DNA from: Bdellovibrio svalbardensis
Lineage (GTDB): Bacteria > Bdellovibrionota > Bdellovibrionia > Bdellovibrionales > Bdellovibrionaceae
Length of the DNA stretch: 64,000 nucleotides
NCBI RefSeq assembly: GCF_029531655.1
Contig: NZ_JANRMI010000001.1
Location: 620,001-684,000, forward strand
Direction: 5' to 3'
The notes beneath the pieces were generated by a model, which saw nothing but the letters and a program-made list of their open reading frames with translations, made no database searches and was not told the origin of the DNA. Shown here piece by piece: positions 1 through 64,000 of this stretch (positions are counted from its first letter, which is position 1; each line of letters begins with the position of its first letter). The translations under genes were made by a program, and so were the position numbers.

Positions 1-1
1 G

Positions 2-1552
2 CTTATTATCGAGATGGATGGCGGGACCATGCCCACAAGTCGTAGGGATGCGGAGGCCGCATTGTATGGATCGACCAAGTCCGTGCGCGATCTATTTTTG
101 AAAAACTCTTTTGGCAAAGTCGATCTGGTGGCTGATTCTGATGGTGACGGCAAGAGCGATATCTATGGACCTATTCATCTGACTCAGCAAATGGGAACAA
201 GCTGCAACTATTCGCAGTGGAGCGATGAAGCCTTGCAGATTGCCAAGCAAACTTATGGAATTAATCCTGACAACTACATGTTCAAAATGTTTATTTTGCC
301 AGGCAATGTTCCGTGTTTTTGGAATGGATTAGCTCCCGGAATGACGACTTATATTCGCGGGTATGACGGAGCGAATACCACTTTTGTTATGGCCCATGAA
401 TTAGGCCATGCAATGGGGCTGGGCCATGCGGCGATCGACTCAGACAATGATGGCATTGTTGATTCTGAATACGGCGATCAAAGTTGTATTATGGGCAATG
501 ATGTTCCAGACCTTCGCTTTGTCGATGGACCCCATGCCTATAAATCAGGATTTTATGCTGATAATCCTGGCCGAGTTGTCGATGTGACCCAAAGTCAAAC
601 AGTGGAAATCTGGCCCTTAGAGCTTGCTCCATCAAGCGCACCAGGTGCTCAGATTGTTCGCATTCCACGCACGGGCACTAGTGACTATTACTATTTGAGT
701 TTGCGCAGTTCAGTCAGTTACGCGAAGACCATGCCGACATCCTTTGTTGAGGGTGTGAGTATTCACCGTGCCGGAGCGACGCCATATTATTCCTATCTTA
801 TTCGTACAGTGGCAGCCGGAGAGGTTTGGGAAGACTTAGGTGGTGGTGTGCGCATCTCTGCGATAAAACGCAATAGTGGTAGCATCGTCGTCTCCATTGA
901 AGTCAGCGGTCAAGGTTGTATAGTACGCCCTCCGACTTTTGCATTTACCTTCGGCAACAGTTCACTGACATCAGGTTTTGGAACGACTTCGAATGGAATT
1001 GAACTCAGCTTGGTGAATAATGATTCTCTATCTTGCCCCGCGACTCAGTTCTCGCTGGCTTCAATTCTTCCATTAGGTATATCCAGCTCCATGCCTAACT
1101 TCACGACGAAGCTTGCCCCTGGAGCCAAATACAATCTGTCTATGGTAATTAAGTATTCGAATCTTCTTAGTGGAACATATCCACTTCAATTTAAATTGAT
1201 CGACTCTGACGCCCAAGATCCAATTCACTCTGATGTTGCCCTTGCAGCAAATCTGGTTGTTGACCTGGGAGCACCATCAGTTCCTCAAAATCTTGCTGCA
1301 GTGATAGGGCGAAGAGGAGCCGTTAGCTTATCGTGGAGTCCTTCTCAAGATAAAGAAACTCAGGTTATTTACTATAACATTTATGCGGACTCGGGATTTG
1401 GTCCTCAACTGATAGGTCAATCCAACATTCCGAGCTTTAGCACGACTGCGAGTGGATCTGTGATTTATAAAATTCAGGCGATAGATTGGGTGGGAAATCT
1501 ATCAGAGTTTAGCAAGGATCTTGTTGTCACTACATCGACAAGAAGAAAGTAG
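2..1552 (+). CDS. Secreted metzincin metalloprotease, gametolysin (M11)-like, 5'-truncated
   Basis: Zinc endopeptidase, probably exported. The reading frame is open to the left edge, so the N-terminus (signal peptide, propeptide) is missing; the ATG at 14 is probably internal. Visible near residues 130-145 is HELGHAMGLGH, the metzincin zinc site HExxHxxGxxH, followed by EYGDQSCIMG, a Met-turn arrangement typical of M11 gametolysin-like enzymes. Two Asp-rich segments (DSDGDGKSD and DSDNDGIVD) look like calcium loops. The C-terminal half is beta-rich: an Ig-like segment, then a fibronectin type III-like domain (about residues 420-510). It is followed by a convergent gene with a shared terminator. 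A role in prey or host protein degradation is inference. Confidence 0.85.
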   Translation, partial: LIIEMDGGTMPTSRRDAEAALYGSTKSVRDLFLKNSFGKVDLVADSDGDGKSDIYGPIHLTQQMGTSCNYSQWSDEALQIAKQTYGINPDNYMFKMFILPGNVPCFWNGLAPGMTTYIRGYDGANTTFVMAHELGHAMGLGHAAIDSDNDGIVDSEYGDQSCIMGNDVPDLRFVDGPHAYKSGFYADNPGRVVDVTQSQTVEIWPLELAPSSAPGAQIVRIPRTGTSDYYYLSLRSSVSYAKTMPTSFVEGVSIHRAGATPYYSYLIRTVAAGEVWEDLGGGVRISAIKRNSGSIVVSIEVSGQGCIVRPPTFAFTFGNSSLTSGFGTTSNGIELSLVNNDSLSCPATQFSLASILPLGISSSMPNFTTKLAPGAKYNLSMVIKYSNLLSGTYPLQFKLIDSDAQDPIHSDVALAANLVVDLGAPSVPQNLAAVIGRRGAVSLSWSPSQDKETQVIYYNIYADSGFGPQLIGQSNIPSFSTTASGSVIYKIQAIDWVGNLSEFSKDLVVTTSTRRK

Positions 1553-1579
1553 TCGTGGATGTTGTTGGTATAAACATTG

Positions 1580-1606
1580 GCCCTCGCTTTATTGAGCGAG
1601 GGCTTT
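1580..1606. terminator. Bidirectional hairpin terminator
   Basis: Perfect 9-bp stem GCCCTCGCT/AGCGAGGGC with a 6-nt loop followed by TTT. It lies between the convergent protease and Fic genes and overlaps the last codons of the Fic gene. Confidence 0.7.
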
Positions 1607-2299
1607 ATCGAGAACAACTTGATAGCTATGGAAGATACTTCGCAAAGTTTTAAGAATGGCTTGCCCTGGAGTGGCAGAGACACGGCTGCCATCGATAGAA
1701 CCAATAACAGCATCCAGTTTTCGCTCAAAGCTGAGAGGCAGATAACCGCGACTCAGTAACAACCAATCGGCAATCATGACGGAAGTTCTGCCATTCGCAT
1801 CTTCAAAGGGATGGAGGCTTACGAGCCAGTAGCGCGATAAGGCGGCGGCGACCAAGGGGTGAGAGTGCTTATCAAGGGGAAGCATGTTCTCGTAGTAGTA
1901 GCTAAGAAATTTCGGCAATTCTTCAGGAGCACAGGCCTTGTGAGGTCCAATAAATACATCCACGGCTCTGATAGAAGCCTCAGTCTGTTGCCTCATCATA
2001 GCGTTAATTTGCAGAATGTCTTGTTCTCGCGGAAGCTGCTCGGCTGCAACTTTCTCTGCAACATAAGTGTTGGCGGCAATCCAGCCTTCCCGTGATCCAC
2101 GTTTCAATGTGCCGGACGAGCGCAGGCGATAGGGGCTCAGGCGTTGTAGTCCGGCGTGCCATTCTTGAGGGGAGAGTGACTCGGCCCATTCGCGATGCTG
2201 CTCTATTTTTTGAATCAGAGACTCCACTTGTGAAGTCTCTGATTCGGTCATTTTCAAAGTAAGACTGCGAAAAAGACTGGATTCCATTTCCACTTCCAA
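1589..2299 (-). CDS. Fic family protein
   Basis: Fic/Doc-fold protein of 236 aa, predicted to transfer AMP (or another phosphate-containing group) from a nucleotide to a target hydroxyl. The core motif HPFEDANGR is near residues 166-174, with catalytic His and Asn-Gly-Arg; the usual Gly of HPFxDGNGR is Ala here. The motif is followed by the expected helix (TSVMIADWLLLSRG). I do not see a clear inhibitory (S/T)xxxE(G/N) motif, and no antitoxin-like gene is adjacent. It starts 3 nt after the stop of an upstream secreted-protein gene, so the two are probably cotranscribed. A start at 2287 (MESSLF) is an alternative. Confidence 0.85.
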   Translation of the reverse strand: MEVEMESSLFRSLTLKMTESETSQVESLIQKIEQHREWAESLSPQEWHAGLQRLSPYRLRSSGTLKRGSREGWIAANTYVAEKVAAEQLPREQDILQINAMMRQQTEASIRAVDVFIGPHKACAPEELPKFLSYYYENMLPLDKHSHPLVAAALSRYWLVSLHPFEDANGRTSVMIADWLLLSRGYLPLSFERKLDAVIGSIDGSRVSATPGQAILKTLRSIFHSYQVVLDKALAQ

Positions 2300-2302
2300 T
2301 TT

Positions 2303-2935
2303 CTAATTGGCGCGCACCATTTCTAGGCTTGTTGCTGAAAGACTCCACTGCAGAGTGGATTCCATTTTTTGAGTCTTTTCATTCCAGACATATTGAGGCG
2401 CAAGAATTTCAATTCTGTCTTCTGCTGAGAGCGTCAGACTCATCTCTACCAGGTGGTCCCTTCTGGATCCGCCAAAACTCATGGAAAATTGCGAGAAATC
2501 ACAGGAAGTCAAAGTCGAGTTGCAACCGTAAATACGGTACTCATTGCCTCCGGTTGCGGAGCGGTTCACAAGATCAATAAGCGCTTCCCCGTCGTCGCCA
2601 ATCAGGCTGCGCACAGTTTTATATTTTTGGCCATTGTACTCAGATGTGTAGGCATCGCTTTCGAAATAAAGATTTCCGCTCATTTCACCATGAAGTTGAT
2701 TTTGGAAGTGTGGGGTGAACGGAGTTTGATCCAATGAAATTTTGATACGGCCCGGAATCACTTTTCCATCTTGGTCGGTGTAGCGAGCTGGAGCATTCAA
2801 TGCGAGCGTGAATTGTTTGGCGTAAGATTTTTCCGCCTGATGAGTGGATTTCGCCAAGGCATATTGAGGAAAACTGATTGTGCTAGCCATGCCTGCAGTC
2901 AAAGTAAGGACGCTGGCCATAAATTCTTTTTTCAT
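2303..2935 (-). CDS. Secreted protein of unknown function
   Basis: Protein of 210 aa with a clear Sec signal peptide (MKKEF, hydrophobic core, cleavage probably after YALA near residue 28). The mature part is beta-rich with no motif I recognise; two Cys near residues 138 and 144 could form a disulfide. It is the first gene of a probable two-gene operon with the Fic protein and is divergent from the LysR regulator, which makes it the natural candidate target of that regulator (inference from position only). A good Shine-Dalgarno (GGAG) precedes the ATG. Confidence 0.75.
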   Translation of the reverse strand: MKKEFMASVLTLTAGMASTISFPQYALAKSTHQAEKSYAKQFTLALNAPARYTDQDGKVIPGRIKISLDQTPFTPHFQNQLHGEMSGNLYFESDAYTSEYNGQKYKTVRSLIGDDGEALIDLVNRSATGGNEYRIYGCNSTLTSCDFSQFSMSFGGSRRDHLVEMSLTLSAEDRIEILAPQYVWNEKTQKMESTLQWSLSATSLEMVRAN

Positions 2936-2967
2936 CGGGAACTCCTTTGGGTTGTTGTTACAGGAAG

Positions 2968-2977
2968 GGGTATACCC
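2968..2977. promoter_or_regulatory. Small palindrome in divergent LysR promoter region
   Basis: Perfect 10-bp palindrome GGGTATACCC in the 111-bp gap between the secreted-protein/Fic operon and the LysR gene. Operator function is a guess; size and position fit a regulator site. Confidence 0.3.
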
Positions 2978-3046
2978 TAGGTCTGGAGATATTATCCAAT
3001 TGAATAAAAAAATGCTTTTGATAGCAATTTGATATATAAGAAATTC

Positions 3047-3922
3047 ATGTTTAATTGGAACTATCTGGAAACATTCGTGATTCTGTCCGAGAACCTGAGT
3101 TTTAGTGAGACGGCCAAGGTCCTCAATACAGCTCAGCCAGCGATCTCCCGGCAGATTAGGCTCTTGGAAGACAGCCTGGGGTATCCACTGTTCATCCGCA
3201 GCCGCAAGAGCGTGGTCCTATCCAAGGAAGGACAGCAGCTGAAAGTTCAATTGGCTCCCTTGGTAGAAGAGATCAAAAAGCTTTTCTTTGAAAGGCAGGC
3301 AGTGGGAAGCCTGCTGTCTGGAGCCATCCGAATCGGGAGTATGCAAGAAGCGGGACAGATCTTACTGATGCCGAAGATCAGTCAATTCCTAAGAATTCAT
3401 CCTGACTTAGATATCCATACAACCTTCATGTCCTCAAACCAGGTGAGCGAGGCGGTCCTGAAGGGCAGTCTTGATTTCGGCTTTGTCTACCGTCTGCCAG
3501 AAAGTAAAACCTTAAGAGCCTATGCCCTCACCGAAGACTGTCCAGTATTGATTCAGTCAGCGAAGTCGAAAGTGCCTTTGGCGGCCAGAAAGACCTTGGA
3601 GTTTGTGGGCTATCGTGAGGACGATCTTTATGCCAAGGAATTTCTAAGCCGAATCTTGGCTAAGAGCGAGCAGAAGAAAGTACGCTTTCGCTCAAGTGTA
3701 AATTCACACTCAGCCATGGTGCAGCTGGTGTTGGAGGAAGATCTGCTGGCGGTTCTTCCAAAAAATAGCGCGCTGAGGGCTCTTGAAAAAAATAAAATCA
3801 AAGTTGTGACCGAAGATGCGAAGACCCATCCATTGCATCTGATCTGTCATGAGCAGATGCTTGTCGATAAAAAGAAGAAAATATTCCGGGACTTTCTAAT
3901 GAAGGAATTTAGAGCCAAGTAA
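3047..3922 (+). CDS. LysR family transcriptional regulator
   Basis: DNA-binding regulator of 291 aa. The N-terminal winged helix-turn-helix is typical: LETFVILSENLSFSETAKVL, then QPAISRQIRLLEDSLGYPLF near residues 28-47. A LysR substrate-binding (periplasmic-binding-protein-like) domain follows at about residues 85-285. I chose ATG 3047 because the family begins with a short segment before the helix; an in-frame TTG at 3029 would add six residues. It is divergent from the secreted-protein/Fic pair, the usual arrangement for a LysR protein and its target. The effector is unknown. Confidence 0.92.
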   Translation: MFNWNYLETFVILSENLSFSETAKVLNTAQPAISRQIRLLEDSLGYPLFIRSRKSVVLSKEGQQLKVQLAPLVEEIKKLFFERQAVGSLLSGAIRIGSMQEAGQILLMPKISQFLRIHPDLDIHTTFMSSNQVSEAVLKGSLDFGFVYRLPESKTLRAYALTEDCPVLIQSAKSKVPLAARKTLEFVGYREDDLYAKEFLSRILAKSEQKKVRFRSSVNSHSAMVQLVLEEDLLAVLPKNSALRALEKNKIKVVTEDAKTHPLHLICHEQMLVDKKKKIFRDFLMKEFRAK

Positions 3923-3941
3923 GACAGATCAGATCCTGCTA

Positions 3942-4913
3942 TTACACCAATGCGGGAATTTGAGTCCGCTCAAGATTCTGTATTGTGGTTGTTGCAATAT
4001 TGGCTAACGCTTCCTTGGTCAGAAATGCTTGATGAGATGTAATCAAAACATTAGGGAAAGTTGTCAGGCGAGCCAAAATATCATCCTCAATGCCTTCAAT
4101 GGATTGATCATTGAAGAAGATGCCTTCTTCCTCCTCATAGACGTCTAAACAGGCTCCGCCAATTTGATGTGTCTTGAGTGCATTAATCAGAGCTTTAGTA
4201 TCTATAATCGCGCCTCGCCCCGTATTGATGAGAATCGCATTGCGTTTCATCTGCCCAAAAGCCTGTTCATTTAAAAGATATCTTGTGTGTTCGTTCAAAG
4301 GACAGTGCAAAGAAAGGACATCTGAATTTCTATATATTTCATTCAAGGTGACGTACTCTATGTCGATCTTCAGGTCTGTATTGGGATGCGGATCAAATGC
4401 AAGAACTCGGCAGCCAAACCCCTTCATGATAGTTGCAAAGACTCTTCCAATTTTTCCCGTTCCAATTACGCCAACGGTTTTACCATGTAAATCAAATCCT
4501 ACTAAACCATCGAGAGCAAAATTCAGCTCGCGCACACGGTTGTGGGCACGGTGAATCTTTCGGTTCAAAGTGAGGAGCAAAGCCGTTGCATGCTCAGCGA
4601 CCGCGTAAGGGGAATATTCTGGCACACGAAAAACTTGAAGGCCCAAATTCTGAGCCGCATTGAGGTCAATGTTATTATAGCCGGCACATCGTAAGGCAAT
4701 ATATTTAATATTGAGGTCGGCGAGTATCCTTAGAACGGGGGCGTCTAAAACATCATTTACAAAACAACAGACGGCATGGTGCCCCTTTGCGAGTTGGGCA
4801 GTCTGTTCCGTCAGTCTGGATTCAAAAAAATGAAATTCCAGGGAACTTTTCTGATTGCTCTGCTTGAAAATTTCAACTTCATATTTTTTTGCGCTAAAGA
4901 AGGCAACTTTCAT
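3942..4913 (-). CDS. ldhA: D-lactate dehydrogenase (D-2-hydroxyacid dehydrogenase)
   Basis: NAD-dependent cytosolic enzyme converting pyruvate and D-lactate, 323 aa. The Rossmann motif GVIGTGKIG lies near residues 142-150. The signature segments INTGRGAIID and LDVYEEEEG are typical of fermentative D-LDH rather than of other 2-hydroxyacid dehydrogenases. The substrate Arg is expected in the LRCAGYNNID segment and the catalytic His in TSHQAF. ATG 4913 (MKVAFF) is preferred over an upstream in-frame start because it matches the family N-terminus. The gene lies 10 nt after an organophosphate-type transporter, which suggests cotranscription. Confidence 0.9.
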   Translation of the reverse strand: MKVAFFSAKKYEVEIFKQSNQKSSLEFHFFESRLTEQTAQLAKGHHAVCCFVNDVLDAPVLRILADLNIKYIALRCAGYNNIDLNAAQNLGLQVFRVPEYSPYAVAEHATALLLTLNRKIHRAHNRVRELNFALDGLVGFDLHGKTVGVIGTGKIGRVFATIMKGFGCRVLAFDPHPNTDLKIDIEYVTLNEIYRNSDVLSLHCPLNEHTRYLLNEQAFGQMKRNAILINTGRGAIIDTKALINALKTHQIGGACLDVYEEEEGIFFNDQSIEGIEDDILARLTTFPNVLITSHQAFLTKEALANIATTTIQNLERTQIPALV

Positions 4914-4923
4914 AGAGTATCCT

Positions 4924-6282
4924 TTATCCAAAAACAATAATTCCCTGTTTCTTCATGCGCTCTTTCTTTTGGGAAAGAAGGAACATCGTGCCTCCGCCGA
5001 CAGAACAGAAAAGAGCCATGATCGGGAACCAGGAAGACCAACCATATCTATCCAACAACCAACCCATGATTGGCATAGCGGCTGCGGCTCCATAGTATTG
5101 AAAAGAATCAATCACACCAGAGGCAAAGCCCGCCATTTTTTTGCCGCCGATATCCATGGGTGCCGCTGCACCGACAATGGAATGAGTGGCATTGATAGGA
5201 AATGAAATCATAATAAGCATTGCCATGGCAATTGCGACGTTAACGAGATCCATTCCAATCAGAACTCCTCCACCTAGCAAGACGAGGGCTCCAGCGAAAT
5301 AAAGGAACATGGCGACGGGGGCACGCTGACCTGCGAACAGTTTGTCAGAGATCCAGCCGGAGGCCAGAGATCCCAGAACACCCACGAAAGGCATGAAGGT
5401 CAGGGTCCATTTAACTGCGCCTGATCCATTGCCATTCAAGTGCAACTTCTCGACAAAGAAGAGTGTCGCAAGCTGATCCGAGCTGTGTCTGGCCGCTCCG
5501 GTGCAGGCGTAGGCGATTGCATAGTACCAGACTAGAGGATGCTTGAAGATTGTTTGGAAACTTTCTTTGAGAGAAACACGGGCTCCGTTGGAGTCGTCAA
5601 TTTCATCGACCACGACATCTGGAGCGAAGCCTGCATCTTCAGGTGTTTCTTTAACAACCAGAGCCACCAAGATGACAGCAATAGCTGTCACTATTGGTGG
5701 AATACGAAACAACCAACGCCAATCATTTTCGGCAACCACAAAGGTGCCAATGGCAAATCCAGTAAGGATGATAGGCGAGAGTTGCGCGGTTGCCATTTGT
5801 CCAAGCTGAACCATGAAACCAAAAACTCCAGAAAATGTTCCGCGTTCTTGTCGGCGAAACCAGGCGGCATTAATTTTCACCATACCCGGTGCGCCCCAAG
5901 CTTGCAGATATCCGTTGAACAGTAAGATCAAACTCAACGTCGAGAAAGAGGAAATCATGGGGCTAAATCCAAAGATCAAGTTGATGATCACGGTGCCGAT
6001 GCCGCCAATAAGCATCGCCTTTTTCCCGCCGATGCGATCCGAAAAAAGACCATTGATCAGCTGACCGGTTCCATAGGCAAAACTAAATGCGGCCCACAAA
6101 GTGGAAATATCAGTTTTAGAGAAATGAAACTCATCGACAAGATATGGAGTCGCCGAGCGGAAGTTATATCGGCACATATAATAAGACGCATACATCAAGC
6201 CAAGGACGAGCCAATTGCGAACACGCTTTTTTCTAAAGCCTTTTGGGTAGTGATGAATGAATTCGATTTTCTTTTCGCCCAT
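4924..6282 (-). CDS. MFS transporter, organophosphate:phosphate antiporter (GlpT/UhpT-like) family
   Basis: Inner-membrane transporter of 452 aa with about 12 hydrophobic segments. The N-terminal block (YYMCRYNFRSATPYLVDEF) and the loop after TM2 (GLFSDRIGGKKAML) are characteristic of the OPA family that exchanges glycerol-3-phosphate, hexose-phosphates or phosphoglycerate for phosphate. Start 6282 is chosen because GGAG lies 8 nt upstream; a start at 6315 lacks such a site. It is followed closely by ldhA. The exact substrate cannot be read from sequence. Uptake of phosphorylated compounds would suit a cell living in prey cytoplasm, but that is inference. Confidence 0.85.
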   Translation of the reverse strand: MGEKKIEFIHHYPKGFRKKRVRNWLVLGLMYASYYMCRYNFRSATPYLVDEFHFSKTDISTLWAAFSFAYGTGQLINGLFSDRIGGKKAMLIGGIGTVIINLIFGFSPMISSFSTLSLILLFNGYLQAWGAPGMVKINAAWFRRQERGTFSGVFGFMVQLGQMATAQLSPIILTGFAIGTFVVAENDWRWLFRIPPIVTAIAVILVALVVKETPEDAGFAPDVVVDEIDDSNGARVSLKESFQTIFKHPLVWYYAIAYACTGAARHSSDQLATLFFVEKLHLNGNGSGAVKWTLTFMPFVGVLGSLASGWISDKLFAGQRAPVAMFLYFAGALVLLGGGVLIGMDLVNVAIAMAMLIMISFPINATHSIVGAAAPMDIGGKKMAGFASGVIDSFQYYGAAAAMPIMGWLLDRYGWSSWFPIMALFCSVGGGTMFLLSQKKERMKKQGIIVFG

Positions 6283-6464
6283 GCAAATTTCTCCACCCCA
6301 GGTTGTGACATCCAAAGAGTCTCAATAGGTAGTTCATTAAACACATAGGAAGGATGAGGTCAACGCCCGTAGAGAAGGAACGACGTCACCTGCTCTGAAT
6401 TTACAAAATCGCAGGAGCTGGATCCAATTTGTTCATTGTGGATCAAAATGAAATTCACAAAAAG

Positions 6465-6496
6465 TGTCTATCTTTTGGTAGATCAATTGATAGACA
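6465..6496. promoter_or_regulatory. Operator-like inverted repeat
   Basis: Perfect 8-bp arms TGTCTATC (6465-6472) and GATAGACA (6489-6496) with a 16-nt spacer. Inside lies a perfect 10-bp palindrome ATCAATTGAT (6482-6491). It sits about 100 bp upstream of the His-rich stalk protein and 180 bp upstream of the transporter start. It could bind a dimeric repressor; this is inference. Confidence 0.35.
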
Positions 6497-6540
6497 AAAA
6501 ATCAGTCATTCCAATCTTAGAGCAAGCGGCACTGTGAATT

Positions 6541-6570
6541 TTGCAGAATAAAGTGACTACAGGCTATACT
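6541..6570 (+). promoter_or_regulatory. Predicted sigma-70-type promoter
   Basis: TTGCAG (6541) and TATACT (6565-6570) are separated by 18 nt; the -10 matches 5 of 6 consensus bases. The predicted start of transcription is near 6577, just ahead of the GTG at 6598, and this argues against translation from TTG 6541. Confidence 0.45.
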
Positions 6571-6597
6571 GCTTTCGAAAGAACCATGGAGGATCTC

Positions 6598-7989
6598 GTG
6601 AGAAAATGTCTAGTAGGAACGCCGCTCCCGTTAGTATTGGCACTATCACCATTTTTTTGTTCAACGATTGCCTACGGAGGGGCTGGTCAACAGCAAAGCA
6701 GTTCTCAAAGTTTGAAAGTCTACTTTGGGACCTTAACCAAGGACTCAGCACTTCAAACGAATAGAAGTGGAAACGATATCTCGGACGTTCAGGTGAATAT
6801 CGACCGAATTGATTATCTGACCAAGAAAGGTTGGTACTCAGTTCCGTCAGGAAAATCGTTGAAATTCACACAAGGTCAGGACGAGTCAGAGGGAGCTGCC
6901 AATCTTGGAGATGCTGAGGGCTGCTCCAAGATCCGACTTGTAGTTAATAAAAAGTTCTATGGAAAAATCCACGATCACAGGGGACATGAGTGTCAGATTA
7001 AAGATTCTTATTTTGAAGTTGAACTTCAAAAGGCGCTGACATTGCAGAACAAAGAGGAAAGCGAGATCAAAGTCTTTCTTGATTTAAGAGAATCAACTTT
7101 TGAATACAACAAAGATAGAGCCTGCGTATTTAAGCCAAAGTTTAAAGTTCACCACAAGTATCATGACAAGAAGTGCTTGAAAAAACATGGGCATGATGAT
7201 GACCGGGATCATGGAAAGAAAGTAGGTCATGACTCTTGCGAAGGAAATAAAGACAACCCGGGTAAAGGACACGCATACGCCTATGCTTATGGTCACTACA
7301 AACATAAGAAACATCAATGTGAACAAGACACCGACGTACCGGTAGTACCAACACCAGTACCAACACCAGTTCCAACACCGGTTCCAACACCGGTTCCAAC
7401 GCCGGTTCCAACACCGGTACCGACACCAGTACCAACGCCGGTACCGACACCGGTACCAACACCAGTTCCAACACCGGCTCCAGCGCCAGAGCCAACACCG
7501 GTACCAACACCAGTTCCAACGCCGGTACCAACACCAGTTCCAACACCAGTTCCAACACCAGTTCCAACACCAGTTCCAACACCGGCTCCAGCGCCAGAGC
7601 CAACTCCAGTACCAACGCCAGCTCCTACACCGGCTCCAGTACCAGAGCCAATACCGGTTCCAACACCAGCGCCCACACCGGCTCCAGCACCAGAGCCAAC
7701 TCCAGCTCCGGTGGTGAATGCGCCAGTCATTTCAAACTTTAGAGTTCTGGAAGTGTTTTTGACCGGAGTGACGGTGGCATGGACAACGGATGTGCCAAGC
7801 ACGTCTCAAGTGCTGCTAACGGATCTCACGACGGGGGTGCAAACTGCAACAGGCATGGATATGACAATGACAACTCAACATAAGATGTTCGTCGATAATA
7901 TGTCAGACGGAACGACATATAATCTTCAGGCAGTTAGTGCGGACGGCTCAGCGAAGGGAGTCAGCGTTGAAATTTCTTTTGCGAAATAA
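6598..7989 (+). CDS. Secreted protein with His-rich segment, VPTP stalk and FN3-like domain
   Basis: Protein of about 463 aa. Start GTG 6598 is preferred because GGAGG lies 5 nt upstream and the product begins with a compact signal peptide (MRKCLVG...IAYGG); ATG 6586 is the alternative. Order of parts: signal peptide; a domain (about residues 35-180) with some resemblance to DUF4382 (weak); a segment very rich in His, Lys and Asp (nt 7140-7335), possibly metal-binding; about 120 residues of mostly Val-Pro-Thr-Pro tetrapeptides; and a C-terminal fibronectin-type/phosphatase-N-like beta domain (SNFRV..VAWTTD). The layout suggests a surface protein with a rigid stalk. Function unknown. Confidence 0.8.
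7345..7710 (+). repeat. 12-nt tandem repeat encoding Val-Pro-Thr-Pro
   Basis: About 30 tandem copies of a 12-bp unit encoding VPTP, with APAPEPTP variants in the second half. Third-codon positions vary between copies, so the peptide rather than the DNA is conserved. It probably forms an extended polyproline stalk, and is a likely site of length variation. Confidence 0.9.
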
Positions 7990-8010
7990 TTAGAGAGTAA
8001 ATTTAGAAAC

Positions 8011-8045
8011 AAAAAAGGGATCTCATGACGAGATCCCTTTTTTTT
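8011..8045. terminator. Bidirectional rho-independent terminator
   Basis: Stem GGGATCTC/GAGATCCC with a 5-nt loop (8017-8037), flanked by six A on the left and eight T on the right, so it can work on both strands. It lies between the convergent stalk protein and mltF genes, and the T-run overlaps the mltF stop codon. Confidence 0.85.
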
Positions 8046-9423
8046 ATCCAGCGTTCATCAAATTATAGAAAGACTTTACGCGCTCGACGAATTCAACAGT
8101 TTCATAACCACGAGCGAAACCGTATTCTAATTTGTCGGCGTAGCTTGGATCCGCCAGTAAAGGCAGGATTTCTTTCATATGGTGCCAAGAGTAAGGATTG
8201 CGACCCATTTGCTCCGCCAATTTTTGCGCATCACGAAGATGAGCATAACCGACATTGTAAGCTGCCAGAGTTAGGGCCATGCGATCTTTCGAATTTACGA
8301 AGGTCGGCATTTTATCCATCAAATAGCGAAGGTACTTTGAGCCACCCCAGATGCTTTGCAAAGGATCTGTGCGGTCTTCGATATCCATGTGATCAGCGGT
8401 GTCTGTCGTCAATTGCATCAAGCCACGAACACCGGTGAAGCTGCGCGCTTCCGGATCCCAATGAGATTCTTGGTAGGCCACTGAGGCAATCAATTGCCAA
8501 GGAAGACCGTGCTCACTGGCTGCTTCTTTGAAGGCCTGCTTATAAGTCGGCAAAGTCTCTTCGATGCTTTTAAAGAATTTCGAGATGTCTTTCTTATCCA
8601 GCTGGGTCAGAGTCGATTTGTAGCGATCCATGATGCGCATGACTTCATCTTCACGAGAAGCTTGTTGATACCAAGACTGCATCAAAAGAAGCAGATCCTG
8701 ATTTTCCGGTGTCAAAAGCCAGCTCAAAGAATAAGGATCAGTGAGGTTCGAAACCTTTTCCAGTTTCGTGTGGAAACGCACATAGAAATCACCCGCGGCA
8801 TTTTCGGCGATCGCGCAGTCAAACTTTTTGGCGTTTAAGGATTTCAGTAAATCCTGAGTTTGCACAGACTCGAGTTCTTGGATGCTCACCTGGGGTGAAA
8901 GCTGTTGCAGGCGGGTGGCGAACCCTTCGTAGTTGTCCTTTTTGAGGATGCCGACATTTTTGCCGCTCAGGTCCTTGATGTTTTCAATGCGAGATTTTTT
9001 CTGGCAATAAAGGCTAAGGTAAGTTTCCTCGTAAGCCGGGCCGGTCAAAAAGCCAATGCGATTTTCGGGAGTCCTCAGGCGGGCCGCTGCCACGTCGCCT
9101 TCACCTTTTGAAAGGGCGCGGTAAACAGCTTTCTCATCAGGGAGGACCACAAACTTGATTTTTAATCGATAATGGTCGGCGAAGCTTTGTAAAAGGTCAT
9201 GGTCGATGCCCGCGGCTTCGCCATTCTTTTTGGAATGACTATATATAAGAGGACTTTCCGTGGTGAGGATTGTGATCTCACCCTTGTTTTGAACTTTGGC
9301 TAAGCTTTCTTCTTCATTCAAGTAGATGGCGTCACAACCATTCATCATGATCGTGGTAATTGCCAAACTTCCGAAAACGCAGACCTGGCTTAATTTCTGT
9401 CTAAATCTTAAATTCCTACTCAT
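8044..9423 (-). CDS. mltF: Membrane-bound lytic murein transglycosylase F
   Basis: Lipoprotein of 459 aa that cleaves the MurNAc-GlcNAc bond of peptidoglycan, forming 1,6-anhydro ends. The N-terminus has a lipobox-like MMNGC. An extracellular solute-binding type 3 domain (about residues 45-270; ILTTESPLIY) precedes a C-terminal SLT domain with the catalytic Glu in AYQESHWDP, then GVRGLMQLT and AAYNVGYAHL. This two-domain order is diagnostic of MltF. Start 9423 is chosen because it puts the signal peptide at the N-terminus; a longer frame to 9582 has no signal peptide. Confidence 0.9.
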   Translation of the reverse strand: MSRNLRFRQKLSQVCVFGSLAITTIMMNGCDAIYLNEEESLAKVQNKGEITILTTESPLIYSHSKKNGEAAGIDHDLLQSFADHYRLKIKFVVLPDEKAVYRALSKGEGDVAAARLRTPENRIGFLTGPAYEETYLSLYCQKKSRIENIKDLSGKNVGILKKDNYEGFATRLQQLSPQVSIQELESVQTQDLLKSLNAKKFDCAIAENAAGDFYVRFHTKLEKVSNLTDPYSLSWLLTPENQDLLLLMQSWYQQASREDEVMRIMDRYKSTLTQLDKKDISKFFKSIEETLPTYKQAFKEAASEHGLPWQLIASVAYQESHWDPEARSFTGVRGLMQLTTDTADHMDIEDRTDPLQSIWGGSKYLRYLMDKMPTFVNSKDRMALTLAAYNVGYAHLRDAQKLAEQMGRNPYSWHHMKEILPLLADPSYADKLEYGFARGYETVEFVERVKSFYNLMNAG

Positions 9424-9752
9424 ACTGTTCGACCTAGGTAGTCCATGGGGCACTGCGTGTGCAAGCAATAAGCACCCTCTTGCATGCTTTAAATGTGAAA
9501 AACTGACGGTTTTTGTATCTTTTAAACGGTGAATCAGAAAAAAGTTCAGTAACCGCAAAGCCTTGATGCGTGCGGAGAACAAAGCGCCAAAGCCTCAGGT
9601 TTATGACGCAACCCTGTTGAAATGATCCCTGACAGGGGCATTGCGGCGAGCTTTTCGGAGCTTTAGCGTAACTTTCGGGCAACAAAAGCTCCTCAATTGA
9701 CAGCTTTTAGGGGCTATTCCATTCTCTTCGAGTCTTAATTGAGGGGGAATGT
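9424..9752. other. Divergent intergenic region between mltF and tdk
   Basis: No gene or known RNA motif is recognised in these 329 bp. A TTGACA -35-like box at 9697-9702 is followed 17 nt later by a poor -10 (CATTCT); it may drive tdk. A short stem CCCTGT/ACAGGG is present around 9612-9637. Nothing else stands out. Confidence 0.4.
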
Positions 9753-10367
9753 GTGACTGAGTTTTCTTATGTGTCGCCACGTGGTTGGATCGAAGTTGTT
9801 GTGGGTTCTATGTTTAGTGGCAAAACTGAAGAGTTGATCCGTCGTCTTCGTCGCGCAGAATTCGCCCGTCTACAAATCCAAGTTTTCAAACCGATCATTG
9901 ATAAACGCTATAACGAAATGGCTGTGACTTCTCACAACCTTACAACAATTGATTCATTGCCCATCGAAGATGCTGAGCAAATTTGGGAACACCTGAAACC
10001 TGGAACCAAGGTCGTCGGGATTGATGAAGGTCAGTTCTTTTCTTCTAATTTAGTTCAGGTGGCTCAGGATCTGGCCGAGCGCGGTCTTCGTGTGATTATT
10101 GCCGGATTGGATACGGATTGGCAGGGGAAGCCTTTTGAGCCGATGCCGACTTTAATGGCTGTCGCTGAAAGTGTGACCAAGCATCACGCAGTGTGTGTGG
10201 TGTGTGGAGCCCAAGCCAGTCGCACTCAAAGGACTTCTGGAGGAGACGGCCAAGTTTTGGTTGGAACTCATGATTCTTATGAAGCTCGTTGCCGCCAGCA
10301 TTTCAAACCGGCGGTGGATACTCCAACGATGGATTGGAAAATGAAGCGAGAAGTGGATCTCGCTTAG
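9753..10367 (+). CDS. tdk: Thymidine kinase
   Basis: Cytosolic enzyme phosphorylating thymidine to dTMP with ATP (salvage), 204 aa, the usual length of type II kinases. Walker A is GSMFSGKTEE near residues 18-27 and the Walker B-like motif is DEGQFF. The lid/zinc region has CVVCG and a later Cys in YEARC. It starts with GTG preceded by GAGGGGG. Salvage of thymidine would suit a bacterium that reuses prey DNA (inference). It faces trmFO convergently across an inverted-repeat element. Confidence 0.95.
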   Translation: MTEFSYVSPRGWIEVVVGSMFSGKTEELIRRLRRAEFARLQIQVFKPIIDKRYNEMAVTSHNLTTIDSLPIEDAEQIWEHLKPGTKVVGIDEGQFFSSNLVQVAQDLAERGLRVIIAGLDTDWQGKPFEPMPTLMAVAESVTKHHAVCVVCGAQASRTQRTSGGDGQVLVGTHDSYEARCRQHFKPAVDTPTMDWKMKREVDLA

Positions 10368-10368
10368 C

Positions 10369-10490
10369 GGTCGGTGAAAAAGGCCCATCCACTTCGTTGG
10401 AGGGCCCTTCTCTTCACTCCGACGTGGCGCTGCCACGCCTGCGTTTCGCGAAGAACCCTCCGCCTCGCGGCTGAACCTTTTTGACCGACC
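10369..10490. repeat. Long inverted-repeat intergenic element (copy 1)
   Basis: The outer arms 10369-10383 (GGTCGGTGAAAAAGG) and 10476-10490 pair at 14 of 15 positions. The interior carries segments shared with the element at 34977-35126: CATCC, CTCCGACGTG, CACGCCTGCG, CCTCCGC and GGCTGAACCTTTTTGA. It fills the whole gap between the tdk and trmFO stops and could fold into one long hairpin acting as a bidirectional terminator. It is a probable member of a dispersed family. Confidence 0.75.
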
Positions 10491-11849
10491 TCAAATTCTC
10501 CAGGTTTCGAGAGCCTCGCGGGCGATGGCGATTTGTTTTTCTTTGCGAATTTGTTTATCGCGTTCTTTTTCCGCCAATGGAGGGAAAAGCGCGAAGTTAA
10601 TATTCGTTGGCTGGAAGTGGTCAGCACGAGTTTCATCGGTGATGGCCTCCAGCAATGAACCCAAGGCAGACGCACGCGGCGGAGGATTGAAGGATTTGTC
10701 CTTCAGTTTTTGATCCAAGAAACGCGACACCAATAAGCCTACACATGTCGATTCAAAGTAACCTTCAACTCCTGTGATTTGTCCTGCAAAGAACAGCCAA
10801 GGATCATTTTTACTGGAGAGATCTTTATTCAATCTCTTCGGTGAATTGATAAATAGATTTCTGTGAATACTTCCCAGTTTCAAGAATTCGGCATTCTCCA
10901 GGCCAGGAATCATTCGGAACACGCGCACTTGTTCGGCGTAAGCCATACGCGTTTGGAAACCTACCATGTTGAAGGCGGTGCCTTCTTTATTGTCTTGGCG
11001 AAGTTGCACTACAGCCCATGGATAACGACCGGTACGAGGATCATCCAGGCCGATAGGTTTCATAGGGCCGAAACGCAAAGTTTGCGGTCCGCGTTCCACC
11101 ATCACTTCAATCGGCATGCATCCTTCGAAAAACTCAGTTGTCTCAAAGTGCTTGGGTTCGATCTTCTTTGCAGCGGCCACTTCTTCGATGAAGCGATTGT
11201 ATTCTTCTTTGTTCATCGGGCAGTTGTAATAATCGTCCGTGCCTTTGCCATAGCGATCGGCTTTCCAGGCGATTTCAGTGTTGATGGAATCAGCATCAAT
11301 AATGGGCGCAATCGCATCAAAGAAATACAAGAACTCATCGCCAAAATGCTTGCGCAGATCTTCTGCCAAATCATCGTGAGTCAAAGGACCTGTCGCAACC
11401 ACTGTCGGGCGAGGCACGTCACTCAAAGACTTCACAACATCGGTGCGAACTTCAATGCGCGGATGGTTTTTAATTTTCTCAGTGATCAGTGCTGAGAACA
11501 CTTCGCGGTCCATGCCCAAAGCTTGCCCCGCTGGAACTGCTGATTCATGGGCCATCTTAAGAATATGTGAACCCAGCTTTTCGGCTTCCCATTTCAACTG
11601 ACCAGGTGCGGAAATAGGATTCAAGCTGCCAAAGGAGTTAGAGCAAACTAATTCGGCGAATTTTCCGGTTTTATGCGCCGGAGTCATGGTTTTTTCACGC
11701 ATTTCAAAGAGGACGACCTGATAGCCCATATCAGCCAGCTGTAATGCGCACTCAGAGCCCGCAAGACCGGCACCAACCACGGATATTTTTTGTCCAATAT
11801 TTTGGAAATCTTTTTGATTTTGAGTCAAGTTGGTCGTCTTTTCTGTCAT
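10491..11849 (-). CDS. trmFO: Methylenetetrahydrofolate-tRNA-(uracil-54-C5)-methyltransferase TrmFO
   Basis: Flavoenzyme that makes ribothymidine at tRNA position 54 using methylenetetrahydrofolate, 452 aa. The FAD-binding dinucleotide motif GAGLAGSECA is near residues 27-36, followed by the family blocks FEMREKTMTPAHKT, ELVCSNSFGS and later ITGVEGYFES. The N-terminus is about 20 residues longer than many homologues (a Gln/Asn-rich leader); the next Met in frame is too far in. It is divergent from the DUF721 gene, with only 35 bp between the two start codons. Confidence 0.95.
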   Translation of the reverse strand: MTEKTTNLTQNQKDFQNIGQKISVVGAGLAGSECALQLADMGYQVVLFEMREKTMTPAHKTGKFAELVCSNSFGSLNPISAPGQLKWEAEKLGSHILKMAHESAVPAGQALGMDREVFSALITEKIKNHPRIEVRTDVVKSLSDVPRPTVVATGPLTHDDLAEDLRKHFGDEFLYFFDAIAPIIDADSINTEIAWKADRYGKGTDDYYNCPMNKEEYNRFIEEVAAAKKIEPKHFETTEFFEGCMPIEVMVERGPQTLRFGPMKPIGLDDPRTGRYPWAVVQLRQDNKEGTAFNMVGFQTRMAYAEQVRVFRMIPGLENAEFLKLGSIHRNLFINSPKRLNKDLSSKNDPWLFFAGQITGVEGYFESTCVGLLVSRFLDQKLKDKSFNPPPRASALGSLLEAITDETRADHFQPTNINFALFPPLAEKERDKQIRKEKQIAIAREALETWRI

Positions 11850-11884
11850 TTGTCGCGTTCCTCTGTTAACTTACCGGCAATCGT

Positions 11885-12289
11885 ATGGATCAAAATAATC
11901 CCAATTATAAAAAGAAAAAACTCACGCTCGGCTCGGAAGTACTACAAAGTCTTTTCGAAAATGGCAAGTCGCCTTTGTCAGAGCAGTTTATGCGCTGGAA
12001 GCTGTGGGCGAAATGGGAAGAGGTCGTGGGTCCAACGATTGCCAAAAATGCAGAACCTGTCGGGTTTCAAAGAGGCACTCTGTACGTATGGGTGCGAAAC
12101 TCAACGTGGATGCAGCAGATGATCTTTATGAAAGATCCTATTCGCGATACCATCAATCAAAAGTTTCAGAATAACTTTGTAAGATTTATCAAATTCACTC
12201 TCGACAGACACGACGTCCCTCAAAGCGACGACACCGCATTTAAAAGCATGATTCAGAAAATTGCGCCGAAGGAAGGCGATTCTGAGTAG
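11885..12289 (+). CDS. DUF721 protein, DciA-like
   Basis: Protein of 134 aa with a DUF721 domain (about residues 30-115): WEEVVGPTIAKNAEPVGFQRGTLYVWVRNSTWMQQM is the family core. DUF721 includes DciA, the helicase-operator protein that assists DnaB loading in bacteria without DnaC. Assignment to DciA itself rests on the domain only. The start codon has no obvious Shine-Dalgarno, so the mRNA may be leaderless or weakly translated. It is convergent with the serine protease gene, 8 nt away. Confidence 0.75.
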   Translation: MDQNNPNYKKKKLTLGSEVLQSLFENGKSPLSEQFMRWKLWAKWEEVVGPTIAKNAEPVGFQRGTLYVWVRNSTWMQQMIFMKDPIRDTINQKFQNNFVRFIKFTLDRHDVPQSDDTAFKSMIQKIAPKEGDSE

Positions 12290-12297
12290 TCGTTTCT

Positions 12298-13161
12298 TTA
12301 CTTGAGATTATAGCCAACTGCAAAGGCCTCTGGAATCTCAATTTTTGCCGACAGGGCCGTTATCATGTTGTCGACCCAGTATTGAAATGGGCGGTATTGA
12401 AGATTGACGTATTCTCCGACGTAATTGCATTTATCCACCGGAGTTTTGTCATCTGTTGGGGGTCTATAGCGAGTTTTCGAAACGACACCAACAACATAAT
12501 CCACGTCATTGTACTTCACCAGTGCTGGTCCGCCAGAATCTCCCTGGCAAATTCCTTTTCCCTCTGTTTGATCGACTGAAAATATTTTTTTCGTCGCATC
12601 AAAATTCAAGACTTTTAAAGTCGTCGTGCGCAGAACATCAACCTCGCCGGGCTGACCTTCGACTCCGGTCTTTCTGCCATATCCCGCCACCTGAACCTCT
12701 GTGAGATTTCCGCGGGCAACCATATTGGGAATTCTTAAAATGGCAATATTTTGAGGAAGATCATTTTCCAGTGTGATGATCGCAAGATCATTGTCTTTAT
12801 CTGCTTTGTAGCGCCCGTGCACATAGGCTTTGACTGCCTTTATTTTCGTGATTTTTCCATTAGCGTCGCGCAGTTCGACTCGGGTGAAATCTGCGGAAGT
12901 ACTCACACAATGAGCGGCAGTTAGAAGGACTCTTCGGGCGATCGCACTGGCCGTGCATTGATAAATTGTGAAATAAGTATTGTCTTGGCTTTTGACGCCC
13001 ACTCGCAAGGAGAGGACTTTATTTGTTAATTCGTGCTTGTAAGGAACGTTGGTTCCGCCCACGACATTGGTGTTTTCATCTGAGGTGTCTACCTCGTGAG
13101 TGTTATTGGACCCTTGGCAGGCTGTCAAAAATAGTAGTGCAATCACGATAAGTTTCTTCAT
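12298..13161 (-). CDS. Trypsin-like serine protease, lipoprotein
   Basis: Chymotrypsin-fold (S1) protease of 287 aa with a lipoprotein signal (MKKLIVIALLFLTAC). The catalytic triad is visible: His in LLTAAHC, Asp in DNDLAII, and Ser in CQGDSGGP. The VVGGT motif at the activation site follows a short Asn/Asp-rich linker, suggesting zymogen processing. Start 13161 is chosen so the protein begins with the signal peptide. Probably anchored in the envelope and acting in the periplasm or at the surface. Secreted S1 proteases are numerous in Bdellovibrio, but the substrate is unknown. Confidence 0.92.
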   Translation of the reverse strand: MKKLIVIALLFLTACQGSNNTHEVDTSDENTNVVGGTNVPYKHELTNKVLSLRVGVKSQDNTYFTIYQCTASAIARRVLLTAAHCVSTSADFTRVELRDANGKITKIKAVKAYVHGRYKADKDNDLAIITLENDLPQNIAILRIPNMVARGNLTEVQVAGYGRKTGVEGQPGEVDVLRTTTLKVLNFDATKKIFSVDQTEGKGICQGDSGGPALVKYNDVDYVVGVVSKTRYRPPTDDKTPVDKCNYVGEYVNLQYRPFQYWVDNMITALSAKIEIPEAFAVGYNLK

Positions 13162-13392
13162 CGCGAATCTGTCGTGCAAAAGTCTTTCTCATTCGAAAAG
13201 CAATGAGTTGTAGCTGAGCTGTCAAATACTTCGACAGTGACTTAAAAGGCCCGTACGGGGTTTGTGAGTCCGCATGGGGAGCTGTGATTTTACGCAACTT
13301 CCCCGAATACAAGTTCGATTTTTCAAAGCATCGAGACAGAATTATCAGCCAATACCAAAGTTCAGCGATTATCATCTTAGGAGACAATCATT

Positions 13393-14970
13393 ATGGGTCG
13401 TAAGGAAGTCGTTCTTGCCGGGGGAGTTTTTCTTTCCATCCTGATAGCTCTTTGCACTTCAGTATCTCATGCTCAATTTCAAGTGAGTCAGCCGATTCGC
13501 GAGAACTCAGACTATAGCTCTGTTTTGAATCAGTTCGAACTCGAGGATATGCGCCAGGCTGTTTTGGACGTATGGAAGCATGGATTCAATCCACAATTCT
13601 ATTGGACGGACAAGCTTGAAGGAATCTATCAACGTGGAGGAAGTTTGGAGATAACCTTACGACCTGCTGCGAACCAAATGTTCCTCCGTCTGTTGAAAGA
13701 TGTGTATAGAGGAAGTGTGGATCCGCAATCTGCGGGTCGTGACGTGAAGTTCATCCGCAGAGAGTTTTTAACACCCCAGCAGCTGATGACAGTGGCATAT
13801 GCCTCGGGAAGAAAGAGCGCCGCTTTTATTGATCTGGTGGCGCCTCGGAATCCTCCATACTTTGCAGTTAAACAAGCGATGGAAAAAATATATCCGGTTT
13901 GTCAAAGCGGCGCATGGACTGAAATCACTCCCGTCAACACGACACTTCGTTTGTATGCCCGAAACAAAGTGATAGTCGACATTAAGAAACGCCTGGCTCT
14001 TCTGGGCTATAAAATGACGAACGCAGATGATTTATTTGATGGTGATCTGTTAAATGCAGTCAGCGATATTCAATGGAATATGAGGATCAAACCGGATGGA
14101 TTGATTTCTCCAAACGGAAAAGTATGGAAATACTTGAGTGTCTCTTGCATGGATCGCGTTCGCCAGCTGCAGGTTGACATGGAAAAGATGCGCTGGTTTC
14201 CGCAGTATTTTGAAGATCGCTACATCTTTGTCAATTTGGCGTTTTCATACTTCGTTCTTTATGACGGTTCGACAGACTGGATAAGAACAATGACTTTCCG
14301 CACAGTCAACGGTCGCCCCGCCAGAAAATCTCCAACCATGCAGGATGAAGTTTTGCGTGTGATTATCAATCCGTTTTGGGTGGTTCCTCCGACGATCTTC
14401 AGTGAAGACAAGGTCAATGATCTGAAGAATCTCTCCAAGGATCAAATCTATCAGTACTTCACTTCTCACAACTATGAAGTTTGGGATAGCGACTTTAAAC
14501 GGAAGATTGATCCGACCACAGTGGATTGGCTGGGCATTAGCGAAGGACGGGTGACTCCCGATATTCAAATTCGTCAGTTGCCACACTTGGGAAATGCGCT
14601 GGGAGTACTGAAGTTCGATTTGACTAACTCGTATGCGATTTATCTGCATGACACCAATCAGCGAGAGCTTTTTAATGAGCCCATGCGCCAACTCAGTTCG
14701 GGTTGCATTCGTCTCGAAAAGCCTCTGGATCTTGCAGAATATTTGTTAGAGGACACACCTTGGGATCGCAAAACCATTGAAGCGGTTATGGCGCGCCCCG
14801 GGGAGGTTTTATCCAAGTCCACGGAGCTTCCAATTCCCAAGTCAAAACATACCTCTGTCTACACAGTCTACTTAACTTCTTTGATTAGTTCCGACGGCGT
14901 TGTGCGATTTGTTGAAGACATTTACGGGCAAAATGCCGCGATAAGGAGAAACATTATGGCCGCTTTTTAA
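13393..14970 (+). CDS. L,D-transpeptidase, YcbB/LdtD-like
   Basis: Periplasmic enzyme of 525 aa that forms 3-3 peptidoglycan crosslinks. A signal peptide (residues 1-26) is followed by a scaffold region, a peptidoglycan-binding-like segment (about residues 190-250) and a YkuD catalytic domain (about residues 280-460). The motif YLHDTNQRELFN is followed by LSSGCIRL with the catalytic Cys; the SSGC form rather than SHGC is characteristic of the YcbB/LdtD branch. A clear AGGAG lies 9 nt before the ATG. In a predator it could strengthen or modify its own or prey wall; the sequence does not say which. Confidence 0.9.
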   Translation: MGRKEVVLAGGVFLSILIALCTSVSHAQFQVSQPIRENSDYSSVLNQFELEDMRQAVLDVWKHGFNPQFYWTDKLEGIYQRGGSLEITLRPAANQMFLRLLKDVYRGSVDPQSAGRDVKFIRREFLTPQQLMTVAYASGRKSAAFIDLVAPRNPPYFAVKQAMEKIYPVCQSGAWTEITPVNTTLRLYARNKVIVDIKKRLALLGYKMTNADDLFDGDLLNAVSDIQWNMRIKPDGLISPNGKVWKYLSVSCMDRVRQLQVDMEKMRWFPQYFEDRYIFVNLAFSYFVLYDGSTDWIRTMTFRTVNGRPARKSPTMQDEVLRVIINPFWVVPPTIFSEDKVNDLKNLSKDQIYQYFTSHNYEVWDSDFKRKIDPTTVDWLGISEGRVTPDIQIRQLPHLGNALGVLKFDLTNSYAIYLHDTNQRELFNEPMRQLSSGCIRLEKPLDLAEYLLEDTPWDRKTIEAVMARPGEVLSKSTELPIPKSKHTSVYTVYLTSLISSDGVVRFVEDIYGQNAAIRRNIMAAF

Positions 14971-15046
14971 GGTGAACAAAATGACAACTATGTTTCTAAT
15001 TATACAAATTTTCTCGAAATGAATAACCAACGAAAGGATTCTGAAA

Positions 15047-16381
15047 ATGTCTCTTCAACTTTTTAGCAAAGTTCTAGTTGCAGTCACTATAGGGACCAGC
15101 GGAGCTTATGCGGCGGCACCAGCGAAGCCTGCCCCTCCGGCGAAACCAGCACCACCTGAGGCAAAACCGACGCCTCCAATGCCAAATCCTCCAGCACCGC
15201 CTTCTCAACCGGCACCACCGAATCAAAATCAATTTGAAGGTATCGGTCGTATTGATCAAGTTACTCGTGACTCCGGGGGCGCGATTTATCGACTGGATCT
15301 TTCCAAAGCCCTTCCTCTAGTGCGCCTTGAGGCGAAATCTAAGATGGGTCGTATGAAGGTCTATTCGACAAATCTCGTCACGGATAAAAATGAAAGAATC
15401 CCAGTGCGTCAGTTAGGTGGCGTTTATGTAGAGGAAGCGGGACAGCCGGTAAGCTCAGAAGTGTTCAACTTCCAAACAAATATTGCAGCCATCGAAATCT
15501 TGACTGAGGCGATGGGAGGCGAGGGGGCCTTGGAGATTAAGGCGATCTCTACCAAAGAAGCGCCTAAGCTGGCGCTGGGGACTGCTGTGCCAGAGTTCTC
15601 TTGTAAAAAAACACTTGATCCAGTTCTTAAAGATAAACTCGACCCGATTCAACTTTGGGTTTCGCGAGCTGAAAGCAGTGCGCCGGGATCCGTTCAGGAA
15701 AAGTTTGCGGGGAATCAGTTGAAAGATCAGGTGAGTGATTTCATCTCGACAATTCGCTCTGGCGGATCGTATACAACTTCCGCTTACTTGCTAACACTGA
15801 TTAACTTTTTCGGAGATCAGTACAATGCAGTCAGAGCGGGAGGAGTTTCTGAACCGGCATACAAAGACTTGCTAAATGGAACCTTTGATGTGCTGATTTT
15901 GTCGATTCAGAATGAGATGCCATGTCGCCGCTTCCCGAGTGATGCCCTTATTAAGATTGCCTTAGACCTTAATAAAAAATATCAAGGCTTGCCGGAAGGA
16001 GCTCGCGCGAAGGCCGCATATTCCAATATGATGAATAAAATTAGAGATTATGCTCCTAATCAATATCGTAAAGAAGTTGCAGCGGCGAACTTCACTTTCC
16101 GCCAGGCAGACACCGAAGGCACCAACTTCTACAAACTGTATATCACAGCTCCAGAGGGTGCATTCTTGAAGACTGTACATCGCGATATGAGTGCTCATGT
16201 TTATATGATCGCAGAACAAGCGCTACAGCGTGAAGTGAAGCTGATGGATATCGAGCAAAGATATCAGCTGATCGTTGAATATCAGGCCAAATTCAATTCG
16301 AATGAGTTTCCACAGGCAGTTGCTCAGAGATATTTGAACATCCTGTCTGACTCCAGCTATATTCTAAGATTATTAAGATAG
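15047..16381 (+). CDS. Secreted protein with proline-rich N-terminus, beta-sandwich-like
   Basis: Protein of 444 aa. The signal peptide ends near AYAAA (residue 24). A 40-residue Pro/Ala/Lys linker (repeated KPAPP) precedes a beta-rich domain (about residues 65-180) containing GIGRIDQVTR and LEAKSKMGRMKVY, and then a mostly helical C-terminal half. I recognise no enzyme motif. It lies downstream of the L,D-transpeptidase with a 76-bp gap and its own Shine-Dalgarno (AAAGGA), so cotranscription is possible. Related proteins seem confined to Bdellovibrio-like genomes (recollection, not tested). Confidence 0.7.
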   Translation: MSLQLFSKVLVAVTIGTSGAYAAAPAKPAPPAKPAPPEAKPTPPMPNPPAPPSQPAPPNQNQFEGIGRIDQVTRDSGGAIYRLDLSKALPLVRLEAKSKMGRMKVYSTNLVTDKNERIPVRQLGGVYVEEAGQPVSSEVFNFQTNIAAIEILTEAMGGEGALEIKAISTKEAPKLALGTAVPEFSCKKTLDPVLKDKLDPIQLWVSRAESSAPGSVQEKFAGNQLKDQVSDFISTIRSGGSYTTSAYLLTLINFFGDQYNAVRAGGVSEPAYKDLLNGTFDVLILSIQNEMPCRRFPSDALIKIALDLNKKYQGLPEGARAKAAYSNMMNKIRDYAPNQYRKEVAAANFTFRQADTEGTNFYKLYITAPEGAFLKTVHRDMSAHVYMIAEQALQREVKLMDIEQRYQLIVEYQAKFNSNEFPQAVAQRYLNILSDSSYILRLLR

Positions 16382-16390
16382 AGAATCTTA

Positions 16391-16422
16391 AAAAGGTCCT
16401 TCCGAAAGGAGGGACCTTTTTT
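16391..16422. terminator. Bidirectional hairpin terminator
   Basis: Stem AAAAGGTCC/GGACCTTTT extended by TCC/GGA around a GAAA tetraloop, with one interior mismatch and T/A runs on both sides. It separates the convergent proline-rich protein and ankyrin genes. Confidence 0.8.
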
Positions 16423-16429
16423 ATTTGAT

Positions 16430-16831
16430 CTAAGTTGAAAGAATTTTTACCACGTCAGCGCGCCGAAATGTTTTGGCAAATAAAAGGGCCGTCATGCCCA
16501 TGCAATTCCTCAATTTTCTATCTGCTCCAGAATTGATCAGCAGCGAAGCAATCTGGGGATAACCCTTGAAGGAAACCCCCATTAAAATTGTATTGCCGGA
16601 ATTGTCTCTTCCATTCACATCAGCTCCGGCCTCCAAGAGCAGTCTGCAGGCTGCTTCTCTTTCGTTGTAAGCAGCCAGCATCAGCAAGGAGTAGCCTCTA
16701 TGGTTTTTGCGATTGGCGTCTCCGCCTTGGGCCAGGTAATTCACCAGGGCCGGAAGATCCCCCTGGCGGGCGTACTCAAAAATATCCTCTTCATTGCGCA
16801 TTGTTTTTTTATATTCTTCCCAAGTCGCCAT
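16430..16831 (-). CDS. Ankyrin repeat protein paired with catalase
   Basis: Protein of 133 aa made of about three to four ankyrin repeats (GDLPALVNYLAQGGDAN, GYSLLMLAAYNEREAACRLLLEAGADVN, GNTILMGVSFKGYPQIASLLINSGAD). No signal peptide is seen. It follows the catalase stop by 30 nt on the same strand. Ankyrin genes directly downstream of catalase are known in other proteobacteria (katB-ankB in Pseudomonas aeruginosa), where AnkB is needed for full catalase activity. A similar role here is inferred from the arrangement. Confidence 0.85.
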   Translation of the reverse strand: MATWEEYKKTMRNEEDIFEYARQGDLPALVNYLAQGGDANRKNHRGYSLLMLAAYNEREAACRLLLEAGADVNGRDNSGNTILMGVSFKGYPQIASLLINSGADRKLRNCMGMTALLFAKTFRRADVVKILST

Positions 16832-16861
16832 TTCTTTTACTCCTCGCTGATGAGTTTTCGA

Positions 16862-18355
16862 CTAGTGGTGGTGGAGATCTCGACTGTGTCTCATGCTGTC
16901 GTCGGCGATCTTTAAATTCATACGTTCCGCAACACCCAATCCATAGTCAGGGTGGACTTTCAGGAAGACATCAATCTGGCGTTGGACAATTTCCAAAGGA
17001 ACCTTTCCGCCCTGCATATGTTCAGCAATGTTGTCCATCAATTGATTTTTCTGATCCGCAGACATCAGCTTGAAAAGAGCCCGGCATTGAGAGTAGTCAT
17101 CATTGCCAATTCGATGGTTGAAGCGATCCATAGTTGGATTATCAAAGGCCAGAGATGGCTCTTTGAAGTCCTCCTGCTGAACCGGTCCACCGAAGCTGTT
17201 GGGCTCATAGTAGGCATCATGATACTCCGGCACATCGGATCGCATGGCTCCGTCAAGATTGTAGTTATTCACTTCGACCCGGGCTCTGTTGACTGGCAAT
17301 TGTGCATAGTTGGAGCCGATGCGATAGCGGTGAGCATCGGCATAAGCGAAGATGCGAGATTGCAACATTTTATCTGGCGACCAAGAAATTCCAGGCACCA
17401 TATTGGACGGCTCAAAGGCGGCTTGCTCGATTTGCGTAAAATAGTTTTCAGGATTGCGATTGAGTTCAAAATGGCCAACTTCGATCATCGGAAAATCGGC
17501 ATGAGGCCAAACTTTGGTGAGATCAAAGGGATTGTAGGAGGTTTTTTTAGCTTCTTCCTGAGTCATGATCTGCACGAAGAATTTCCATTGAGGATATTCT
17601 TTTCTCTCAATAGCCTCGTAGAGGTCCCTCTGATGACTTTCCCGGTCAGAGCCCACCAGCTCCGCGCCTTGTTCGTTGGTGAGGTTTTGGATTCCTTGCT
17701 CTGTTTTAAAGTGAAACTTTACCCAATATCTTTCGTTCTGTGCGTTGATAAATGAATAGGTGTGAGAACCAAAACCGTGCATATGACGGTAAGAGGATGG
17801 CAATCCGCGATCTGAGAATAGAATCGTCACCTGATGAACGCTCTCGGGGCTTAAAGACCAGAAATCCCACATGGATGTTGGTGAACGCATATTGGTTTTA
17901 GGATCGCGTTTTTGAGTATGGATAAAATCGGGAAATTTATAGGGATCACGGACAAAGAAAACAGGGGTGTTGTTGCCGACAAGATCGAAGTTTCCTTCTT
18001 CAGTGTAGAATTTCATGGCGAATCCACGGACATCCCTTTCTGCATCGGCGGCGCCGCGTTCGCCAGCGACTGTTGAAAAGCGAATAAGCATATCTGTCTT
18101 GCGACCTTTTTGAAGGAAATGAGCCTTCGTATATTTGCTGATGTCGTGGGTGATCTTTAAAGTTCCAAAAGCACCGGAGCCCTTGGCGTGAACGGTTCGC
18201 TCTGGGATGCGTTCGCGGTTCTGTCGCGCCAGTTTCTCTAAGAGCTGAAAATCCTGAATGAGGAGGGGGCCTCGTTCTCCGATGGTCAGTGAATTTTGGT
18301 TGTCCGCAATCGGTGCGCCCGCATCTGTGGTCAAACCCTTCTTAGACTTTTTCAT
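16862..18355 (-). CDS. katA: Catalase (monofunctional haem, small-subunit type)
   Basis: Haem enzyme of 497 aa converting hydrogen peroxide to water and oxygen. The family blocks are present: [17 protein letters not shown] with the distal His, [26 protein letters not shown], and the proximal haem-ligand region [14 protein letters not shown] with the axial Tyr. The length fits clade 3 small-subunit catalases and there is no signal peptide, so it is probably cytosolic. The symbol is given by family. An 18-bp perfect palindrome lies about 95-110 bp upstream and may be the operator of a peroxide or metal regulator. Confidence 0.95.
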
Positions 18356-18449
18356 CTATGCCTCTTGTTTATGAATGTTGAGTTGCTTTAGCAGGATAGC
18401 GAAGGAGAAGGGGAGCGGCGTATCTGTTTTATGTCAGGCATTATTGATG

Positions 18450-18467
18450 AAAATTACCGGTAATTTT
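18450..18467. promoter_or_regulatory. 18-bp perfect palindrome in catalase upstream region
   Basis: The half-site AAAATTACC is followed without spacer by its reverse complement. It lies in the 243-bp divergent gap between the catalase and the large secreted protein. Length and symmetry are those of a dimeric repressor site. It does not match the Fur/PerR or OxyR consensus as I know them. Confidence 0.45.
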
Positions 18468-18598
18468 GGCCAAAATGTTCCATTAACTTACACGGTCTTA
18501 CATGAAAATCCGCATGACCAGGCGTGAGTTGCGTTTGTTACAGCTTTGTTAGAGTCTTCGCTCCATTGCATTTTAGTAACTGAACAACGGAGCGTCTT

Positions 18599-20539
18599 TT
18601 GAAGTTCACAGCATTGTTATTCGCCACACTATTAGGAATGTCGTTCACTGCGACACCTGCTCAAGCGGGTTGGGATTTTTTGCAGCCAGCAAAGATCATC
18701 GAAAAAATTCGTCAACAAATTGCAAAGCAGGATATTGGCGTATCTATCGGGCTCATCGATGGTGAAATTTTCAGTGGCTTCTCGACAGCTCTTGGCTACA
18801 AATTGGAATCAGAACCTTCATATATTGATGGCTATTACACGCGAGTCGATAAATACAGACTCGAAGCCCAGGTAAATCCCGGTGATATTCTTGAGGACAA
18901 TGATTCTCCGATTGGATTCACAATTCAGCAAAACACGGAAATTATTTTTGCTCGTCAGTTTAAGTCGCAAAGTGATTCTTTGAAGGCTTTCCCATACACA
19001 TTAAAGAATTTGCCTTTGAATGCCCACAAGGCGATTCGTAATTTGCAAGTCGGTGACTTCGTGGCCCTTCAGGCGAAATTGGGAATTGTATTCTCAGTCG
19101 GTGCGAGCACAGAAGTAAATCCAGCACTGAGCCTCGGTGGTTCCACTCACGTCTATTTGTCCGGCGACTTCATGATCCACATCTTCCGCATGGAGAATGA
19201 CAAGATTCGTGTGAAGCTAATTACCATGCGTAAAAAAGGTGTTGGTGCAAACATCGATCTTGATTATGCAAGGAAGTTTAAAATCGTCGGTCTTAGAGTC
19301 ATTGATAGAAGAATCGAGAAAATTGTTGATTTGACGCCTTTATCTTTGGGCTTCGGCAAAAGCGCTAACGACGTTTTCATGTTGGACTATGTATTCGATC
19401 TAAAGAATTCTCAATCGTCACAATCTTTCGATGATTTGATGTCTAAAAAAGTTCGCTTCAAAGATTTGAAAGTCATTGATCCAACGGCTTCTCGTCCGGA
19501 GCTTGCTGAGGATTTGATGACGGACATGTCGGGTGTGGAACAGATTTTCAACGAAGACCGCGACTTGCCGGCTTCGCAAAGACGTATTGATCGCATTTTC
19601 AAAGGATCCAACACTTCACTTGATTCAGGCAGCAACTTCAAACTTGGATTGAGCATCATCAAGTTGAAATCGGGTTTCTTGTACAGTCAGAATCAGCTTT
19701 TGAACTATGATCGCAATGATCGCGAGCAAAAATATCTGTTGGATAGCTATTCTCGCGATTTCGAGTCGAAGTTCCTTTTTGGTCTGTTCGGAGACAAAAC
19801 TGCGCAAGGAACCAACGTCGTCTTCAACGCGACGGATTCATGGGCTCCAGCAAGTTTCGTGACTTATACGGGTTACCGCATGGTTAAGATGAGAAGCGTG
19901 TCTAAACGCGACTTCCGCCATGTTCAGGAAGAAGTTAAAAATACCATTCCGGCAGATCAATATGCACAAATCGATTGGAAAAATTGGGATTTCTCTGATG
20001 GATCTTTTGTAAATGGTTATTTCAGACAGCAATTGTTCATCAACCCTGAGGCTTTGGCGACTTTGCCAGTAATGAGTGAACGTGCTTACAAACAGGCATT
20101 TATAAAATATGTGACCAAGGCAGGGGAGCCAGCTCGAAAAGGGGCTGCCGGCCGTGGACATGACAGTTTTTCTGGATGGGAAGATGACTATGATTCAGAG
20201 TTGATGACAATCGCACGTTCATTTGTGGGTGTGGTTTCTTCTTTGAACGACAGCACAGCTTTGTATCGCCACTTTAAAACTCTTCAGGCGATTCCTTTGT
20301 GGAGAGAGCGTGGAGTGGGTTTCATACTTTCAATGATTCCTCCATACCGTGCAAACTCAATGGTGAGCTACGAAATGACCTTCTCTTCGAAGGGCAACGA
20401 AGCAATTAAGTTTAAGTTTGGAACCTTCCCCAATGAGGATCTGTACAAATCTTTGATGTATATCCAAAACATCATCAACAATCGTTCATTTGATTTGCGA
20501 TTGATTACAGATGAAAATGGTGAGTTTAAGAAGAACTAA
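18599..20539 (+). CDS. Large secreted protein of unknown function
   Basis: Protein of 646 aa, starting at TTG with GGAG about 7 nt upstream. A Sec signal peptide is clear (MKFTALLFATLLG...PAQA, cleavage near residue 24). The mature protein looks beta-rich over its first half, with long charged segments later (RDLPASQRRIDRIF), and has no Cys-rich, enzymatic or membrane motif I recognise. No paralogue is visible in the window. The strong terminator behind it makes it a single-gene transcript. Probably periplasmic or outer-membrane associated. Confidence 0.75.
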   Translation: MKFTALLFATLLGMSFTATPAQAGWDFLQPAKIIEKIRQQIAKQDIGVSIGLIDGEIFSGFSTALGYKLESEPSYIDGYYTRVDKYRLEAQVNPGDILEDNDSPIGFTIQQNTEIIFARQFKSQSDSLKAFPYTLKNLPLNAHKAIRNLQVGDFVALQAKLGIVFSVGASTEVNPALSLGGSTHVYLSGDFMIHIFRMENDKIRVKLITMRKKGVGANIDLDYARKFKIVGLRVIDRRIEKIVDLTPLSLGFGKSANDVFMLDYVFDLKNSQSSQSFDDLMSKKVRFKDLKVIDPTASRPELAEDLMTDMSGVEQIFNEDRDLPASQRRIDRIFKGSNTSLDSGSNFKLGLSIIKLKSGFLYSQNQLLNYDRNDREQKYLLDSYSRDFESKFLFGLFGDKTAQGTNVVFNATDSWAPASFVTYTGYRMVKMRSVSKRDFRHVQEEVKNTIPADQYAQIDWKNWDFSDGSFVNGYFRQQLFINPEALATLPVMSERAYKQAFIKYVTKAGEPARKGAAGRGHDSFSGWEDDYDSELMTIARSFVGVVSSLNDSTALYRHFKTLQAIPLWRERGVGFILSMIPPYRANSMVSYEMTFSSKGNEAIKFKFGTFPNEDLYKSLMYIQNIINNRSFDLRLITDENGEFKKN

Positions 20540-20550
20540 ATTGGGTGATT

Positions 20551-20575
20551 AGAGAGGCGAAAGCCTCTCTTTTTT
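20551..20575. terminator. Hairpin terminator
   Basis: Perfect 8-bp stem AGAGAGGC/GCCTCTCT with a GAAA loop, followed by T5. It lies between convergent genes; the T-run overlaps the stop codon of the following minus-strand gene. Confidence 0.85.
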
Positions 20576-21473
20576 ATGGGCAACCCTGGTTGCCGTAGAC
20601 TTTCAGACAAATCTGATTCTTCTCTTCTGAATTAGGCATTCGACCAAATTTCTTTTGGAACTTTTCAAGAACAGTATCAAACAGGACATCTTCTTTTGTT
20701 TCAATCTCTCCACCACCGAACATTTTTTCAAATTTGTCCTTTATGGCGTTGAAAGCGTCGTCGCTTTCCTTTTTGTGATCCTCGTCCAAGGCTGCCAATG
20801 TCTTGTTGAAAACCACATAAGCCAGTACAGCGATCGCTACGCGTGAATAATACTTACTGATGAGGGTGTAGCCACGAATGGCCTCTTGGCGAAGCCCATA
20901 ACGTTTCGCGATCACCTTTCCTTCGGGGGATTGAAGGCCTTTCAAAAGCAGCGTTTGCTTGTCCATGTCCTTCATTTTGAAAAACACTTCCGGAAGCATT
21001 ATCGGAGGTGTGCCTCGGAGGGCGGCCGAATAGGCGATCCAAGCTGCTTGTGCCGAATTGAAAAGGCCACTGCGATTGATGACCTGTAGTTTGGTATAAA
21101 ATCGAGTTTTATCAACCAGCAGGTCATGCTCTTCAAAGTATTTGAGCAGACCATGATGAATCACGTCTTCACCGATATAACGTTCTAAAACAGCCAGAGT
21201 TCTTTCCTCTGCTGTCTTTCTCCAATAGTGGGAGGGTTTGTATTTCTGACCTTGTTTTTGATCAAAGACTTTTTCGACCAGGAATTCGAGGTCCTTAGTT
21301 GAAAGACCTTTGACGGTGCCATCGGGGGTGATGGCTTTTTTTAGAGCCGAATCCAATGCTACTTTGTGATAGGAGTCTTCTGCAAAAATACCCCCGCAGG
21401 TTTCTGCAGCATGAGCGGCCACAGAAACCAGAAGAAGTCCCAGAATAAGGATTTTATGCAGAAGCTTTATCAT
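20574..21473 (-). CDS. Secreted protein of unknown function
   Basis: Protein of 299 aa with a signal peptide (MIKLLHKILILGLLLVSVAAHA, cleavage before AETCGG). The mature part is largely helical and charged. A possible hydrophobic helix (RVAIAVLAYVVFNKTLAAL) lies near residues 210-228. Four Cys at the two ends (TCGG; ICLKVYGNQGCP at the C-terminus) could form disulfides. It is preceded 10 nt upstream by another secreted-protein gene on the same strand, so the two are probably one operon. No family recognised. Confidence 0.7.
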   Translation of the reverse strand: MIKLLHKILILGLLLVSVAAHAAETCGGIFAEDSYHKVALDSALKKAITPDGTVKGLSTKDLEFLVEKVFDQKQGQKYKPSHYWRKTAEERTLAVLERYIGEDVIHHGLLKYFEEHDLLVDKTRFYTKLQVINRSGLFNSAQAAWIAYSAALRGTPPIMLPEVFFKMKDMDKQTLLLKGLQSPEGKVIAKRYGLRQEAIRGYTLISKYYSRVAIAVLAYVVFNKTLAALDEDHKKESDDAFNAIKDKFEKMFGGGEIETKEDVLFDTVLEKFQKKFGRMPNSEEKNQICLKVYGNQGCP

Positions 21474-21483
21474 CGGCAGCGGA

Positions 21484-22008
21484 TTACTTCAGAAGCTCTT
21501 CTGTTTGTCTTTCCAATTGCTGTTTCAAATCAGCCAAAGTCGCCTCGAGGGCTGGGATCTTCTTTTCATCAAGTTTGAGGATGATGTAGTGATAACCCGC
21601 CTTGCCGCCATTAAAGATGGTAAGTGAAGAACCTACGAGTGTTGAGGCCATGGAAAGCATGAGATTTATTTGGTCACCCATCTCACTGCGTCCTGTTTTT
21701 CTAATTAACATATAAGATGTAATAGCTGTGGCAACAGCGGTTCCTCCGGCGATGATGAGATCTTTCTTGGCCGCGTAGGAGTTTTCGGCGATATCCGCTT
21801 TGATTTTATCGAGATCTGCGGAAACCTTGGCGATCTCTAAAACCAGACGTTGGTTTTCTTGGATTTTAGCACGGATGGCCGCTTGGGCTTCGGGGCGGCT
21901 CTCTTCCACTAGTGAGTCAATCTCAGTAGAGGAGGCTGAAGCAGCAAAGCTGTTTAAGGGAATGACATGAAGACAAAAAAGGGCCACTGCGAATAGATTC
22001 TTGCTCAT
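21484..22008 (-). CDS. Small exported coiled-coil protein with membrane segments
   Basis: Protein of 174 aa. The signal peptide (residues 1-22) is followed by a helical segment likely to form a coiled coil (EIDSLVEESRPEAQ through DLDKIKADIAEN), then two hydrophobic stretches (DLIIAGGTAVATAITSYMLI and LMLSMASTLVGSSLTIF) and a second coiled coil at the C-terminus (LEATLADLKQQLERQTEELL). It sits 10 nt before the next secreted-protein gene. Likely an inner-membrane protein with two coiled-coil arms; function unknown. Confidence 0.7.
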   Translation of the reverse strand: MSKNLFAVALFCLHVIPLNSFAASASSTEIDSLVEESRPEAQAAIRAKIQENQRLVLEIAKVSADLDKIKADIAENSYAAKKDLIIAGGTAVATAITSYMLIRKTGRSEMGDQINLMLSMASTLVGSSLTIFNGGKAGYHYIILKLDEKKIPALEATLADLKQQLERQTEELLK

Positions 22009-22078
22009 AAGATCCTCCAGAATGGTTTTTAAACGTTCCGAGGATCATAAAGCAAATTGCAGGCCCCAATCAGGAAGG

Positions 22079-22885
22079 CTAGTCTTCCTTTTCAATAGAG
22101 GTGCGAAGCAAGGTTTTCACTTGGTTTTTGCGTTGAGTACCGCCACCGCCAAGGGCGGCTTTGAGTTGATTGTGAATGCTTGGGTCATTGATCAAAAGCC
22201 CCAAAGAGCCTTCACCCTTATCAATCTTAGTAAGAATCGAATCCAACTTTTCGATAGAATGATTCAGTTTTACGCCACCGCTGGAATTGCCAACGATCTT
22301 CTGAATATCTTTGCTTGTCTGCGCAAGGTTCGAAGAAGCTGTATCAAAATTCATCATGATCTTTTCCATGCGGTTTTCGGCATTGATAGTGTGAGCCATC
22401 TTGTAAACCTCATTCACCACATCAAAGATCTTTCCGGCTTCACCCCCGCGTTCCGTAAGGATGCCAAGCAAATCAGAAGCTTTCGCCAAAGGAAGCACAT
22501 CTCCGTCTTTCACTTCGGGTTGACGAGGATCGCCTGGGAAGATCAGAACAAATTTGTCACCCAAGGCGCCTTGGGTGCGGATTTCCACAGCCGATTCCTT
22601 GCGAATGCGCTTAAGGAACTTCTCATCAATGCTCATCGTAACATCAAGTTTATTTTCATCAGGCAGGAAGGTGATATCCTGCACGTTACCCACGGTGACT
22701 CCTGAAAGGGAGACAACACTGCCGACGGCAAGTCCCTGCACCTGTTCAAAATGGGCATGGATTTTTACATATCGTCTGAAGAGGGCCTTGTCGGCGCCCA
22801 AGAAGAAGATCGATCCCAAAATGCAGATGGTCCCGATGGCAAGGTAGATTCCAATTTTGATTTGAGTATTGCCTTGTGATTCCAT
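22079..22885 (-). CDS. mlaD: MlaD-like MCE domain protein (lipid transport)
   Basis: Protein of 268 aa with one N-terminal membrane helix (IGIYLAIGTICILGSIFFLG) and an MCE domain (about residues 38-120: VQGLAVGSVVSLSGVTVGNVQDI, VEIRTQGALGDKFV). MlaD forms a hexameric ring in the periplasm that passes phospholipids between the inner-membrane ABC transporter and the outer membrane. The long C-terminal tail is helical. It is last in a four-gene operon and its ATG overlaps the stop of mlaF by one base. No MlaB, MlaC or MlaA gene is present nearby. Confidence 0.9.
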   Translation of the reverse strand: MESQGNTQIKIGIYLAIGTICILGSIFFLGADKALFRRYVKIHAHFEQVQGLAVGSVVSLSGVTVGNVQDITFLPDENKLDVTMSIDEKFLKRIRKESAVEIRTQGALGDKFVLIFPGDPRQPEVKDGDVLPLAKASDLLGILTERGGEAGKIFDVVNEVYKMAHTINAENRMEKIMMNFDTASSNLAQTSKDIQKIVGNSSGGVKLNHSIEKLDSILTKIDKGEGSLGLLINDPSIHNQLKAALGGGGTQRKNQVKTLLRTSIEKED

Positions 22886-23637
22886 TATGCACTCTCTCCG
22901 TTAATAAATTCAGTCATCGCTCCAGAGGGCTCGGTTTTCAGCTTGTCAATTGTATATTGTTCGCCGATGCGTCCGTTCAGAAGCAGGGCGACCTTGTCGC
23001 AGACCGCATAAACAGTCGGCATATCATGGGTTACAAGAATTGACGTCACGCCCTTGGCTTTCATTTTCAAAATAGACTCTTGGATTTTTTTTGTGTTGTA
23101 AGGATCCAGCCCCGCAGTCGGCTCATCATAAAGAACCACTTGGGGATGCATCATCATAGAGCGAGCCAAACCCACGCGCTTTTGCATACCGCCTGAAAGG
23201 CTGCCTGGATAGAGCTTTTCACTCGAGGGATCCAGACCAAATTCTTCAAGCTGCGCGCGAATTTGTTCGGCAATTTCCTTTTCTGTGAAATGGAAATGTT
23301 CTCTGAGTGGATAAGCCAGGTTTTCATAGACTGTCATGGAGTCGAACAGGGCTCCGCCTTGAAAAGCATAGGCAACTTTTTTGCGAACTTCGATCAGTTC
23401 GCGTTCATTTTTTGGAACGATATCTTCGCCATCAATGATAATTTTTCCCGAGTCAGGCTTTTCCAAGCCCACCAGACTTCGTAAGAGAACGCTTTTACCG
23501 GTGCCGGATCCTCCGATTAAGCCCAGACATTCACCTTTGCGAACATAGAAGCTCACGCCGTCGTGGACCTGCTTTTCACCAAACGATTTTTTGAAATCAA
23601 TCACTTCCAGAAAGCTTTGTGGTTTTTCATTACTCAT
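22885..23637 (-). CDS. mlaF: MlaF-like ABC transporter ATP-binding protein
   Basis: Cytosolic ATPase of 250 aa energising the Mla lipid transporter. Walker A GGSGTGKS lies near residues 38-45, the signature LSGGMQKRVGLARS and Walker B VVLYDEPTAGLDP follow, then the His switch LVTHDMP. Start 23637 overlaps the mlaE stop in an ATGA junction, the usual sign of coupled translation; a longer frame to 23778 would run inside mlaE. Close in form to MlaF of Gram-negative bacteria. Confidence 0.92.
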   Translation of the reverse strand: MSNEKPQSFLEVIDFKKSFGEKQVHDGVSFYVRKGECLGLIGGSGTGKSVLLRSLVGLEKPDSGKIIIDGEDIVPKNERELIEVRKKVAYAFQGGALFDSMTVYENLAYPLREHFHFTEKEIAEQIRAQLEEFGLDPSSEKLYPGSLSGGMQKRVGLARSMMMHPQVVLYDEPTAGLDPYNTKKIQESILKMKAKGVTSILVTHDMPTVYAVCDKVALLLNGRIGEQYTIDKLKTEPSGAMTEFINGESA

Positions 23638-24422
23638 AGGATTTTCTCCACAACCCAAAACAGCTTTGAAAGGAAGAAGTCTGCAATAAGAATCATAATG
23701 GAAGAGACCACGACTGCTTTCGTTGTCGCAATGCCCACTTCTTTCGTGCCATTTTTGACGGTCAAGCCAAAATAACAAGATGGGATGGAGATGATGAGGG
23801 CGAAGAAAAAGCTTTTAGCAAAGCCGGAAAAATAGTCAGACAAGGATGAAGTTGAAAGAACTTTGAGAAGATAGAAGCTGGGATCCAATTTGAGTTCTGT
23901 CGCTCCGATGAGGAGGCCGCCGGCATTGCCTACGACGTTGGCAAAGGCCACGAGGATTGGCAAAACAATTAAGGTTGCCAGAACACGAGGAATGACGATC
24001 TTGCGAATTGGAGAGGTTCCCAAGGCGCGAATTGCATCGATTTGTTGAGTGACGACCATGCTGCCGATTTCACTGGCAAAGCCTGCACCCACGCGGGCAG
24101 CGACCATCAGGCTGGTAAACATGGGGCCCATTTCACGAAGAATGGTTACAGCCAAAAGTTTTGGCACGTACATTTTGCCGCCAAACTTTTCCAATCCCAA
24201 ACCGAACTGCAGAGCCATGACCATGCCGACACTGACCGAGGTGATGACGACCAGCGGAGTTGATCTGACGCCCACTTGGTAGATTTGTTCGCCCAAGAGC
24301 TTCCAATAAAGACGTGTCGTGAAGAACTCTTTGAAGATCTCACGGGATAGCATTCCCACGCCGCCCAGGAAATGCAGCAATTCGTAAATGAAGGGTGCTA
24401 AGGGAAGAGCCATTAAGTTCAT
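23634..24422 (-). CDS. mlaE: MlaE-like ABC transporter permease
   Basis: Inner-membrane permease of 262 aa with about five or six hydrophobic helices. The MlaE family core is present: VAARVGAGFASEIGSMVVTQQIDAIRALGTSP, which contains the conserved loop contacting MlaF. It forms the lipid-translocating dimer in the Mla complex. Its ATG overlaps the stop of the upstream lipoprotein gene by one base and its stop overlaps mlaF by four, so the operon is tightly coupled. Confidence 0.92.
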   Translation of the reverse strand: MNLMALPLAPFIYELLHFLGGVGMLSREIFKEFFTTRLYWKLLGEQIYQVGVRSTPLVVITSVSVGMVMALQFGLGLEKFGGKMYVPKLLAVTILREMGPMFTSLMVAARVGAGFASEIGSMVVTQQIDAIRALGTSPIRKIVIPRVLATLIVLPILVAFANVVGNAGGLLIGATELKLDPSFYLLKVLSTSSLSDYFSGFAKSFFFALIISIPSCYFGLTVKNGTKEVGIATTKAVVVSSIMILIADFFLSKLFWVVEKIL

Positions 24423-24922
24423 TATGGTGCCTTAAAGTCTACTTTGAATTTTTCAAAATCATTGAGTTCCATCGGGAACTGTTTTTGTAATCCGCCATAA
24501 GTCATCGTGTAAGTGCAGCCATTTTTTTTGAAAATTAAAAGTGCCATCTGCACCGGGACGCCATCAAGCTCGCCCTTGGAAATACTTTGACGTGCTTCTC
24601 GACCATTGTAGATCAAAGTTTCAGAACTTACGGTTTGCAGTTTGTTCATGGCACTTAAGGATTCATTTTCAATTGCTTGCAGGCTCATGTCGCCGGGGCC
24701 ACCGCATTCTGAAAGGTATGAAATGGTGTTGCCTGTTTTTGAACTCAGCCAAGCGCGGTCCGCATTGACGGCCTTGATCTTTTCAAATGGAGATTTGGGT
24801 TCAGACAGCTGCACATCCTTGGCTGACGTGACTTTCCCGCCAGGCAATTGGACAGAAACGCAGCCTCCAAAAAGGAGACCGAGCAGAATACATGTGATGC
24901 AAAATCTTAGATGGTTTCTCAT
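24422..24922 (-). CDS. Lipoprotein of unknown function heading the mla operon
   Basis: Protein of 166 aa with a lipoprotein signal peptide (residues 1-21, lipobox FGGC). The mature part has two further Cys (ECGG and KNGCTY) and a compact alpha/beta appearance. It is the first gene of the mla operon and its stop codon overlaps the mlaE start, so a functional link to lipid transport is likely. It does not resemble MlaA or MlaC that I can see. It may be the outer-membrane partner or an accessory lipoprotein of this transporter. Confidence 0.75.
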   Translation of the reverse strand: MRNHLRFCITCILLGLLFGGCVSVQLPGGKVTSAKDVQLSEPKSPFEKIKAVNADRAWLSSKTGNTISYLSECGGPGDMSLQAIENESLSAMNKLQTVSSETLIYNGREARQSISKGELDGVPVQMALLIFKKNGCTYTMTYGGLQKQFPMELNDFEKFKVDFKAP

Positions 24923-25007
24923 AGCACCTATCTATCGGAATTTTCTATCAATTAATTCAGTGTTCTTGTTTCACTCTGCGAGAATCAGGACTAAGGTCGC
25001 TGTCATG

Positions 25008-25029
25008 TCTTTGTCAGGCCTGACAAAGA
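25008..25029. promoter_or_regulatory. 22-bp perfect palindrome in front of the flagellar operon
   Basis: The half-site TCTTTGTCAGG (25008-25018) is followed directly by its exact reverse complement (25019-25029). It lies in the 185-bp gap between the divergent mla operon and the TPR-flagellar operon. It could be an operator or, in RNA, a short hairpin. The core TGTCAGG recurs once upstream of the metallopeptidase at 51272. Confidence 0.5.
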
Positions 25030-25107
25030 TTCTATGAAACTTTTTGCCCATCTTGAACATATTTGCCAATAGACCTTAGAAAGGGGTGGCATCCTCTGTG
25101 CATTGGC

Positions 25108-27909
25108 ATGGTGAAGGGAAAAGGGGTTCAAGGAGTGAACGCTTTACGTAATGTTCTTGTGGCAGGATGCCTGATCTTTAGTCTAGTTCCAGCATTGGCG
25201 GCGTCCGTCAATGGCGCCATTAGTTTTCAAGGTGACACTGTTCATCTTGAGCTTTCGGGGCAACAAAATTGGGACTACGACGTGAAACGCAGTGAAAGCA
25301 AAGGCAAGACTGTTGTTGAGATGACGGTTCCTGCGCTTGATGACAGCACAGTTCAAGCTTTGAATAATTTTAAAAGCGAAATGGTGACTCAAGTTTCAGT
25401 GGATCGCAAAGGTCCCGATGGCAAGTACTTGGTTTACTTCACATTATCCGGTGCCAGCATTGATACTTTTGATTATTTGACGGATCAGCCATCACGTTTG
25501 ATCGTCGACTTTTATGTGAATCCTTCAGCAAAAGCGGATAAGAAATCCGTTGCGAAAAAAGAACCAACAACAAAAGCAGATTCAGCAAAGTCATCGAAAG
25601 CATTGGCTAAAAATAAAACTGATAAAACCAGAACGCCAGCGACTGCGGATGCTCTTGCCATTGCAGATCAAGGTGCTGCGGTCGCTCTAAATGATTCGGC
25701 GGCTCAAAGAGGCATTTTTGATGGTGGCGATCCCAACTACGAACGCTTCACGATCAAGCCTTATGATATTAAGGAAGAGTCAGTCATTCGTGCCAAAGAT
25801 AACTATTATATCCCATTCCCGATGCTTGAGACCCCGGTGTCTTATTGGGAAAAGCTTAAGAACACTCCGACAATTTATGAAATCTCTCCGAAGCCGACGG
25901 ACGAGAATAAGCAAGCTCGATTGCTTCTGACTTTATTTGAAAAGCAAAGATATGCGGTATATCTGAAAACAGTTCAGTGGTTTAAAGAAAAATATCCGAC
26001 GTCGCAATACAACGAAGTCATCGACTTTATGACTGCGGATGTGCACTTGGCTTTGTCACAAGGTGCTGAGCATGCGAAGAGCTATGAAGATGCCATTCAA
26101 AAATATAAAGAAGCTATTGCGAAATATCCTCAATCACCTTTGGCTGAGCGCACGTCTTTAAAGATTGGCTATCTGGCTCTAGAACGTGGTGATAATCTTG
26201 CCGCTCTTCGTCTGTTCAATGAGCATATTGCGAATAAAAACTTTGGCGGCAAAGAGTCCTTGTCCAAAGACCTTGCGCGCATGGGGTCTGGCCTTGCTTA
26301 CATGAGACTGAACAGATGGGAAGATGCGGTTGCTCAGTATGAAGATATCGAAAAAAATTCCATTCATCGTGATTTAAAAGTTGAGGCAGCTTACCGCCGT
26401 GGTGATGTTTGGATCAAAGCAAAGAACTACGCAAAAGCGACTAGCGAATACCAAAATGCATTGAAGAAATATCCTGAAGGTCAAACCTTCTTCCCGAATG
26501 CCTATTACAATCAGGCGGAGTCTTTGTTTGGAATGCAGAAGTATCCGCAAAGTTTGGATTTGTATCGCGAATTTGTAAAAAAATTCCCATCCAGCGAACA
26601 CGCACCATTTGCGATGACTCGCATGGGTGAATTGCTGGAAATCCTGGGCGCGGATAAGTCTCGCGTGATGGGCGCCTATCTTGAAACTTATTTCCGCTAT
26701 GGTGAAAATCCAAGTGCGGTGATTTCACGTTTGCGTCTGCTGTCAACCCGTATGAAGGGCATGAAACCAAAAGAGACGGATAATGCAGTAAAAGAAATCA
26801 TGTCTTTGGCAAAGAAAGTGGATCTTCCAAATATCGAACAATTCGCAACTGTCATGGTGGCGGATGGTTACACCCAACGTGGTGAATTTGATAAATCTAT
26901 TTCACTGCTTTCAAAATACTACAAAGAGCATCCAACGAGCGTTGATATTCCTTTGATGACTCAAAGGATTGTGACCAATATCAACAACAAGCTGGAAGAT
27001 CAGGTCAATGATGGAAACTTTATTGGCGCGTTGAAAACGCACAATCAATATTCTGACAGCTGGTTGAAAAACTCAAAACGTCTGGATACAAAATTCAATG
27101 TCGGCCGCGCCTTTGAAATGGCCGGAGTCCCGATTGAATCTGAAAAGTATTATAAAGATGTCCTAAATAGAGTTTATGCGATTCGTGGAACTCCGGAAGC
27201 AAAAGAGATCAGTGTTAAAGAACGAGTTCCTACAGAAGATGAGTTGAATCTGCGCCTTGCTGCGGTTTCCACGAACGAGCAGAAATACAATCAAGCCTAT
27301 GAGTACCTTAAGAATGTAAAGACTCCGGAAAAACTTTCTGAGTTGGAACAGATTGAGCGCGTGAATATCGCAGTTCGTCTTTTGGAAAGACGCGGAGATA
27401 ATGAGTCAGCTATTCGTTATTTGGGCGAGTTGCTTCGCACTTGGAAAGGCCAACCGGAACTTGTCGCGGAACCTTACTTGAAATTGGCGGAACTGCAAAT
27501 CAAACAAGGCAAAAAAGATGAGGCCCTTCAGGCTTTGGGCATGATTGATAAGCTTTCGAAAGATTCTGACCACGTTTCACCGGTCGTTCATGCGAAAGCA
27601 CTGGAATCAATGGGTGATATCTACTTGGCAAAGAACTCCAAAGATCAGGCGATTGATGCTTATCAAACGCTTTTGGAAAAATACGAACAGACGCGTCCGT
27701 TGTCGTCAATTCGCTATAAGTTGGGTCAAATTTATTTCAAACGCGGCGACATGCAATTGGCTGCCGAAACTTGGAATGAATTTAAAGGGGAGAAAAGTGG
27801 TTTCTGGAAGAACTTAGCCCAGGAACAGCTTAAGAACTCTGAATGGCGCGATGGTTATAAGAAATATATTAAACGTATCCCAGCAATGTCTGAAAAAGAA
27901 AGTAAGTAG
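25108..27909 (+). CDS. Exported TPR-repeat protein at the head of the flagellar operon
   Basis: Protein of about 933 aa. ATG 25108 is used; GTG 25135 (AAGGGG 8 nt upstream) gives a tighter signal peptide (NALRNVLVAGCLIFSLVPALA) and is equally possible. The first 120 mature residues form a beta domain resembling AMIN (VHLELSGQQNWDYDV, DQPSRLIVDFYV). A Lys/Ala/Thr-rich linker follows, then a long series of TPR-like repeats (YEDAIQKYKEAIAKYPQSPLAE, YAKATSEYQNALKKYPEGQ, YPQSLDLYREFVKKFPSS, QAIDAYQTLLEKYEQ). AMIN domains bind envelope polymers and TPRs bind proteins. It is 8 nt upstream of the AAA+ gene and so probably part of the flagellar operon. Confidence 0.85.
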   Translation: MVKGKGVQGVNALRNVLVAGCLIFSLVPALAASVNGAISFQGDTVHLELSGQQNWDYDVKRSESKGKTVVEMTVPALDDSTVQALNNFKSEMVTQVSVDRKGPDGKYLVYFTLSGASIDTFDYLTDQPSRLIVDFYVNPSAKADKKSVAKKEPTTKADSAKSSKALAKNKTDKTRTPATADALAIADQGAAVALNDSAAQRGIFDGGDPNYERFTIKPYDIKEESVIRAKDNYYIPFPMLETPVSYWEKLKNTPTIYEISPKPTDENKQARLLLTLFEKQRYAVYLKTVQWFKEKYPTSQYNEVIDFMTADVHLALSQGAEHAKSYEDAIQKYKEAIAKYPQSPLAERTSLKIGYLALERGDNLAALRLFNEHIANKNFGGKESLSKDLARMGSGLAYMRLNRWEDAVAQYEDIEKNSIHRDLKVEAAYRRGDVWIKAKNYAKATSEYQNALKKYPEGQTFFPNAYYNQAESLFGMQKYPQSLDLYREFVKKFPSSEHAPFAMTRMGELLEILGADKSRVMGAYLETYFRYGENPSAVISRLRLLSTRMKGMKPKETDNAVKEIMSLAKKVDLPNIEQFATVMVADGYTQRGEFDKSISLLSKYYKEHPTSVDIPLMTQRIVTNINNKLEDQVNDGNFIGALKTHNQYSDSWLKNSKRLDTKFNVGRAFEMAGVPIESEKYYKDVLNRVYAIRGTPEAKEISVKERVPTEDELNLRLAAVSTNEQKYNQAYEYLKNVKTPEKLSELEQIERVNIAVRLLERRGDNESAIRYLGELLRTWKGQPELVAEPYLKLAELQIKQGKKDEALQALGMIDKLSKDSDHVSPVVHAKALESMGDIYLAKNSKDQAIDAYQTLLEKYEQTRPLSSIRYKLGQIYFKRGDMQLAAETWNEFKGEKSGFWKNLAQEQLKNSEWRDGYKKYIKRIPAMSEKESK

Positions 27910-27917
27910 GAGAGTGG

Positions 27918-28757
27918 ATGTCGTACTTTGATTTTGATGCATTACACATCGAAGACAGAAAAATGAACGAGGCGAAACAGTTGAGCCTTCAGTTGGCGCC
28001 AACTCAAGCCAGTCTTCTGATTGTTGGTGACGCGGGTGTGGGTAAAACAAGCTTGGCTCGTTATATCTATACAAAAAGCCGTTCTCCGCGTCTTTATGTT
28101 TTGGAATGCAGAAACCCCGGTGGTTTTGATTTTTCAAGAGTCGACGGCGGAACGTTGATGATTGAAGACCTGGATTGCGCTTCATCGGCTTTGCAAACTG
28201 AGTTGATGAAATTGGCAGAACGTACGGATGGAACAAAACCTCGTTTCATTTCGACATCACGCCGTGATTTGCGTGCAATGGTAAAGCAAGATCAGTTCCG
28301 TCAGGATTTGTTCTATAAAGTTGCCGTTGTTCATTTGGAGCTTCCTCGTTTGGAAGATCGTTCAGTGGATTTCCAGAATATTGTGAATTTTATTTTGGAA
28401 GTTTCACAAATCATGCACGGTAAGAGTGGCTTGCGCTTGGCCGCCGATGCCTATTCCCGTTTGAATTCATGGAATTGGCCGGGAAATATTCGCGAACTTG
28501 AAAATGTGATTGAGCGCTCTGTGGTTCTTGCAAAAAATTCAACGATTGGCCCTGAAGCTATTCAGTTTGAGGCCGTCGCTGAGGATATGTCGGTGGATTT
28601 TGCTCCCGGAATGTCCCTTTCTGAGGTTGAGAAGCGTCTCATCTTACAGACCTTGGAACTGACGGCGCAGAATCGCACCCGTGCAGCTCAAATGTTGGGA
28701 ATTAGTATCAGAACTCTGAGAAACAAACTCAATGAATACAAGGAGAGTGTCGTATGA
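27918..28757 (+). CDS. Degenerate sigma-54 activator-like AAA+ protein (no GAFTGA loop)
   Basis: Protein of 279 aa with the plan of a sigma-54 enhancer-binding protein but without its receiver and its sigma-54 contact loop. Walker A is GDAGVGKTS near residues 38-46. Only about 30 residues later comes DGGTLMIEDLD, the Walker B block, with Glu-Asp where the family has Asp-Glu. The GAFTGA loop and its flanking helix are absent. Sensor I (FISTSRRDL), the arginine-finger region (FRQDLFYKV), sensor II (WPGNIRELENVIERS) and a C-terminal Fis helix-turn-helix (RTRAAQMLGISIRTLRNKL) are kept. The flgB ATG overlaps its stop (ATGA). It may be a DNA-binding modulator rather than a true sigma-54 activator. 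Confidence 0.88.
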   Translation: MSYFDFDALHIEDRKMNEAKQLSLQLAPTQASLLIVGDAGVGKTSLARYIYTKSRSPRLYVLECRNPGGFDFSRVDGGTLMIEDLDCASSALQTELMKLAERTDGTKPRFISTSRRDLRAMVKQDQFRQDLFYKVAVVHLELPRLEDRSVDFQNIVNFILEVSQIMHGKSGLRLAADAYSRLNSWNWPGNIRELENVIERSVVLAKNSTIGPEAIQFEAVAEDMSVDFAPGMSLSEVEKRLILQTLELTAQNRTRAAQMLGISIRTLRNKLNEYKESVV

Positions 28758-29167
28758 GTGGTGATCTTTTCGATAAAACCACAAATGCCTTAGCGACTTC
28801 CATGCGCATGAGGCAGCTTCGTCACAATGTGACGTCTTCGAACATCGCGAACGCAGAGACTCCGGGATACCATGCGAAAAAAATGGATTTCGAAGAGGCT
28901 TTGGGGCGCGCTCTGGACATGGATGGCGCAAACGGTCTGAGCACTAGCAGCAAAGAGCACTTTGCAGTGGGTGGTGTATCCGTTGCCAAGACCCGTCCCG
29001 ATATTTACGAGAACCCTGAAGGGGCCGTGAATAATGACGGTAATACCGTAGACCTTGAGAAAGAAATGTCGGCTTTGTCAGAGAATGCGATCATGTACAA
29101 AACGGCACTTCAATTGATCAATAAAAAAATGGCGGCACTTAAATACGCAGCGGGCGACGGTCGGTAG
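28754..29167 (+). CDS. flgB: Flagellar basal-body rod protein FlgB
   Basis: Proximal rod subunit of the flagellum, 137 aa, normal length. The N-terminal rod signature is RHNVTSSNIANAETPGYHAKKMDFEEAL and the C-terminal helix is VDLEKEMSALSENAIMYKTA. It is exported by the flagellar type III system. Its ATG overlaps the stop of the AAA+ gene, with AGGAGAG upstream, indicating translational coupling. First of the structural genes in the operon. Confidence 0.96.
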   Translation: MSGDLFDKTTNALATSMRMRQLRHNVTSSNIANAETPGYHAKKMDFEEALGRALDMDGANGLSTSSKEHFAVGGVSVAKTRPDIYENPEGAVNNDGNTVDLEKEMSALSENAIMYKTALQLINKKMAALKYAAGDGR

Positions 29168-29188
29168 ATTTTTTAATAGGAGGCCAGG

Positions 29189-29632
29189 ATGGCTGACTTT
29201 TTAACTGGTATGAGAATTAGCAGTAGTGGTATGGCAGCGCAAAGAATGCGCATGAATACCATTGCCAGCAATATTGCGAACATTAATACCACCCAGACTC
29301 CGGAGGGTGGCCCCTATCGCAGAAAAGACGTGGTCTTTGAAGCGATGCCTGATGCCAAAAATTTTGGCGAAATCATTACGGGCTCGGACCCTCATGGAAA
29401 CATGCAGCGGGTCCAGGTCAGCGATGTGATCTCGGATCGCAAGGCGCCATTGTTGAAGTATGAGCCGGATCATCCTGATGCAAATCCAGATGGTTACGTG
29501 GCTTATCCTAATATCAACCTCATGGAAGAGATGACCAATATGATACAGTCATCGCGTTCTTACGAGGCAAACGTCTCTGCTTTGCAGGCGTCAAAAGATA
29601 TGGCCATGAGCGCTTTGGAGATAGGAAGATAG
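29189..29632 (+). CDS. flgC: Flagellar basal-body rod protein FlgC
   Basis: Proximal rod subunit of 147 aa. The rod-family motif MRMNTIASNIANINTTQTPEGGPYRRKDVVFEA is at the N-terminus, and NINLMEEMTNMIQSSRSYEANVSAL near the C-terminus is typical. AGGAGG lies just upstream of the ATG. It is 21 nt downstream of flgB in the same operon. Confidence 0.96.
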   Translation: MADFLTGMRISSSGMAAQRMRMNTIASNIANINTTQTPEGGPYRRKDVVFEAMPDAKNFGEIITGSDPHGNMQRVQVSDVISDRKAPLLKYEPDHPDANPDGYVAYPNINLMEEMTNMIQSSRSYEANVSALQASKDMAMSALEIGR

Positions 29633-29706
29633 TTCCTAGACCTGGCTAAAAAAGCAGGAATTTTAACAACGTTTAGATTACTATTTTATTAGGGAGAGGT
29701 GAAGCC

Positions 29707-30042
29707 ATGGAAGGTTTTACGGTATCAAATGCCAATAGATTTCTCGACACTGGAAACATCCGTGATTCCAAGTCTTTGTCTGTCGAGGGACCTTCATCGA
29801 TTAGTTCTACATCAGATACTGGTAAGAGCTTCGCCGACACTTTGAAAGATGCTGTTAGTTCTGTGAATGAGTTGCAAAAGTCTTCTGACACTTTTGCTCA
29901 GAACGTTGCCACAGGAAAAACAGATGACGTCGCTGGTGCGATGATCGCCGCTGAAAGAGCGGACATCGCGCTGAGAGTGATGGTTCAAGTACGTAACAAG
30001 ATCATTGATGCGTATTCTGAAGTTATGAAAATGCAAGTGTGA
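29707..30042 (+). CDS. fliE: Flagellar hook-basal body protein FliE
   Basis: Small protein of 111 aa that joins the MS ring to the rod. The C-terminal family signature is present: SFADTLKDAVSSVNELQKSSDTFAQNVATG followed by AMIAAERADIALRVMVQVRNKIIDAYSEVMKMQ. The N-terminal 35 residues are Ser-rich and variable, as usual. GGGAGAGG lies about 8 nt upstream. The 74-bp gap from flgC has no hairpin. Confidence 0.95.
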   Translation: MEGFTVSNANRFLDTGNIRDSKSLSVEGPSSISSTSDTGKSFADTLKDAVSSVNELQKSSDTFAQNVATGKTDDVAGAMIAAERADIALRVMVQVRNKIIDAYSEVMKMQV

Positions 30043-30081
30043 TTTACTGATTGTTTGATTTGTAGTTTGAGTATGTTTGCC

Positions 30082-30102
30082 CACTCTGAAGGATTCGGAG
30101 TG
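30082..30102 (+). promoter_or_regulatory. Hairpin between fliE and fliF
   Basis: 9-bp stem CACTCTGAA/TTCGGAGTG with one G-U pair and a GGA loop. No T-run follows, so it is more likely an mRNA processing or stability element than a terminator. It ends 23 nt before the fliF start. Confidence 0.4.
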
Positions 30103-30125
30103 TTGACAAGAGGGTAGGGGTTACC

Positions 30126-31778
30126 TTGAACAAGATTTTCGGTGGATTGGTTGTCCAGTTTCGTGAGTTCTTTAAGAATCTCGGTCCAACCAAGAGGCTT
30201 TCAGTTATTGCAGTTTCTGTCATTGCCCTTGTGGCCTTGTCCACGATGTTTTTCATGGCGTCGGGTAAGGACTATGTACCTCTTTTTACAAATATCCCGA
30301 CAGAGCAAGTTTCGACAATCGTAGCGAAGTTGAATGAAAAAAATATTCCATTCCAACTTCGTGATGGTGGCAAGACAGTAGCGATCCCTAAAGAACTTTT
30401 GGCTTCGACCCAAATGACTTTGATGGCAGAGATTGGCTCGCCAAAAATGGGAAATATCGGTCTTGAGCTTTTCGATAAGCAGGATTTCGGTGTAAATTCT
30501 TACGCTCAAAAGATCAATTATCAAAGAGCCCTTCAAGGTGAGTTGATGAGAGCGATCAACACTTTGACAGCGGTTAAGCAATCAAAAGTGATCTTGGCTC
30601 TTCCAGCAAAAAAGACTTTCCTTGAGGATGGTGGACAGGCGTCTGCTTCGGTGGTTGTTGAGCTGCACCAGGGCAAAGAGCTGAACGCGGACCAAGTTCG
30701 TGGTATTCGCTATTTGGTGGCGAATGCTGTTGAAGGCATGGATCCGGATAAAGTTGCCGTACTTGATGAACGCGGAAAAGTTTTGACTCGTGCTTCAGAC
30801 GGTTCAACGGGTGGTTCGAATGAACTCATGGATCTGAAAGCTAAAGTAGAGCGCGACTTTGAAGAGCGTATTGAAGACATTCTTTCTAAAGTTGTAGGTC
30901 ACGCCAAAGTTGTCGCAAAAGTAAATGCCACTTTAAATCATCGAGTCATTTCTTCAGTGGAAGAAATGGTGGACCCGGATAAAACCGCGATCAAATCGCA
31001 ACAATCTGAAGAAGAGTCTTTGGATGGAGCCAGAACAAATCCTTCCGGTGTCCCAGGGTCTCGTTCCAATATTCCAGGGGCTGAAGATAACAACGGCCAA
31101 GTTGGATTTAAACAAGATGTTAAAAAAGAGTTGAAAACGATCAACTACGAAGTTCCTAAGACCGTTCGTAATATCAAAGAGACCGCTGGTAATTTGGAGC
31201 GCGTGAGCGTTGCCGTTGTGGTTGACGGCGTTGCTGTAACGACAACGAAGCCAGATGGTACAACGGAAACGAAATGGCAGCCTCGTTCTGCTGAAGAAGT
31301 TAAGAAGTACGAAGACCTCGTAAAGAATGCTATTGGGTTTAAAGCTGAACGTGGTGACAGCGTAAAAATTGAAACGATTCAGTTCCAACCGGAAGACTTC
31401 TCTGAAGCAGAAAAAATCCTGACGACACTAGAGCGTAAAAAGTTGATCCACGCTTTGTTCAAGTGGGCTTTGTTGGGCTTCTCTTTGGCATTGTTCTTCT
31501 TCATCGTCGTCCGTCCATTTATGCAATGGATTACCGATAGTTTCCAGGACTCTGTGGAGGAAATGTTGCCTCGTACAATTGAAGAACTAGAAGAATTGCA
31601 ATCCGTTGATAGTACGCTTCCTGGTATGTCCACAGCTCTTCCTGTTTTGCAGGAATCTATTGATCCAGAAAAAGCGGAAAGTGAATTGCTCAAAGATCGC
31701 ATCATGGCCACGATGGGCCGCGATGAAGAGAAAGCTGCAAATGCCTTTGGTATGTGGCTGGTTAGGAAGGATGGCTAA
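30126..31778 (+). CDS. fliF: Flagellar MS-ring protein FliF
   Basis: Inner-membrane ring protein of 550 aa with a TTG start preceded by AGGGG. Membrane helices lie near residues 22-42 and 440-460 (ALFKWALLGFSLALFFFIVV). Between them is the large periplasmic ring-building part (YVPLFTNIPTEQVSTIVAKLNEKNIPFQL, DFGVNSYAQKINYQRALQGELMRAINTL). The C-terminal tail that binds FliG is present. Its stop overlaps the fliG ATG by one base, so the pair is coupled, as expected for proteins of fixed stoichiometry. Confidence 0.96.
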   Translation: MNKIFGGLVVQFREFFKNLGPTKRLSVIAVSVIALVALSTMFFMASGKDYVPLFTNIPTEQVSTIVAKLNEKNIPFQLRDGGKTVAIPKELLASTQMTLMAEIGSPKMGNIGLELFDKQDFGVNSYAQKINYQRALQGELMRAINTLTAVKQSKVILALPAKKTFLEDGGQASASVVVELHQGKELNADQVRGIRYLVANAVEGMDPDKVAVLDERGKVLTRASDGSTGGSNELMDLKAKVERDFEERIEDILSKVVGHAKVVAKVNATLNHRVISSVEEMVDPDKTAIKSQQSEEESLDGARTNPSGVPGSRSNIPGAEDNNGQVGFKQDVKKELKTINYEVPKTVRNIKETAGNLERVSVAVVVDGVAVTTTKPDGTTETKWQPRSAEEVKKYEDLVKNAIGFKAERGDSVKIETIQFQPEDFSEAEKILTTLERKKLIHALFKWALLGFSLALFFFIVVRPFMQWITDSFQDSVEEMLPRTIEELEELQSVDSTLPGMSTALPVLQESIDPEKAESELLKDRIMATMGRDEEKAANAFGMWLVRKDG

Positions 31779-32812
31779 TGAAACTTCATAGAGCCGAGAA
31801 TATCGAGTATGAGAATCTAAAGGGCTTTGATAAAGCCGCAATCCTTATTAACTATCTGGGCCGCGATGCGGTGAAGGTTCTTTTGCGCCGTATGGATGAT
31901 GCGGACATTCGCAAGCTGATCAATCAGATGAGCAAGCTGCGTGTCGTTCCAGTTCACGTGACAAAGCGTGTGTTGGAAGAGTTCTATGAAATGATCTCTG
32001 AGACTGAAGATTATATCTTCTCTGAAAGTATCTCTGCGAAAGATACCATCGTCGACGCCCTCGGTGAAGAAAGAGCCCGCGGTATCCTTGGGGGTTTGAA
32101 TATTACTTCCGGTGGTTCGCGTTCTTTGGAATCTTTGGAGATGGTCGATGCGAAATCATTGGCGACCTTCCTGGTGAATGAGCATCCACAAACTGTGGCT
32201 GTGATCTTGGCGCATCTTGAGCCCGAGAAAAAAGGTGAGGTTCTTAAACGTCTTCCAGAAGCTCTTCAAGCCGAAGTGGTTCTGCGTATGGCAAACCTTG
32301 AACACGTCGATCCAGAGCTTATTGCCGAGATCGATCGTGTGTTGAAAAATCAATTATCAAATACCGCAACAGTCGAGCAGGCAAGTTTGGGCGGCGTTCA
32401 ACCAGTGGCCGAAATGCTCAACGTTATGGACAAGAACACAGAGACTGCGATCATGTCTCGCCTGGAAGAGAAAGATCCTCTTTTGGCGGAAGAGATTCGC
32501 AAACTTATGTTCGTCTTCGACGACATCGTCAAAATCGACGACCGTGGAATTCAAACTCTTCTCAAAGAGGTTCCGAACGACAAACTTCTTCTCGCTCTCA
32601 AAACTTCGAGCGAAGAGATCCGCGTCAAGGTCTTCAAGAATATCTCTGCTCGTGCGGCCGAGATGTTGCGCGAAGACTTGTCAAACATGGGACCTTCTCG
32701 TTTGTCAGACGTCGAGTCTGCACAACAAGAGATCGTCAATGCGGCTCGTCGCCTAGAGGCGGAAGGCAAAATCCTAATTGCAAGAGGCGGTTCAGAAGAT
32801 GCCATGGTCTAA
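31778..32812 (+). CDS. fliG: Flagellar motor switch protein FliG
   Basis: Rotor protein of 344 aa at the MS/C-ring boundary; it transmits torque and sets direction. The middle domain contains NEHPQTVAVILAHLEPEKKGEVLKRLPE, including the EHPQ motif. The C-terminal torque domain is recognisable (MFVFDDIVKIDDRGIQTLLKEV with its charged residues, then AAEMLREDLSNMGPSRLSDVE). Full length and not degenerate. The start of fliH lies inside its last codons. Confidence 0.96.
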   Translation: MKLHRAENIEYENLKGFDKAAILINYLGRDAVKVLLRRMDDADIRKLINQMSKLRVVPVHVTKRVLEEFYEMISETEDYIFSESISAKDTIVDALGEERARGILGGLNITSGGSRSLESLEMVDAKSLATFLVNEHPQTVAVILAHLEPEKKGEVLKRLPEALQAEVVLRMANLEHVDPELIAEIDRVLKNQLSNTATVEQASLGGVQPVAEMLNVMDKNTETAIMSRLEEKDPLLAEEIRKLMFVFDDIVKIDDRGIQTLLKEVPNDKLLLALKTSSEEIRVKVFKNISARAAEMLREDLSNMGPSRLSDVESAQQEIVNAARRLEAEGKILIARGGSEDAMV

Positions 32813-33650
32813 TAGCGGCTCTAACAGCGGATCAGGTAGTGGTGTTGGCAGCAGCAACACTAGAAATGGTTCTCAAATCCGTAAGGCAAAGTCGGTTCTA
32901 TCCAAAGAATTGGCTGATGAGTCGGTTTTGGATTTTGTACCAATGCGCTTTGATTTGGGTACGCCGAATCAAGCCATGCAGTACATTAATGAAAAACAAC
33001 GCGGTTCTGATTTCCGCATGAACGATGCCGTTCGTGTTCAGACTGGCGTTGACCAAGTTGAAAAAGTAAATGAAGAAGAAAAAGTTGAGGCAGCAGCCCT
33101 TGAAAAGCTTAAAGAGATTCAAGAGCAAGCTTATCAACAGGCTTATGAGCTAGGCCTTGAAGAGGGTCGCAAAGAGGCCTTCGAAAAGGTGTCCGCTGAA
33201 ATTGCGGAACGCATGGGTTCATTGGATCAGCTTCTTCTGGGCGTGAAAGAATTGAAGACAGAGATGGCTTCTTTCAATGAATCGCATTTGATGAAGTTGG
33301 TATTCCAGATGGCAGCGCGCATTGCGAAAACCCAGTTGGAAGGCAATAACGAAGCGATGGTGCAGATCCTTCGCGATGCGGTCGGCTTGGCTCAGGATGA
33401 AGAAGAGATCACGGTCCATGTTTCTCAGTCTCAATTCGAATTCCTTGAGGAATTGAAAAAAGAAACCAGTCGCGAATTTGAATTTACCAAAAAGATCCGT
33501 TTTGAACCCCATGCCGACGTCAATGATGGCGGCTGCATCGTAGAGACGAATTATGGGGAAGTCGATGCCCGTGTTGAACAACGGGTGCAACAACTTTGGA
33601 CAACTCTTTCTGAAAATATGCCTAAGGTAAAACCTAGGATTGCAGTCTAA
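32799..33650 (+). CDS. fliH: Flagellar export regulator FliH
   Basis: Cytosolic stator-like partner of the export ATPase FliI, 283 aa. The first 20 residues are an unusual Ser/Gly/Asn-rich tail. The central coiled coil with a Gln/Glu-rich segment (LKEIQEQAYQQAYELGLEEGRKEAFEK, a GxxxG-like region) and the C-terminal FliH/HrpE domain (AARIAKTQLEGNNEAMVQILRDAVGLA) are clear. Start 32799 has AGAGGCGG 8 nt upstream and overlaps fliG by 14 nt. Its stop overlaps the fliI ATG by one base. Confidence 0.9.
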   Translation: MPWSNSGSNSGSGSGVGSSNTRNGSQIRKAKSVLSKELADESVLDFVPMRFDLGTPNQAMQYINEKQRGSDFRMNDAVRVQTGVDQVEKVNEEEKVEAAALEKLKEIQEQAYQQAYELGLEEGRKEAFEKVSAEIAERMGSLDQLLLGVKELKTEMASFNESHLMKLVFQMAARIAKTQLEGNNEAMVQILRDAVGLAQDEEEITVHVSQSQFEFLEELKKETSREFEFTKKIRFEPHADVNDGGCIVETNYGEVDARVEQRVQQLWTTLSENMPKVKPRIAV

Positions 33651-34978
33651 TGAGTGAACTTGAAATCAATCTGGAAAAGTATTCTGATATTATTGATACC
33701 GTCCATTTGACTCGCGATAGTGGCAAGGTGACGGAAGTGAATGGGATGCTTATCAAGGGTTACCTTCCCGGTGCCAGTGTTGGCAGCATTGTGCAAATCG
33801 CTCCCGCGGGGATGGAAAAGACTTTCTTGGCGGAAGTCGTTGGTTTCAAAGACAAGCATGTTCTGATGATGGCTCTCAATGATATGAGAGGCGTCGCTTT
33901 AGGCTCTAAAATCATTCTATCTCGTCAAATTGCAACAGTTCGAGCCGGCGAAGAGCTTCTCGGTCGCGTTGTGGATGGTTTGGGTCGCCCGTTGGATGAT
34001 AAGGGTGAAGTCGAAAATTTCCGTGAAGTTCCTTTGTACAGTGAAGTAAAAAACCCCTTGGCTCGCCGGCCTATTCGCGAACCTATTGATTTAGGGATTC
34101 GCGCTATTAATGGAGCATTAACCGCTGGTCTAGGTCAGCGTGTCGCAATTATGGCGGGTTCTGGTGTGGGTAAGTCCGTCCTTTTGGGGATGATGGCCCG
34201 AAACACCAATGCTGACGTGAACGTAATTGCCATGATCGGTGAGCGGGGCCGTGAGGTTCGCGAATTCATCGAGCATGATTTGGGCCCGGAAGGCATGGCC
34301 CGCTCTGTGGTGGTGTGTGTGACCAGTGATCAAAGTCCCTTACTTAGAATGCGTGGAGCCTATGTCGCAACGGCAATGGCTGAGTACTTCTGTTCGCAAG
34401 GTAAGAATGTACTTTTGATGATGGATTCGGTCACTCGTTTTGCCATGGCTCAACGTGAAATCGGTCTCAGTACCGGAGAGCCACCTTCGCAAAAAGGTTA
34501 CACCCCAAGTGTGTTCGCGACTTTGCCTAAGTTGTTGGAGCGCGCCGGTTCCTTCGAAGGCGAAGGCAGTATCACAGGCTTTTACACCACTCTCGTAGAG
34601 GGTGATGATATGAATGATCCTATCGGGGACTCTGTGCGTTCGATCGTGGATGGCCATATCGTGCTCAGTCGTGCTTTGGCCCAACGTGGTCACTTCCCGG
34701 CAATTGACGTCATGCAAAGTGCGAGTCGTGTTATGAAGGCCGTCTCTTCCCCTGAGCACGTGAAACTTGCACAAAAACTGCGTGAGACTCTGGCAGTCTA
34801 TAAAGATGCCGAGGATTTGATTAACATCGGTGCTTATAAGCCGGGTTCAAATCCAAAGATTGATAAAGCTGTAAAAGTCATTGATCAGGTCAACGATTTC
34901 CTAAAACAAAGAGTCGAAGACCCGACCAACTTCAATAGTACCGTCAGAATGATGCAGCAGATTCTAATTAACGCTTAG
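33650..34978 (+). CDS. fliI: Flagellar export ATPase FliI
   Basis: Hexameric ATPase of the flagellar type III secretion apparatus, 442 aa. Walker A is AGSGVGKSVLL near residues 167-177; IGERGREVREF, the Walker B strand LLMMDSVTRFAMAQREIGLSTGEPP and ATLPKLLERAG are family blocks. It is followed directly, before fliJ, by a long inverted-repeat element rather than by the usual close junction. Confidence 0.96.
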   Translation: MSELEINLEKYSDIIDTVHLTRDSGKVTEVNGMLIKGYLPGASVGSIVQIAPAGMEKTFLAEVVGFKDKHVLMMALNDMRGVALGSKIILSRQIATVRAGEELLGRVVDGLGRPLDDKGEVENFREVPLYSEVKNPLARRPIREPIDLGIRAINGALTAGLGQRVAIMAGSGVGKSVLLGMMARNTNADVNVIAMIGERGREVREFIEHDLGPEGMARSVVVCVTSDQSPLLRMRGAYVATAMAEYFCSQGKNVLLMMDSVTRFAMAQREIGLSTGEPPSQKGYTPSVFATLPKLLERAGSFEGEGSITGFYTTLVEGDDMNDPIGDSVRSIVDGHIVLSRALAQRGHFPAIDVMQSASRVMKAVSSPEHVKLAQKLRETLAVYKDAEDLINIGAYKPGSNPKIDKAVKVIDQVNDFLKQRVEDPTNFNSTVRMMQQILINA

Positions 34979-35126
34979 GCTGTTGAAAAAGGTCCATCCG
35001 ACGGCGTTGTCGGATCATCTCCTCGCTCCGACGTGCATGAAGCACGCCTGCGCTGCGGGGATGAACCTCCGCGTGGATCGCTCTGCGATCCCCTTCGGGT
35101 GACGGCTGAACCTTTTTGAACAGCCT
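34977..35126. repeat. Long inverted-repeat intergenic element (copy 2), between fliI and fliJ
   Basis: The outer arms 34977-34992 (AGGCTGTTGAAAAAGG) and 35111-35126 pair at 15 of 16 positions. The single mismatch is at the same place as in the element at 10369-10490. The interior shares CATCC, CTCCGACGTG, CACGCCTGCG, CCTCCGC and GGCTGAACCTTTTTGA with that copy and has an extra segment of about 30 bp containing a GGATCGctctGCGATCC hairpin. It separates fliI from fliJ in one transcription direction, so it must be read through unless fliJ has its own promoter. Confidence 0.78.
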
Positions 35127-35172
35127 GCTATCATTGTTTGAGTTTTTAAGGGCAGGATGCCCGGAGTTGATT

Positions 35173-35622
35173 GTGAAGTTTAAGTTTCCTCTTCAAAAAG
35201 TTTTAGAACATCGCAAGCTCAAGGAAAACTTGGCGCAGAAGGACTTTCAAGAGGTCGTTACCCAGCTCAATGAGCAACAAGCCGTGCTCGACAAAATGTA
35301 CCAAGACGTTCAGGACGCTCACAATCGTGCCGGAGAGCTCACTCAGATGGGCGGAGCCCAAGGTCCAGCCCTTTCGCAGATTCATGAATACCTCAAAGGA
35401 CAGAAAATCCGTATTGCCTATCAAGTCGTTAAGGTTCAAGAGGTCGAGAAATTGGTCGAGGCCAAGAGAGAGCTTTTGCGACAAGCCGCTCTAGACTATA
35501 AAATTATGGAGAAGATGAAGGAAAATAAGTTCGAGGCCTATAAAGCTGAGCGTATTTCCCAAGATCAGAAAGAAATGGATGAGCAGGCTATCCTGCGCTT
35601 CAAAGCTGTGAAGGAATCTTGA
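35173..35622 (+). CDS. fliJ: Flagellar export chaperone FliJ
   Basis: Protein of 149 aa predicted to form a long antiparallel coiled coil, the FliJ fold that sits in the FliI ring. The N-terminus KFKFPLQKVLEHRKLKENLAQ is typical of the family. GTG 35173 is chosen because GGAG lies 6 nt upstream; an in-frame TTG at 35116 falls inside the inverted-repeat element. Gene order fliH-fliI-fliJ supports the call. The stop is 4 nt before the next gene. Confidence 0.9.
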   Translation: MKFKFPLQKVLEHRKLKENLAQKDFQEVVTQLNEQQAVLDKMYQDVQDAHNRAGELTQMGGAQGPALSQIHEYLKGQKIRIAYQVVKVQEVEKLVEAKRELLRQAALDYKIMEKMKENKFEAYKAERISQDQKEMDEQAILRFKAVKES

Positions 35623-35626
35623 GTCG

Positions 35627-36442
35627 ATGAAAAGCGGATACGATCAATTCTTTAAAAATGCTCGCAAGGTCGCCGACGAAAATGGTGGAGTTAAATTCCA
35701 TAAGAATCCCTCCGCGCCACGTTTGCATCTTGATTTGGCATCTGAAGATATTGAACAACAGATCCGTCGTCGCATGAAGATGACCGCTCCAAAGAAGAAG
35801 AAGAGAACAAAAGTACCTTGGAAAATGATGGGTGTTTCCTTCATTGGTTTGTTGGTGGCTCTTTGGGGATTCCAGAACCATGACGAAGTTGAACGTCTTG
35901 TAAAGCGTGTTGAATTTCAAATGACTGGTGAGGCTGTCGCAGAAAATACTCCAGCAAAGCCAGAGGCCGCGGTAAAAGAAAAAACGGCGGATGGAAAAGA
36001 AGAACGCGATCCTGCTGCTGAACCGAAAACTTCTGCTGCTATGACCGCAGAGGATCTTGATCATCTGACGAAATTGAATGATCGCAAAAAAGAACTGGAT
36101 GCCCGCGAAGAAGAGCTCGCACGCCAGGAAACTGAACTGCAAACTCAAAAAGTGGAACTTGATAAACGCCTCAAAGAACTTGAAGAGATGAGAGGTAAGA
36201 TCTCGTCAATGTTGGAAGAGCGGGTCAAGGCTGATGACCAGAAGATCGATACCTTGGTACAGATGTACTCGAATATGAAGGCACCCCAAGCGGCTAAAGT
36301 CTTTGAGACGATGGACGAGGATTTGGTGGTTGAGCTACTTGGTCGTATGAAAAAGAAAAATGCTGCTGATATCATGAATTTATTGAAACCTGAAAAAGCT
36401 CAGATCATTTCTGAGAAGTATGCGGGTTACAAACGACGTTAG
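35627..36442 (+). CDS. MotE-like flagellar protein (coiled coil plus MgtE-N-like domain)
   Basis: Protein of 271 aa with a basic N-terminal cytoplasmic segment, one membrane helix (near residues 68-84, MMGVSFIGLLVALWGF), an Ala/Glu/Lys linker, a coiled coil (RKKELDAREEELARQETELQTQ) and a C-terminal domain like the MgtE N-domain/FliG middle domain (LVQMYSNMKAPQAAKVFETMDEDLVVELLGRMKKKNAADIMNLL). This plan matches MotE, a periplasmic chaperone of the stator protein MotB in other bacteria, and it occupies the usual place of that gene between fliJ and fliK. No motA or motB is in the window. Confidence 0.8.
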   Translation: MKSGYDQFFKNARKVADENGGVKFHKNPSAPRLHLDLASEDIEQQIRRRMKMTAPKKKKRTKVPWKMMGVSFIGLLVALWGFQNHDEVERLVKRVEFQMTGEAVAENTPAKPEAAVKEKTADGKEERDPAAEPKTSAAMTAEDLDHLTKLNDRKKELDAREEELARQETELQTQKVELDKRLKELEEMRGKISSMLEERVKADDQKIDTLVQMYSNMKAPQAAKVFETMDEDLVVELLGRMKKKNAADIMNLLKPEKAQIISEKYAGYKRR

Positions 36443-36489
36443 CAGTTCGATAAAATACAAATACTTTTTGTCCATGGAAGGAGGAAGTT

Positions 36490-38349
36490 TTGTTAGCAAA
36501 TATAGTCGGCCCCCCAATGGTGGGTGCGACCGATTTGAGGTCTTCGCCGGATAAGGCGATAGAAAAAAACCTCAAAGGTTCCAGCTCCGAGTCTTCGTTC
36601 GGAAAAGCCCTGCAGGATAAAATATCCGTAGGAGCTCAGAAAGAAACGAAAGATTTACCAAGGCAGGAAGTCAGAGCAAAAGATTCAGCCCGAGATTCAA
36701 AAGAATCGAACTCTCGGAAAGAGGATAAAGCTCAGAAGCCTGAAGACAGAGCGGAACAAAAGGTTGCAAAGCCAGATGGGACTTTAAAGAAAAAGTCGGC
36801 AAATCGACAACAGGCCATTAAAGAATTCATGGACTCCTTCGAGAGTGAATTTGAGATCCCTCCCACGCGACTCGTGGAAGCGATGGCCCAGCTGGACGAC
36901 AGCCAACTTAAAGAATCCCCAGAAGCAACAGCAGATGCTGTGGTTGATAAATTAGGCCTTGATGATGCGCAAGCTGATAAAGCTCGCGCAATGTACGCGG
37001 CACTTTTGACTCAACTGCAACAAACGCCACAATCTCCAAAGGCTCCCCCAGAAATGGCGGCGGGTCTTGGCATGTCGTCTTCACAGAACATGCAGATGCG
37101 TGTGGCTGCAGCTCAGGAAAAACAAAATGCCTTGGGGACCTCGTTAGAGAGCTTCAATAAAAAGTTTTGGATGAAGCCTGAGGCTGCCGCAGAACAAACT
37201 GCAATGCCAACTCTTGATGGCAACTTGGCGCAAAGAATGAGCATGGATGATGGCGAAGAGGGCATGGATTTGACCGATTCAGCTATGGATTCAGAAGTGC
37301 CAGGAAGTGCAATGCCGGAAGCTCCGCAGATGAAAATGCCGGAATTGCCGCCGCACTTGCAGGGGCAAATGAAGGATGCCATGTCACCAGCCCTTCTTGC
37401 GGCTTTGGCTGCCAAGAAAGCCGCAGCCTCTCAGCAGGCAGCAGCAGCCGGTGGTGAGGCGGAGGATGCGCCAGAGTTGAGCGAAGAGTTCATGCAGGCA
37501 TTGGAAGCTCCTCGTATGGAGAAGCCTCTTCAGGGCCCTCAAATGAATAACATTCAAGGCAAGGCCGCGGCTCAAGAATTCTTCCAAAATGAATCTCAAG
37601 GTCAGTCTTTGATGCAAAACTCAAAAGAGTTCATGCAGCAGGGAATGGGGCAGGAGAAGGAAGCTGCAAAAGGCAAACTGACCGCAAAATCTGCAGAGTT
37701 CAAATCCACGATGACAGGATTGGAGGGACTTCAAGCGCAGCCTTTGAAAGGTGAAGCTTTGAAATTCGATCCAATGACGCCTATGGCGCCGGTAGCTCCA
37801 GGGCAAGTCGCGGGAGAGAAAAACGAAGCGGCCGTGAAGCAGTTGATGAATCAAGCACAATACTTGATCAAAAACGGTGGCGGTGAAGTGAAAGTCGAAA
37901 TGACCCCAGAGGGCATGGGAACGATTCACCTCAAAGTCATGCTTCAAGATGGCAAAGTGAATTTGCAGATGTCGGCGGATACTCAGGAAGCTAAGAAGAC
38001 TATCGAGTCTAGTCTAGCTGAACTGAAAACCAGTCTTGCTGCTCACAAGCTATCAATGGAAAATGTAAAGGTTGATGTAGTGAATTCTACGTCGACGGAT
38101 ACCGCGACTCAAAACCAGCCGAACATGAATGGACAAGGCCAAAACAATAAAGAGGCTCGTCAATTCTGGAACCAATTTAATGATAATTTTGGTAACCAGG
38201 GACGCAGAGAATCTTTTGGCGAATTCCAAAACATCAAAGGCTATGGTGGAAAAAGTCGTGATCCATTGCAACCGATCGACAGCGCCGGAGCGAAAACCGC
38301 TTCGCGAGCAGTTGAAGGTAAGGGCAGCGGCTTAAATCTTGTAGCATAA
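36490..38349 (+). CDS. fliK: Flagellar hook-length control protein FliK
   Basis: Protein of 619 aa, exported as the ruler of the hook. It starts with TTG preceded by GGAGGAAG. The N-terminal two thirds are low-complexity, rich in Lys, Glu, Ala, Gln and Met, and probably disordered. The C-terminal domain (about residues 455-545) carries the FliK core: GGGEVKVEMTPEGMGTIHLKVMLQDGKVNLQM followed by LAELKTSLAAHKLSMENVKVDV. The Met- and Gln-rich middle and length over 600 aa are at the long end for the family. Immediately before flgD, as usual. Confidence 0.92.
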   Translation: MLANIVGPPMVGATDLRSSPDKAIEKNLKGSSSESSFGKALQDKISVGAQKETKDLPRQEVRAKDSARDSKESNSRKEDKAQKPEDRAEQKVAKPDGTLKKKSANRQQAIKEFMDSFESEFEIPPTRLVEAMAQLDDSQLKESPEATADAVVDKLGLDDAQADKARAMYAALLTQLQQTPQSPKAPPEMAAGLGMSSSQNMQMRVAAAQEKQNALGTSLESFNKKFWMKPEAAAEQTAMPTLDGNLAQRMSMDDGEEGMDLTDSAMDSEVPGSAMPEAPQMKMPELPPHLQGQMKDAMSPALLAALAAKKAAASQQAAAAGGEAEDAPELSEEFMQALEAPRMEKPLQGPQMNNIQGKAAAQEFFQNESQGQSLMQNSKEFMQQGMGQEKEAAKGKLTAKSAEFKSTMTGLEGLQAQPLKGEALKFDPMTPMAPVAPGQVAGEKNEAAVKQLMNQAQYLIKNGGGEVKVEMTPEGMGTIHLKVMLQDGKVNLQMSADTQEAKKTIESSLAELKTSLAAHKLSMENVKVDVVNSTSTDTATQNQPNMNGQGQNNKEARQFWNQFNDNFGNQGRRESFGEFQNIKGYGGKSRDPLQPIDSAGAKTASRAVEGKGSGLNLVA

Positions 38350-38391
38350 ACAACTTCGACTGAAAAGTTGAAGCGGTAGAGGGAGAATGAC

Positions 38392-39402
38392 ATGACAATG
38401 GTGAACGCTAAATTGGGAGTGAATGCATTCGGTGCGACGGCAACGAAAGCTGAAAGTGTGAACTCGGCTGCGAGTACATTCAGTGCCCAAGACAAAGCAA
38501 AAACCGGCGAAGAAGATATTGGCTCGGTGGCCAATAAGCTTTCTGATCCCAATTGGATCGATCCTTCGAAGAAAGTTCGTGCGACGGGAAATCCAAGTTT
38601 GGATAAAGATGCATTCTTTAAATTGATGCTTGCACAGATGAAGAATCAAGATCCTACAAATCCAATGAAGAGTCATGAGATGGCAGCGCAGCTTGCGAAC
38701 TTCTCATCTCTCGAGCAAATGCAGAACATGAATAAGACACTTGAGGAATTGAAGAATGCACAGAAGCCTTCAGAAAATTTCCAAGCGTTAAATCTCATCG
38801 GAAAAGCAGTTGCCGGTGACTCATCAAAAGTTGTTCGTGGCTTGAATGATAAAGATCATGATTTCCGCTTCTCATTGCCAATGGATGCAAGTGAAGTCTC
38901 TGTGAAAGTGCGCGATGGCGACGGAACTGTTGTGCGTTCGTATAATCTCAAAGGCCTCAAGCAAGGTGAGAACAAGCTCACTTGGAATGGTGAAGATGAA
39001 AGAGGAGTGAAAGCGCCAGTGGGTGAATATCAATTCATCGCTGAAGGCAAAACTTCTGACGGAAAAAAGATGGGAATCAAAACTGACTTCGACGGAGTGA
39101 TCACAGGCGTGAGCTATTCTGCTGAAGGCCCTGTTTTGAACGTTGGAAATCAGGCGATTCGTTTCAGAGACGTAAAAAAGATCACAGACCCACGTCTTAT
39201 GAGGAACGACCAGAATGTAAATGATGTTACTAACCTAGACTTGAAAAAGGATGATGTCACAGGACAAACTAAAAAAGAGGGGAACGTAGAGTCACAAAAG
39301 ACTTCCACTGAACCGGCTCCTGTAGCAAAATCTAAGATCATGGATACTGTGGGTTTGTCCCGCGACATGATGGAGAAGATCGCTAAGGAGACGATAAAGT
39401 AA
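38392..39402 (+). CDS. flgD: Flagellar hook assembly scaffold protein FlgD
   Basis: Hook-capping protein of 336 aa. The N-terminal FlgD signature is present (LDKDAFFKLMLAQMKNQDPTNPMKSHEMAAQLANFSSLEQMQNMN). It is followed by a tudor/FN3-like domain (LPMDASEVSVKVRDGDGTVVR, LTWNGEDERGVKAPVGEYQF). The extra 50-residue N-terminus and a charged C-terminal tail make it longer than the enterobacterial protein (about 230 aa). It lies between fliK and the small TIGR02530 gene. Confidence 0.95.
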   Translation: MTMVNAKLGVNAFGATATKAESVNSAASTFSAQDKAKTGEEDIGSVANKLSDPNWIDPSKKVRATGNPSLDKDAFFKLMLAQMKNQDPTNPMKSHEMAAQLANFSSLEQMQNMNKTLEELKNAQKPSENFQALNLIGKAVAGDSSKVVRGLNDKDHDFRFSLPMDASEVSVKVRDGDGTVVRSYNLKGLKQGENKLTWNGEDERGVKAPVGEYQFIAEGKTSDGKKMGIKTDFDGVITGVSYSAEGPVLNVGNQAIRFRDVKKITDPRLMRNDQNVNDVTNLDLKKDDVTGQTKKEGNVESQKTSTEPAPVAKSKIMDTVGLSRDMMEKIAKETIK

Positions 39403-39403
39403 G

Positions 39404-39838
39404 ATGGTTGACTTAAAGAAGATACAGACACTCGATCAACTCATCCCGCAGCAGCCAGGTAAGGTTAAACAACCGGCCCTGGATGGAACGGGACCCTCCT
39501 TCAAGGAGACTCTGGATAACCTCGGAGGCATGAAGCCTCAGAACGTTGGACAGATTAATCCTCAAGGCTTGGTGAAGCCTGCAGATGGAGTAAAGTTTTC
39601 GAATCACGCAATTGAGCGGATGAAAACTCGGGGCATTAGTTACAGCCCAGAGGATATCACGAAGCTGAGTGACGCGATTTCGAGAGCAGCGGCGAAAGGT
39701 TCCAAGGATTCATTAGTGTTAATGAATGACTCGGCACTGATTGTCAGCGTGAAGAATAACACTGTGGTGACAGTGATGGACAAGAACGCACTCAAAGAGA
39801 ATGTGTTCACGAACATCGACAGCACGGTAGTACTCTAA
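39404..39838 (+). CDS. Flagellar operon protein, TIGR02530 family
   Basis: Protein of 144 aa. The C-terminal 85 residues match the flagellar operon protein family TIGR02530, found next to flgD/flgE in many flagellated bacteria without close E. coli relatives: VKFSNHAIERMKTRGISYSPEDITKLSDAISRAAAKGSKDSLVL, ending in VMDKNALKENVFTNIDSTVV. Biochemical role not known to me. It starts 2 nt after the flgD stop, so it is coupled to it. Confidence 0.9.
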   Translation: MVDLKKIQTLDQLIPQQPGKVKQPALDGTGPSFKETLDNLGGMKPQNVGQINPQGLVKPADGVKFSNHAIERMKTRGISYSPEDITKLSDAISRAAAKGSKDSLVLMNDSALIVSVKNNTVVTVMDKNALKENVFTNIDSTVVL

Positions 39839-39867
39839 GGCACGCAAATATACTGTGAAGCTGTCCC

Positions 39868-39884
39868 GAAGAGACAGATAAGCG
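39868..39884 (+). promoter_or_regulatory. Hairpin in front of flgE
   Basis: CTGTC and GAGACAG arms around a GAA loop with one mismatch, in the 142-bp gap before flgE. A second possible stem (GGTCCTC/GAGGAGGCC) follows at about 39914. No T-run and no recognisable sigma-54 (-24/-12) or sigma-28 boxes were found. The gap suggests separate control of hook protein level. Confidence 0.35.
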
Positions 39885-39980
39885 GATGGTTAGAAAAATT
39901 AAATAATTGGGCTGGTCCTCGCAGAGGAGGCCCTCCAAACGACGGATTCCGATTGAAGACGTCAACGACATGGAGGTCAC

Positions 39981-41264
39981 ATGGGTATTCTTTCTTCATT
40001 GTACACGGGTGTGTCTGGTATGACTGCTCAGGGCGAAGCCCTTGGAGTAATCGGTGATAATATCGCCAATGCCAACACTATCGGTTTCAAAGCAAGCCGC
40101 GCAGAATTCCAGGACATTATCTCAAAAAGCTTAAAAGGCGTTCTTGGTGGTAACCAAATCGGCCGTGGTGTGAAGATCGGTGCTGTAAACCCTATTCTTA
40201 CTCAAGGTAACGTTGACGCGACTGAAAAAGTAACTGACTTGGCAATCTCAGGTGACGGTTACTTCAAAGTTAAAGGTTCAGACGGTGAATCTTATACTCG
40301 TGATGGTTCTTTCCATTTTGACCGTGAAGGTTTCTTGGTAACGAACGATAACCAAAAAGTTCAAGGTTTCTCAACAGACGATAAAGGTAATATCCTTAAC
40401 AAAATGTCTGACATCAAGTTCCCACGCGCTTTGATTCCAGCGAAAGCTTCGAAAGAAGTGAAGTTGGATCTGAACTTGGATTCACGCATGGAAGCTACTA
40501 AGAAATTCGATATCAAAGATCCATATTCAACTTCTCACTACTCTACAGGTGTTGAGGTTTATGACTCTCAAGGTAACAAACATTTGCTCAGCATGTTCTT
40601 CAATAAGACGGCTGATAGACAATGGGAATACAAAGGCGTTGTAGACGGTAAGGAAGTGACTGGCGGTACTGATGGCGCATTGTCTGAAGTATGTGCTGGT
40701 AAGTTGGAATTTACAGTTGATGGTAAACTGAACAAACAGACGATGACATCTTCTAACTTCAACTTCAAGGGTGGCGCTCTTCAAGACCAACAAATCAAAA
40801 TCAACTTCGGTGATGCTATCGCTGATGGTGGTAAAGGTTTGGACGGTACTAAACAGTACGGTAAAAACTCTGACCTTATCTCTTGGCACCAAGATGGAGC
40901 TTCTGCAGGTACAATCACGAGCTTGTCATTCAATGACGAAGGTATCTTGACTGCAGTTTACTCTAACGGACAAGCACAAGACTTGGCACAGATCGCTCTG
41001 GCGAAGTTCGAAAATCCGGAAGCAATGTTCAAGGTTGGTAACAACCGCTTGAAAGAATCCAGAGACTCTGGATCCGCTTCAGTGGGTGCTCCAGGTGCAG
41101 CAGGCCGTGGTAAATTGTTCGCGAAGTCTCTTGAGAGATCTACAGTGGATCTGGCGACAGAGTTCGTAAACATGATCCAAAATCAACGTGGTTTCCAAGC
41201 CAATGCGAAGACAATCACGACAACGGATGAACTTCTTAACGAAGTAATTCAGTTGAAACGATAA
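39981..41264 (+). CDS. flgE: Flagellar hook protein FlgE
   Basis: Subunit of the hook, 427 aa. The N-terminal rod/hook signature is GVSGMTAQGEALGVIGDNIANANTIGFKASRAEFQ; the C-terminal helix LERSTVDLATEFVNMIQNQRGFQANAKTITTTDELLNEVIQLKR is typical. The middle (residues 180-320) is the variable outer domain. GGAGGTC lies just upstream of the ATG. The codon choice looks more uniform (GGT, AAC, TTC, CGT) than in its neighbours, consistent with high expression. Last gene of the flagellar operon. Confidence 0.96.
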   Translation: MGILSSLYTGVSGMTAQGEALGVIGDNIANANTIGFKASRAEFQDIISKSLKGVLGGNQIGRGVKIGAVNPILTQGNVDATEKVTDLAISGDGYFKVKGSDGESYTRDGSFHFDREGFLVTNDNQKVQGFSTDDKGNILNKMSDIKFPRALIPAKASKEVKLDLNLDSRMEATKKFDIKDPYSTSHYSTGVEVYDSQGNKHLLSMFFNKTADRQWEYKGVVDGKEVTGGTDGALSEVCAGKLEFTVDGKLNKQTMTSSNFNFKGGALQDQQIKINFGDAIADGGKGLDGTKQYGKNSDLISWHQDGASAGTITSLSFNDEGILTAVYSNGQAQDLAQIALAKFENPEAMFKVGNNRLKESRDSGSASVGAPGAAGRGKLFAKSLERSTVDLATEFVNMIQNQRGFQANAKTITTTDELLNEVIQLKR

Positions 41265-41385
41265 GATATCCATAAGTTATTGAAATTTTTAAGCTCTAGC
41301 CTGGCTAGAGTGACAAGGTTCTTGCGGCTCCCGCCGCGAGAGCTTTGATAGAATCCTAAAATTGGTCCACCTAAACCATGTCGTT

Positions 41386-41418
41386 AAACAGGCTCTCTGA
41401 CCCGGAGCCTGTTTTTTT
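41386..41418 (+). terminator. Flagellar operon terminator
   Basis: 10-bp perfect stem AAACAGGCTC/GAGCCTGTTT with a 9-nt loop and seven T. Strong rho-independent terminator 120 nt after the flgE stop. Confidence 0.88.
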
Positions 41419-41567
41419 CGTTTTAAACAGAAGTTTATTTTGTCGAAACCCTAATTTCCTATTTTTTGCAATAGTGTTTCGTATTGGTTCTGATTTCTTC
41501 TTCGCAATCTTCCTGTCTGAGGCGATTAAATGTCTGTAATAATGGGAGAATCATTAATATTGGGGCT

Positions 41568-41594
41568 TTTGTTTAGAAACAAAGCTGATATAAA
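41568..41594 (+). promoter_or_regulatory. Extended -10 promoter with overlapping palindrome
   Basis: TGATATAAA at 41586-41594 is an extended -10 (TGn then TATAAA). The perfect inverted repeat TTTGTTT-AG-AAACAAA (41568-41583) sits where the -35 would be. An OmpR-type regulator binding there would be placed to activate or autoregulate the following gene. Confidence 0.5.
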
Positions 41595-41635
41595 CTGGGC
41601 CCAGATTTAACAATCCGTAACAAAGGTGACTCTCG

Positions 41636-42310
41636 ATGAGATGCTTAGTAGTTGAAGACGATAACGAAATTGCAACGATCGTGAAACAGGGCTTAGGGGA
41701 GCTCGAAGGGGATGTGGAAGTTGAATCCAACGGACGCCGCGCCTACGAAAGAGCCCTAACAAATAATTACGATATTATTGTATTGGATCTTATGCTTCCA
41801 GAGATGGACGGTTACACTTTCGCAAAATCATTGCGCGAGAAAGAAATCAATACACCCATTCTTATCTTAAGTGCCCTCCGTGAATTGGACGATCGCCTTA
41901 AAGGCTTGAGTATGGGTGGCGATGACTATCTGACAAAACCTTTCGCGATGGCAGAGTTGCAAATTCGCGTGAAAAATCTTTTGAAGCGTGCTCAAAAAGC
42001 TTCCGAAGTAACTCAATTGACATTCCAAGATTTGAAATTGAACCGTTTGAATCGCGATGTGGTTCGTGCGGGTAGAAAATTGGATCTTCAGGAAAGAGAA
42101 TTCGTTCTATTGGATCTCTTTATGAGCAATCCAAACAAAATCATCGGTAAGCAAACTATACTAAAAGAAGTTTGGAATTATGATTTTGATCCGCAGACAA
42201 ATGTGGTAGACGTATTGGTATGCCGTTTAAGAAACAAATTGGAAAAAGACTTCCCTACACGCCTAATCTATACAGTCAGAGGTGTAGGCTATGTTCTTAA
42301 GTCGTCTTAA
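41636..42310 (+). CDS. OmpR-family response regulator
   Basis: DNA-binding response regulator of 224 aa. The receiver has the acidic pair at VVEDD, the phosphate acceptor Asp in IIVLDLMLPEMDGY (about residue 51), Ser in ILSAL and Lys in YLTKPF. The C-terminal winged helix (about residues 125-222: LDLQEREFVLLDLFMSNPNKI, VDVLVCRLRNKLEKD, YTVRGVGYVL) is the OmpR/PhoB type. The kinase gene starts 20 nt before its stop, so the pair is cotranscribed. Signal unknown. Confidence 0.95.
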   Translation: MRCLVVEDDNEIATIVKQGLGELEGDVEVESNGRRAYERALTNNYDIIVLDLMLPEMDGYTFAKSLREKEINTPILILSALRELDDRLKGLSMGGDDYLTKPFAMAELQIRVKNLLKRAQKASEVTQLTFQDLKLNRLNRDVVRAGRKLDLQEREFVLLDLFMSNPNKIIGKQTILKEVWNYDFDPQTNVVDVLVCRLRNKLEKDFPTRLIYTVRGVGYVLKSS

Positions 42311-43703
42311 GCCGACGCTCTTTCGAATCAGCACCAAGTTGACGTTTGCGTACTCCTTGGTGTTGATCCTCAGCTCGACGCTGATCTTCAGTTATCTGTA
42401 TTTTCAAATTACGCACGCTCTTCAAGATCAAGAGCGTGTGATTCTTCAAAGTAAACTCGAAGAATATAGCAACCGCATCGAGATTCGTGGTCTCAAAGAC
42501 TTCAGCGAATACTTTATGTACGTCCCGAACTATGATCGTGATGCGGCTTTGCTGATTGGTGTCTTTTCACCCAAGAATGAGACCATTTTCTTTCACGAAC
42601 CCTTTCCCAGCTTTAAAGTTGATATGGAGCTGCTCAAGACGGAGCTGAATCAGCACCGTGCTCGCAGTTTTGATTTTTCATTGCCCGAAATTTCCGGCAA
42701 TGAGGCGGTTCTGGTTTTGGGTCGTACTTTAAAGAACGGCACTCGCCTGGTTGTTGCCAAGAGCACCGAAGGTTTGGGTGTTCAGCTTAGAAATCTTCAG
42801 AAAATCTTCTGGTGGTCCTTGGTTCCGGTCGCACTGATTGGTTTCCTTGGGGGCCTCTTCCTTTCGAACTCCACTTTGAGTCCCGTGCGGGAAGTTATCA
42901 ACTCGATGAAAAAGATCGAGGCGGGGGCATTTTCCACCCGTGTTCCTCTGGGTGATAACGAAGATGAGCTGGAAGAGCTCAAAGTTCTGTTCAATAAGAT
43001 GCTCGATAAGATTGAGAATCTTGTAAATGGTTTGCGCGATGCCTTTGACCATTTGGCTCATGATATTCGAACTCCCGTTACGCGTCTTCGTGGTCGGGCC
43101 GAAATTGCCCTGACTAGCGAGGGCGATGTGGAGTCTTACCGAGAAGCTCTGCAGAGTTGCTTCGAAAATTCAGATAAGATTTTGAATTTCTTGCAAGTTC
43201 TGACGGATATCACCGAAGCGGAAAATCGCAGTCGTAAATTGAGACTTGAAAAGAAATTCATCAGCGAGCTCGTTCGCGAAATGATGAGTCTTTATGAAAT
43301 GGCTTTTGAGGAAAAAGACATCAAGGTTGTGCAGAAACTGGATACCCACGATTGGGCCATGGTGGATGCGCGCTTGATCAGTCGTGTGATCGCCAATCTT
43401 TTGGATAATGCTCACAAGTACACACCAGCAGGTGGCACCGTCACCATCGAAACTGTGAATCAGACCGAAAATGTCATTCTAAGAGTGACAGACACCGGTC
43501 CTGGTATCGCCGCTGACGAACACGCTATGATCTGGCAAAAACTTTATCGCATCGACAAGTCCCGCTCTGAATATGGAATGGGCCTTGGCCTAACTTTCGT
43601 CAAAGCGGTTGTTGAAGCCCATGACGGAAAAGTCTCCGTCAGATCTCCAGTCCACGACGGTCACGGTACCGAATTCGAAGTCACTCTTCAGAAGATGGCC
43701 TAA
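42291..43703 (+). CDS. Sensor histidine kinase (EnvZ/CusS-like layout)
   Basis: Inner-membrane kinase of 470 aa. Two membrane helices (about residues 18-38 and 162-183) enclose a periplasmic sensor of about 125 residues without recognised motif. Then come HAMP (REVINSMKKIEAGAFSTRVPLGDNEDELEEL), the HisKA box FDHLAHDIRTPVTRLRGRAE with the phospho-His, and the ATPase domain with N box (VIANLLDNAHKYTPAGG), D box (VTDTGPGIA) and G box (GMGLGLTFVKAVVEAHDG). It phosphorylates the adjacent OmpR-type regulator. The layout resembles metal or envelope-stress sensors, but the ligand is not evident. Confidence 0.95.
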   Translation: MFLSRLKPTLFRISTKLTFAYSLVLILSSTLIFSYLYFQITHALQDQERVILQSKLEEYSNRIEIRGLKDFSEYFMYVPNYDRDAALLIGVFSPKNETIFFHEPFPSFKVDMELLKTELNQHRARSFDFSLPEISGNEAVLVLGRTLKNGTRLVVAKSTEGLGVQLRNLQKIFWWSLVPVALIGFLGGLFLSNSTLSPVREVINSMKKIEAGAFSTRVPLGDNEDELEELKVLFNKMLDKIENLVNGLRDAFDHLAHDIRTPVTRLRGRAEIALTSEGDVESYREALQSCFENSDKILNFLQVLTDITEAENRSRKLRLEKKFISELVREMMSLYEMAFEEKDIKVVQKLDTHDWAMVDARLISRVIANLLDNAHKYTPAGGTVTIETVNQTENVILRVTDTGPGIAADEHAMIWQKLYRIDKSRSEYGMGLGLTFVKAVVEAHDGKVSVRSPVHDGHGTEFEVTLQKMA

Positions 43704-43729
43704 TCAAGGATGTTTGCTAAATGCGGGGA

Positions 43730-43869
43730 TTTGCTGAAAAGGTAAATCTTTGCTGTTGCTTCGGTCGGCACGGCATCCTGCCTCGTCAGCGCCGGCTTTG
43801 CCGGTTCGGGCCGTCCGGGCCCCGCTGAAGGCCTCTCTACGAACATCAAAGATTTCCCTTTTCAGCAAA
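43730..43869. repeat. Long inverted-repeat element between convergent genes
   Basis: The 23-nt outer arms 43730-43752 and 43847-43869 pair at 22 of 23 positions (left arm begins TTTGCTGAAAAGG). The 94-nt interior is GC-rich with a small GCCGGC/GCCGG hairpin. It lies between the convergent histidine kinase and livF genes. It shares only the TGAAAAGG edge with the elements at 10369 and 34977 and is probably a separate family. Could act as terminator for both sides. Confidence 0.7.
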
Positions 43870-43907
43870 TTTTGCTTTTAACAAAATTATTGAATTGGAA
43901 TTTCTTT

Positions 43908-44621
43908 TTAGATTCCTAGGTAGCTTTTGCGGACTTCGTCGTTGTTGAGGAGGTTTGCGGCTGAGTCTTGCATGACTATTTTTCCCGTTTCGAGCACGTA
44001 GGCTCTGTGGGAAATTTTTAGGGCCATGCGAGCGTTTTGCTCTACCAATAAGATAGTCATGCCTTCTTGGTTTAGTTTTTTTACGATTTCAAAGATTTGG
44101 GCGACGATCAGTGGGGCAAGTCCCAGGGACGGTTCGTCCAGCAACAGGATCTTTGGTTTGGACATGAGGGCTCTGCTGATGGCGAGCATTTGTTGTTCGC
44201 CGCCAGACATGGTGCCGGCCATTTGCCAAAGGCGTTCCTTCAATCGAGGGAAGAGTTCGAGGCACATTTCGTAGTCTTTTTTGATGCCGGCTTTGTCTTT
44301 TCTGGAGTAGGCGCCCATTTCCAGATTTTCTTGGACGCTCATTTGTGCGAAAACGCCGCGGCCCTCTGGAGATTGGGCAATTCCAAGTTCAACACGTTTG
44401 AAAATAGGAACTTTTGATAGATCCTGATCTTGGAAGTAGAGTTTGCCGCTGCTGGGAACAAGGCCCGAGATGGCGCGCAAGGTGGTTGTTTTACCGGCGC
44501 CGTTGGCACCGATCAGGCTGACGACTTCGCCTTCATTCACCTGGAATGAAATGCCTTTGATGGCGTGAATTGAACCGTAATGGACATTTAGGTTGTCGGC
44601 GTTGATGATCGGGGACTTCAT
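43908..44621 (-). CDS. livF: Branched-chain amino acid ABC transporter ATPase LivF
   Basis: Cytosolic ATPase of 237 aa. Walker A GANGAGKTT, signature MSGGEQQMLAISRALM, Walker B ILLLDEPSLGLAPL and the His switch LVEQNARMAL are typical of LivF. It energises uptake of Leu/Ile/Val or related amino acids. Its ATG overlaps the livG stop by four bases. Last gene of livK-livH-livM-livG-livF. Confidence 0.93.
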   Translation of the reverse strand: MKSPIINADNLNVHYGSIHAIKGISFQVNEGEVVSLIGANGAGKTTTLRAISGLVPSSGKLYFQDQDLSKVPIFKRVELGIAQSPEGRGVFAQMSVQENLEMGAYSRKDKAGIKKDYEMCLELFPRLKERLWQMAGTMSGGEQQMLAISRALMSKPKILLLDEPSLGLAPLIVAQIFEIVKKLNQEGMTILLVEQNARMALKISHRAYVLETGKIVMQDSAANLLNNDEVRKSYLGI

Positions 44622-45394
44622 TCTGACTCCTCAACACCCAGGTAGGCTTCGATCACCTTTTGCGAGTTTTGCACCACAGCGGGGTTGCCTTCTTCGATTT
44701 TAGTTCCATGATCCAGAACCACAATATTTTCACAAATTCCCATGACGAGTTTCATATCATGCTCGATCAAAAGAACGGTGAGTTTGAACTGCTCGCGAAT
44801 CTTGGCGATGGTTTCCATCAAGTGATGGGTTTCCGAGTGGTTCATGCCTGCCGCCGGTTCATCCAGAAGTAAAATCTTAGGTTCCGTGGCTAATGCTCGC
44901 ACAATTTCCAATTTACGCTGTTGTCCATAAGGCAGCGAAGATGCAGGCTCGTGGGCTTTGGCTTCCAGAGCGAAAATTTGCAGAAGCTCCATCGCTTTGT
45001 TGTGGAGATGCTTTTCTGTGTCCTGGAAGTTCTTGGTTTTTAAAAGCGAATCAAAAAGTCCGTAATGAACATGTTGATGAGTCGCCACCAAGACGTTGTC
45101 CAAAACTGAAAGATTTTTAAACAGGCGAATATTTTGGAAGGTTCTAGCGACGCCACGATGGGAAATTTGAAAAGGCTTGAGGCCTTTCAATGATTGTCCC
45201 TCTAAAACGACTTCGCCTTGAGTTGGCTGATAGACCCCGGTCAACATGTTGAACACTGTGGTTTTGCCGGCGCCATTAGGTCCGATCAATCCAGCAAGCT
45301 GACCTTTCATGATTTTAAATTCCAATGAGTCGACGGCTTTTAAACCGCCAAACTGCATGGTGATCTTACGAGCCTCAAGCAGAACGTCGGACAT
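44618..45394 (-). CDS. livG: Branched-chain amino acid ABC transporter ATPase LivG
   Basis: Second ATPase of the Liv importer, 258 aa. Walker A GPNGAGKTT, the LivG-specific VARTFQNIRLFKNLSVLDNVLVATHQ segment, signature LPYGQQRKLEIVRAL, Walker B ILLLDEPAAGMN and His switch LIEHDMKLVMGI. Start 45394 is chosen because GGAG lies 6 nt upstream; it overlaps the livM end by 20 nt. Confidence 0.93.
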   Translation of the reverse strand: MSDVLLEARKITMQFGGLKAVDSLEFKIMKGQLAGLIGPNGAGKTTVFNMLTGVYQPTQGEVVLEGQSLKGLKPFQISHRGVARTFQNIRLFKNLSVLDNVLVATHQHVHYGLFDSLLKTKNFQDTEKHLHNKAMELLQIFALEAKAHEPASSLPYGQQRKLEIVRALATEPKILLLDEPAAGMNHSETHHLMETIAKIREQFKLTVLLIEHDMKLVMGICENIVVLDHGTKIEEGNPAVVQNSQKVIEAYLGVEESE

Positions 45395-46352
45395 ATTTTC
45401 TCCAAACATCTGTGATCTCTAATTCGCCAAAGATTCCTTTGGGTCTCCAGATCATAACCAAGATTAATGACAAAGAATAAATCACCATGCGCAAGTCGAA
45501 GCCGGTCAGTTCCTGCACGGGGCGAAGTGCTTCCGGTAGAACCGTGATAAAGATAGCAGCCACTATCGACCCAGTCATAGAGCCCATTCCGCCAAGCACA
45601 ACCATGATCACCGCATTGACGCTGGTTAAGAAAGTGAAAGAGGAAGGGTTGATGAAGTTCGTAAAGTGTGCGAACAAGGCGCCAGCGACTCCGGCAAAGA
45701 AGCTTGATAGAACAAAGGCGCGGACTTTCATATTTGTGGTGTTGATTCCAACGGATTCAGCCGCAATTTCATCTTCACGAACACTTAGGAATCCACGGCC
45801 GTAACTTGAGTGCATTACACGCCAAATTGTAAAGAAGCAGATCACAAGCCATACCGAAGCAAAGCCGAAAGAGCTGAAGAAGGAGCCAAGGCTAGGGATG
45901 TTGGCATAACCACGAGGTCCACCCAAGAAATCCATGTTCAAAAGTGCCACTCTGATGATTTCACCGAAGCCCAGGGTGACGATGGCAAGATAGTCTCCTT
46001 TGAGTCGCAAAGAGGGCAATCCGACAATGAATCCTGCGGCGGCCGCAACCAGTCCGCTGCCAATCGCGAAAATAAAAGAACTCACTAAAGTTAGATTTGG
46101 GGGGAGGAAGTTCCACTTTGTCGAAGCATAGGCAGAAAAGTAAGCCCCAATGGCCATGAATCCCGCATGGCCCAAAGAGAATTGTCCGGTGTAGCCGTTG
46201 ACCATGTTCAAACTCATCGACATCAGGCAATTGACCGTAATGAATAGGATGATGAGCTGGATATAGGCATCAAAACCCATCTCAAATCCGAAGCCCACCA
46301 GTGCCAGTCCAATAAGAGCTAAAATGGGATTTTTAAATGATTTAATCATCAC
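45375..46352 (-). CDS. livM: Branched-chain amino acid ABC transporter permease LivM
   Basis: Inner-membrane permease of 325 aa with about eight to ten hydrophobic helices. LivM blocks are NGYTGQFSLGHAGFMAIGAY, LRLKGDYLAIVTLGFGEIIRV and MVVLGGMGSMTGSIVAA. The ATG overlaps the livH stop by four bases. Confidence 0.93.
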   Translation of the reverse strand: MMIKSFKNPILALIGLALVGFGFEMGFDAYIQLIILFITVNCLMSMSLNMVNGYTGQFSLGHAGFMAIGAYFSAYASTKWNFLPPNLTLVSSFIFAIGSGLVAAAAGFIVGLPSLRLKGDYLAIVTLGFGEIIRVALLNMDFLGGPRGYANIPSLGSFFSSFGFASVWLVICFFTIWRVMHSSYGRGFLSVREDEIAAESVGINTTNMKVRAFVLSSFFAGVAGALFAHFTNFINPSSFTFLTSVNAVIMVVLGGMGSMTGSIVAAIFITVLPEALRPVQELTGFDLRMVIYSLSLILVMIWRPKGIFGELEITDVWRKYVRRSA

Positions 46353-47251
46353 ACTTTCTCCACAGAATATTTGCCCAGGATGCCAGCTGGCTTGAAGATC
46401 AAGATCACAATCAAAATGCCAAATGCCAAAGCATCGCGATAGGTACTTGAAAGATAAGCGACAACCATTTCTTCAGAAAGACCCATTATTAAAGCGCCAA
46501 TCACCGCGCCGCCAACGCTGCCAATGCCGCCGAGAACCGCAGCGACGAAAGCCTTCAGGCCGATCATCATCCCCATTAAAGGATCAATTTTAGGATATTT
46601 CATCCCAACCAGAACGCTGCCCACACCCGCCAGGGCAGAGCCCACCACGAAAGTGAAGGCGATTACGCGATCAGGGTTCACACCCATCAGGCTGGCAACT
46701 CCAGGGTTGCTGCTGACTGCGCGCATAGCTTTGCCGATTTTAGTTTTATAAATCAGGAACTGCAGACCGAGCATTGCAAGAATGCTGACAATCAAAACTG
46801 TGACGTCGAATGACTTCAATTCGATGCCACCAGCGGAAAAGATCACAAAATCTTTCATGACTTCAGGGAAGACTTTGGGATCGGCTCCGAAGACCACTTG
46901 ACCGCCATATTCCAAAAGCAAACTCACGCCAATAGCGGTGATAAGAATATTTAACTTAGGAGAATTGCGAAGAGGGCGGTAGGCGAGTCGTTCAATTAAA
47001 AGGCCTAAGATGCTACAGAAAACCATGGAAACACAAAGAAGCAGAATCAAGGTGCCGATGCCAGGTTGGGCATCAATTCCCATCCAGCGTGCGACATAGT
47101 AGGCGGCAAAGGCACCGACCATGTAAACATCTGAATGGGCAAAGTTGATCATCTTCAGAATTCCGTACACCATCGTGTAGCCCAGGGCGATCAAAGCGTA
47201 GATAGATCCAAGGCTTATTCCGTTGATTAGATGCTGTACGAAATCCTGCAT
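46349..47251 (-). CDS. livH: Branched-chain amino acid ABC transporter permease LivH
   Basis: Inner-membrane permease of 300 aa. Family blocks include NGISLGSIYALIALGYTMVYGI, INFAHSDVYMVGAF and AAVLGGIGSVGGAVIGALIMG. Start 47251 with AGGGG just upstream is preferred to an upstream in-frame ATG (47302), which would overlap the livK end. Partner of LivM in the membrane. Confidence 0.93.
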   Translation of the reverse strand: MQDFVQHLINGISLGSIYALIALGYTMVYGILKMINFAHSDVYMVGAFAAYYVARWMGIDAQPGIGTLILLLCVSMVFCSILGLLIERLAYRPLRNSPKLNILITAIGVSLLLEYGGQVVFGADPKVFPEVMKDFVIFSAGGIELKSFDVTVLIVSILAMLGLQFLIYKTKIGKAMRAVSSNPGVASLMGVNPDRVIAFTFVVGSALAGVGSVLVGMKYPKIDPLMGMMIGLKAFVAAVLGGIGSVGGAVIGALIMGLSEEMVVAYLSSTYRDALAFGILIVILIFKPAGILGKYSVEKV

Positions 47252-47258
47252 ATTCCCC

Positions 47259-48380
47259 TTACGGTGTGATCGTCGTGATGAACTTACGGTTTTTTCCATC
47301 AACCTGAATTACGACCGCACTTTTCACAGCGTCGCGGTTTTCATTCAAAGTGATTTTACCAGTTACGCCGGCAAAATCTTTTGTCTTAGCTAGTTCATCA
47401 CGGATTGCCTGGCCTGACAAGTCGGGAGCTCGCTCAATAGCCGCTGCCAGGATTTTTGCAGCATCGTAACCCAAGGCTGCCAACGCATCCGGAGTCTCGT
47501 TGTATTTCGCTTTGAATTTTTTGATAAACTCGGTCACTGCAGGGTCCGTGGATTCAGTGGTGTAGTGATTTGAATAGTAGTTGCCGTTGATGGCTTCTTT
47601 GCCGATTTCAGAAAGCTTATCGCTATCCCAACCATCGCCACCCAAAAGCGGAGCTTTGATACCCAACTGACGGGCTTGTTGTGCGATGAGACCCACTTCT
47701 GTGTAGTAACCTGGAACGTAAATAGCATCTGGGTTCTTAGAGCGAATTTGTGTCAATTGTGCTTTGAAATCGATATCGCCAGCTTGATAACTCAAGTCTG
47801 TGACGATCTCACCACCGCGTTTTTTGAATTCTTGAACAAAGACATCCGCCAAACCTACGCTGTAATCATTTTTTACGTCGCGTAGAACAGCCGCTTTCTT
47901 AACTTTAAGATTCTCGCTGGCAAACTTCGCCATCACCAAGCCCTGGAAAGGATCGATAAAGCAAACACGGAAGACATAATCGCCGACTTTGGTAACATCT
48001 GGATTAGTCGACGCTGGAGAGACAAATGGCACTTTGTGTGATTGCGCAATGGGTGCAGAGGCTTTAGATCTACCGCTGGCAACACCACCAATGATGGCCA
48101 CCACTTTGTTGGAGGTGATCAAGCGAGTAACTGCAGAAGCAGCTTCCTCATTTTTGCCTTGGTCATCCATCATCTTAAGATCAACTTTTTTTCCTTTGAT
48201 TCCGCCGGCCGCATTGATTTCATCGAAAGCAAGGCGAACACCTTTATTGGAGCTCAAGCCAAACGTGGCATCGCTTCCAGACATAGAGTCGTACTCACCG
48301 ATGGTGATGACATTGTCTTTTTTTGTACAGCCAGCAAGAAGCGGCAAAACCAATACTAGAGAAAGTAGAAGACGTTTCAT
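47259..48380 (-). CDS. livK: Branched-chain amino acid-binding lipoprotein (LivJ/LivK-like)
   Basis: Substrate-binding protein of 373 aa, first gene of the Liv operon. Lipoprotein signal peptide MKRLLLSLVLVLPLLAGC. The type I periplasmic-binding fold is recognised by ITIGEYDSMSGSDATFGLSSNKGVRLAFDEINAAGG, AIIGGVASGRSKASAPIAQSHKVPFVSPASTNPDV and YNETPDALAALGYDAAKIL. Being a lipoprotein it is tethered rather than free in the periplasm. The preference (Leu/Ile/Val, other amino acids) is not readable from sequence. Confidence 0.9.
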   Translation of the reverse strand: MKRLLLSLVLVLPLLAGCTKKDNVITIGEYDSMSGSDATFGLSSNKGVRLAFDEINAAGGIKGKKVDLKMMDDQGKNEEAASAVTRLITSNKVVAIIGGVASGRSKASAPIAQSHKVPFVSPASTNPDVTKVGDYVFRVCFIDPFQGLVMAKFASENLKVKKAAVLRDVKNDYSVGLADVFVQEFKKRGGEIVTDLSYQAGDIDFKAQLTQIRSKNPDAIYVPGYYTEVGLIAQQARQLGIKAPLLGGDGWDSDKLSEIGKEAINGNYYSNHYTTESTDPAVTEFIKKFKAKYNETPDALAALGYDAAKILAAAIERAPDLSGQAIRDELAKTKDFAGVTGKITLNENRDAVKSAVVIQVDGKNRKFITTITP

Positions 48381-48504
48381 GAGACCTCTTTGTTTAGATT
48401 CAGAAATCCTTGAAGATTGCTGAAGGCAAATATCTGTTAAAATTCAAGTATATATAGGAATTCAGCTGAAGGAACAGGTCAAGCCAAAAACAGCTTAATC
48501 GGTG

Positions 48505-48532
48505 GGCGGAGCCAGAGTTGTTCTGCTCCGCC
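48505..48532. terminator. Hairpin downstream of pfkA
   Basis: 8-bp arms GGCGGAGC/GCTCCGCC with a 12-nt loop, 35 nt past the pfkA stop on the minus strand. A T-run (GTTTTTGG) lies 19 nt further on rather than adjacent, so it is a weak terminator candidate. Confidence 0.4.
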
Positions 48533-48566
48533 AACCTGTTCATAGATTTCAAGAGGCGAAATTGTG

Positions 48567-49556
48567 TTAAGTGGCCAAAAGATTTGCTAATGAGATCAAA
48601 TCGATTTGCGTCTTTTTTTCTGTCTTCGTGACAAGGTCTAGTGGAACGGTGACGAGTCTTTCGCCTTCAGTGCCAATCATAATATCGCACTGACCTTTCA
48701 ATAAAGAATCTACTGCTGCGGCTCCCATGCGGCTTGCAAGAATACGATCTGCCGCTGTTGGTGAGCCACCACGCTGTTGATGCCCTAGGATGCTGACTTT
48801 TGCGTCCATTCCTGACTTTTTGCGGATGGAGTCTGCCAAGTCATAAGCGCGACCTGGTTTTTGTCCCTCGGCAGTGATCAAGATACTGCTGGTTTTTCCG
48901 CGTGCGATACCTTCTTTAATGTGGTCGATGGCTTTCTCAACAGTCGTCAGTCCATCGGGCGTGAAGATTTCCTCCGCGCCTCCAGCCAGACCCACATGGG
49001 AAGCGATAAATCCCGAGTTGCGACCCATCACTTCAACGATGAAAAGACGATCATGTGAAGCGGCAGTGTCGCGAATTCTATCGATGGCCTCAAGAGCTGT
49101 GTTCACTGCGGTATCGAAGCCAATCGTTTTGTCGCTGCCGTAAATATCGTTGTCGATCGTGCCAGGAACACCGACCACTGGAATTTGGTGTTCTTCCCAT
49201 AAGGCATGTGCGCCACGGAAAGAGCCATCACCACCGATGCAAACCAAAGCATCAATTCCCGCGGCCTTCAAATTTGCAGCAGCTTTGGCGCGGCCTTCAG
49301 GTTTCATAAACTCTGTCGAGCGGGCTGTTTTCAGGATGGTGCCACCACGTTGAATGACGTTTGCCATGTCACGCAATTGCAAAGGTTGAATGATATTATC
49401 GACCATGCCGATGTAACCACTATGAATACCGAAGACTTCAAGCTTTTGTGCAATCCCGACGCGAACAACAGCGCGAATAGCCGCATTCATTCCGGGGGCA
49501 TCGCCACCACTTGTATAAACACCGATCTTACTGATTTTTTTTGAAAAAGTTGCCAT
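48567..49556 (-). CDS. pfkA: ATP-dependent 6-phosphofructokinase
   Basis: Glycolytic enzyme of 329 aa making fructose-1,6-bisphosphate. Conserved blocks: YTSGGDAPGMNAAIRAVVR, CIGGDGSFRGA (the Gly after GGD marks ATP rather than PPi use), VPGTIDNDIYGSDKTIGFDTA, VEVMGRNSGFIA and LGHQQRGGSPTAADRILASRMG. Normal bacterial PfkA length. It is expressed alone: the HU terminator lies just upstream. Confidence 0.96.
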   Translation of the reverse strand: MATFSKKISKIGVYTSGGDAPGMNAAIRAVVRVGIAQKLEVFGIHSGYIGMVDNIIQPLQLRDMANVIQRGGTILKTARSTEFMKPEGRAKAAANLKAAGIDALVCIGGDGSFRGAHALWEEHQIPVVGVPGTIDNDIYGSDKTIGFDTAVNTALEAIDRIRDTAASHDRLFIVEVMGRNSGFIASHVGLAGGAEEIFTPDGLTTVEKAIDHIKEGIARGKTSSILITAEGQKPGRAYDLADSIRKKSGMDAKVSILGHQQRGGSPTAADRILASRMGAAAVDSLLKGQCDIMIGTEGERLVTVPLDLVTKTEKKTQIDLISLANLLAT

Positions 49557-49587
49557 TTAAAAAGCGTACTGCTTTGGCTGAGTGAAG

Positions 49588-49622
49588 GCAAAAAAAAAGG
49601 CGTTCTTTTCAGAACGCCTTCT
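49588..49622 (-). terminator. Terminator of the HU gene
   Basis: 10-bp perfect stem AAGGCGTTCT/AGAACGCCTT (49597-49620) with a 4-nt loop, followed on the minus strand by about ten T. It lies 50 nt downstream of the HU stop. Confidence 0.85.
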
Positions 49623-49672
49623 TGTGCGCACCAGCTTTGCCGGTGGCAGGAAAAATAATCTCTTAACGGAGA

Positions 49673-49945
49673 TTACTTAACCATTGATTTGAATTCTGCG
49701 CCAGCGCGGAATTTTGGAGCCCAAGCAGCTGGGATTTTGATCGCTTTACCAGTTTGTGGGTTGCGACCAGTGCGAGCTTTACGTTTAGCTTTAGTGAAAG
49801 TACCGAAGCCAACTAGTTTAACGTCGTCACCTTTTTTAACTGCTTTTTTGATGTTCTCAACAGCGCAGTCCAAGATGTTTTCTGCTTGTGCTTTAGAAAC
49901 TTTAGTTTCAGAAGCGATTTTTTCGATGAGTTGTGCTTTGTTCAT
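49673..49945 (-). CDS. HU-family DNA-binding protein
   Basis: Nucleoid protein of 90 aa, the standard HU length. MNKAQLIEKIASETKVSKAQAE at the start, VKLVGFGTFTKAKRKARTGRNPQTGKAIKIPA in the DNA-binding arm (with the RNPQTG turn) and a C-terminal AEFKSMVK. ATG 49945 follows a GGAG; an upstream in-frame start at 50038 adds a non-HU extension and is rejected. Codon use is strongly biased, as expected for an abundant protein. Confidence 0.95.
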   Translation of the reverse strand: MNKAQLIEKIASETKVSKAQAENILDCAVENIKKAVKKGDDVKLVGFGTFTKAKRKARTGRNPQTGKAIKIPAAWAPKFRAGAEFKSMVK

Positions 49946-50137
49946 GTGAACTCCTCTTTCAGACACATGTGTGTGTCTATCGTTGTAATTAAAATCGTGA
50001 TGATAACTCTTCGTCATCCAATGACAGTCAGATAACAAATCAAAAAGTGGTTTTCGTCAATAGCAAATTGCGAAAAAGGCTCGGAGTGCGGTTTTGGAAT
50101 CTATCGAGAATCCTTCACCGCAACCTCATTTTATATT

Positions 50138-50377
50138 CTAATGCTTGCTTTCATCATCGGCATCCTCGTCGGGGATGTCGTAAATATCTTCATCTGAAGT
50201 TAAAGAATCACTTGAAGAATTCTTCACGGGAATTTTATATCCGCCGGTGGCCCACTCGCCAAGATCAATAAGTCTGCATCTTTCAGAGCAGAAAGGACGA
50301 AATGGATTTTCAGGTGAGTACAAAGTCAAACGCCCGCATTGCGGGCATTTGACGTTAAGAACTTTTGGTTCAGTCAT
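50138..50377 (-). CDS. yacG: DNA gyrase inhibitor YacG-like zinc protein
   Basis: Protein of 79 aa with the YacG zinc site: CPQCG, then 15 residues later [22 protein letters not shown]. The four Cys bind zinc; in E. coli YacG binds gyrase and blocks its activity. The C-terminal third is very acidic ([19 protein letters not shown]), longer and more acidic than is usual. Stands alone between HU and a lipoprotein gene. Start 50377 matches the family N-terminus. Confidence 0.9.
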
Positions 50378-50463
50378 AATTTTGGATTCTTGCAAAGTCT
50401 TGCGGGGAGGGCAAGACGCAAAGCTTAAGCTCACAATTGTGTGCTTAAGCTCGGTCGAAAGTT

Positions 50464-51162
50464 TTAGTAGCTTTTAAAAGTTCCTGTAGCAAATGGTGTC
50501 GTCGCATTTTTGTAGAAAAGTTTGTATGTAAACTGTGAGTCATTCAAAGTTCCATTCGCTACTTGGATTTGGATCAACCCAAGTCCGCCAGCATTCCAGC
50601 TTGAACCGTTTGATCTGATTTCAAAGCCTTTGCTATTGTTAATTAAGCTAAAAGTTGTGTTTGAATAAAGTTGCAATGGATTCAAAGTAGCGCCGCCAGT
50701 GAAGAATCCCAAATTTCCGCTCCAGTAAGTTTGTGCAGGAACGGCTCTGAAATCAACAGTTGGCTTCAATGAAGAATCGATGCTGAATGAAACTTGTAGT
50801 GAACCTTGGACCCAAGAGTCACAACCAGCACCACCCCAGTTCCATGTTGAAAGGTCACAAACCTTCATCGCTTCTTTCAAGAAGACTTTGTATGCAGCAG
50901 CATCATAAATTTGAAGATTGCCTCTGAGGTCAGGGCGATACAAACCTTGTTCAAAGCTGAAATAGAAGCTGTAGTCGCCATAATTTTTAGCAGTCGGAGT
51001 TGGATTGACGATCGTGCCGTTTGAGTTCACGCAGTAAGTGCCATTCCAGCTAGAGCCTACCGGGCAGTTGGAAACGCCGCCGCTACCGCCGTCGTTTTTA
51101 CTACAGCCGACAAACCACACTACAGAAGTGATCGCTACTAAAGACATTAAGAGCTTTTTCAT
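50464..51162 (-). CDS. Lipoprotein of unknown function
   Basis: Protein of 232 aa with a lipoprotein signal peptide ([20 protein letters not shown]). A Gly/Ser-rich linker with [12 protein letters not shown] precedes a mature domain that is rich in aromatic residues and beta-strand-like ([29 protein letters not shown]). A Cys pair ([14 protein letters not shown]) suggests a disulfide. No known family recognised. Single-gene transcript; divergent from the metallopeptidase gene. Confidence 0.7.
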
Positions 51163-51290
51163 AAAGACCTCTCTAAAAGAATTAAAACTATTCAGAGATA
51201 TCTACTTCACGACTTGTGCCAAGAAATCTTGTTGCCCAAAGCCTTCTGATTTTAATTTGAGCATGTTGACCTGTCAGGCCCCTTTCAGGA

Positions 51291-51348
51291 AGAGACAATT
51301 TGCGTCTCTGTCCCAAAATTTTTCAGCTCAGAAGTCTCACATTGAGAC
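51291..51348. promoter_or_regulatory. Cluster of GAGAC/GTCTC inverted repeats
   Basis: Two adjacent inverted repeats, AGAGAC-N7-GTCTCT (51291-51309) and GTCTC-N5-GAGAC (51334-51348), with centres about four helical turns apart, in the 246-bp divergent gap before the metallopeptidase. TTGACC (51266) and TGTCAGGCC (51272) lie just upstream. Regular spacing suggests a regulator binding two sites. Confidence 0.4.
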
Positions 51349-51408
51349 AATCTCTGGCACCTTGTTAAAATCATTACAGCGTCTTCGGAAGGATCTAAGA
51401 GGGGCTCA

Positions 51409-52260
51409 GTGATTGTGCTAGTTTCCTTTCCCATGAAGGGTCTGAGAGCATTTCTACCTTATATATTGGCGAGTTTGTTGTTGGCTTTGCTGGTCACTAT
51501 GGCACAGGCTACGAAAGATCATATTCGTAGAAGCCGTCCTGTGAATGCGCAGGAAAGCGCTCGATCTGATTACTTCTATCTGCCCGTGGGTTCCGCGAAT
51601 GTTTCCGATGTCTCAGAACGAGACTACCTTGAAGTCATTTCGGACTTTCAATCTCACTACATGCAGGCGGTCATAGCTAGGACCGGTAAGCCGTTGATCA
51701 TTCCCAATGAGTGGGCAAGTCCTTACTTCGCCGCCTTTGCCATGAAGAAAGAATCTTTTATGCAAATTTCTTTGTGGGGAGGAATGGCCCGAGCGCCAGG
51801 TGTTACCAAGCCTATGCTGGCGGCAGTTATTTGCCATGAGTTGGGGCATATTTTGGGCGGTGATCCACTGCAAACTATTCCGGGATCTGAGTGGGCTTCA
51901 ACTGAAGGGCAATCAGATTTTTTTGCAGCAAAAGTGTGCCTGCCGGAATATTTGCAACGTCACTCCGAGGCCGTTCCATTGGCAACTGTGAATTCCCAAG
52001 TTTTGCAGATCTGCGGAGATCATGTTGATTGCGAAAAAGTCGCACAAATCGGTTGGGACTTGGTGAACATGTTCCAAAGATATTCGTACCGAAAATTTGT
52101 ACCGGTGCAGTTGGATGTCGAAGAGAAGGCGGCGACTGAATTGATTTTAAATACTTATCCTTCGGATCAATGTCGCTTGGATACCTACATTGAAGGGGCC
52201 CGCTGTCAGCTCGGACAGAAATGCAGAGCCCCGCTATGCTGGCTTCCTGCGGAACATTAG
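51409..52260 (+). CDS. Exported zinc metallopeptidase-like protein
   Basis: Protein of 283 aa. GTG 51409 is used (AAGAGGGG 4 nt upstream); GTG 51415 and ATG 51433 are alternatives giving the same signal peptide (LPYILASLLLALLVTMAQA). HELGHILGG near residues 146-154 supplies HExxH, and STEGQSDFFAAKVC about 20 residues on supplies the probable third ligand Glu, a spacing like M48-type gluzincins. Six or more Cys in the C-terminal part suggest disulfides, fitting a periplasmic or secreted location. Its 3' end overlaps the convergent lgt gene by 27 bp. Confidence 0.8.
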   Translation: MIVLVSFPMKGLRAFLPYILASLLLALLVTMAQATKDHIRRSRPVNAQESARSDYFYLPVGSANVSDVSERDYLEVISDFQSHYMQAVIARTGKPLIIPNEWASPYFAAFAMKKESFMQISLWGGMARAPGVTKPMLAAVICHELGHILGGDPLQTIPGSEWASTEGQSDFFAAKVCLPEYLQRHSEAVPLATVNSQVLQICGDHVDCEKVAQIGWDLVNMFQRYSYRKFVPVQLDVEEKAATELILNTYPSDQCRLDTYIEGARCQLGQKCRAPLCWLPAEH

Positions 52261-52992
52261 GACAAGTCCTAAAGCAATCACCGCAAGACTAATCCAACTT
52301 GAGATTGAAAGTCCCAGGGAAGGTCCGCGGAAGTCTTCGCGGAAGCTTTCCATTAAAAGTCGTCCAAGGCCATGCAGGATCATCCACAGATAGAAGATGC
52401 TTCCCGGTCTTCTGAAAAGAGCGGGGCGGCGATGGAGAGAGGAAATTGATTCAATCCCAATTAAGATCAGGACGACACCGAGCTCCCAAATGGAAGCATA
52501 AATCTGAGTGGGATGGCGCCCGCTGATGGCCCAGGGAAGTTCGCAGGATTTCCCATAACAGCAACCCGCAAAAAGGCAGCCCAGCCTGCCGATAGCATAG
52601 GTCAATGAAATGACCGGGGCAAAAAGATCCAAATACCGTTCATCATCGTTGGGGGCTTTCCACTCTAAGAATAGAACTCCAAACAAGGCTGCCAGAAGTG
52701 CTCCACCAAAAAACACAAAGCCACCGTCCCAGAAGTAAAGGACGCGGCTATAGTCCTCTTGATAGTAAGCGAAGTTTTCATAGAACACGTGCAAGAGTCT
52801 TGCACCGATGAATCCGCAGACCATGATGATGAGGCTTAGGTCTAGAGTGATTTTGTGACTGAGATTATATTTTTTGGCGCGAGCAGTGATCCAAAATAGA
52901 GCTAAAATAATGGCCGCACTGACCACGAAATAGTAAGTTGGAATTAAGATTGAAGATGTGACTCGAATGAATGGAAACAATCTTTCCTCCAA
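52234..52992 (-). CDS. lgt: Prolipoprotein diacylglyceryl transferase
   Basis: Inner-membrane enzyme of 252 aa that adds diacylglycerol to the lipobox Cys, first step of lipoprotein maturation. About seven hydrophobic helices. Family blocks: FYENFAYYQ, GGFVFFGGAL, YAIGRLGCLFAGCCYGKSCELPWAI and HPTQIY. The catalytic region is intact, though the N-terminal region is short. It overlaps the convergent metallopeptidase gene by 27 bp. Works with LspA (59831-60337) on the many lipoproteins of this window. Confidence 0.88.
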   Translation of the reverse strand: MEERLFPFIRVTSSILIPTYYFVVSAAIILALFWITARAKKYNLSHKITLDLSLIIMVCGFIGARLLHVFYENFAYYQEDYSRVLYFWDGGFVFFGGALLAALFGVLFLEWKAPNDDERYLDLFAPVISLTYAIGRLGCLFAGCCYGKSCELPWAISGRHPTQIYASIWELGVVLILIGIESISSLHRRPALFRRPGSIFYLWMILHGLGRLLMESFREDFRGPSLGLSISSWISLAVIALGLVLMFRRKPA

Positions 52993-53086
52993 ATACCGAC
53001 GATAGACTTAATTTTTGTAATTTTCCCTGAAATATTCAAGACCTATCTACCCAAGTGGTCTTGTATCACGACATAATTGTTTTTAT

Positions 53087-54517
53087 ATGAGATTGCACCC
53101 AGCTGAGATTGCTAAGGAAATAAAAGGATACTCTTTTTTCAAGTCCTTCAGTGAAGATTTGTTACTGCAAGTCTCTGCTATGGTTCACACTGTGACTTTT
53201 AAAGCTGGTGATTTCGCTCTTACTGAGGGGCAAAAAAACGACTCTCTGTTCTTTCTTCGCAAAGGAAAATTTGAAGTTTCTTTAGCTGGTGAAGTCTTGG
53301 TGACTCAGGATACTCCAGGAGAAGTCTTTGGCGAAATGAGTGTGATCACTTCGAATCCTGCTTCTACAACGATCAAGGCGCTGACAGATCTTGAATGCTT
53401 TGCCATTCGTTCCGACGACTTTGCGCATGTGCATCCAAAAGACAAAGATCGCTTCCAGGCTCTACTTTATCAGATCTATTGTTTCATTTTGACCGAACGT
53501 TTGATGAAGACCAATGAGAAAGCGCGTTTATTCGAAATATTGAACCGCGAACTTCATGAAGCCCAAAGTGCTTTGACCAAAGGTCACGGTGGACGCGTAC
53601 TTCTTATCGAGCCCGATAAAAAGCAACAAATGCCGGTTCGTATGGCTTTGGGCGGAACGGGCGTGCATCTGGATTTGGCGGGTGATGTTGAGTCCGCCAG
53701 AGCTTATTTGAAGGACAATCAATACGATATCGTTCTAAGTGAAGAAGGTTGCGTTGAAGTGTTGAAAGATGTGGTGGAAGGCAAGTTGGCCTCTCATGCC
53801 GTTCTACTGACCAGTAAAGATGTACAGGGCAATCTGCGCATTCTTGAAGGCAACCGCTTCGTTGAACATATTATTTCACGTGATGCCGAAGATAAAAATG
53901 CGACTATTCGCTATGTATTAACGGCTCTTGGTAAGCTGCTGAATAAAGATCTCTTCGGAGTTGAAAAGTATTTAACTTGGGGTGTGGAAGTTCAGAAGAA
54001 GAATGTCTCATCTTCAACTCAAAGAGAACAGCTTCGCGATGAAATGTTCGCTTACTTCAAAAAGATGGGCGTGCGCAGCACCGTCTTGGATAGAGTTAAT
54101 ACAGTCACTGAAGAAATGCTAATGAATGCCATCTACGACGCTCCAACGGATGCACAAGGGAAACCCTTGTTCAACCATATGACTCGTAAAGAAGAAATTC
54201 AATTGGACAGTCATCAGCAGTCTCAGTTGTGCTATGGAAGTGATGGCGTACTTTTGGCCGTTTCAGTGGTAGACCCATTTGGCTCTTTAACTAAAGAGGT
54301 CATCGTCGACTATCTTCTGACCTGCTACAATGGCGCAGCAGGAAGTTTGAATTCCCAAAAGGGTGGTGCCGGCCGCGGTCTTCACCAAATCATCGAAAAT
54401 TCTGATTTGACGATTTTCAATGTTAAAAAAGGCGTCCGCTGTGAAGTGATCTGTCTTTTCAACATCGATGGGCAAAAGCGCGAAGCTCAACCCTCTTTCC
54501 ACTATTTCTTCATGTAA
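53087..54517 (+). CDS. Signalling protein: cyclic-nucleotide-binding-like, pseudo-receiver and ATPase-like domains
   Basis: Protein of 476 aa with three parts. Residues 10-130: a cNMP-binding fold (FKSFSEDLLLQVS, GQKNDSLFFLRKGKFEVSL, GEVFGEMSVITSNPASTTI); the Arg of the phosphate-binding cassette that contacts cAMP is missing. Residues 165-285: a receiver-like domain (VLLIEPDKKQQMPVRMAL, YDIVLSEEG) in which the phosphate-acceptor Asp position is Glu. Residues 310-476: a GHKL/RsbW-like ATPase segment (VTEEMLMNAIYDAP as N box, GGAGRGLHQIIENSD as G box). The order suggests a switch or anti-sigma-type kinase locked in one state. Its 3' end overlaps the convergent permease by 16 bp. Confidence 0.7.
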   Translation: MRLHPAEIAKEIKGYSFFKSFSEDLLLQVSAMVHTVTFKAGDFALTEGQKNDSLFFLRKGKFEVSLAGEVLVTQDTPGEVFGEMSVITSNPASTTIKALTDLECFAIRSDDFAHVHPKDKDRFQALLYQIYCFILTERLMKTNEKARLFEILNRELHEAQSALTKGHGGRVLLIEPDKKQQMPVRMALGGTGVHLDLAGDVESARAYLKDNQYDIVLSEEGCVEVLKDVVEGKLASHAVLLTSKDVQGNLRILEGNRFVEHIISRDAEDKNATIRYVLTALGKLLNKDLFGVEKYLTWGVEVQKKNVSSSTQREQLRDEMFAYFKKMGVRSTVLDRVNTVTEEMLMNAIYDAPTDAQGKPLFNHMTRKEEIQLDSHQQSQLCYGSDGVLLAVSVVDPFGSLTKEVIVDYLLTCYNGAAGSLNSQKGGAGRGLHQIIENSDLTIFNVKKGVRCEVICLFNIDGQKREAQPSFHYFFM

Positions 54518-55311
54518 CTGCAAATACCCACAAGAATTTGTCCGATCAGCACACAAGGGACTGTGGGCAAGTTTGTGGATAGCAACGACAGACTAAATCC
54601 CAAAAGACAACCCAAAGTTGAAATTGTTAGAATCCGCAGGGTGTAGCTCCTTAAATTGCGACTTCTTTGTGAAGCAAAAGTCGTCGCTATGAATAAAGAG
54701 CCGATCGTAAACAAATAACCCATGCCTTGAATTGCCAAAGTGGTGACCAGCAGGGTTCCAAAATCAAAAAGTCTGTTTTTCAAGCTGCGATGAATCCAGC
54801 TATGATTGACGAGTTCAAATGAAATTCGAGTCAGGTGTCGCCAGTTCACAAGGATAAAAACTGCAAAGACGAGGGCGGCGATGAGCGAAATCTTCCCCGC
54901 AGTATCACTCATTACTGCCAAATCACCGAAATACGCAGAAGCCATGTGCGACTCCAACGAAGGAGTCAGTGCGGTCATCAGATAAGTTAGCGCCAAAAAA
55001 AAGACGAACAAGGTTAAATAGATATGATTTCTATCCGACTTCCTCTCAACCATCAGATCAGAAAGCACCAAGGTGAGTCCACCCAGGATGAGCCCCAAGA
55101 GCAAGCTCAACCAATGAAAATCCGTTCCTAAAAGTATATTGATCACCAAGCCAAGAACAATTCCTAAAGAGGAACCTTGTCCCAGAACGAAGATCTGAGC
55201 GCTCTTTTCCCGAGCCGTCCACTGTGCGCCGATCAAAGCCAGCACCGCCGCCATCAAAATGCTGGATGGAAGAGACCATTTATAGATTTGCAGGAGCTCA
55301 AGAAATGCCAT
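54502..55311 (-). CDS. Metal ABC transporter permease, ZnuB-like
   Basis: Inner-membrane permease of 269 aa with about eight or nine hydrophobic helices (LPSSILMAAVLALIGAQW, LGIVLGLVINILLG, YLFTIGSLFIATTFASQ). The family is the ABC-3 zinc/manganese permeases. Start 55311 overlaps the ATPase stop by one base (TAATG). It is the third gene of a ZnuA-ZnuC-ZnuB-type operon. Divergent enough that zinc versus manganese cannot be assigned. Confidence 0.8.
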   Translation of the reverse strand: MAFLELLQIYKWSLPSSILMAAVLALIGAQWTAREKSAQIFVLGQGSSLGIVLGLVINILLGTDFHWLSLLLGLILGGLTLVLSDLMVERKSDRNHIYLTLFVFFLALTYLMTALTPSLESHMASAYFGDLAVMSDTAGKISLIAALVFAVFILVNWRHLTRISFELVNHSWIHRSLKNRLFDFGTLLVTTLAIQGMGYLFTIGSLFIATTFASQRSRNLRSYTLRILTISTLGCLLGFSLSLLSTNLPTVPCVLIGQILVGICSYMKK

Positions 55312-55877
55312 TAGCGAATCTCCACATAACGAACTTGAGGCCAATCTTGATTTAAAGATCGGTGAGAAATAAGCAGCATCGCGCTTTGGGGGTTTTCCCT
55401 TAGATAATCGCTCAGACTTTGTTCGAGCAAATGACTGGCATTTTTATCCACATGATTAAAGGGCTCGTCGAGTAAAAGCACACGGGGTTTTTTCATTAGT
55501 GCCGATGCAAAGAGGATCTTCTGTCTTTCTCCTCCACTGGCTGTATTCCATTTTTTACTTAGATCCAAACCCGCAAGAAGGGGAGATGAAACCTCTCCGT
55601 CAAGCATGTCAGCCAAGGTTAAAGGCAGGTGGAAGCTGATATTGCCAAGTTGGGGAAGATATTGAATTTCCGAATTACGCGGGAAGAAATCAAAGGTGCC
55701 CTTGAAATATTTATGCAAACCCAAGATCGTTTTCAGAAGGGTGCTTTTTCCTGCTCCATTTTCTCCGCGCAGAAAAAGAACCTCTCCCGCATGAAGTTCA
55801 AAATTTACTATCGGCGATAGCGTGCGACCTTCACTGCTGAATGCTTGTAAATTTTGAACCTCAAGAAGTTTTGTCAT
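55311..55877 (-). CDS. Metal ABC transporter ATPase, ZnuC-like, short
   Basis: ATP-binding protein of 188 aa, short compared with about 230-250 for ZnuC. All motifs are present: Walker A GENGAGKST, signature ASGGERQKILFASAL, Walker B VLLLDEPFNHVD and His switch LISHRS. The missing length is at the C-terminus and in the region before the signature. Start 55877 (MTKLLEV) is likely. It is coupled to the permease by a one-base overlap and follows the binding-protein gene by 9 nt. Confidence 0.85.
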   Translation of the reverse strand: MTKLLEVQNLQAFSSEGRTLSPIVNFELHAGEVLFLRGENGAGKSTLLKTILGLHKYFKGTFDFFPRNSEIQYLPQLGNISFHLPLTLADMLDGEVSSPLLAGLDLSKKWNTASGGERQKILFASALMKKPRVLLLDEPFNHVDKNASHLLEQSLSDYLRENPQSAMLLISHRSLNQDWPQVRYVEIR

Positions 55878-55886
55878 GTGCAATCC

Positions 55887-56780
55887 TTACGGGAGTGATC
55901 TTACTAACAAATTCTGCAAACCTTCAATCGTCTTTGCTTCACCTGTAGTCTGAATATAAGAAGGAACGGTAACGACTGGTATACCAGAAAGTTCGTGGAA
56001 TCGCTCCAAGGTTGCATGAGGTGCAGAAGCCGTGGCAAAGAGAACAGTCACCTTGCTGGCTTTAGCGAGGTTTGCAATCTGAGCGATGCGGGCTGCAGAA
56101 GGCGGCATGCCGGGCTTTTCCTCCAGCGAGCCCATGGATTGAATTCCATAGCTGGCGAAGAAGTAAGTGAACTCTTTGTGATACTCCATGACCTTGTCTT
56201 TTTTGACTTTCTTTTGAGTCACCTCATGCAGAGTTGTCATTTGATTTTTGAAAGTATCATAATTTTTCCGGAAGATTTCGGCTTTTTCAGGAGCGGTTGC
56301 AGTAAGAACTCTCACAGCTTCGGATCCTGCTTCGACAAGTTTCAAAGGATCAAGAGCGAAGTGGGGATTTCCATGGGGATGAACATCTCCCAAAGATCGA
56401 TCGACAACTCCTGACGGAATTTCCAAGGGTTTCACGCTGCGACCCAATTCACAGAAGCCAAGACCGCCGGATTGCACTTTTGCATTTCCAGCTTTGTCCA
56501 GAACCTTGGGCAACCAACCGATTTCAAGATCAAGTCCAACGGCGCAGACAATATCGGCTTTGCGTACTTTAAGAATGTAATCGGGGCGAGCATCTGAGTA
56601 GTGAGGATCTTCACTGCCAGAAAGTAACGTGGAGATTTCCACCTCATCGCCACCGATGGCATGAAGGACTTCGGCGACATCGGGCAAAGTGGCGACAACT
56701 TTGATTTTCGCCTGAGCTGTTGAAAAGGCCATGAAAGAAAGAATCAGTGTTAATCCCAAAAAGATATTTTTCATTTTCAA
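55887..56780 (-). CDS. Metal ABC transporter substrate-binding protein, ZnuA-like
   Basis: Periplasmic metal-binding protein of 297 aa, with a cleavable signal peptide (MKMKNIFLGLTLILSFMAFSTAQA). Cluster A-1 features: IKVVATLPDVAEVLHAIGGDEVEISTLL, a ligand His in SEDPHYSDARPDY, another in GDVHPHGNPHFALDP (short His loop), and EYHKEFTYFF. The short His loop is closer to ZnuA-like proteins lacking the long His-rich stretch. It is 3 nt from the upstream outer-membrane protein gene, giving one operon. Confidence 0.88.
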   Translation of the reverse strand: MKMKNIFLGLTLILSFMAFSTAQAKIKVVATLPDVAEVLHAIGGDEVEISTLLSGSEDPHYSDARPDYILKVRKADIVCAVGLDLEIGWLPKVLDKAGNAKVQSGGLGFCELGRSVKPLEIPSGVVDRSLGDVHPHGNPHFALDPLKLVEAGSEAVRVLTATAPEKAEIFRKNYDTFKNQMTTLHEVTQKKVKKDKVMEYHKEFTYFFASYGIQSMGSLEEKPGMPPSAARIAQIANLAKASKVTVLFATASAPHATLERFHELSGIPVVTVPSYIQTTGEAKTIEGLQNLLVRSLP

Positions 56781-56783
56781 CCT

Positions 56784-57848
56784 CTAGAATGTGTGAGCGG
56801 GGTGAGCACCCAGGATGGCGATAAATTGAAACTCAATTTTTCTGTCAATCTTGTCCGCCTCTTGGGAAACGTTTTTTACCTCGTGAGTGTAGGCCATGCG
56901 CCAAATTGCAAACTCACTTGTTTTGTATGTAAGTGTCGGAGCAAAAGCATAGTCCAAATTCTTTTGCTTGTCGGTACTGCCTTCAAATGTTTGAGATAAA
57001 TCAGAGAAGCCGTCAAAGCGCAGACCTACTGCCCAATTTTGACTGATGCCATATTCGGGATAAATATAAGCGCCAATTTTTTCACTGCGATCCGTGACGC
57101 TGCTGTTTTGGTTTTGATACCAGATTTCTGACTGCAAGAACCAACGATTGAATCGGCCTTCTTTTTGTTTAAAAACGAAATCCAGGCCGCTCAATTGTGT
57201 TTTCAATCCCTGAGCATCGGTGCGAGTTAAATAGTTCAAACCGAGTTGCAGTCCTTTATCCGCGCCGAGATCAATAAATGTGACAGGATGAATGTACAAG
57301 ACCGGGGCTTGAGGTTTGGCGCGAACGCTGTCTTCGCCCCATTGATATCCATTCGTCACACCCACAGTGATATCCCAATAGCTGTCGGTTGGAAGAAGGT
57401 AAGACATTTCCAAACCTGTGTCGTGAATGCCTTCGTCAGCGAAGAACTCGGATTGAACGCGAGGCGCAGATATAAAAGGCCAGTCGTGCTGATGAAATTG
57501 ATTCAGGCGCCCGACACCCAAGAAGAAAGTACCAGCTTTAAAGCGGAAACCAGGAAGAAGTTTTGTTGAGCCAATATATCCTTCATGCAGTTCGGCTTTG
57601 TATTCACCCTCTTCATTGTGCGCGGCAAAGTTGATCAACGCATCAAAGTACGGGTCCAATGCACCATAGAGCATGAATTCAGCGGAGCGGATCTGTAATT
57701 GATTATTGCTCGAATCCTCGAAGTCGATAGGTGCTACAGCATCAAGGGCTGCTGAGAAGTTTAAATTCTGTACGAGGGGGGCTTGTGTTTGTGCTGAGGC
57801 CCTCTGAGTGAGTGCCATAAAGATAAGTATTCCTAAAACTGAGCGCAT
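56784..57848 (-). CDS. Outer-membrane beta-barrel protein linked to metal uptake
   Basis: Protein of 354 aa. Signal peptide residues 1-19 (LIFMALTQRASA). The mature part is made of alternating amphipathic strands ending in Phe (AHPAHTF), typical of an outer-membrane barrel, and has a cluster FHQHDWPF and other His residues. It is the first gene of the ZnuA-ZnuC-ZnuB operon, so it is probably a channel or receptor for the same metal. Similar combinations of a porin-like protein with Znu genes are known (zinc-regulated outer-membrane proteins), but homology is not shown here. Confidence 0.75.
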   Translation of the reverse strand: MRSVLGILIFMALTQRASAQTQAPLVQNLNFSAALDAVAPIDFEDSSNNQLQIRSAEFMLYGALDPYFDALINFAAHNEEGEYKAELHEGYIGSTKLLPGFRFKAGTFFLGVGRLNQFHQHDWPFISAPRVQSEFFADEGIHDTGLEMSYLLPTDSYWDITVGVTNGYQWGEDSVRAKPQAPVLYIHPVTFIDLGADKGLQLGLNYLTRTDAQGLKTQLSGLDFVFKQKEGRFNRWFLQSEIWYQNQNSSVTDRSEKIGAYIYPEYGISQNWAVGLRFDGFSDLSQTFEGSTDKQKNLDYAFAPTLTYKTSEFAIWRMAYTHEVKNVSQEADKIDRKIEFQFIAILGAHPAHTF

Positions 57849-57900
57849 TGTTTTGTCCTATCGCTTGTTGTGATCAACTTTAGAGGGGAATATTCCAAAC

Positions 57901-57913
57901 GCAAGTAACTTGC
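57901..57913. promoter_or_regulatory. Palindrome upstream of the metal-uptake operon
   Basis: Perfect inverted repeat GCAAGT-A-ACTTGC, 53 bp upstream of the outer-membrane protein start. A Zur- or Mur-type regulator could bind here, but it does not match the enterobacterial Zur consensus. A second stem GCAACA/TGTTGC lies at 57935-57955, nearer the divergent kinase gene. Confidence 0.4.
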
Positions 57914-58006
57914 AATAAAAACGATGGAAACGCTGCAACAGCAACTTCGTGTTGCGGTTCAAAAGGATCCTTGCGGGGGCGAGGGGGCTCGACTATGTAA
58001 GTTGTT

Positions 58007-59284
58007 ATGAAGACAAGCTTTCTGAGAGTTTTTTGGCCCGAATCATCCACCCGCATTCAGGGGGTTATTCGTTTTCGTTGGATCGCTATTGTTGGTTTGA
58101 TCTTCGGAGCGATTCCGCTGCTTCAAGTTGGTTACCTGCAAAAGACCCAGATGCCTTACTTGATGGCGGTGATTGCATTGCTTGCCCTCTTTAACGGATT
58201 GACTCAAGGGATCTGGAGCAAGCCCTCGGCCTCACAAGAATCGCGAATTCTTTTTGTTCAATTGCTAGTGGACCTCTTGGCAGCGACCGGTCTTTTATTC
58301 GCCAGCGGTTCGGCAAATAATCCATTCATCTTTGTTTTGTGCATTCATGCTTTTCTTGGAGGCATGCTTCTTCGCGGATATCGAAGTCTGTCCTTCGGCT
58401 TTTTAGTTTTACTTTTGCTATCCATTCTTCAGGCGGAAACTTTTCAAGACGCCAAAATCACGGTCAACGTGGATACCAGAGAGGTGTTTTTTAATTTCCT
58501 GGCGCAGTGGACGATCATCATCGTCTCGTGGGGCGTGGCCTATCTTTTTGCCAGCTTGCTTGAAAAACAAGAAGAGCGCATTCGCAATTTACAAGAGCGC
58601 CAACTTAAAGCAGATCGTTTGAAATCCCTCGGTGCATTGGCGGCAGGTTTTTCTCATCAGATGGCGACACCATTGAATGCTTTAAAACTTCGGGTTGACC
58701 GTGCTGCCCGCAAATCTGTTTCGCAGCCTGAAATTCAAGCCGAGCTAGCAGACGCACAAGAGTCTTTGAGTGAGTGCATTGCCATTTTCCACCAAATGGC
58801 GGGTGTGTTTTCTAACTCAACCGGTGGGGATTTACAAAAAATCAAAGTGAAACCTTTGCTGTTGGATATTTTGAAAGCCTGGAAGCAAGACCACCCAAGT
58901 GTAAATGTAGAAACCCATTTCCAAGAGGGTGATGTAGTCTGCGAAGTTCAGGCCCTGGCTTTGTCTCAGACTCTTTTCGATCTTTTAGACAATGCCGCTG
59001 AAGCCTCTGACTTTAAGGAAACGGTGTCTCTGCGTCTTTTCACTGAGGGGCAAAGTTTGATTTTGGAAGTGGTTGATTTAGGAAAAGGTCTTTCCAAGGA
59101 AGTTATTTCGCGCCTTGGGGAGCCCTTCATTACCGACAAAAAGCATGGTAATGGCCTCGGGATTTACTCCGCACAAATGGCGGCTCAAGCAATGGGCGGG
59201 GAGTTCTCTTTATTTAATAATAAATCAGGCAAGGGAGCGACAGCCCGTCTGTTGATCTCCATGGTTGCTCCTCAGGAGGGCTGA
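58007..59284 (+). CDS. RegB/PrrB-like sensor histidine kinase
   Basis: Inner-membrane kinase of 425 aa with about six hydrophobic helices in residues 20-185 and no large periplasmic domain, the RegB layout. A short coiled coil leads to FSHQMATPLNALKLRVDRA (phospho-His box; RegB has HE(L/M)xTPL), then N box LFDLLDNAAEASDF, D box VVDLGKGLSKEV and G box KHGNGLGIYSAQMAAQAMGG. RegB senses redox state of the quinone pool in other proteobacteria; the redox Cys of RegB is not evident here. One nt before the regulator gene. Confidence 0.85.
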   Translation: MKTSFLRVFWPESSTRIQGVIRFRWIAIVGLIFGAIPLLQVGYLQKTQMPYLMAVIALLALFNGLTQGIWSKPSASQESRILFVQLLVDLLAATGLLFASGSANNPFIFVLCIHAFLGGMLLRGYRSLSFGFLVLLLLSILQAETFQDAKITVNVDTREVFFNFLAQWTIIIVSWGVAYLFASLLEKQEERIRNLQERQLKADRLKSLGALAAGFSHQMATPLNALKLRVDRAARKSVSQPEIQAELADAQESLSECIAIFHQMAGVFSNSTGGDLQKIKVKPLLLDILKAWKQDHPSVNVETHFQEGDVVCEVQALALSQTLFDLLDNAAEASDFKETVSLRLFTEGQSLILEVVDLGKGLSKEVISRLGEPFITDKKHGNGLGIYSAQMAAQAMGGEFSLFNNKSGKGATARLLISMVAPQEG

Positions 59285-59285
59285 C

Positions 59286-59810
59286 ATGAAAATTGCGGTG
59301 AAGAAAATTCTACTTGTAGAGGATGACAAACGTCTGCGCACTGTCTTGCATGAGGAATTGACGGAGCGAGGATTTGAAGTTCAATCCTTCGCAGAGTTAC
59401 CTGCTTTAGCGTCGATTCAGACTCCAGATGGAGCCCTTTTGGATCTGCGTGTAGGCCAAGAAAGCGGTCTGGATCTGATTGAAGGTCTAAGGAAGAAGTT
59501 CCCAGGGATCCGCATTATTCTGATGAGCGGTTTTGGCAGCGTTGCCTCTGCTGTAAAAGCCATGCAGCTAGGGGCGGAAAACTTCCTTACGAAGCCGGTG
59601 ACTCCGGACATGATTGTAAAAGCATTTTCTACTGAAGAGCCGAAAGAGTTGTCAGAGGAAGAATCAGAAATCTCTTTAGCCCGAATGGAAAGAGAATACA
59701 TTGATTACGTTTTGCAGAATTCAGATGGCAATATCACACAAGCGGCTAAAAAATTGGGTCTGCATCGTCAAAGTTTACAGAGAAAACTCCGCAAATATAT
59801 TCCGAAGTAA
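59286..59810 (+). CDS. RegA/PrrA/ActR-like response regulator
   Basis: Response regulator of 174 aa. The receiver has LVEDDKRLRTVL, the acceptor Asp in GALLDLRVGQESGLDLI and Lys in NFLTKPVTP. The C-terminal Fis-type helix-turn-helix is GNITQAAKKLGLHRQSLQRKLRKY, with the LHRxSLQRKL motif characteristic of the RegA branch. There is no AAA+ domain. ATG 59286 with CAGGAGGG upstream is preferred to an in-frame start at 59265. It forms a two-component pair with the kinase before it; target genes unknown. Confidence 0.9.
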   Translation: MKIAVKKILLVEDDKRLRTVLHEELTERGFEVQSFAELPALASIQTPDGALLDLRVGQESGLDLIEGLRKKFPGIRIILMSGFGSVASAVKAMQLGAENFLTKPVTPDMIVKAFSTEEPKELSEEESEISLARMEREYIDYVLQNSDGNITQAAKKLGLHRQSLQRKLRKYIPK

Positions 59811-59818
59811 AATGGTAA

Positions 59819-59844
59819 TAAAAAAGGCGCTTATGAAGCGCCTT
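59819..59844 (-). terminator. Terminator of lspA
   Basis: 9-bp stem AAGGCGCTT/AAGCGCCTT (59824-59844) with a 3-nt loop, overlapping the lspA stop codon. On the minus strand it is followed by TTTTTTATT. The plus strand has no T-run, so it is directed mainly at lspA. Confidence 0.7.
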
Positions 59845-60337
59845 CCTCTTTTTCTTTTTTCTTGTTCTCGATGAACATCAAAGCCAATAAAAGTCCAACC
59901 CCACCGACAATCGCCATGTCCGCGATGTTGAAGGCTGGCCAGCTCCATTTGTTGTAAAGATGGAAATCCGCGAAGTCGATCACGTATCTGAAACGAATAC
60001 GGTCGATATAGTTACCAATCGCACCGCCGAAGATGCTCGATAGGGCGATGATCTGCTTGGTATCGTTGTCCTTCACTCCACGCAAAATTCCTAGAATGAT
60101 AACCAGGGCAATCGGTGGCATAGACAGGAAGAACAATTCACGGAATGAAGGATGGCTTTCAGCCAAGAAGCCAAATGCCGCCCCAAAGTTTCTGACATAT
60201 GTAAGATTGAAGAAGTTTGGGATCACAATGACAGATTCACCGAGGTGAAAGTGTGTGTGGACGTACATTTTAACGACTTGATCCAAAGCGATCAAAAATC
60301 CAGAGATCGCTAGTAGCCAGATATATTTTTTCTTCAT
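59831..60337 (-). CDS. lspA: Lipoprotein signal peptidase (signal peptidase II)
   Basis: Inner-membrane aspartic protease of 168 aa that removes the signal peptide from diacylglyceryl-prolipoproteins. Four hydrophobic helices. Catalytic Asp residues are in GGAIGNYIDRIRFRYVIDF (Asp in YIDR) and NIADMAIVGG (Asp in NIAD). TYVRNFGAAFGFL is the conserved N-terminal block. The Lys/Glu-rich C-terminal tail is cytoplasmic. Complements Lgt in the same window. Confidence 0.94.
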   Translation of the reverse strand: MKKKYIWLLAISGFLIALDQVVKMYVHTHFHLGESVIVIPNFFNLTYVRNFGAAFGFLAESHPSFRELFFLSMPPIALVIILGILRGVKDNDTKQIIALSSIFGGAIGNYIDRIRFRYVIDFADFHLYNKWSWPAFNIADMAIVGGVGLLLALMFIENKKKEKEEGAS

Positions 60338-60428
60338 GAAGCCTCTGTTCTACGACATTTTTAAATCAATTGTCGTAGACCTGAAAATTAAGATCTCAAC
60401 TATAACTGAAATTCCTGAGGGATTTAAG

Positions 60429-61052
60429 CTATTTCAGCATGCCTTTGGATTTCACATAGCCGATTTTGATCAGCATACGTACTGCTTCCAGGTCAGAGCT
60501 CAGATTGAACTCCTCTTTGACTTCCTGAATCATAAGGCGGGTGCCGCAGTCCAAAACATCTAAAAGGTCGCCGGAATGGGTCGTCGCAGTCACAGTTTTT
60601 TCTGTGTAAGAGACCTGAGTTTGAGTTGGCGCGGAAGAAGCCATATTTTGAGGCATCACTTGTGGCGAAGCCTGATGGTGAACTTGGCTCGCGATAGGAG
60701 CAGCTTGATGATTCATTTGAGTCATCGGCGCGGTTGCTGTCGCAGTCATGGTCGCCATTGTTGCCGAAGCTGACATAGTTGCGGGGCCGGCAGAGGTTGC
60801 TCCAGCATGGTGAGGGCGATCTAACTCACCCATCATTCCGGCTAAACTCTTCAGCTCGCTCTTGAAGTTTCTAATGCTCGGACGCTCTAGAACACTGTCA
60901 CCATCACGACCAGCCTTCAAATAAAGGCTCACCAAAATATCCGGAGTCGTCGCGATCTCCTTGATAGAAGAATCTTGCGTCATCAGCCATTGGTAGGCCT
61001 TAAGCAAAATATCTTTGGTGTATGCCTGTGGAGGCAACGGATTCATAGTCAT
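60429..61052 (-). CDS. Unknown protein with Ala/Thr/Met/Gln-rich linker
   Basis: Protein of 207 aa, no signal peptide. The N-terminal 75 residues are a helical domain (DILLKAYQWLMTQDSSIKEIA, VSLYLKAGRDGDSVLERPSI). The middle 80 residues are low-complexity (repeats of TAT, SA, HHQA, Met). The C-terminal 45 residues (LLDVLDCGTRLMIQEVKEEFNLSSDLEAVRMLIKIGY) form a second compact helical domain. I do not recognise either domain. The layout, two small domains joined by a flexible linker, is that of an adaptor or a DNA/protein-binding regulator. It stands alone after the long hairpin at 61263-61341. Confidence 0.65.
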   Translation of the reverse strand: MTMNPLPPQAYTKDILLKAYQWLMTQDSSIKEIATTPDILVSLYLKAGRDGDSVLERPSIRNFKSELKSLAGMMGELDRPHHAGATSAGPATMSASATMATMTATATAPMTQMNHQAAPIASQVHHQASPQVMPQNMASSAPTQTQVSYTEKTVTATTHSGDLLDVLDCGTRLMIQEVKEEFNLSSDLEAVRMLIKIGYVKSKGMLK

Positions 61053-61378
61053 GTCTGGTTTTTTCCCCTCGAGCGAGTTGCTGAAACTACAGATTCAATT
61101 ACGGTGAGTCAATGTGAACACCACGCAAAATAAAAACTATTGCTGCTCAAAAAACGTGCATCACTACATATTGAGGATAAAAATGGATTACAAAACTAGA
61201 GGCGCTGCGGAAAATTGAATTTTCCCAAATTCTTTTTCTTGCCAAAGGAATCTTCACGAAAAAGTGCCTGCTTCTTTCTCGGAAAAGGTACCAGGTGTCG
61301 CAGAAACACCTGGTACCTTTTCCGCAAAAGAAGCAGGCACTCTTGAAAAAAAAAGCCCCGGGTTTGCCGGGGCTTTTT
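61053..61378. other. Intergenic region with long hairpin
   Basis: 326 bp between two minus-strand genes. It contains the 36-bp inverted repeat (61263-61341) and the terminator at 61346-61380. The part from 61053 to 61262 is AT-rich and may hold the promoter of the gene at 60429; I see no clear box. Confidence 0.5.
61263..61341. repeat. 36-bp-arm inverted repeat (long hairpin)
   Basis: The left arm 61263-61298 and right arm 61306-61341 pair at 34 of 36 positions around a 7-nt loop. Each arm carries a TGCCTGCTTCTTT-type outer part and a GGTACC centre with an A/T-rich GGAAAAGG block. As RNA it would be an extremely stable hairpin. No coding sequence or transposase is linked. Confidence 0.85.
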
Positions 61379-61380
61379 TT
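61346..61380. terminator. Strong bidirectional terminator
   Basis: Stem GCCCCGG/CCGGGGC (61355-61373) with a 5-nt loop, flanked by nine A and seven T. It ends the sigma-54 regulator gene on the minus strand and overlaps its stop. Confidence 0.88.
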
Positions 61381-62905
61381 AGTTTACGTAGTCTTTGGCG
61401 ACGATGCCGTATTTTTCGATTTTTCGAAGAAGTGTTTTCTTCGGGATATTTGCGTGAAGGGCCGTTTGATTGATGCGGCCTCGGAATGTTTTAAGAGCTT
61501 TGATGATGAACTCTTTTTCGAAGGCTTCTTTTTGGGCGTTGAAATCCAAGTTTTCGCTTCCAGTGAACGGCACCAGTTCTTCGCCATCCAGATCTGCAGA
61601 ATCGTCACCAAGATCCGCATCTTCATCATCACCTAATGTTGCGTGTGCTTTTGCTGCCGCTGAAACTCCAGCGGAAGCGACAGTTGCGGCAGTCTCCATG
61701 ACCGGCGGAACGTCGATCAAGTTTGTTCCGGTAGCGACAAGCAAAGATTCAGGCAAAGAAGCAATCGTGATGATGTTTGTCATTTCTAGAACGAAAGCGT
61801 GTTCGATCACGTTTTCAAGCTCACGAATATTTCCAGGCCATGCATGCTTTTTCAATACGGACATTGCATCCGGAGCGATGCCGTTGATGCGTTTGCCGTG
61901 AGCCACGTTGAACTTCTTGATGAAGATGTTCACCATGTGCTCCATGTCGTCTTTACGTTCTGCCAAAGCTGGCAAGAATATAGGTACGACATTCAAGCGA
62001 TAGAACAAGTCTTCGCGGAAAGTTCCCGCTTTGATCATGTCTTCTAAAGGTCTGTTCGTCGCTGCAATGATACGAACGTTGGCAGGGAATTCTCTGTTTG
62101 AACCTACCGGAGTGAAAAGCTTTTCCTGAAGCACGCGAAGAATTTTAACTTGCATGAGTTGTGGCATATCGCCGACTTCATCCAAGAACAAAGTCCCGCC
62201 CTCAGCATATTGGAATTTTCCGATCTTGCGTTGGTCAGCTCCGGTGAAAGAGCCTTTTTCATGACCAAACAATTCAGACTCAAAAAGATTTTCTGGAATC
62301 GCAGAACAGTTGATTGCCACGAATTTTTCATCTTTGCGGGCAGAGTTGAAGTGGATTGCTTTGGCAACCAATTCTTTCCCTGTTCCTGAAGAACCGCGGA
62401 TCAAAACCGGTGTGTCCACTTTGGCAAGACGGTGAATAATGTTAAACACCTTTTGCATTTGCGAAGTATTGCCGATGATTTTGCGACCGGCTTCCACCAT
62501 CACAGGAGCAGAAGCTGCAACATTTGAGATCAAGTTGTGAGCATTCACAGCTTTGTCGATCAACGCCAGCAAGTCTTCGCTGGCCACAGGTTTTGCAAGA
62601 TAGTTGTAAGCGCCATCTTTCACAGCTTGAATCGCGTCGTTGAGAGTCGCGTGAGCTGTCATGACAATGACGATGATGCCTGGATTGAATTCTTTGATTT
62701 GACGAAGAGCCTCAAGGCCGTTCATGCGAGGCATGTCCACGTCGAGGATCACGACGTCGTAGCTTTTTTCTCCGGCTTTGATTTTTTCCATCGCATTGAC
62801 ACCGTCGAAGGCTTCGTCGATATCAAAGCGTTGAGTGACCGCTAAGGCTGATTTTACTGAAAGTCTTAGACCTTGATCGTCATCGACAACTAGAACCTTA
62901 AGCAT
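61379..62905 (-). CDS. Sigma-54-dependent response regulator (NtrC family)
   Basis: Regulator of 508 aa. Receiver (residues 1-120): VVDDDQGLRL, acceptor Asp in VILDVDMPRMNGL, Lys in NYLAKPVA. AAA+ domain (about residues 145-380): Walker A GSSGTGKE, the sigma-54 loop HEKGSFTGADQRKIGKF (GSFTGA for GAFTGA), Walker B GGTLFLDEVGDMP, NVRIIAATNRPL, FREDLFYRLNV and HAWPGNIRELENVIEHA. A 60-residue Ala/Asp-rich acidic linker precedes a Fis helix-turn-helix at the end (INQTALHANIPKKTLLRKIEKYG). It starts inside the last codons of the kinase gene (8-bp overlap), which is its cognate partner. Confidence 0.95.
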   Translation of the reverse strand: MLKVLVVDDDQGLRLSVKSALAVTQRFDIDEAFDGVNAMEKIKAGEKSYDVVILDVDMPRMNGLEALRQIKEFNPGIIVIVMTAHATLNDAIQAVKDGAYNYLAKPVASEDLLALIDKAVNAHNLISNVAASAPVMVEAGRKIIGNTSQMQKVFNIIHRLAKVDTPVLIRGSSGTGKELVAKAIHFNSARKDEKFVAINCSAIPENLFESELFGHEKGSFTGADQRKIGKFQYAEGGTLFLDEVGDMPQLMQVKILRVLQEKLFTPVGSNREFPANVRIIAATNRPLEDMIKAGTFREDLFYRLNVVPIFLPALAERKDDMEHMVNIFIKKFNVAHGKRINGIAPDAMSVLKKHAWPGNIRELENVIEHAFVLEMTNIITIASLPESLLVATGTNLIDVPPVMETAATVASAGVSAAAKAHATLGDDEDADLGDDSADLDGEELVPFTGSENLDFNAQKEAFEKEFIIKALKTFRGRINQTALHANIPKKTLLRKIEKYGIVAKDYVN

Positions 62906-64000
62906 GAATACCCCCGTGCTTGATTGGCAGTTCTACCGTAAAAGTGGATCCATTTCCATAGTTTGATTCTACGAAGATGTTTCCCTGGTGTAGCTCTGTA
63001 AAATATTTAGCCAAGTAGAGCCCTAACCCCGAACCCTTGATAGGTGAACTCTTGGCATTTTTACTTCTAAAAAATTTCATAAAGATATTGTTAAGCTCTT
63101 CAGCTGGAATACCTGGTCCTTGATCGGCAACTTGGATGACGACTTTCTCGCCTTTTTCCTCGCTGCTCACCATGATTTTCGTGTCTTCCGGTGAATACTT
63201 GATGGCGTTCTCGACCAGGTTTGAAAGAACCTGCTTCATCAGATCAGAATCCATAGGAATCGGGAACATCGGCTCAAGCTCTGAAACGATTTGAATGCGT
63301 TTTACCTTCGCCAGGAACTCATGCTTGCGGATCACTTCTTTAAGAACGTTGTTGATGTCCTTGCTTTGCAGATGAAGCTGAACGCCTTCGCTTTCAATGC
63401 GACCGTAATTGAGGATGGCACTGATAAACTTTAATAGATCATCGGCAGAGTGCTTGATGGTATCGACTGCTTCGCGCTGCTGGGAGCTGATGGCATTCGT
63501 GTCGGTCAGGATGACGTCTGTCATTCCTTGAATCCGCGCAATCGGTGTTTTCAAATCATGGGACATCATCGAGATAAAGTTTGTTTTAAGCTCTTCAACT
63601 TGGCTCAAGAGCTTATTTTTTTGATAGTATTCCCAGCTACGGCGATTCTCGACAATCAAACGATAGGGGATGAAGAAGTAATAACACAGGAAGATAGCAA
63701 GAACCGGAGCTGCCATGGGGATCCAAACACCCAAAGGCCAGAAGGCCACATAGCAAAGAACTGTGAAACCCAGAAGTGTTTCACCTAAAAGCAGCAAGCC
63801 CGCAGTGGGTTTCATGCTGAGAACAACGTGAATCGTCAAGATAGAGATAAAAAGAATCAAAACTGCATTGAGCCAGGTCGGAGCCATGCGCGGGGCTGAG
63901 TTCAAGATCATCGTATCGAACATATTGGCGTGCATCTCTGCCGAAGGCATCGCCATGATTTCGCGGGAGTAAGGGGTCAGAATATAATCGCGTGAAGTTT
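62898..64000 (-). CDS. Sensor histidine kinase with CHASE2-like N-terminus, 5'-truncated by the window
   Basis: The frame is open beyond the right edge, so the start is outside; an apparent ATG at 63956 is internal. The visible N-terminal piece (about TSRDYILTPYSREIMAMP, then SAEMHANMFDTMI) resembles the end of a CHASE2 extracellular sensor. Then come about three hydrophobic helices (LNAVLILFISILTIHVVLS and following), a HisKA box FISMMSHDLKTPIARIQGM, N box VLSNLVENAIKYSPEDT, D box VADQGPGIPAEE and G box GSGLGLYLAKYFTELHQGN. The gene overlaps the following sigma-54 regulator by 8 bp and is its likely partner. Confidence 0.88.
   Translation of the reverse strand, partial: TSRDYILTPYSREIMAMPSAEMHANMFDTMILNSAPRMAPTWLNAVLILFISILTIHVVLSMKPTAGLLLLGETLLGFTVLCYVAFWPLGVWIPMAAPVLAIFLCYYFFIPYRLIVENRRSWEYYQKNKLLSQVEELKTNFISMMSHDLKTPIARIQGMTDVILTDTNAISSQQREAVDTIKHSADDLLKFISAILNYGRIESEGVQLHLQSKDINNVLKEVIRKHEFLAKVKRIQIVSELEPMFPIPMDSDLMKQVLSNLVENAIKYSPEDTKIMVSSEEKGEKVVIQVADQGPGIPAEELNNIFMKFFRSKNAKSSPIKGSGLGLYLAKYFTELHQGNIFVESNYGNGSTFTVELPIKHGGIHA

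Follow-up and report, generated by a model that had tools for sequence, protein, structure and literature searches.

Loss of the sigma-54 contact loop and conservation of the DNA-binding domain in an FlbD-type flagellar operon protein of the Bdellovibrionaceae

The second gene of a flagellar operon in Bdellovibrio svalbardensis encodes a protein that is built like an activator of sigma-54 promoters and is without the loop by which such activators make their usual contact with sigma-54. The locus raises the question of what role, if any, such a protein can have for the operon in which it is encoded, and whether its condition is an error of sequence, a relic or a new kind of regulator. Our literature search found no paper describing this flagellar-operon gene. 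The features of the gene are as follows, numbered within the window, i.e., the whole 64-kb stretch of DNA that was analysed.

27918..28757, + strand: loop-less FlbD-type bEBP-like protein, 279 aa, gene 2 of the flagellar operon
28005..28085, + strand: Walker A strand and helix, residues 30-56, GDAGVGKTS
28107..28151, + strand: short stretch CRNPGGFDFSRVDGG where orthologues have loop L1/GAFTGA
28152..28172, + strand: degenerate Walker B, TLMIEDL (Glu-Asp)
28611..28748, + strand: Fis-type HTH, residues 232-277, LGISIRTLRNKLNEY (Pfam HTH_8, 4.6e-14; core invariant in 56/56)
28754..29167, + strand: flgB, its start overlapping the stop of the 279-aa gene (ATGA)

The 279-aa protein and its orthologues

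A sequence-only reading of the window had described this ORF as an activator-like protein without the loop, and the ORF, the absence of the loop, the Glu-Asp Walker B, the Walker A, the sensor II and the Fis-type HTH are all present as it claimed. Its motif list holds for Walker A, which is intact and of the GK[ST] type (GDAGVGKT), and for sensor II (GNIRE); it fails for sensor I, which has Arg instead of Asn (ISTSRRD), and holds in part for the arginine-finger region (FRQDLFYK), where one of the two Arg is kept and the second is Lys. The Walker B sequence is non-canonical (LMIEDLD). Coupling to flgB was borne out by the ATGA overlap of the flgB start (28754) with the stop of the 279-aa gene, and the 13 flagellar genes said to lie downstream correspond to 13 ORFs up to flgE, two of them unnamed. 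Pfam recognizes a sigma-54 activator domain in two pieces, an AAA lid and the Fis-type HTH. There is also a match above cut-off (59 bits) to Sigma54_activ_2 (PF14532), a domain family to which no role is assigned, whose profile has 138 positions as compared to 168 for PF00158, and which full orthologues match too. An AlphaFold2 model from an alignment of orthologues shows the AAA+ fold, lid and HTH at a mean pLDDT of 89; the position of the orthologues' GAFTGA helix and loop is taken by a short stretch, and the model's Foldseek neighbours are NtrX, ZraR, NtrC1, FlrC, FleQ and VpsR.

The gene order (TPR gene, orthologue of the 279-aa gene, flgB, flgC, fliE, fliF, fliG) is shared throughout the order, and a search for orthologues at the same position found that those of other families look like ordinary activators and carry the full loop: outside the Bdellovibrionaceae the proteins are about 310-335 aa long and 18 of 19 have GxFxGA. 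Within the family, by comparison, none of 56 orthologues has the loop and none has a canonical Walker B. The Asn residues of the switch and of sensor I are absent throughout, and Walker A is found in 46 of the 56. As full-loop orthologues occur only outside the family, the loop loss is a derived one, and the original observation was not itself wrong. A frame or assembly error, which had been named as a possible source of the missing loop, is ruled out, since the other genomes of the genus that hold this locus likewise encode the loop-less protein at that position. The Bdellovibrionaceae orthologues form one clade in a FastTree phylogeny with midpoint rooting, in which the support for this clade (0.62) and for the early branches is weak. 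The single exception among the 19 (G045, of another family; L093 6404-7351) has NGF-GNG where others have GAFTGA and a non-canonical Walker B with KD, and it keeps the HTH; judged from its sequence, it is an independent decay.

The two halves of the protein have had different histories. Identity of the AAA+ domain between genera is 29% in the family versus 59% in other families, and that of the HTH is 72% versus 75%; the HTH core ISIRTLRNK, which is identical to that of Caulobacter-type FlbD, occurs in 56/56 family orthologues. A comparison within the genus, with synonymous sites near saturation, gave a pN/pS of 0.18 for the whole gene, 0.17 for the AAA+ core and 0.07 for the HTH, values that are similar to those of neighbouring flagellar genes. 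By this measure the gene is under purifying selection within the genus, and the overall and HTH values count further against a frame error. What the alignments show is that the sigma-54 contact and the canonical ATPase motifs have been lost, as a derived condition, and that the DNA-binding domain has been conserved.

Erosion of the AAA+ domain and loss of the gene

In one genus (g3, 14 genomes) the erosion has gone further. Ten of its genomes encode proteins of 233-241 aa that lack the loop, Walker B and what lies between them, and the other four (L348, L350, L351, L336) encode proteins of 137-141 aa in which the whole AAA+ core is deleted, leaving a lid remnant and the HTH. These shortest orthologues retain the overlap with flgB, and the two that were run against Pfam match essentially HTH_8 only, so that from their sequences they appear to be nearly stand-alone Fis-type proteins. 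Finally, the gene is absent from 8 of 64 Bdellovibrionaceae genomes (G026, G029, G031, G033, G062, G063, G068, G082), in which the TPR gene leads directly into flgB; G042, of another family, is likewise without it. Because the flagellar operon is in place in these eight, the gene is not essential to flagella. Throughout the order, the TPR gene adjoins either an orthologue of the 279-aa gene or flgB.

This series bears on the roles that had been proposed for the protein. The idea that it no longer makes the usual contact with sigma-54 is supported by the missing loop. That it acts as a DNA-binding ATPase stands as to its DNA-binding look and finds no support as to the ATPase: the canonical Walker B, switch Asn and sensor I Asn are absent family-wide and four species have dispensed with the entire AAA+ core while retaining the HTH, which suggests that ATPase activity is not what is conserved in the family. 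For a structural organiser of flagellar synthesis we found no evidence. An adaptor, by which the protein would tether DNA and mix its AAA+ fold with that of a full activator supplying the loop and ATP hydrolysis, is consistent with the high confidence of the predicted fold, with the 46 intact Walker A motifs, with purifying selection on the core within the genus and with the existence of a conserved full activator (see below); we nonetheless consider this hetero-oligomer unlikely, as the core on which it would depend erodes between genera and is wholly gone from the same four species, in which the HTH stays. Decay into a functionless relic, to which the erosion of the AAA+ part and the eight losses from otherwise intact operons might point, is less likely still, given the pN/pS values and an HTH core that is identical in every family orthologue.

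The promoter region and a candidate operator

A DNA-binding protein calls for a site, and the region ahead of the operon contains the following elements.

24998..25027, no strand assigned: enhancer-like site CGCTGTCATGTCTTTGTCAGGCCTGACAAA, start 89 bp before the -24 element
25039..25067, + strand: box B ACTTTTTGCCCATCTTGAACATATTTGCC, family-specific, FlbD-operator-like, between enhancer and promoter
25086..25102, + strand: sigma-54 -24/-12 promoter GTGGCATCCTCTGTGCA of the flagellar operon
25063..27909, + strand: TPR protein, first gene of the operon, with its called start upstream of the promoter

The called start of the TPR gene (25063) is too early because the sigma-54 promoter sits at 25086-25102; from the sequence, a GTG at 25135 is probably the true start. 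In both groups, family and other families, nearly every genome has a sigma-54 -24/-12 promoter ahead of the TPR gene, as do most of those without the 279-aa gene, so that the possibility of its having been lost together with the loop was rejected. Loss of sigma-54 itself from the family was rejected as well: rpoN was detected in all 54 genomes of good quality, and of 60 genomes 58 gave a hit; the other two are incomplete assemblies. The flgF operon has a sigma-54 promoter too, in both groups, and at flagellin genes simple patterns, in a search that missed some flagellin ORFs, detected none in either group. In two genomes (G009, G038) fliF was not found though flagellin genes are present, probably because of assembly gaps.

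The enhancer-like site contains a perfect palindrome, TTTGTCAGGCCTGACAAA, with a TGTCA half-site. In most family genomes, sites of the form TGTCA-N4-TTTGTC..GAC start 88-90 bp ahead of the -24 element or are displaced from there by roughly one helical turn, and they score above threshold in 34 of 38 genomes with the gene, in 3 of 6 family genomes without it and in 8 of 17 from other families. Their persistence in half of those gene-less family genomes weakens the case for the palindrome as the private site of the 279-aa protein. Since promoter and enhancer are kept, also in some gene-less genomes, another full activator must work there, and likewise at the flgF promoter. A candidate driver of the operon, on sequence comparison, is a 361-aa activator with an intact GSFTGA (L199 7035-8120; in this organism's own genome at about C1:1017034-1018119), which has a flagellin gene and a xerC-like gene in its neighbourhood and is 66-78% identical across the families checked, including the gene-less G029 and G026. 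For G042 no close orthologue was recovered, the one match in the vicinity of the position inspected being at 43%. Two further observations concern full activators: G039 has a divergent copy (45%) of the 361-aa protein, with neither fliF nor flagellin found in that genome, and the window itself encodes on its minus strand (61379-63956) a full receiver-type sigma-54 activator of 508 aa with GSFTGA, which adjoins a 352-aa ORF.

Box B was first spotted by eye, and its own matrix was trained on part of the genomes that were then scored. With one genus left out at a time, it was above threshold in 8 of the 12 gene-bearing genera, in none of the 6 that lack the gene and in none of 17 genomes from other families (Fisher p 0.011, uncorrected for phylogeny). 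A stringent form of the pattern has one convincing copy in the organism's own genome; some gene-bearing genomes (G027 and most of genus g3) have a weak box B or none. Given the partial overlap between training and tested genomes, a matrix from the alphaproteobacteria provided an independent test. The 279-aa protein and alphaproteobacterial FlbD have an identical recognition helix, LGISIRTLRNKL, and in nearly all of 58 genomes with FlbD a palindrome, GGCAAWWWTTGCCTAG, lies before fliF; by its position this motif is probably ftr4, the site via which FlbD represses fliF (PMC3930126, PMC3096577). A matrix built solely from these GGCAAWWWTTGCCTAG sites scored the enhancer-promoter interval higher by 8.0 in the 12 genera with the gene than in the 6 without (uncorrected for phylogeny), as compared to 0.8 (sd 2.2) for column-permuted palindromic matrices, none of 1000 of which reached 8.0. 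Gene-bearing genera also exceeded the 17 other-family genomes, by 6.2, a difference that 3 of 1000 permuted matrices reached and that is likewise uncorrected for phylogeny. For Bdellovibrio itself the resemblance of box B to ftr is moderate (a score of 7.3, with 48 places in the window as high). Together, these comparisons support a putative FlbD-type operator at the protein's own operon that accompanies the gene and is missing where the gene is missing, and its joint disappearance with the gene is a further point against a functionless relic.

The location of this site also bears on whether the protein might work at other promoters, of sigma-70 or sigma-28 type, in the manner of NtrC from Caulobacter and Rhodobacter capsulatus. 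Such a fate is known for several GAFTGA-less activators (PMC10274813, PMC3162934), and in Bdellovibrio the role of a global attack-phase regulator has been put forward for FliA (PMC3627812). We hold this to be improbable, however, as the best candidate operator lies at the protein's own sigma-54 operon and its stringent form has one good copy in the genome.

A possible autoregulator and its relatives

The reading that we prefer, and to which we give an even chance of being correct, is that an FlbD-type activator has been reduced to a DNA-binding (auto)regulator that tunes or represses its own operon. In the ancestor of the Bdellovibrionaceae such an activator would have lost the sigma-54-contact loop and its ATPase chemistry and kept its DNA-binding end. 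The 279-aa protein would bind box B, between the enhancer and the promoter, and thereby repress or tune sigma-54 transcription that is driven by another full activator, perhaps the 361-aa protein encoded near the flagellin and xerC-like genes. We infer that the regulator is probably a repressor, and in that case it would have retained the repressing half of FlbD's action on Caulobacter fliF. The sequence-only reading had listed a partner or antagonist of a full activator among its proposals, which may come close to this. The broader claim, that the locus records a stepwise conversion (loss of the loop, the ATPase, the AAA+ core and then the gene) into a Fis-type autoregulator on an FlbD-like operator, the repressor half of FlbD being kept and the activator half lost, and that it is a living series for the origin of Fis-type proteins from NtrC-type activators, is one that we advance tentatively, as somewhat short of an even chance.

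Three known systems invite comparison. FlbD, of Caulobacter and other alphaproteobacteria, shares the recognition helix, is coded among early flagellar genes and itself has a repressor role at fliF; its NCBIfam model (NF050807) is the best one for the 279-aa protein, at 183 bits against a cut-off of 750 (a full orthologue scores 409). Unlike FlbD, the 279-aa protein has no receiver domain and no GAFTGA, and its ATPase is degenerate. The GAFTGA-less bEBPs (NtrC of Caulobacter and R. capsulatus, TyrR, DhaR, VpsR) resemble it in their deleted L1, retained HTH and NtrC-type AAA+ domain, the best structural match to it being NtrX of Brucella; but in them the AAA+ domain is largely retained, mostly together with a regulatory domain, whereas at this locus the AAA+ domain vanishes by degrees. 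Fis, lastly, is likened to it by the HTH_8 domain and by the nearly stand-alone orthologues, whereas the 279-aa protein is a locus-specific flagellar gene product that scores 35.6 bits with the Fis model (cut-off 99), on which a 141-aa orthologue scores 26.9.

Activators without GAFTGA are already known singly (PMC10274813, PMC3162934), and the new part is the graded series at one locus, where an ordered succession leads from complete activators to proteins that are little more than an HTH, and the presumed binding site is present or missing in parallel. Here the DNA-binding role of a flagellar regulator appears to have been separated from its motor role. The series would offer a testable case for the origin of Fis-like proteins, and it parallels the descent of Fis from NtrC that was proposed by Morett and Bork (1998), as cited in PMC7166090. 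For the predator's flagellar operon, on which published work has stressed FliA, it puts a name to a candidate regulator and to a sigma-54 promoter.
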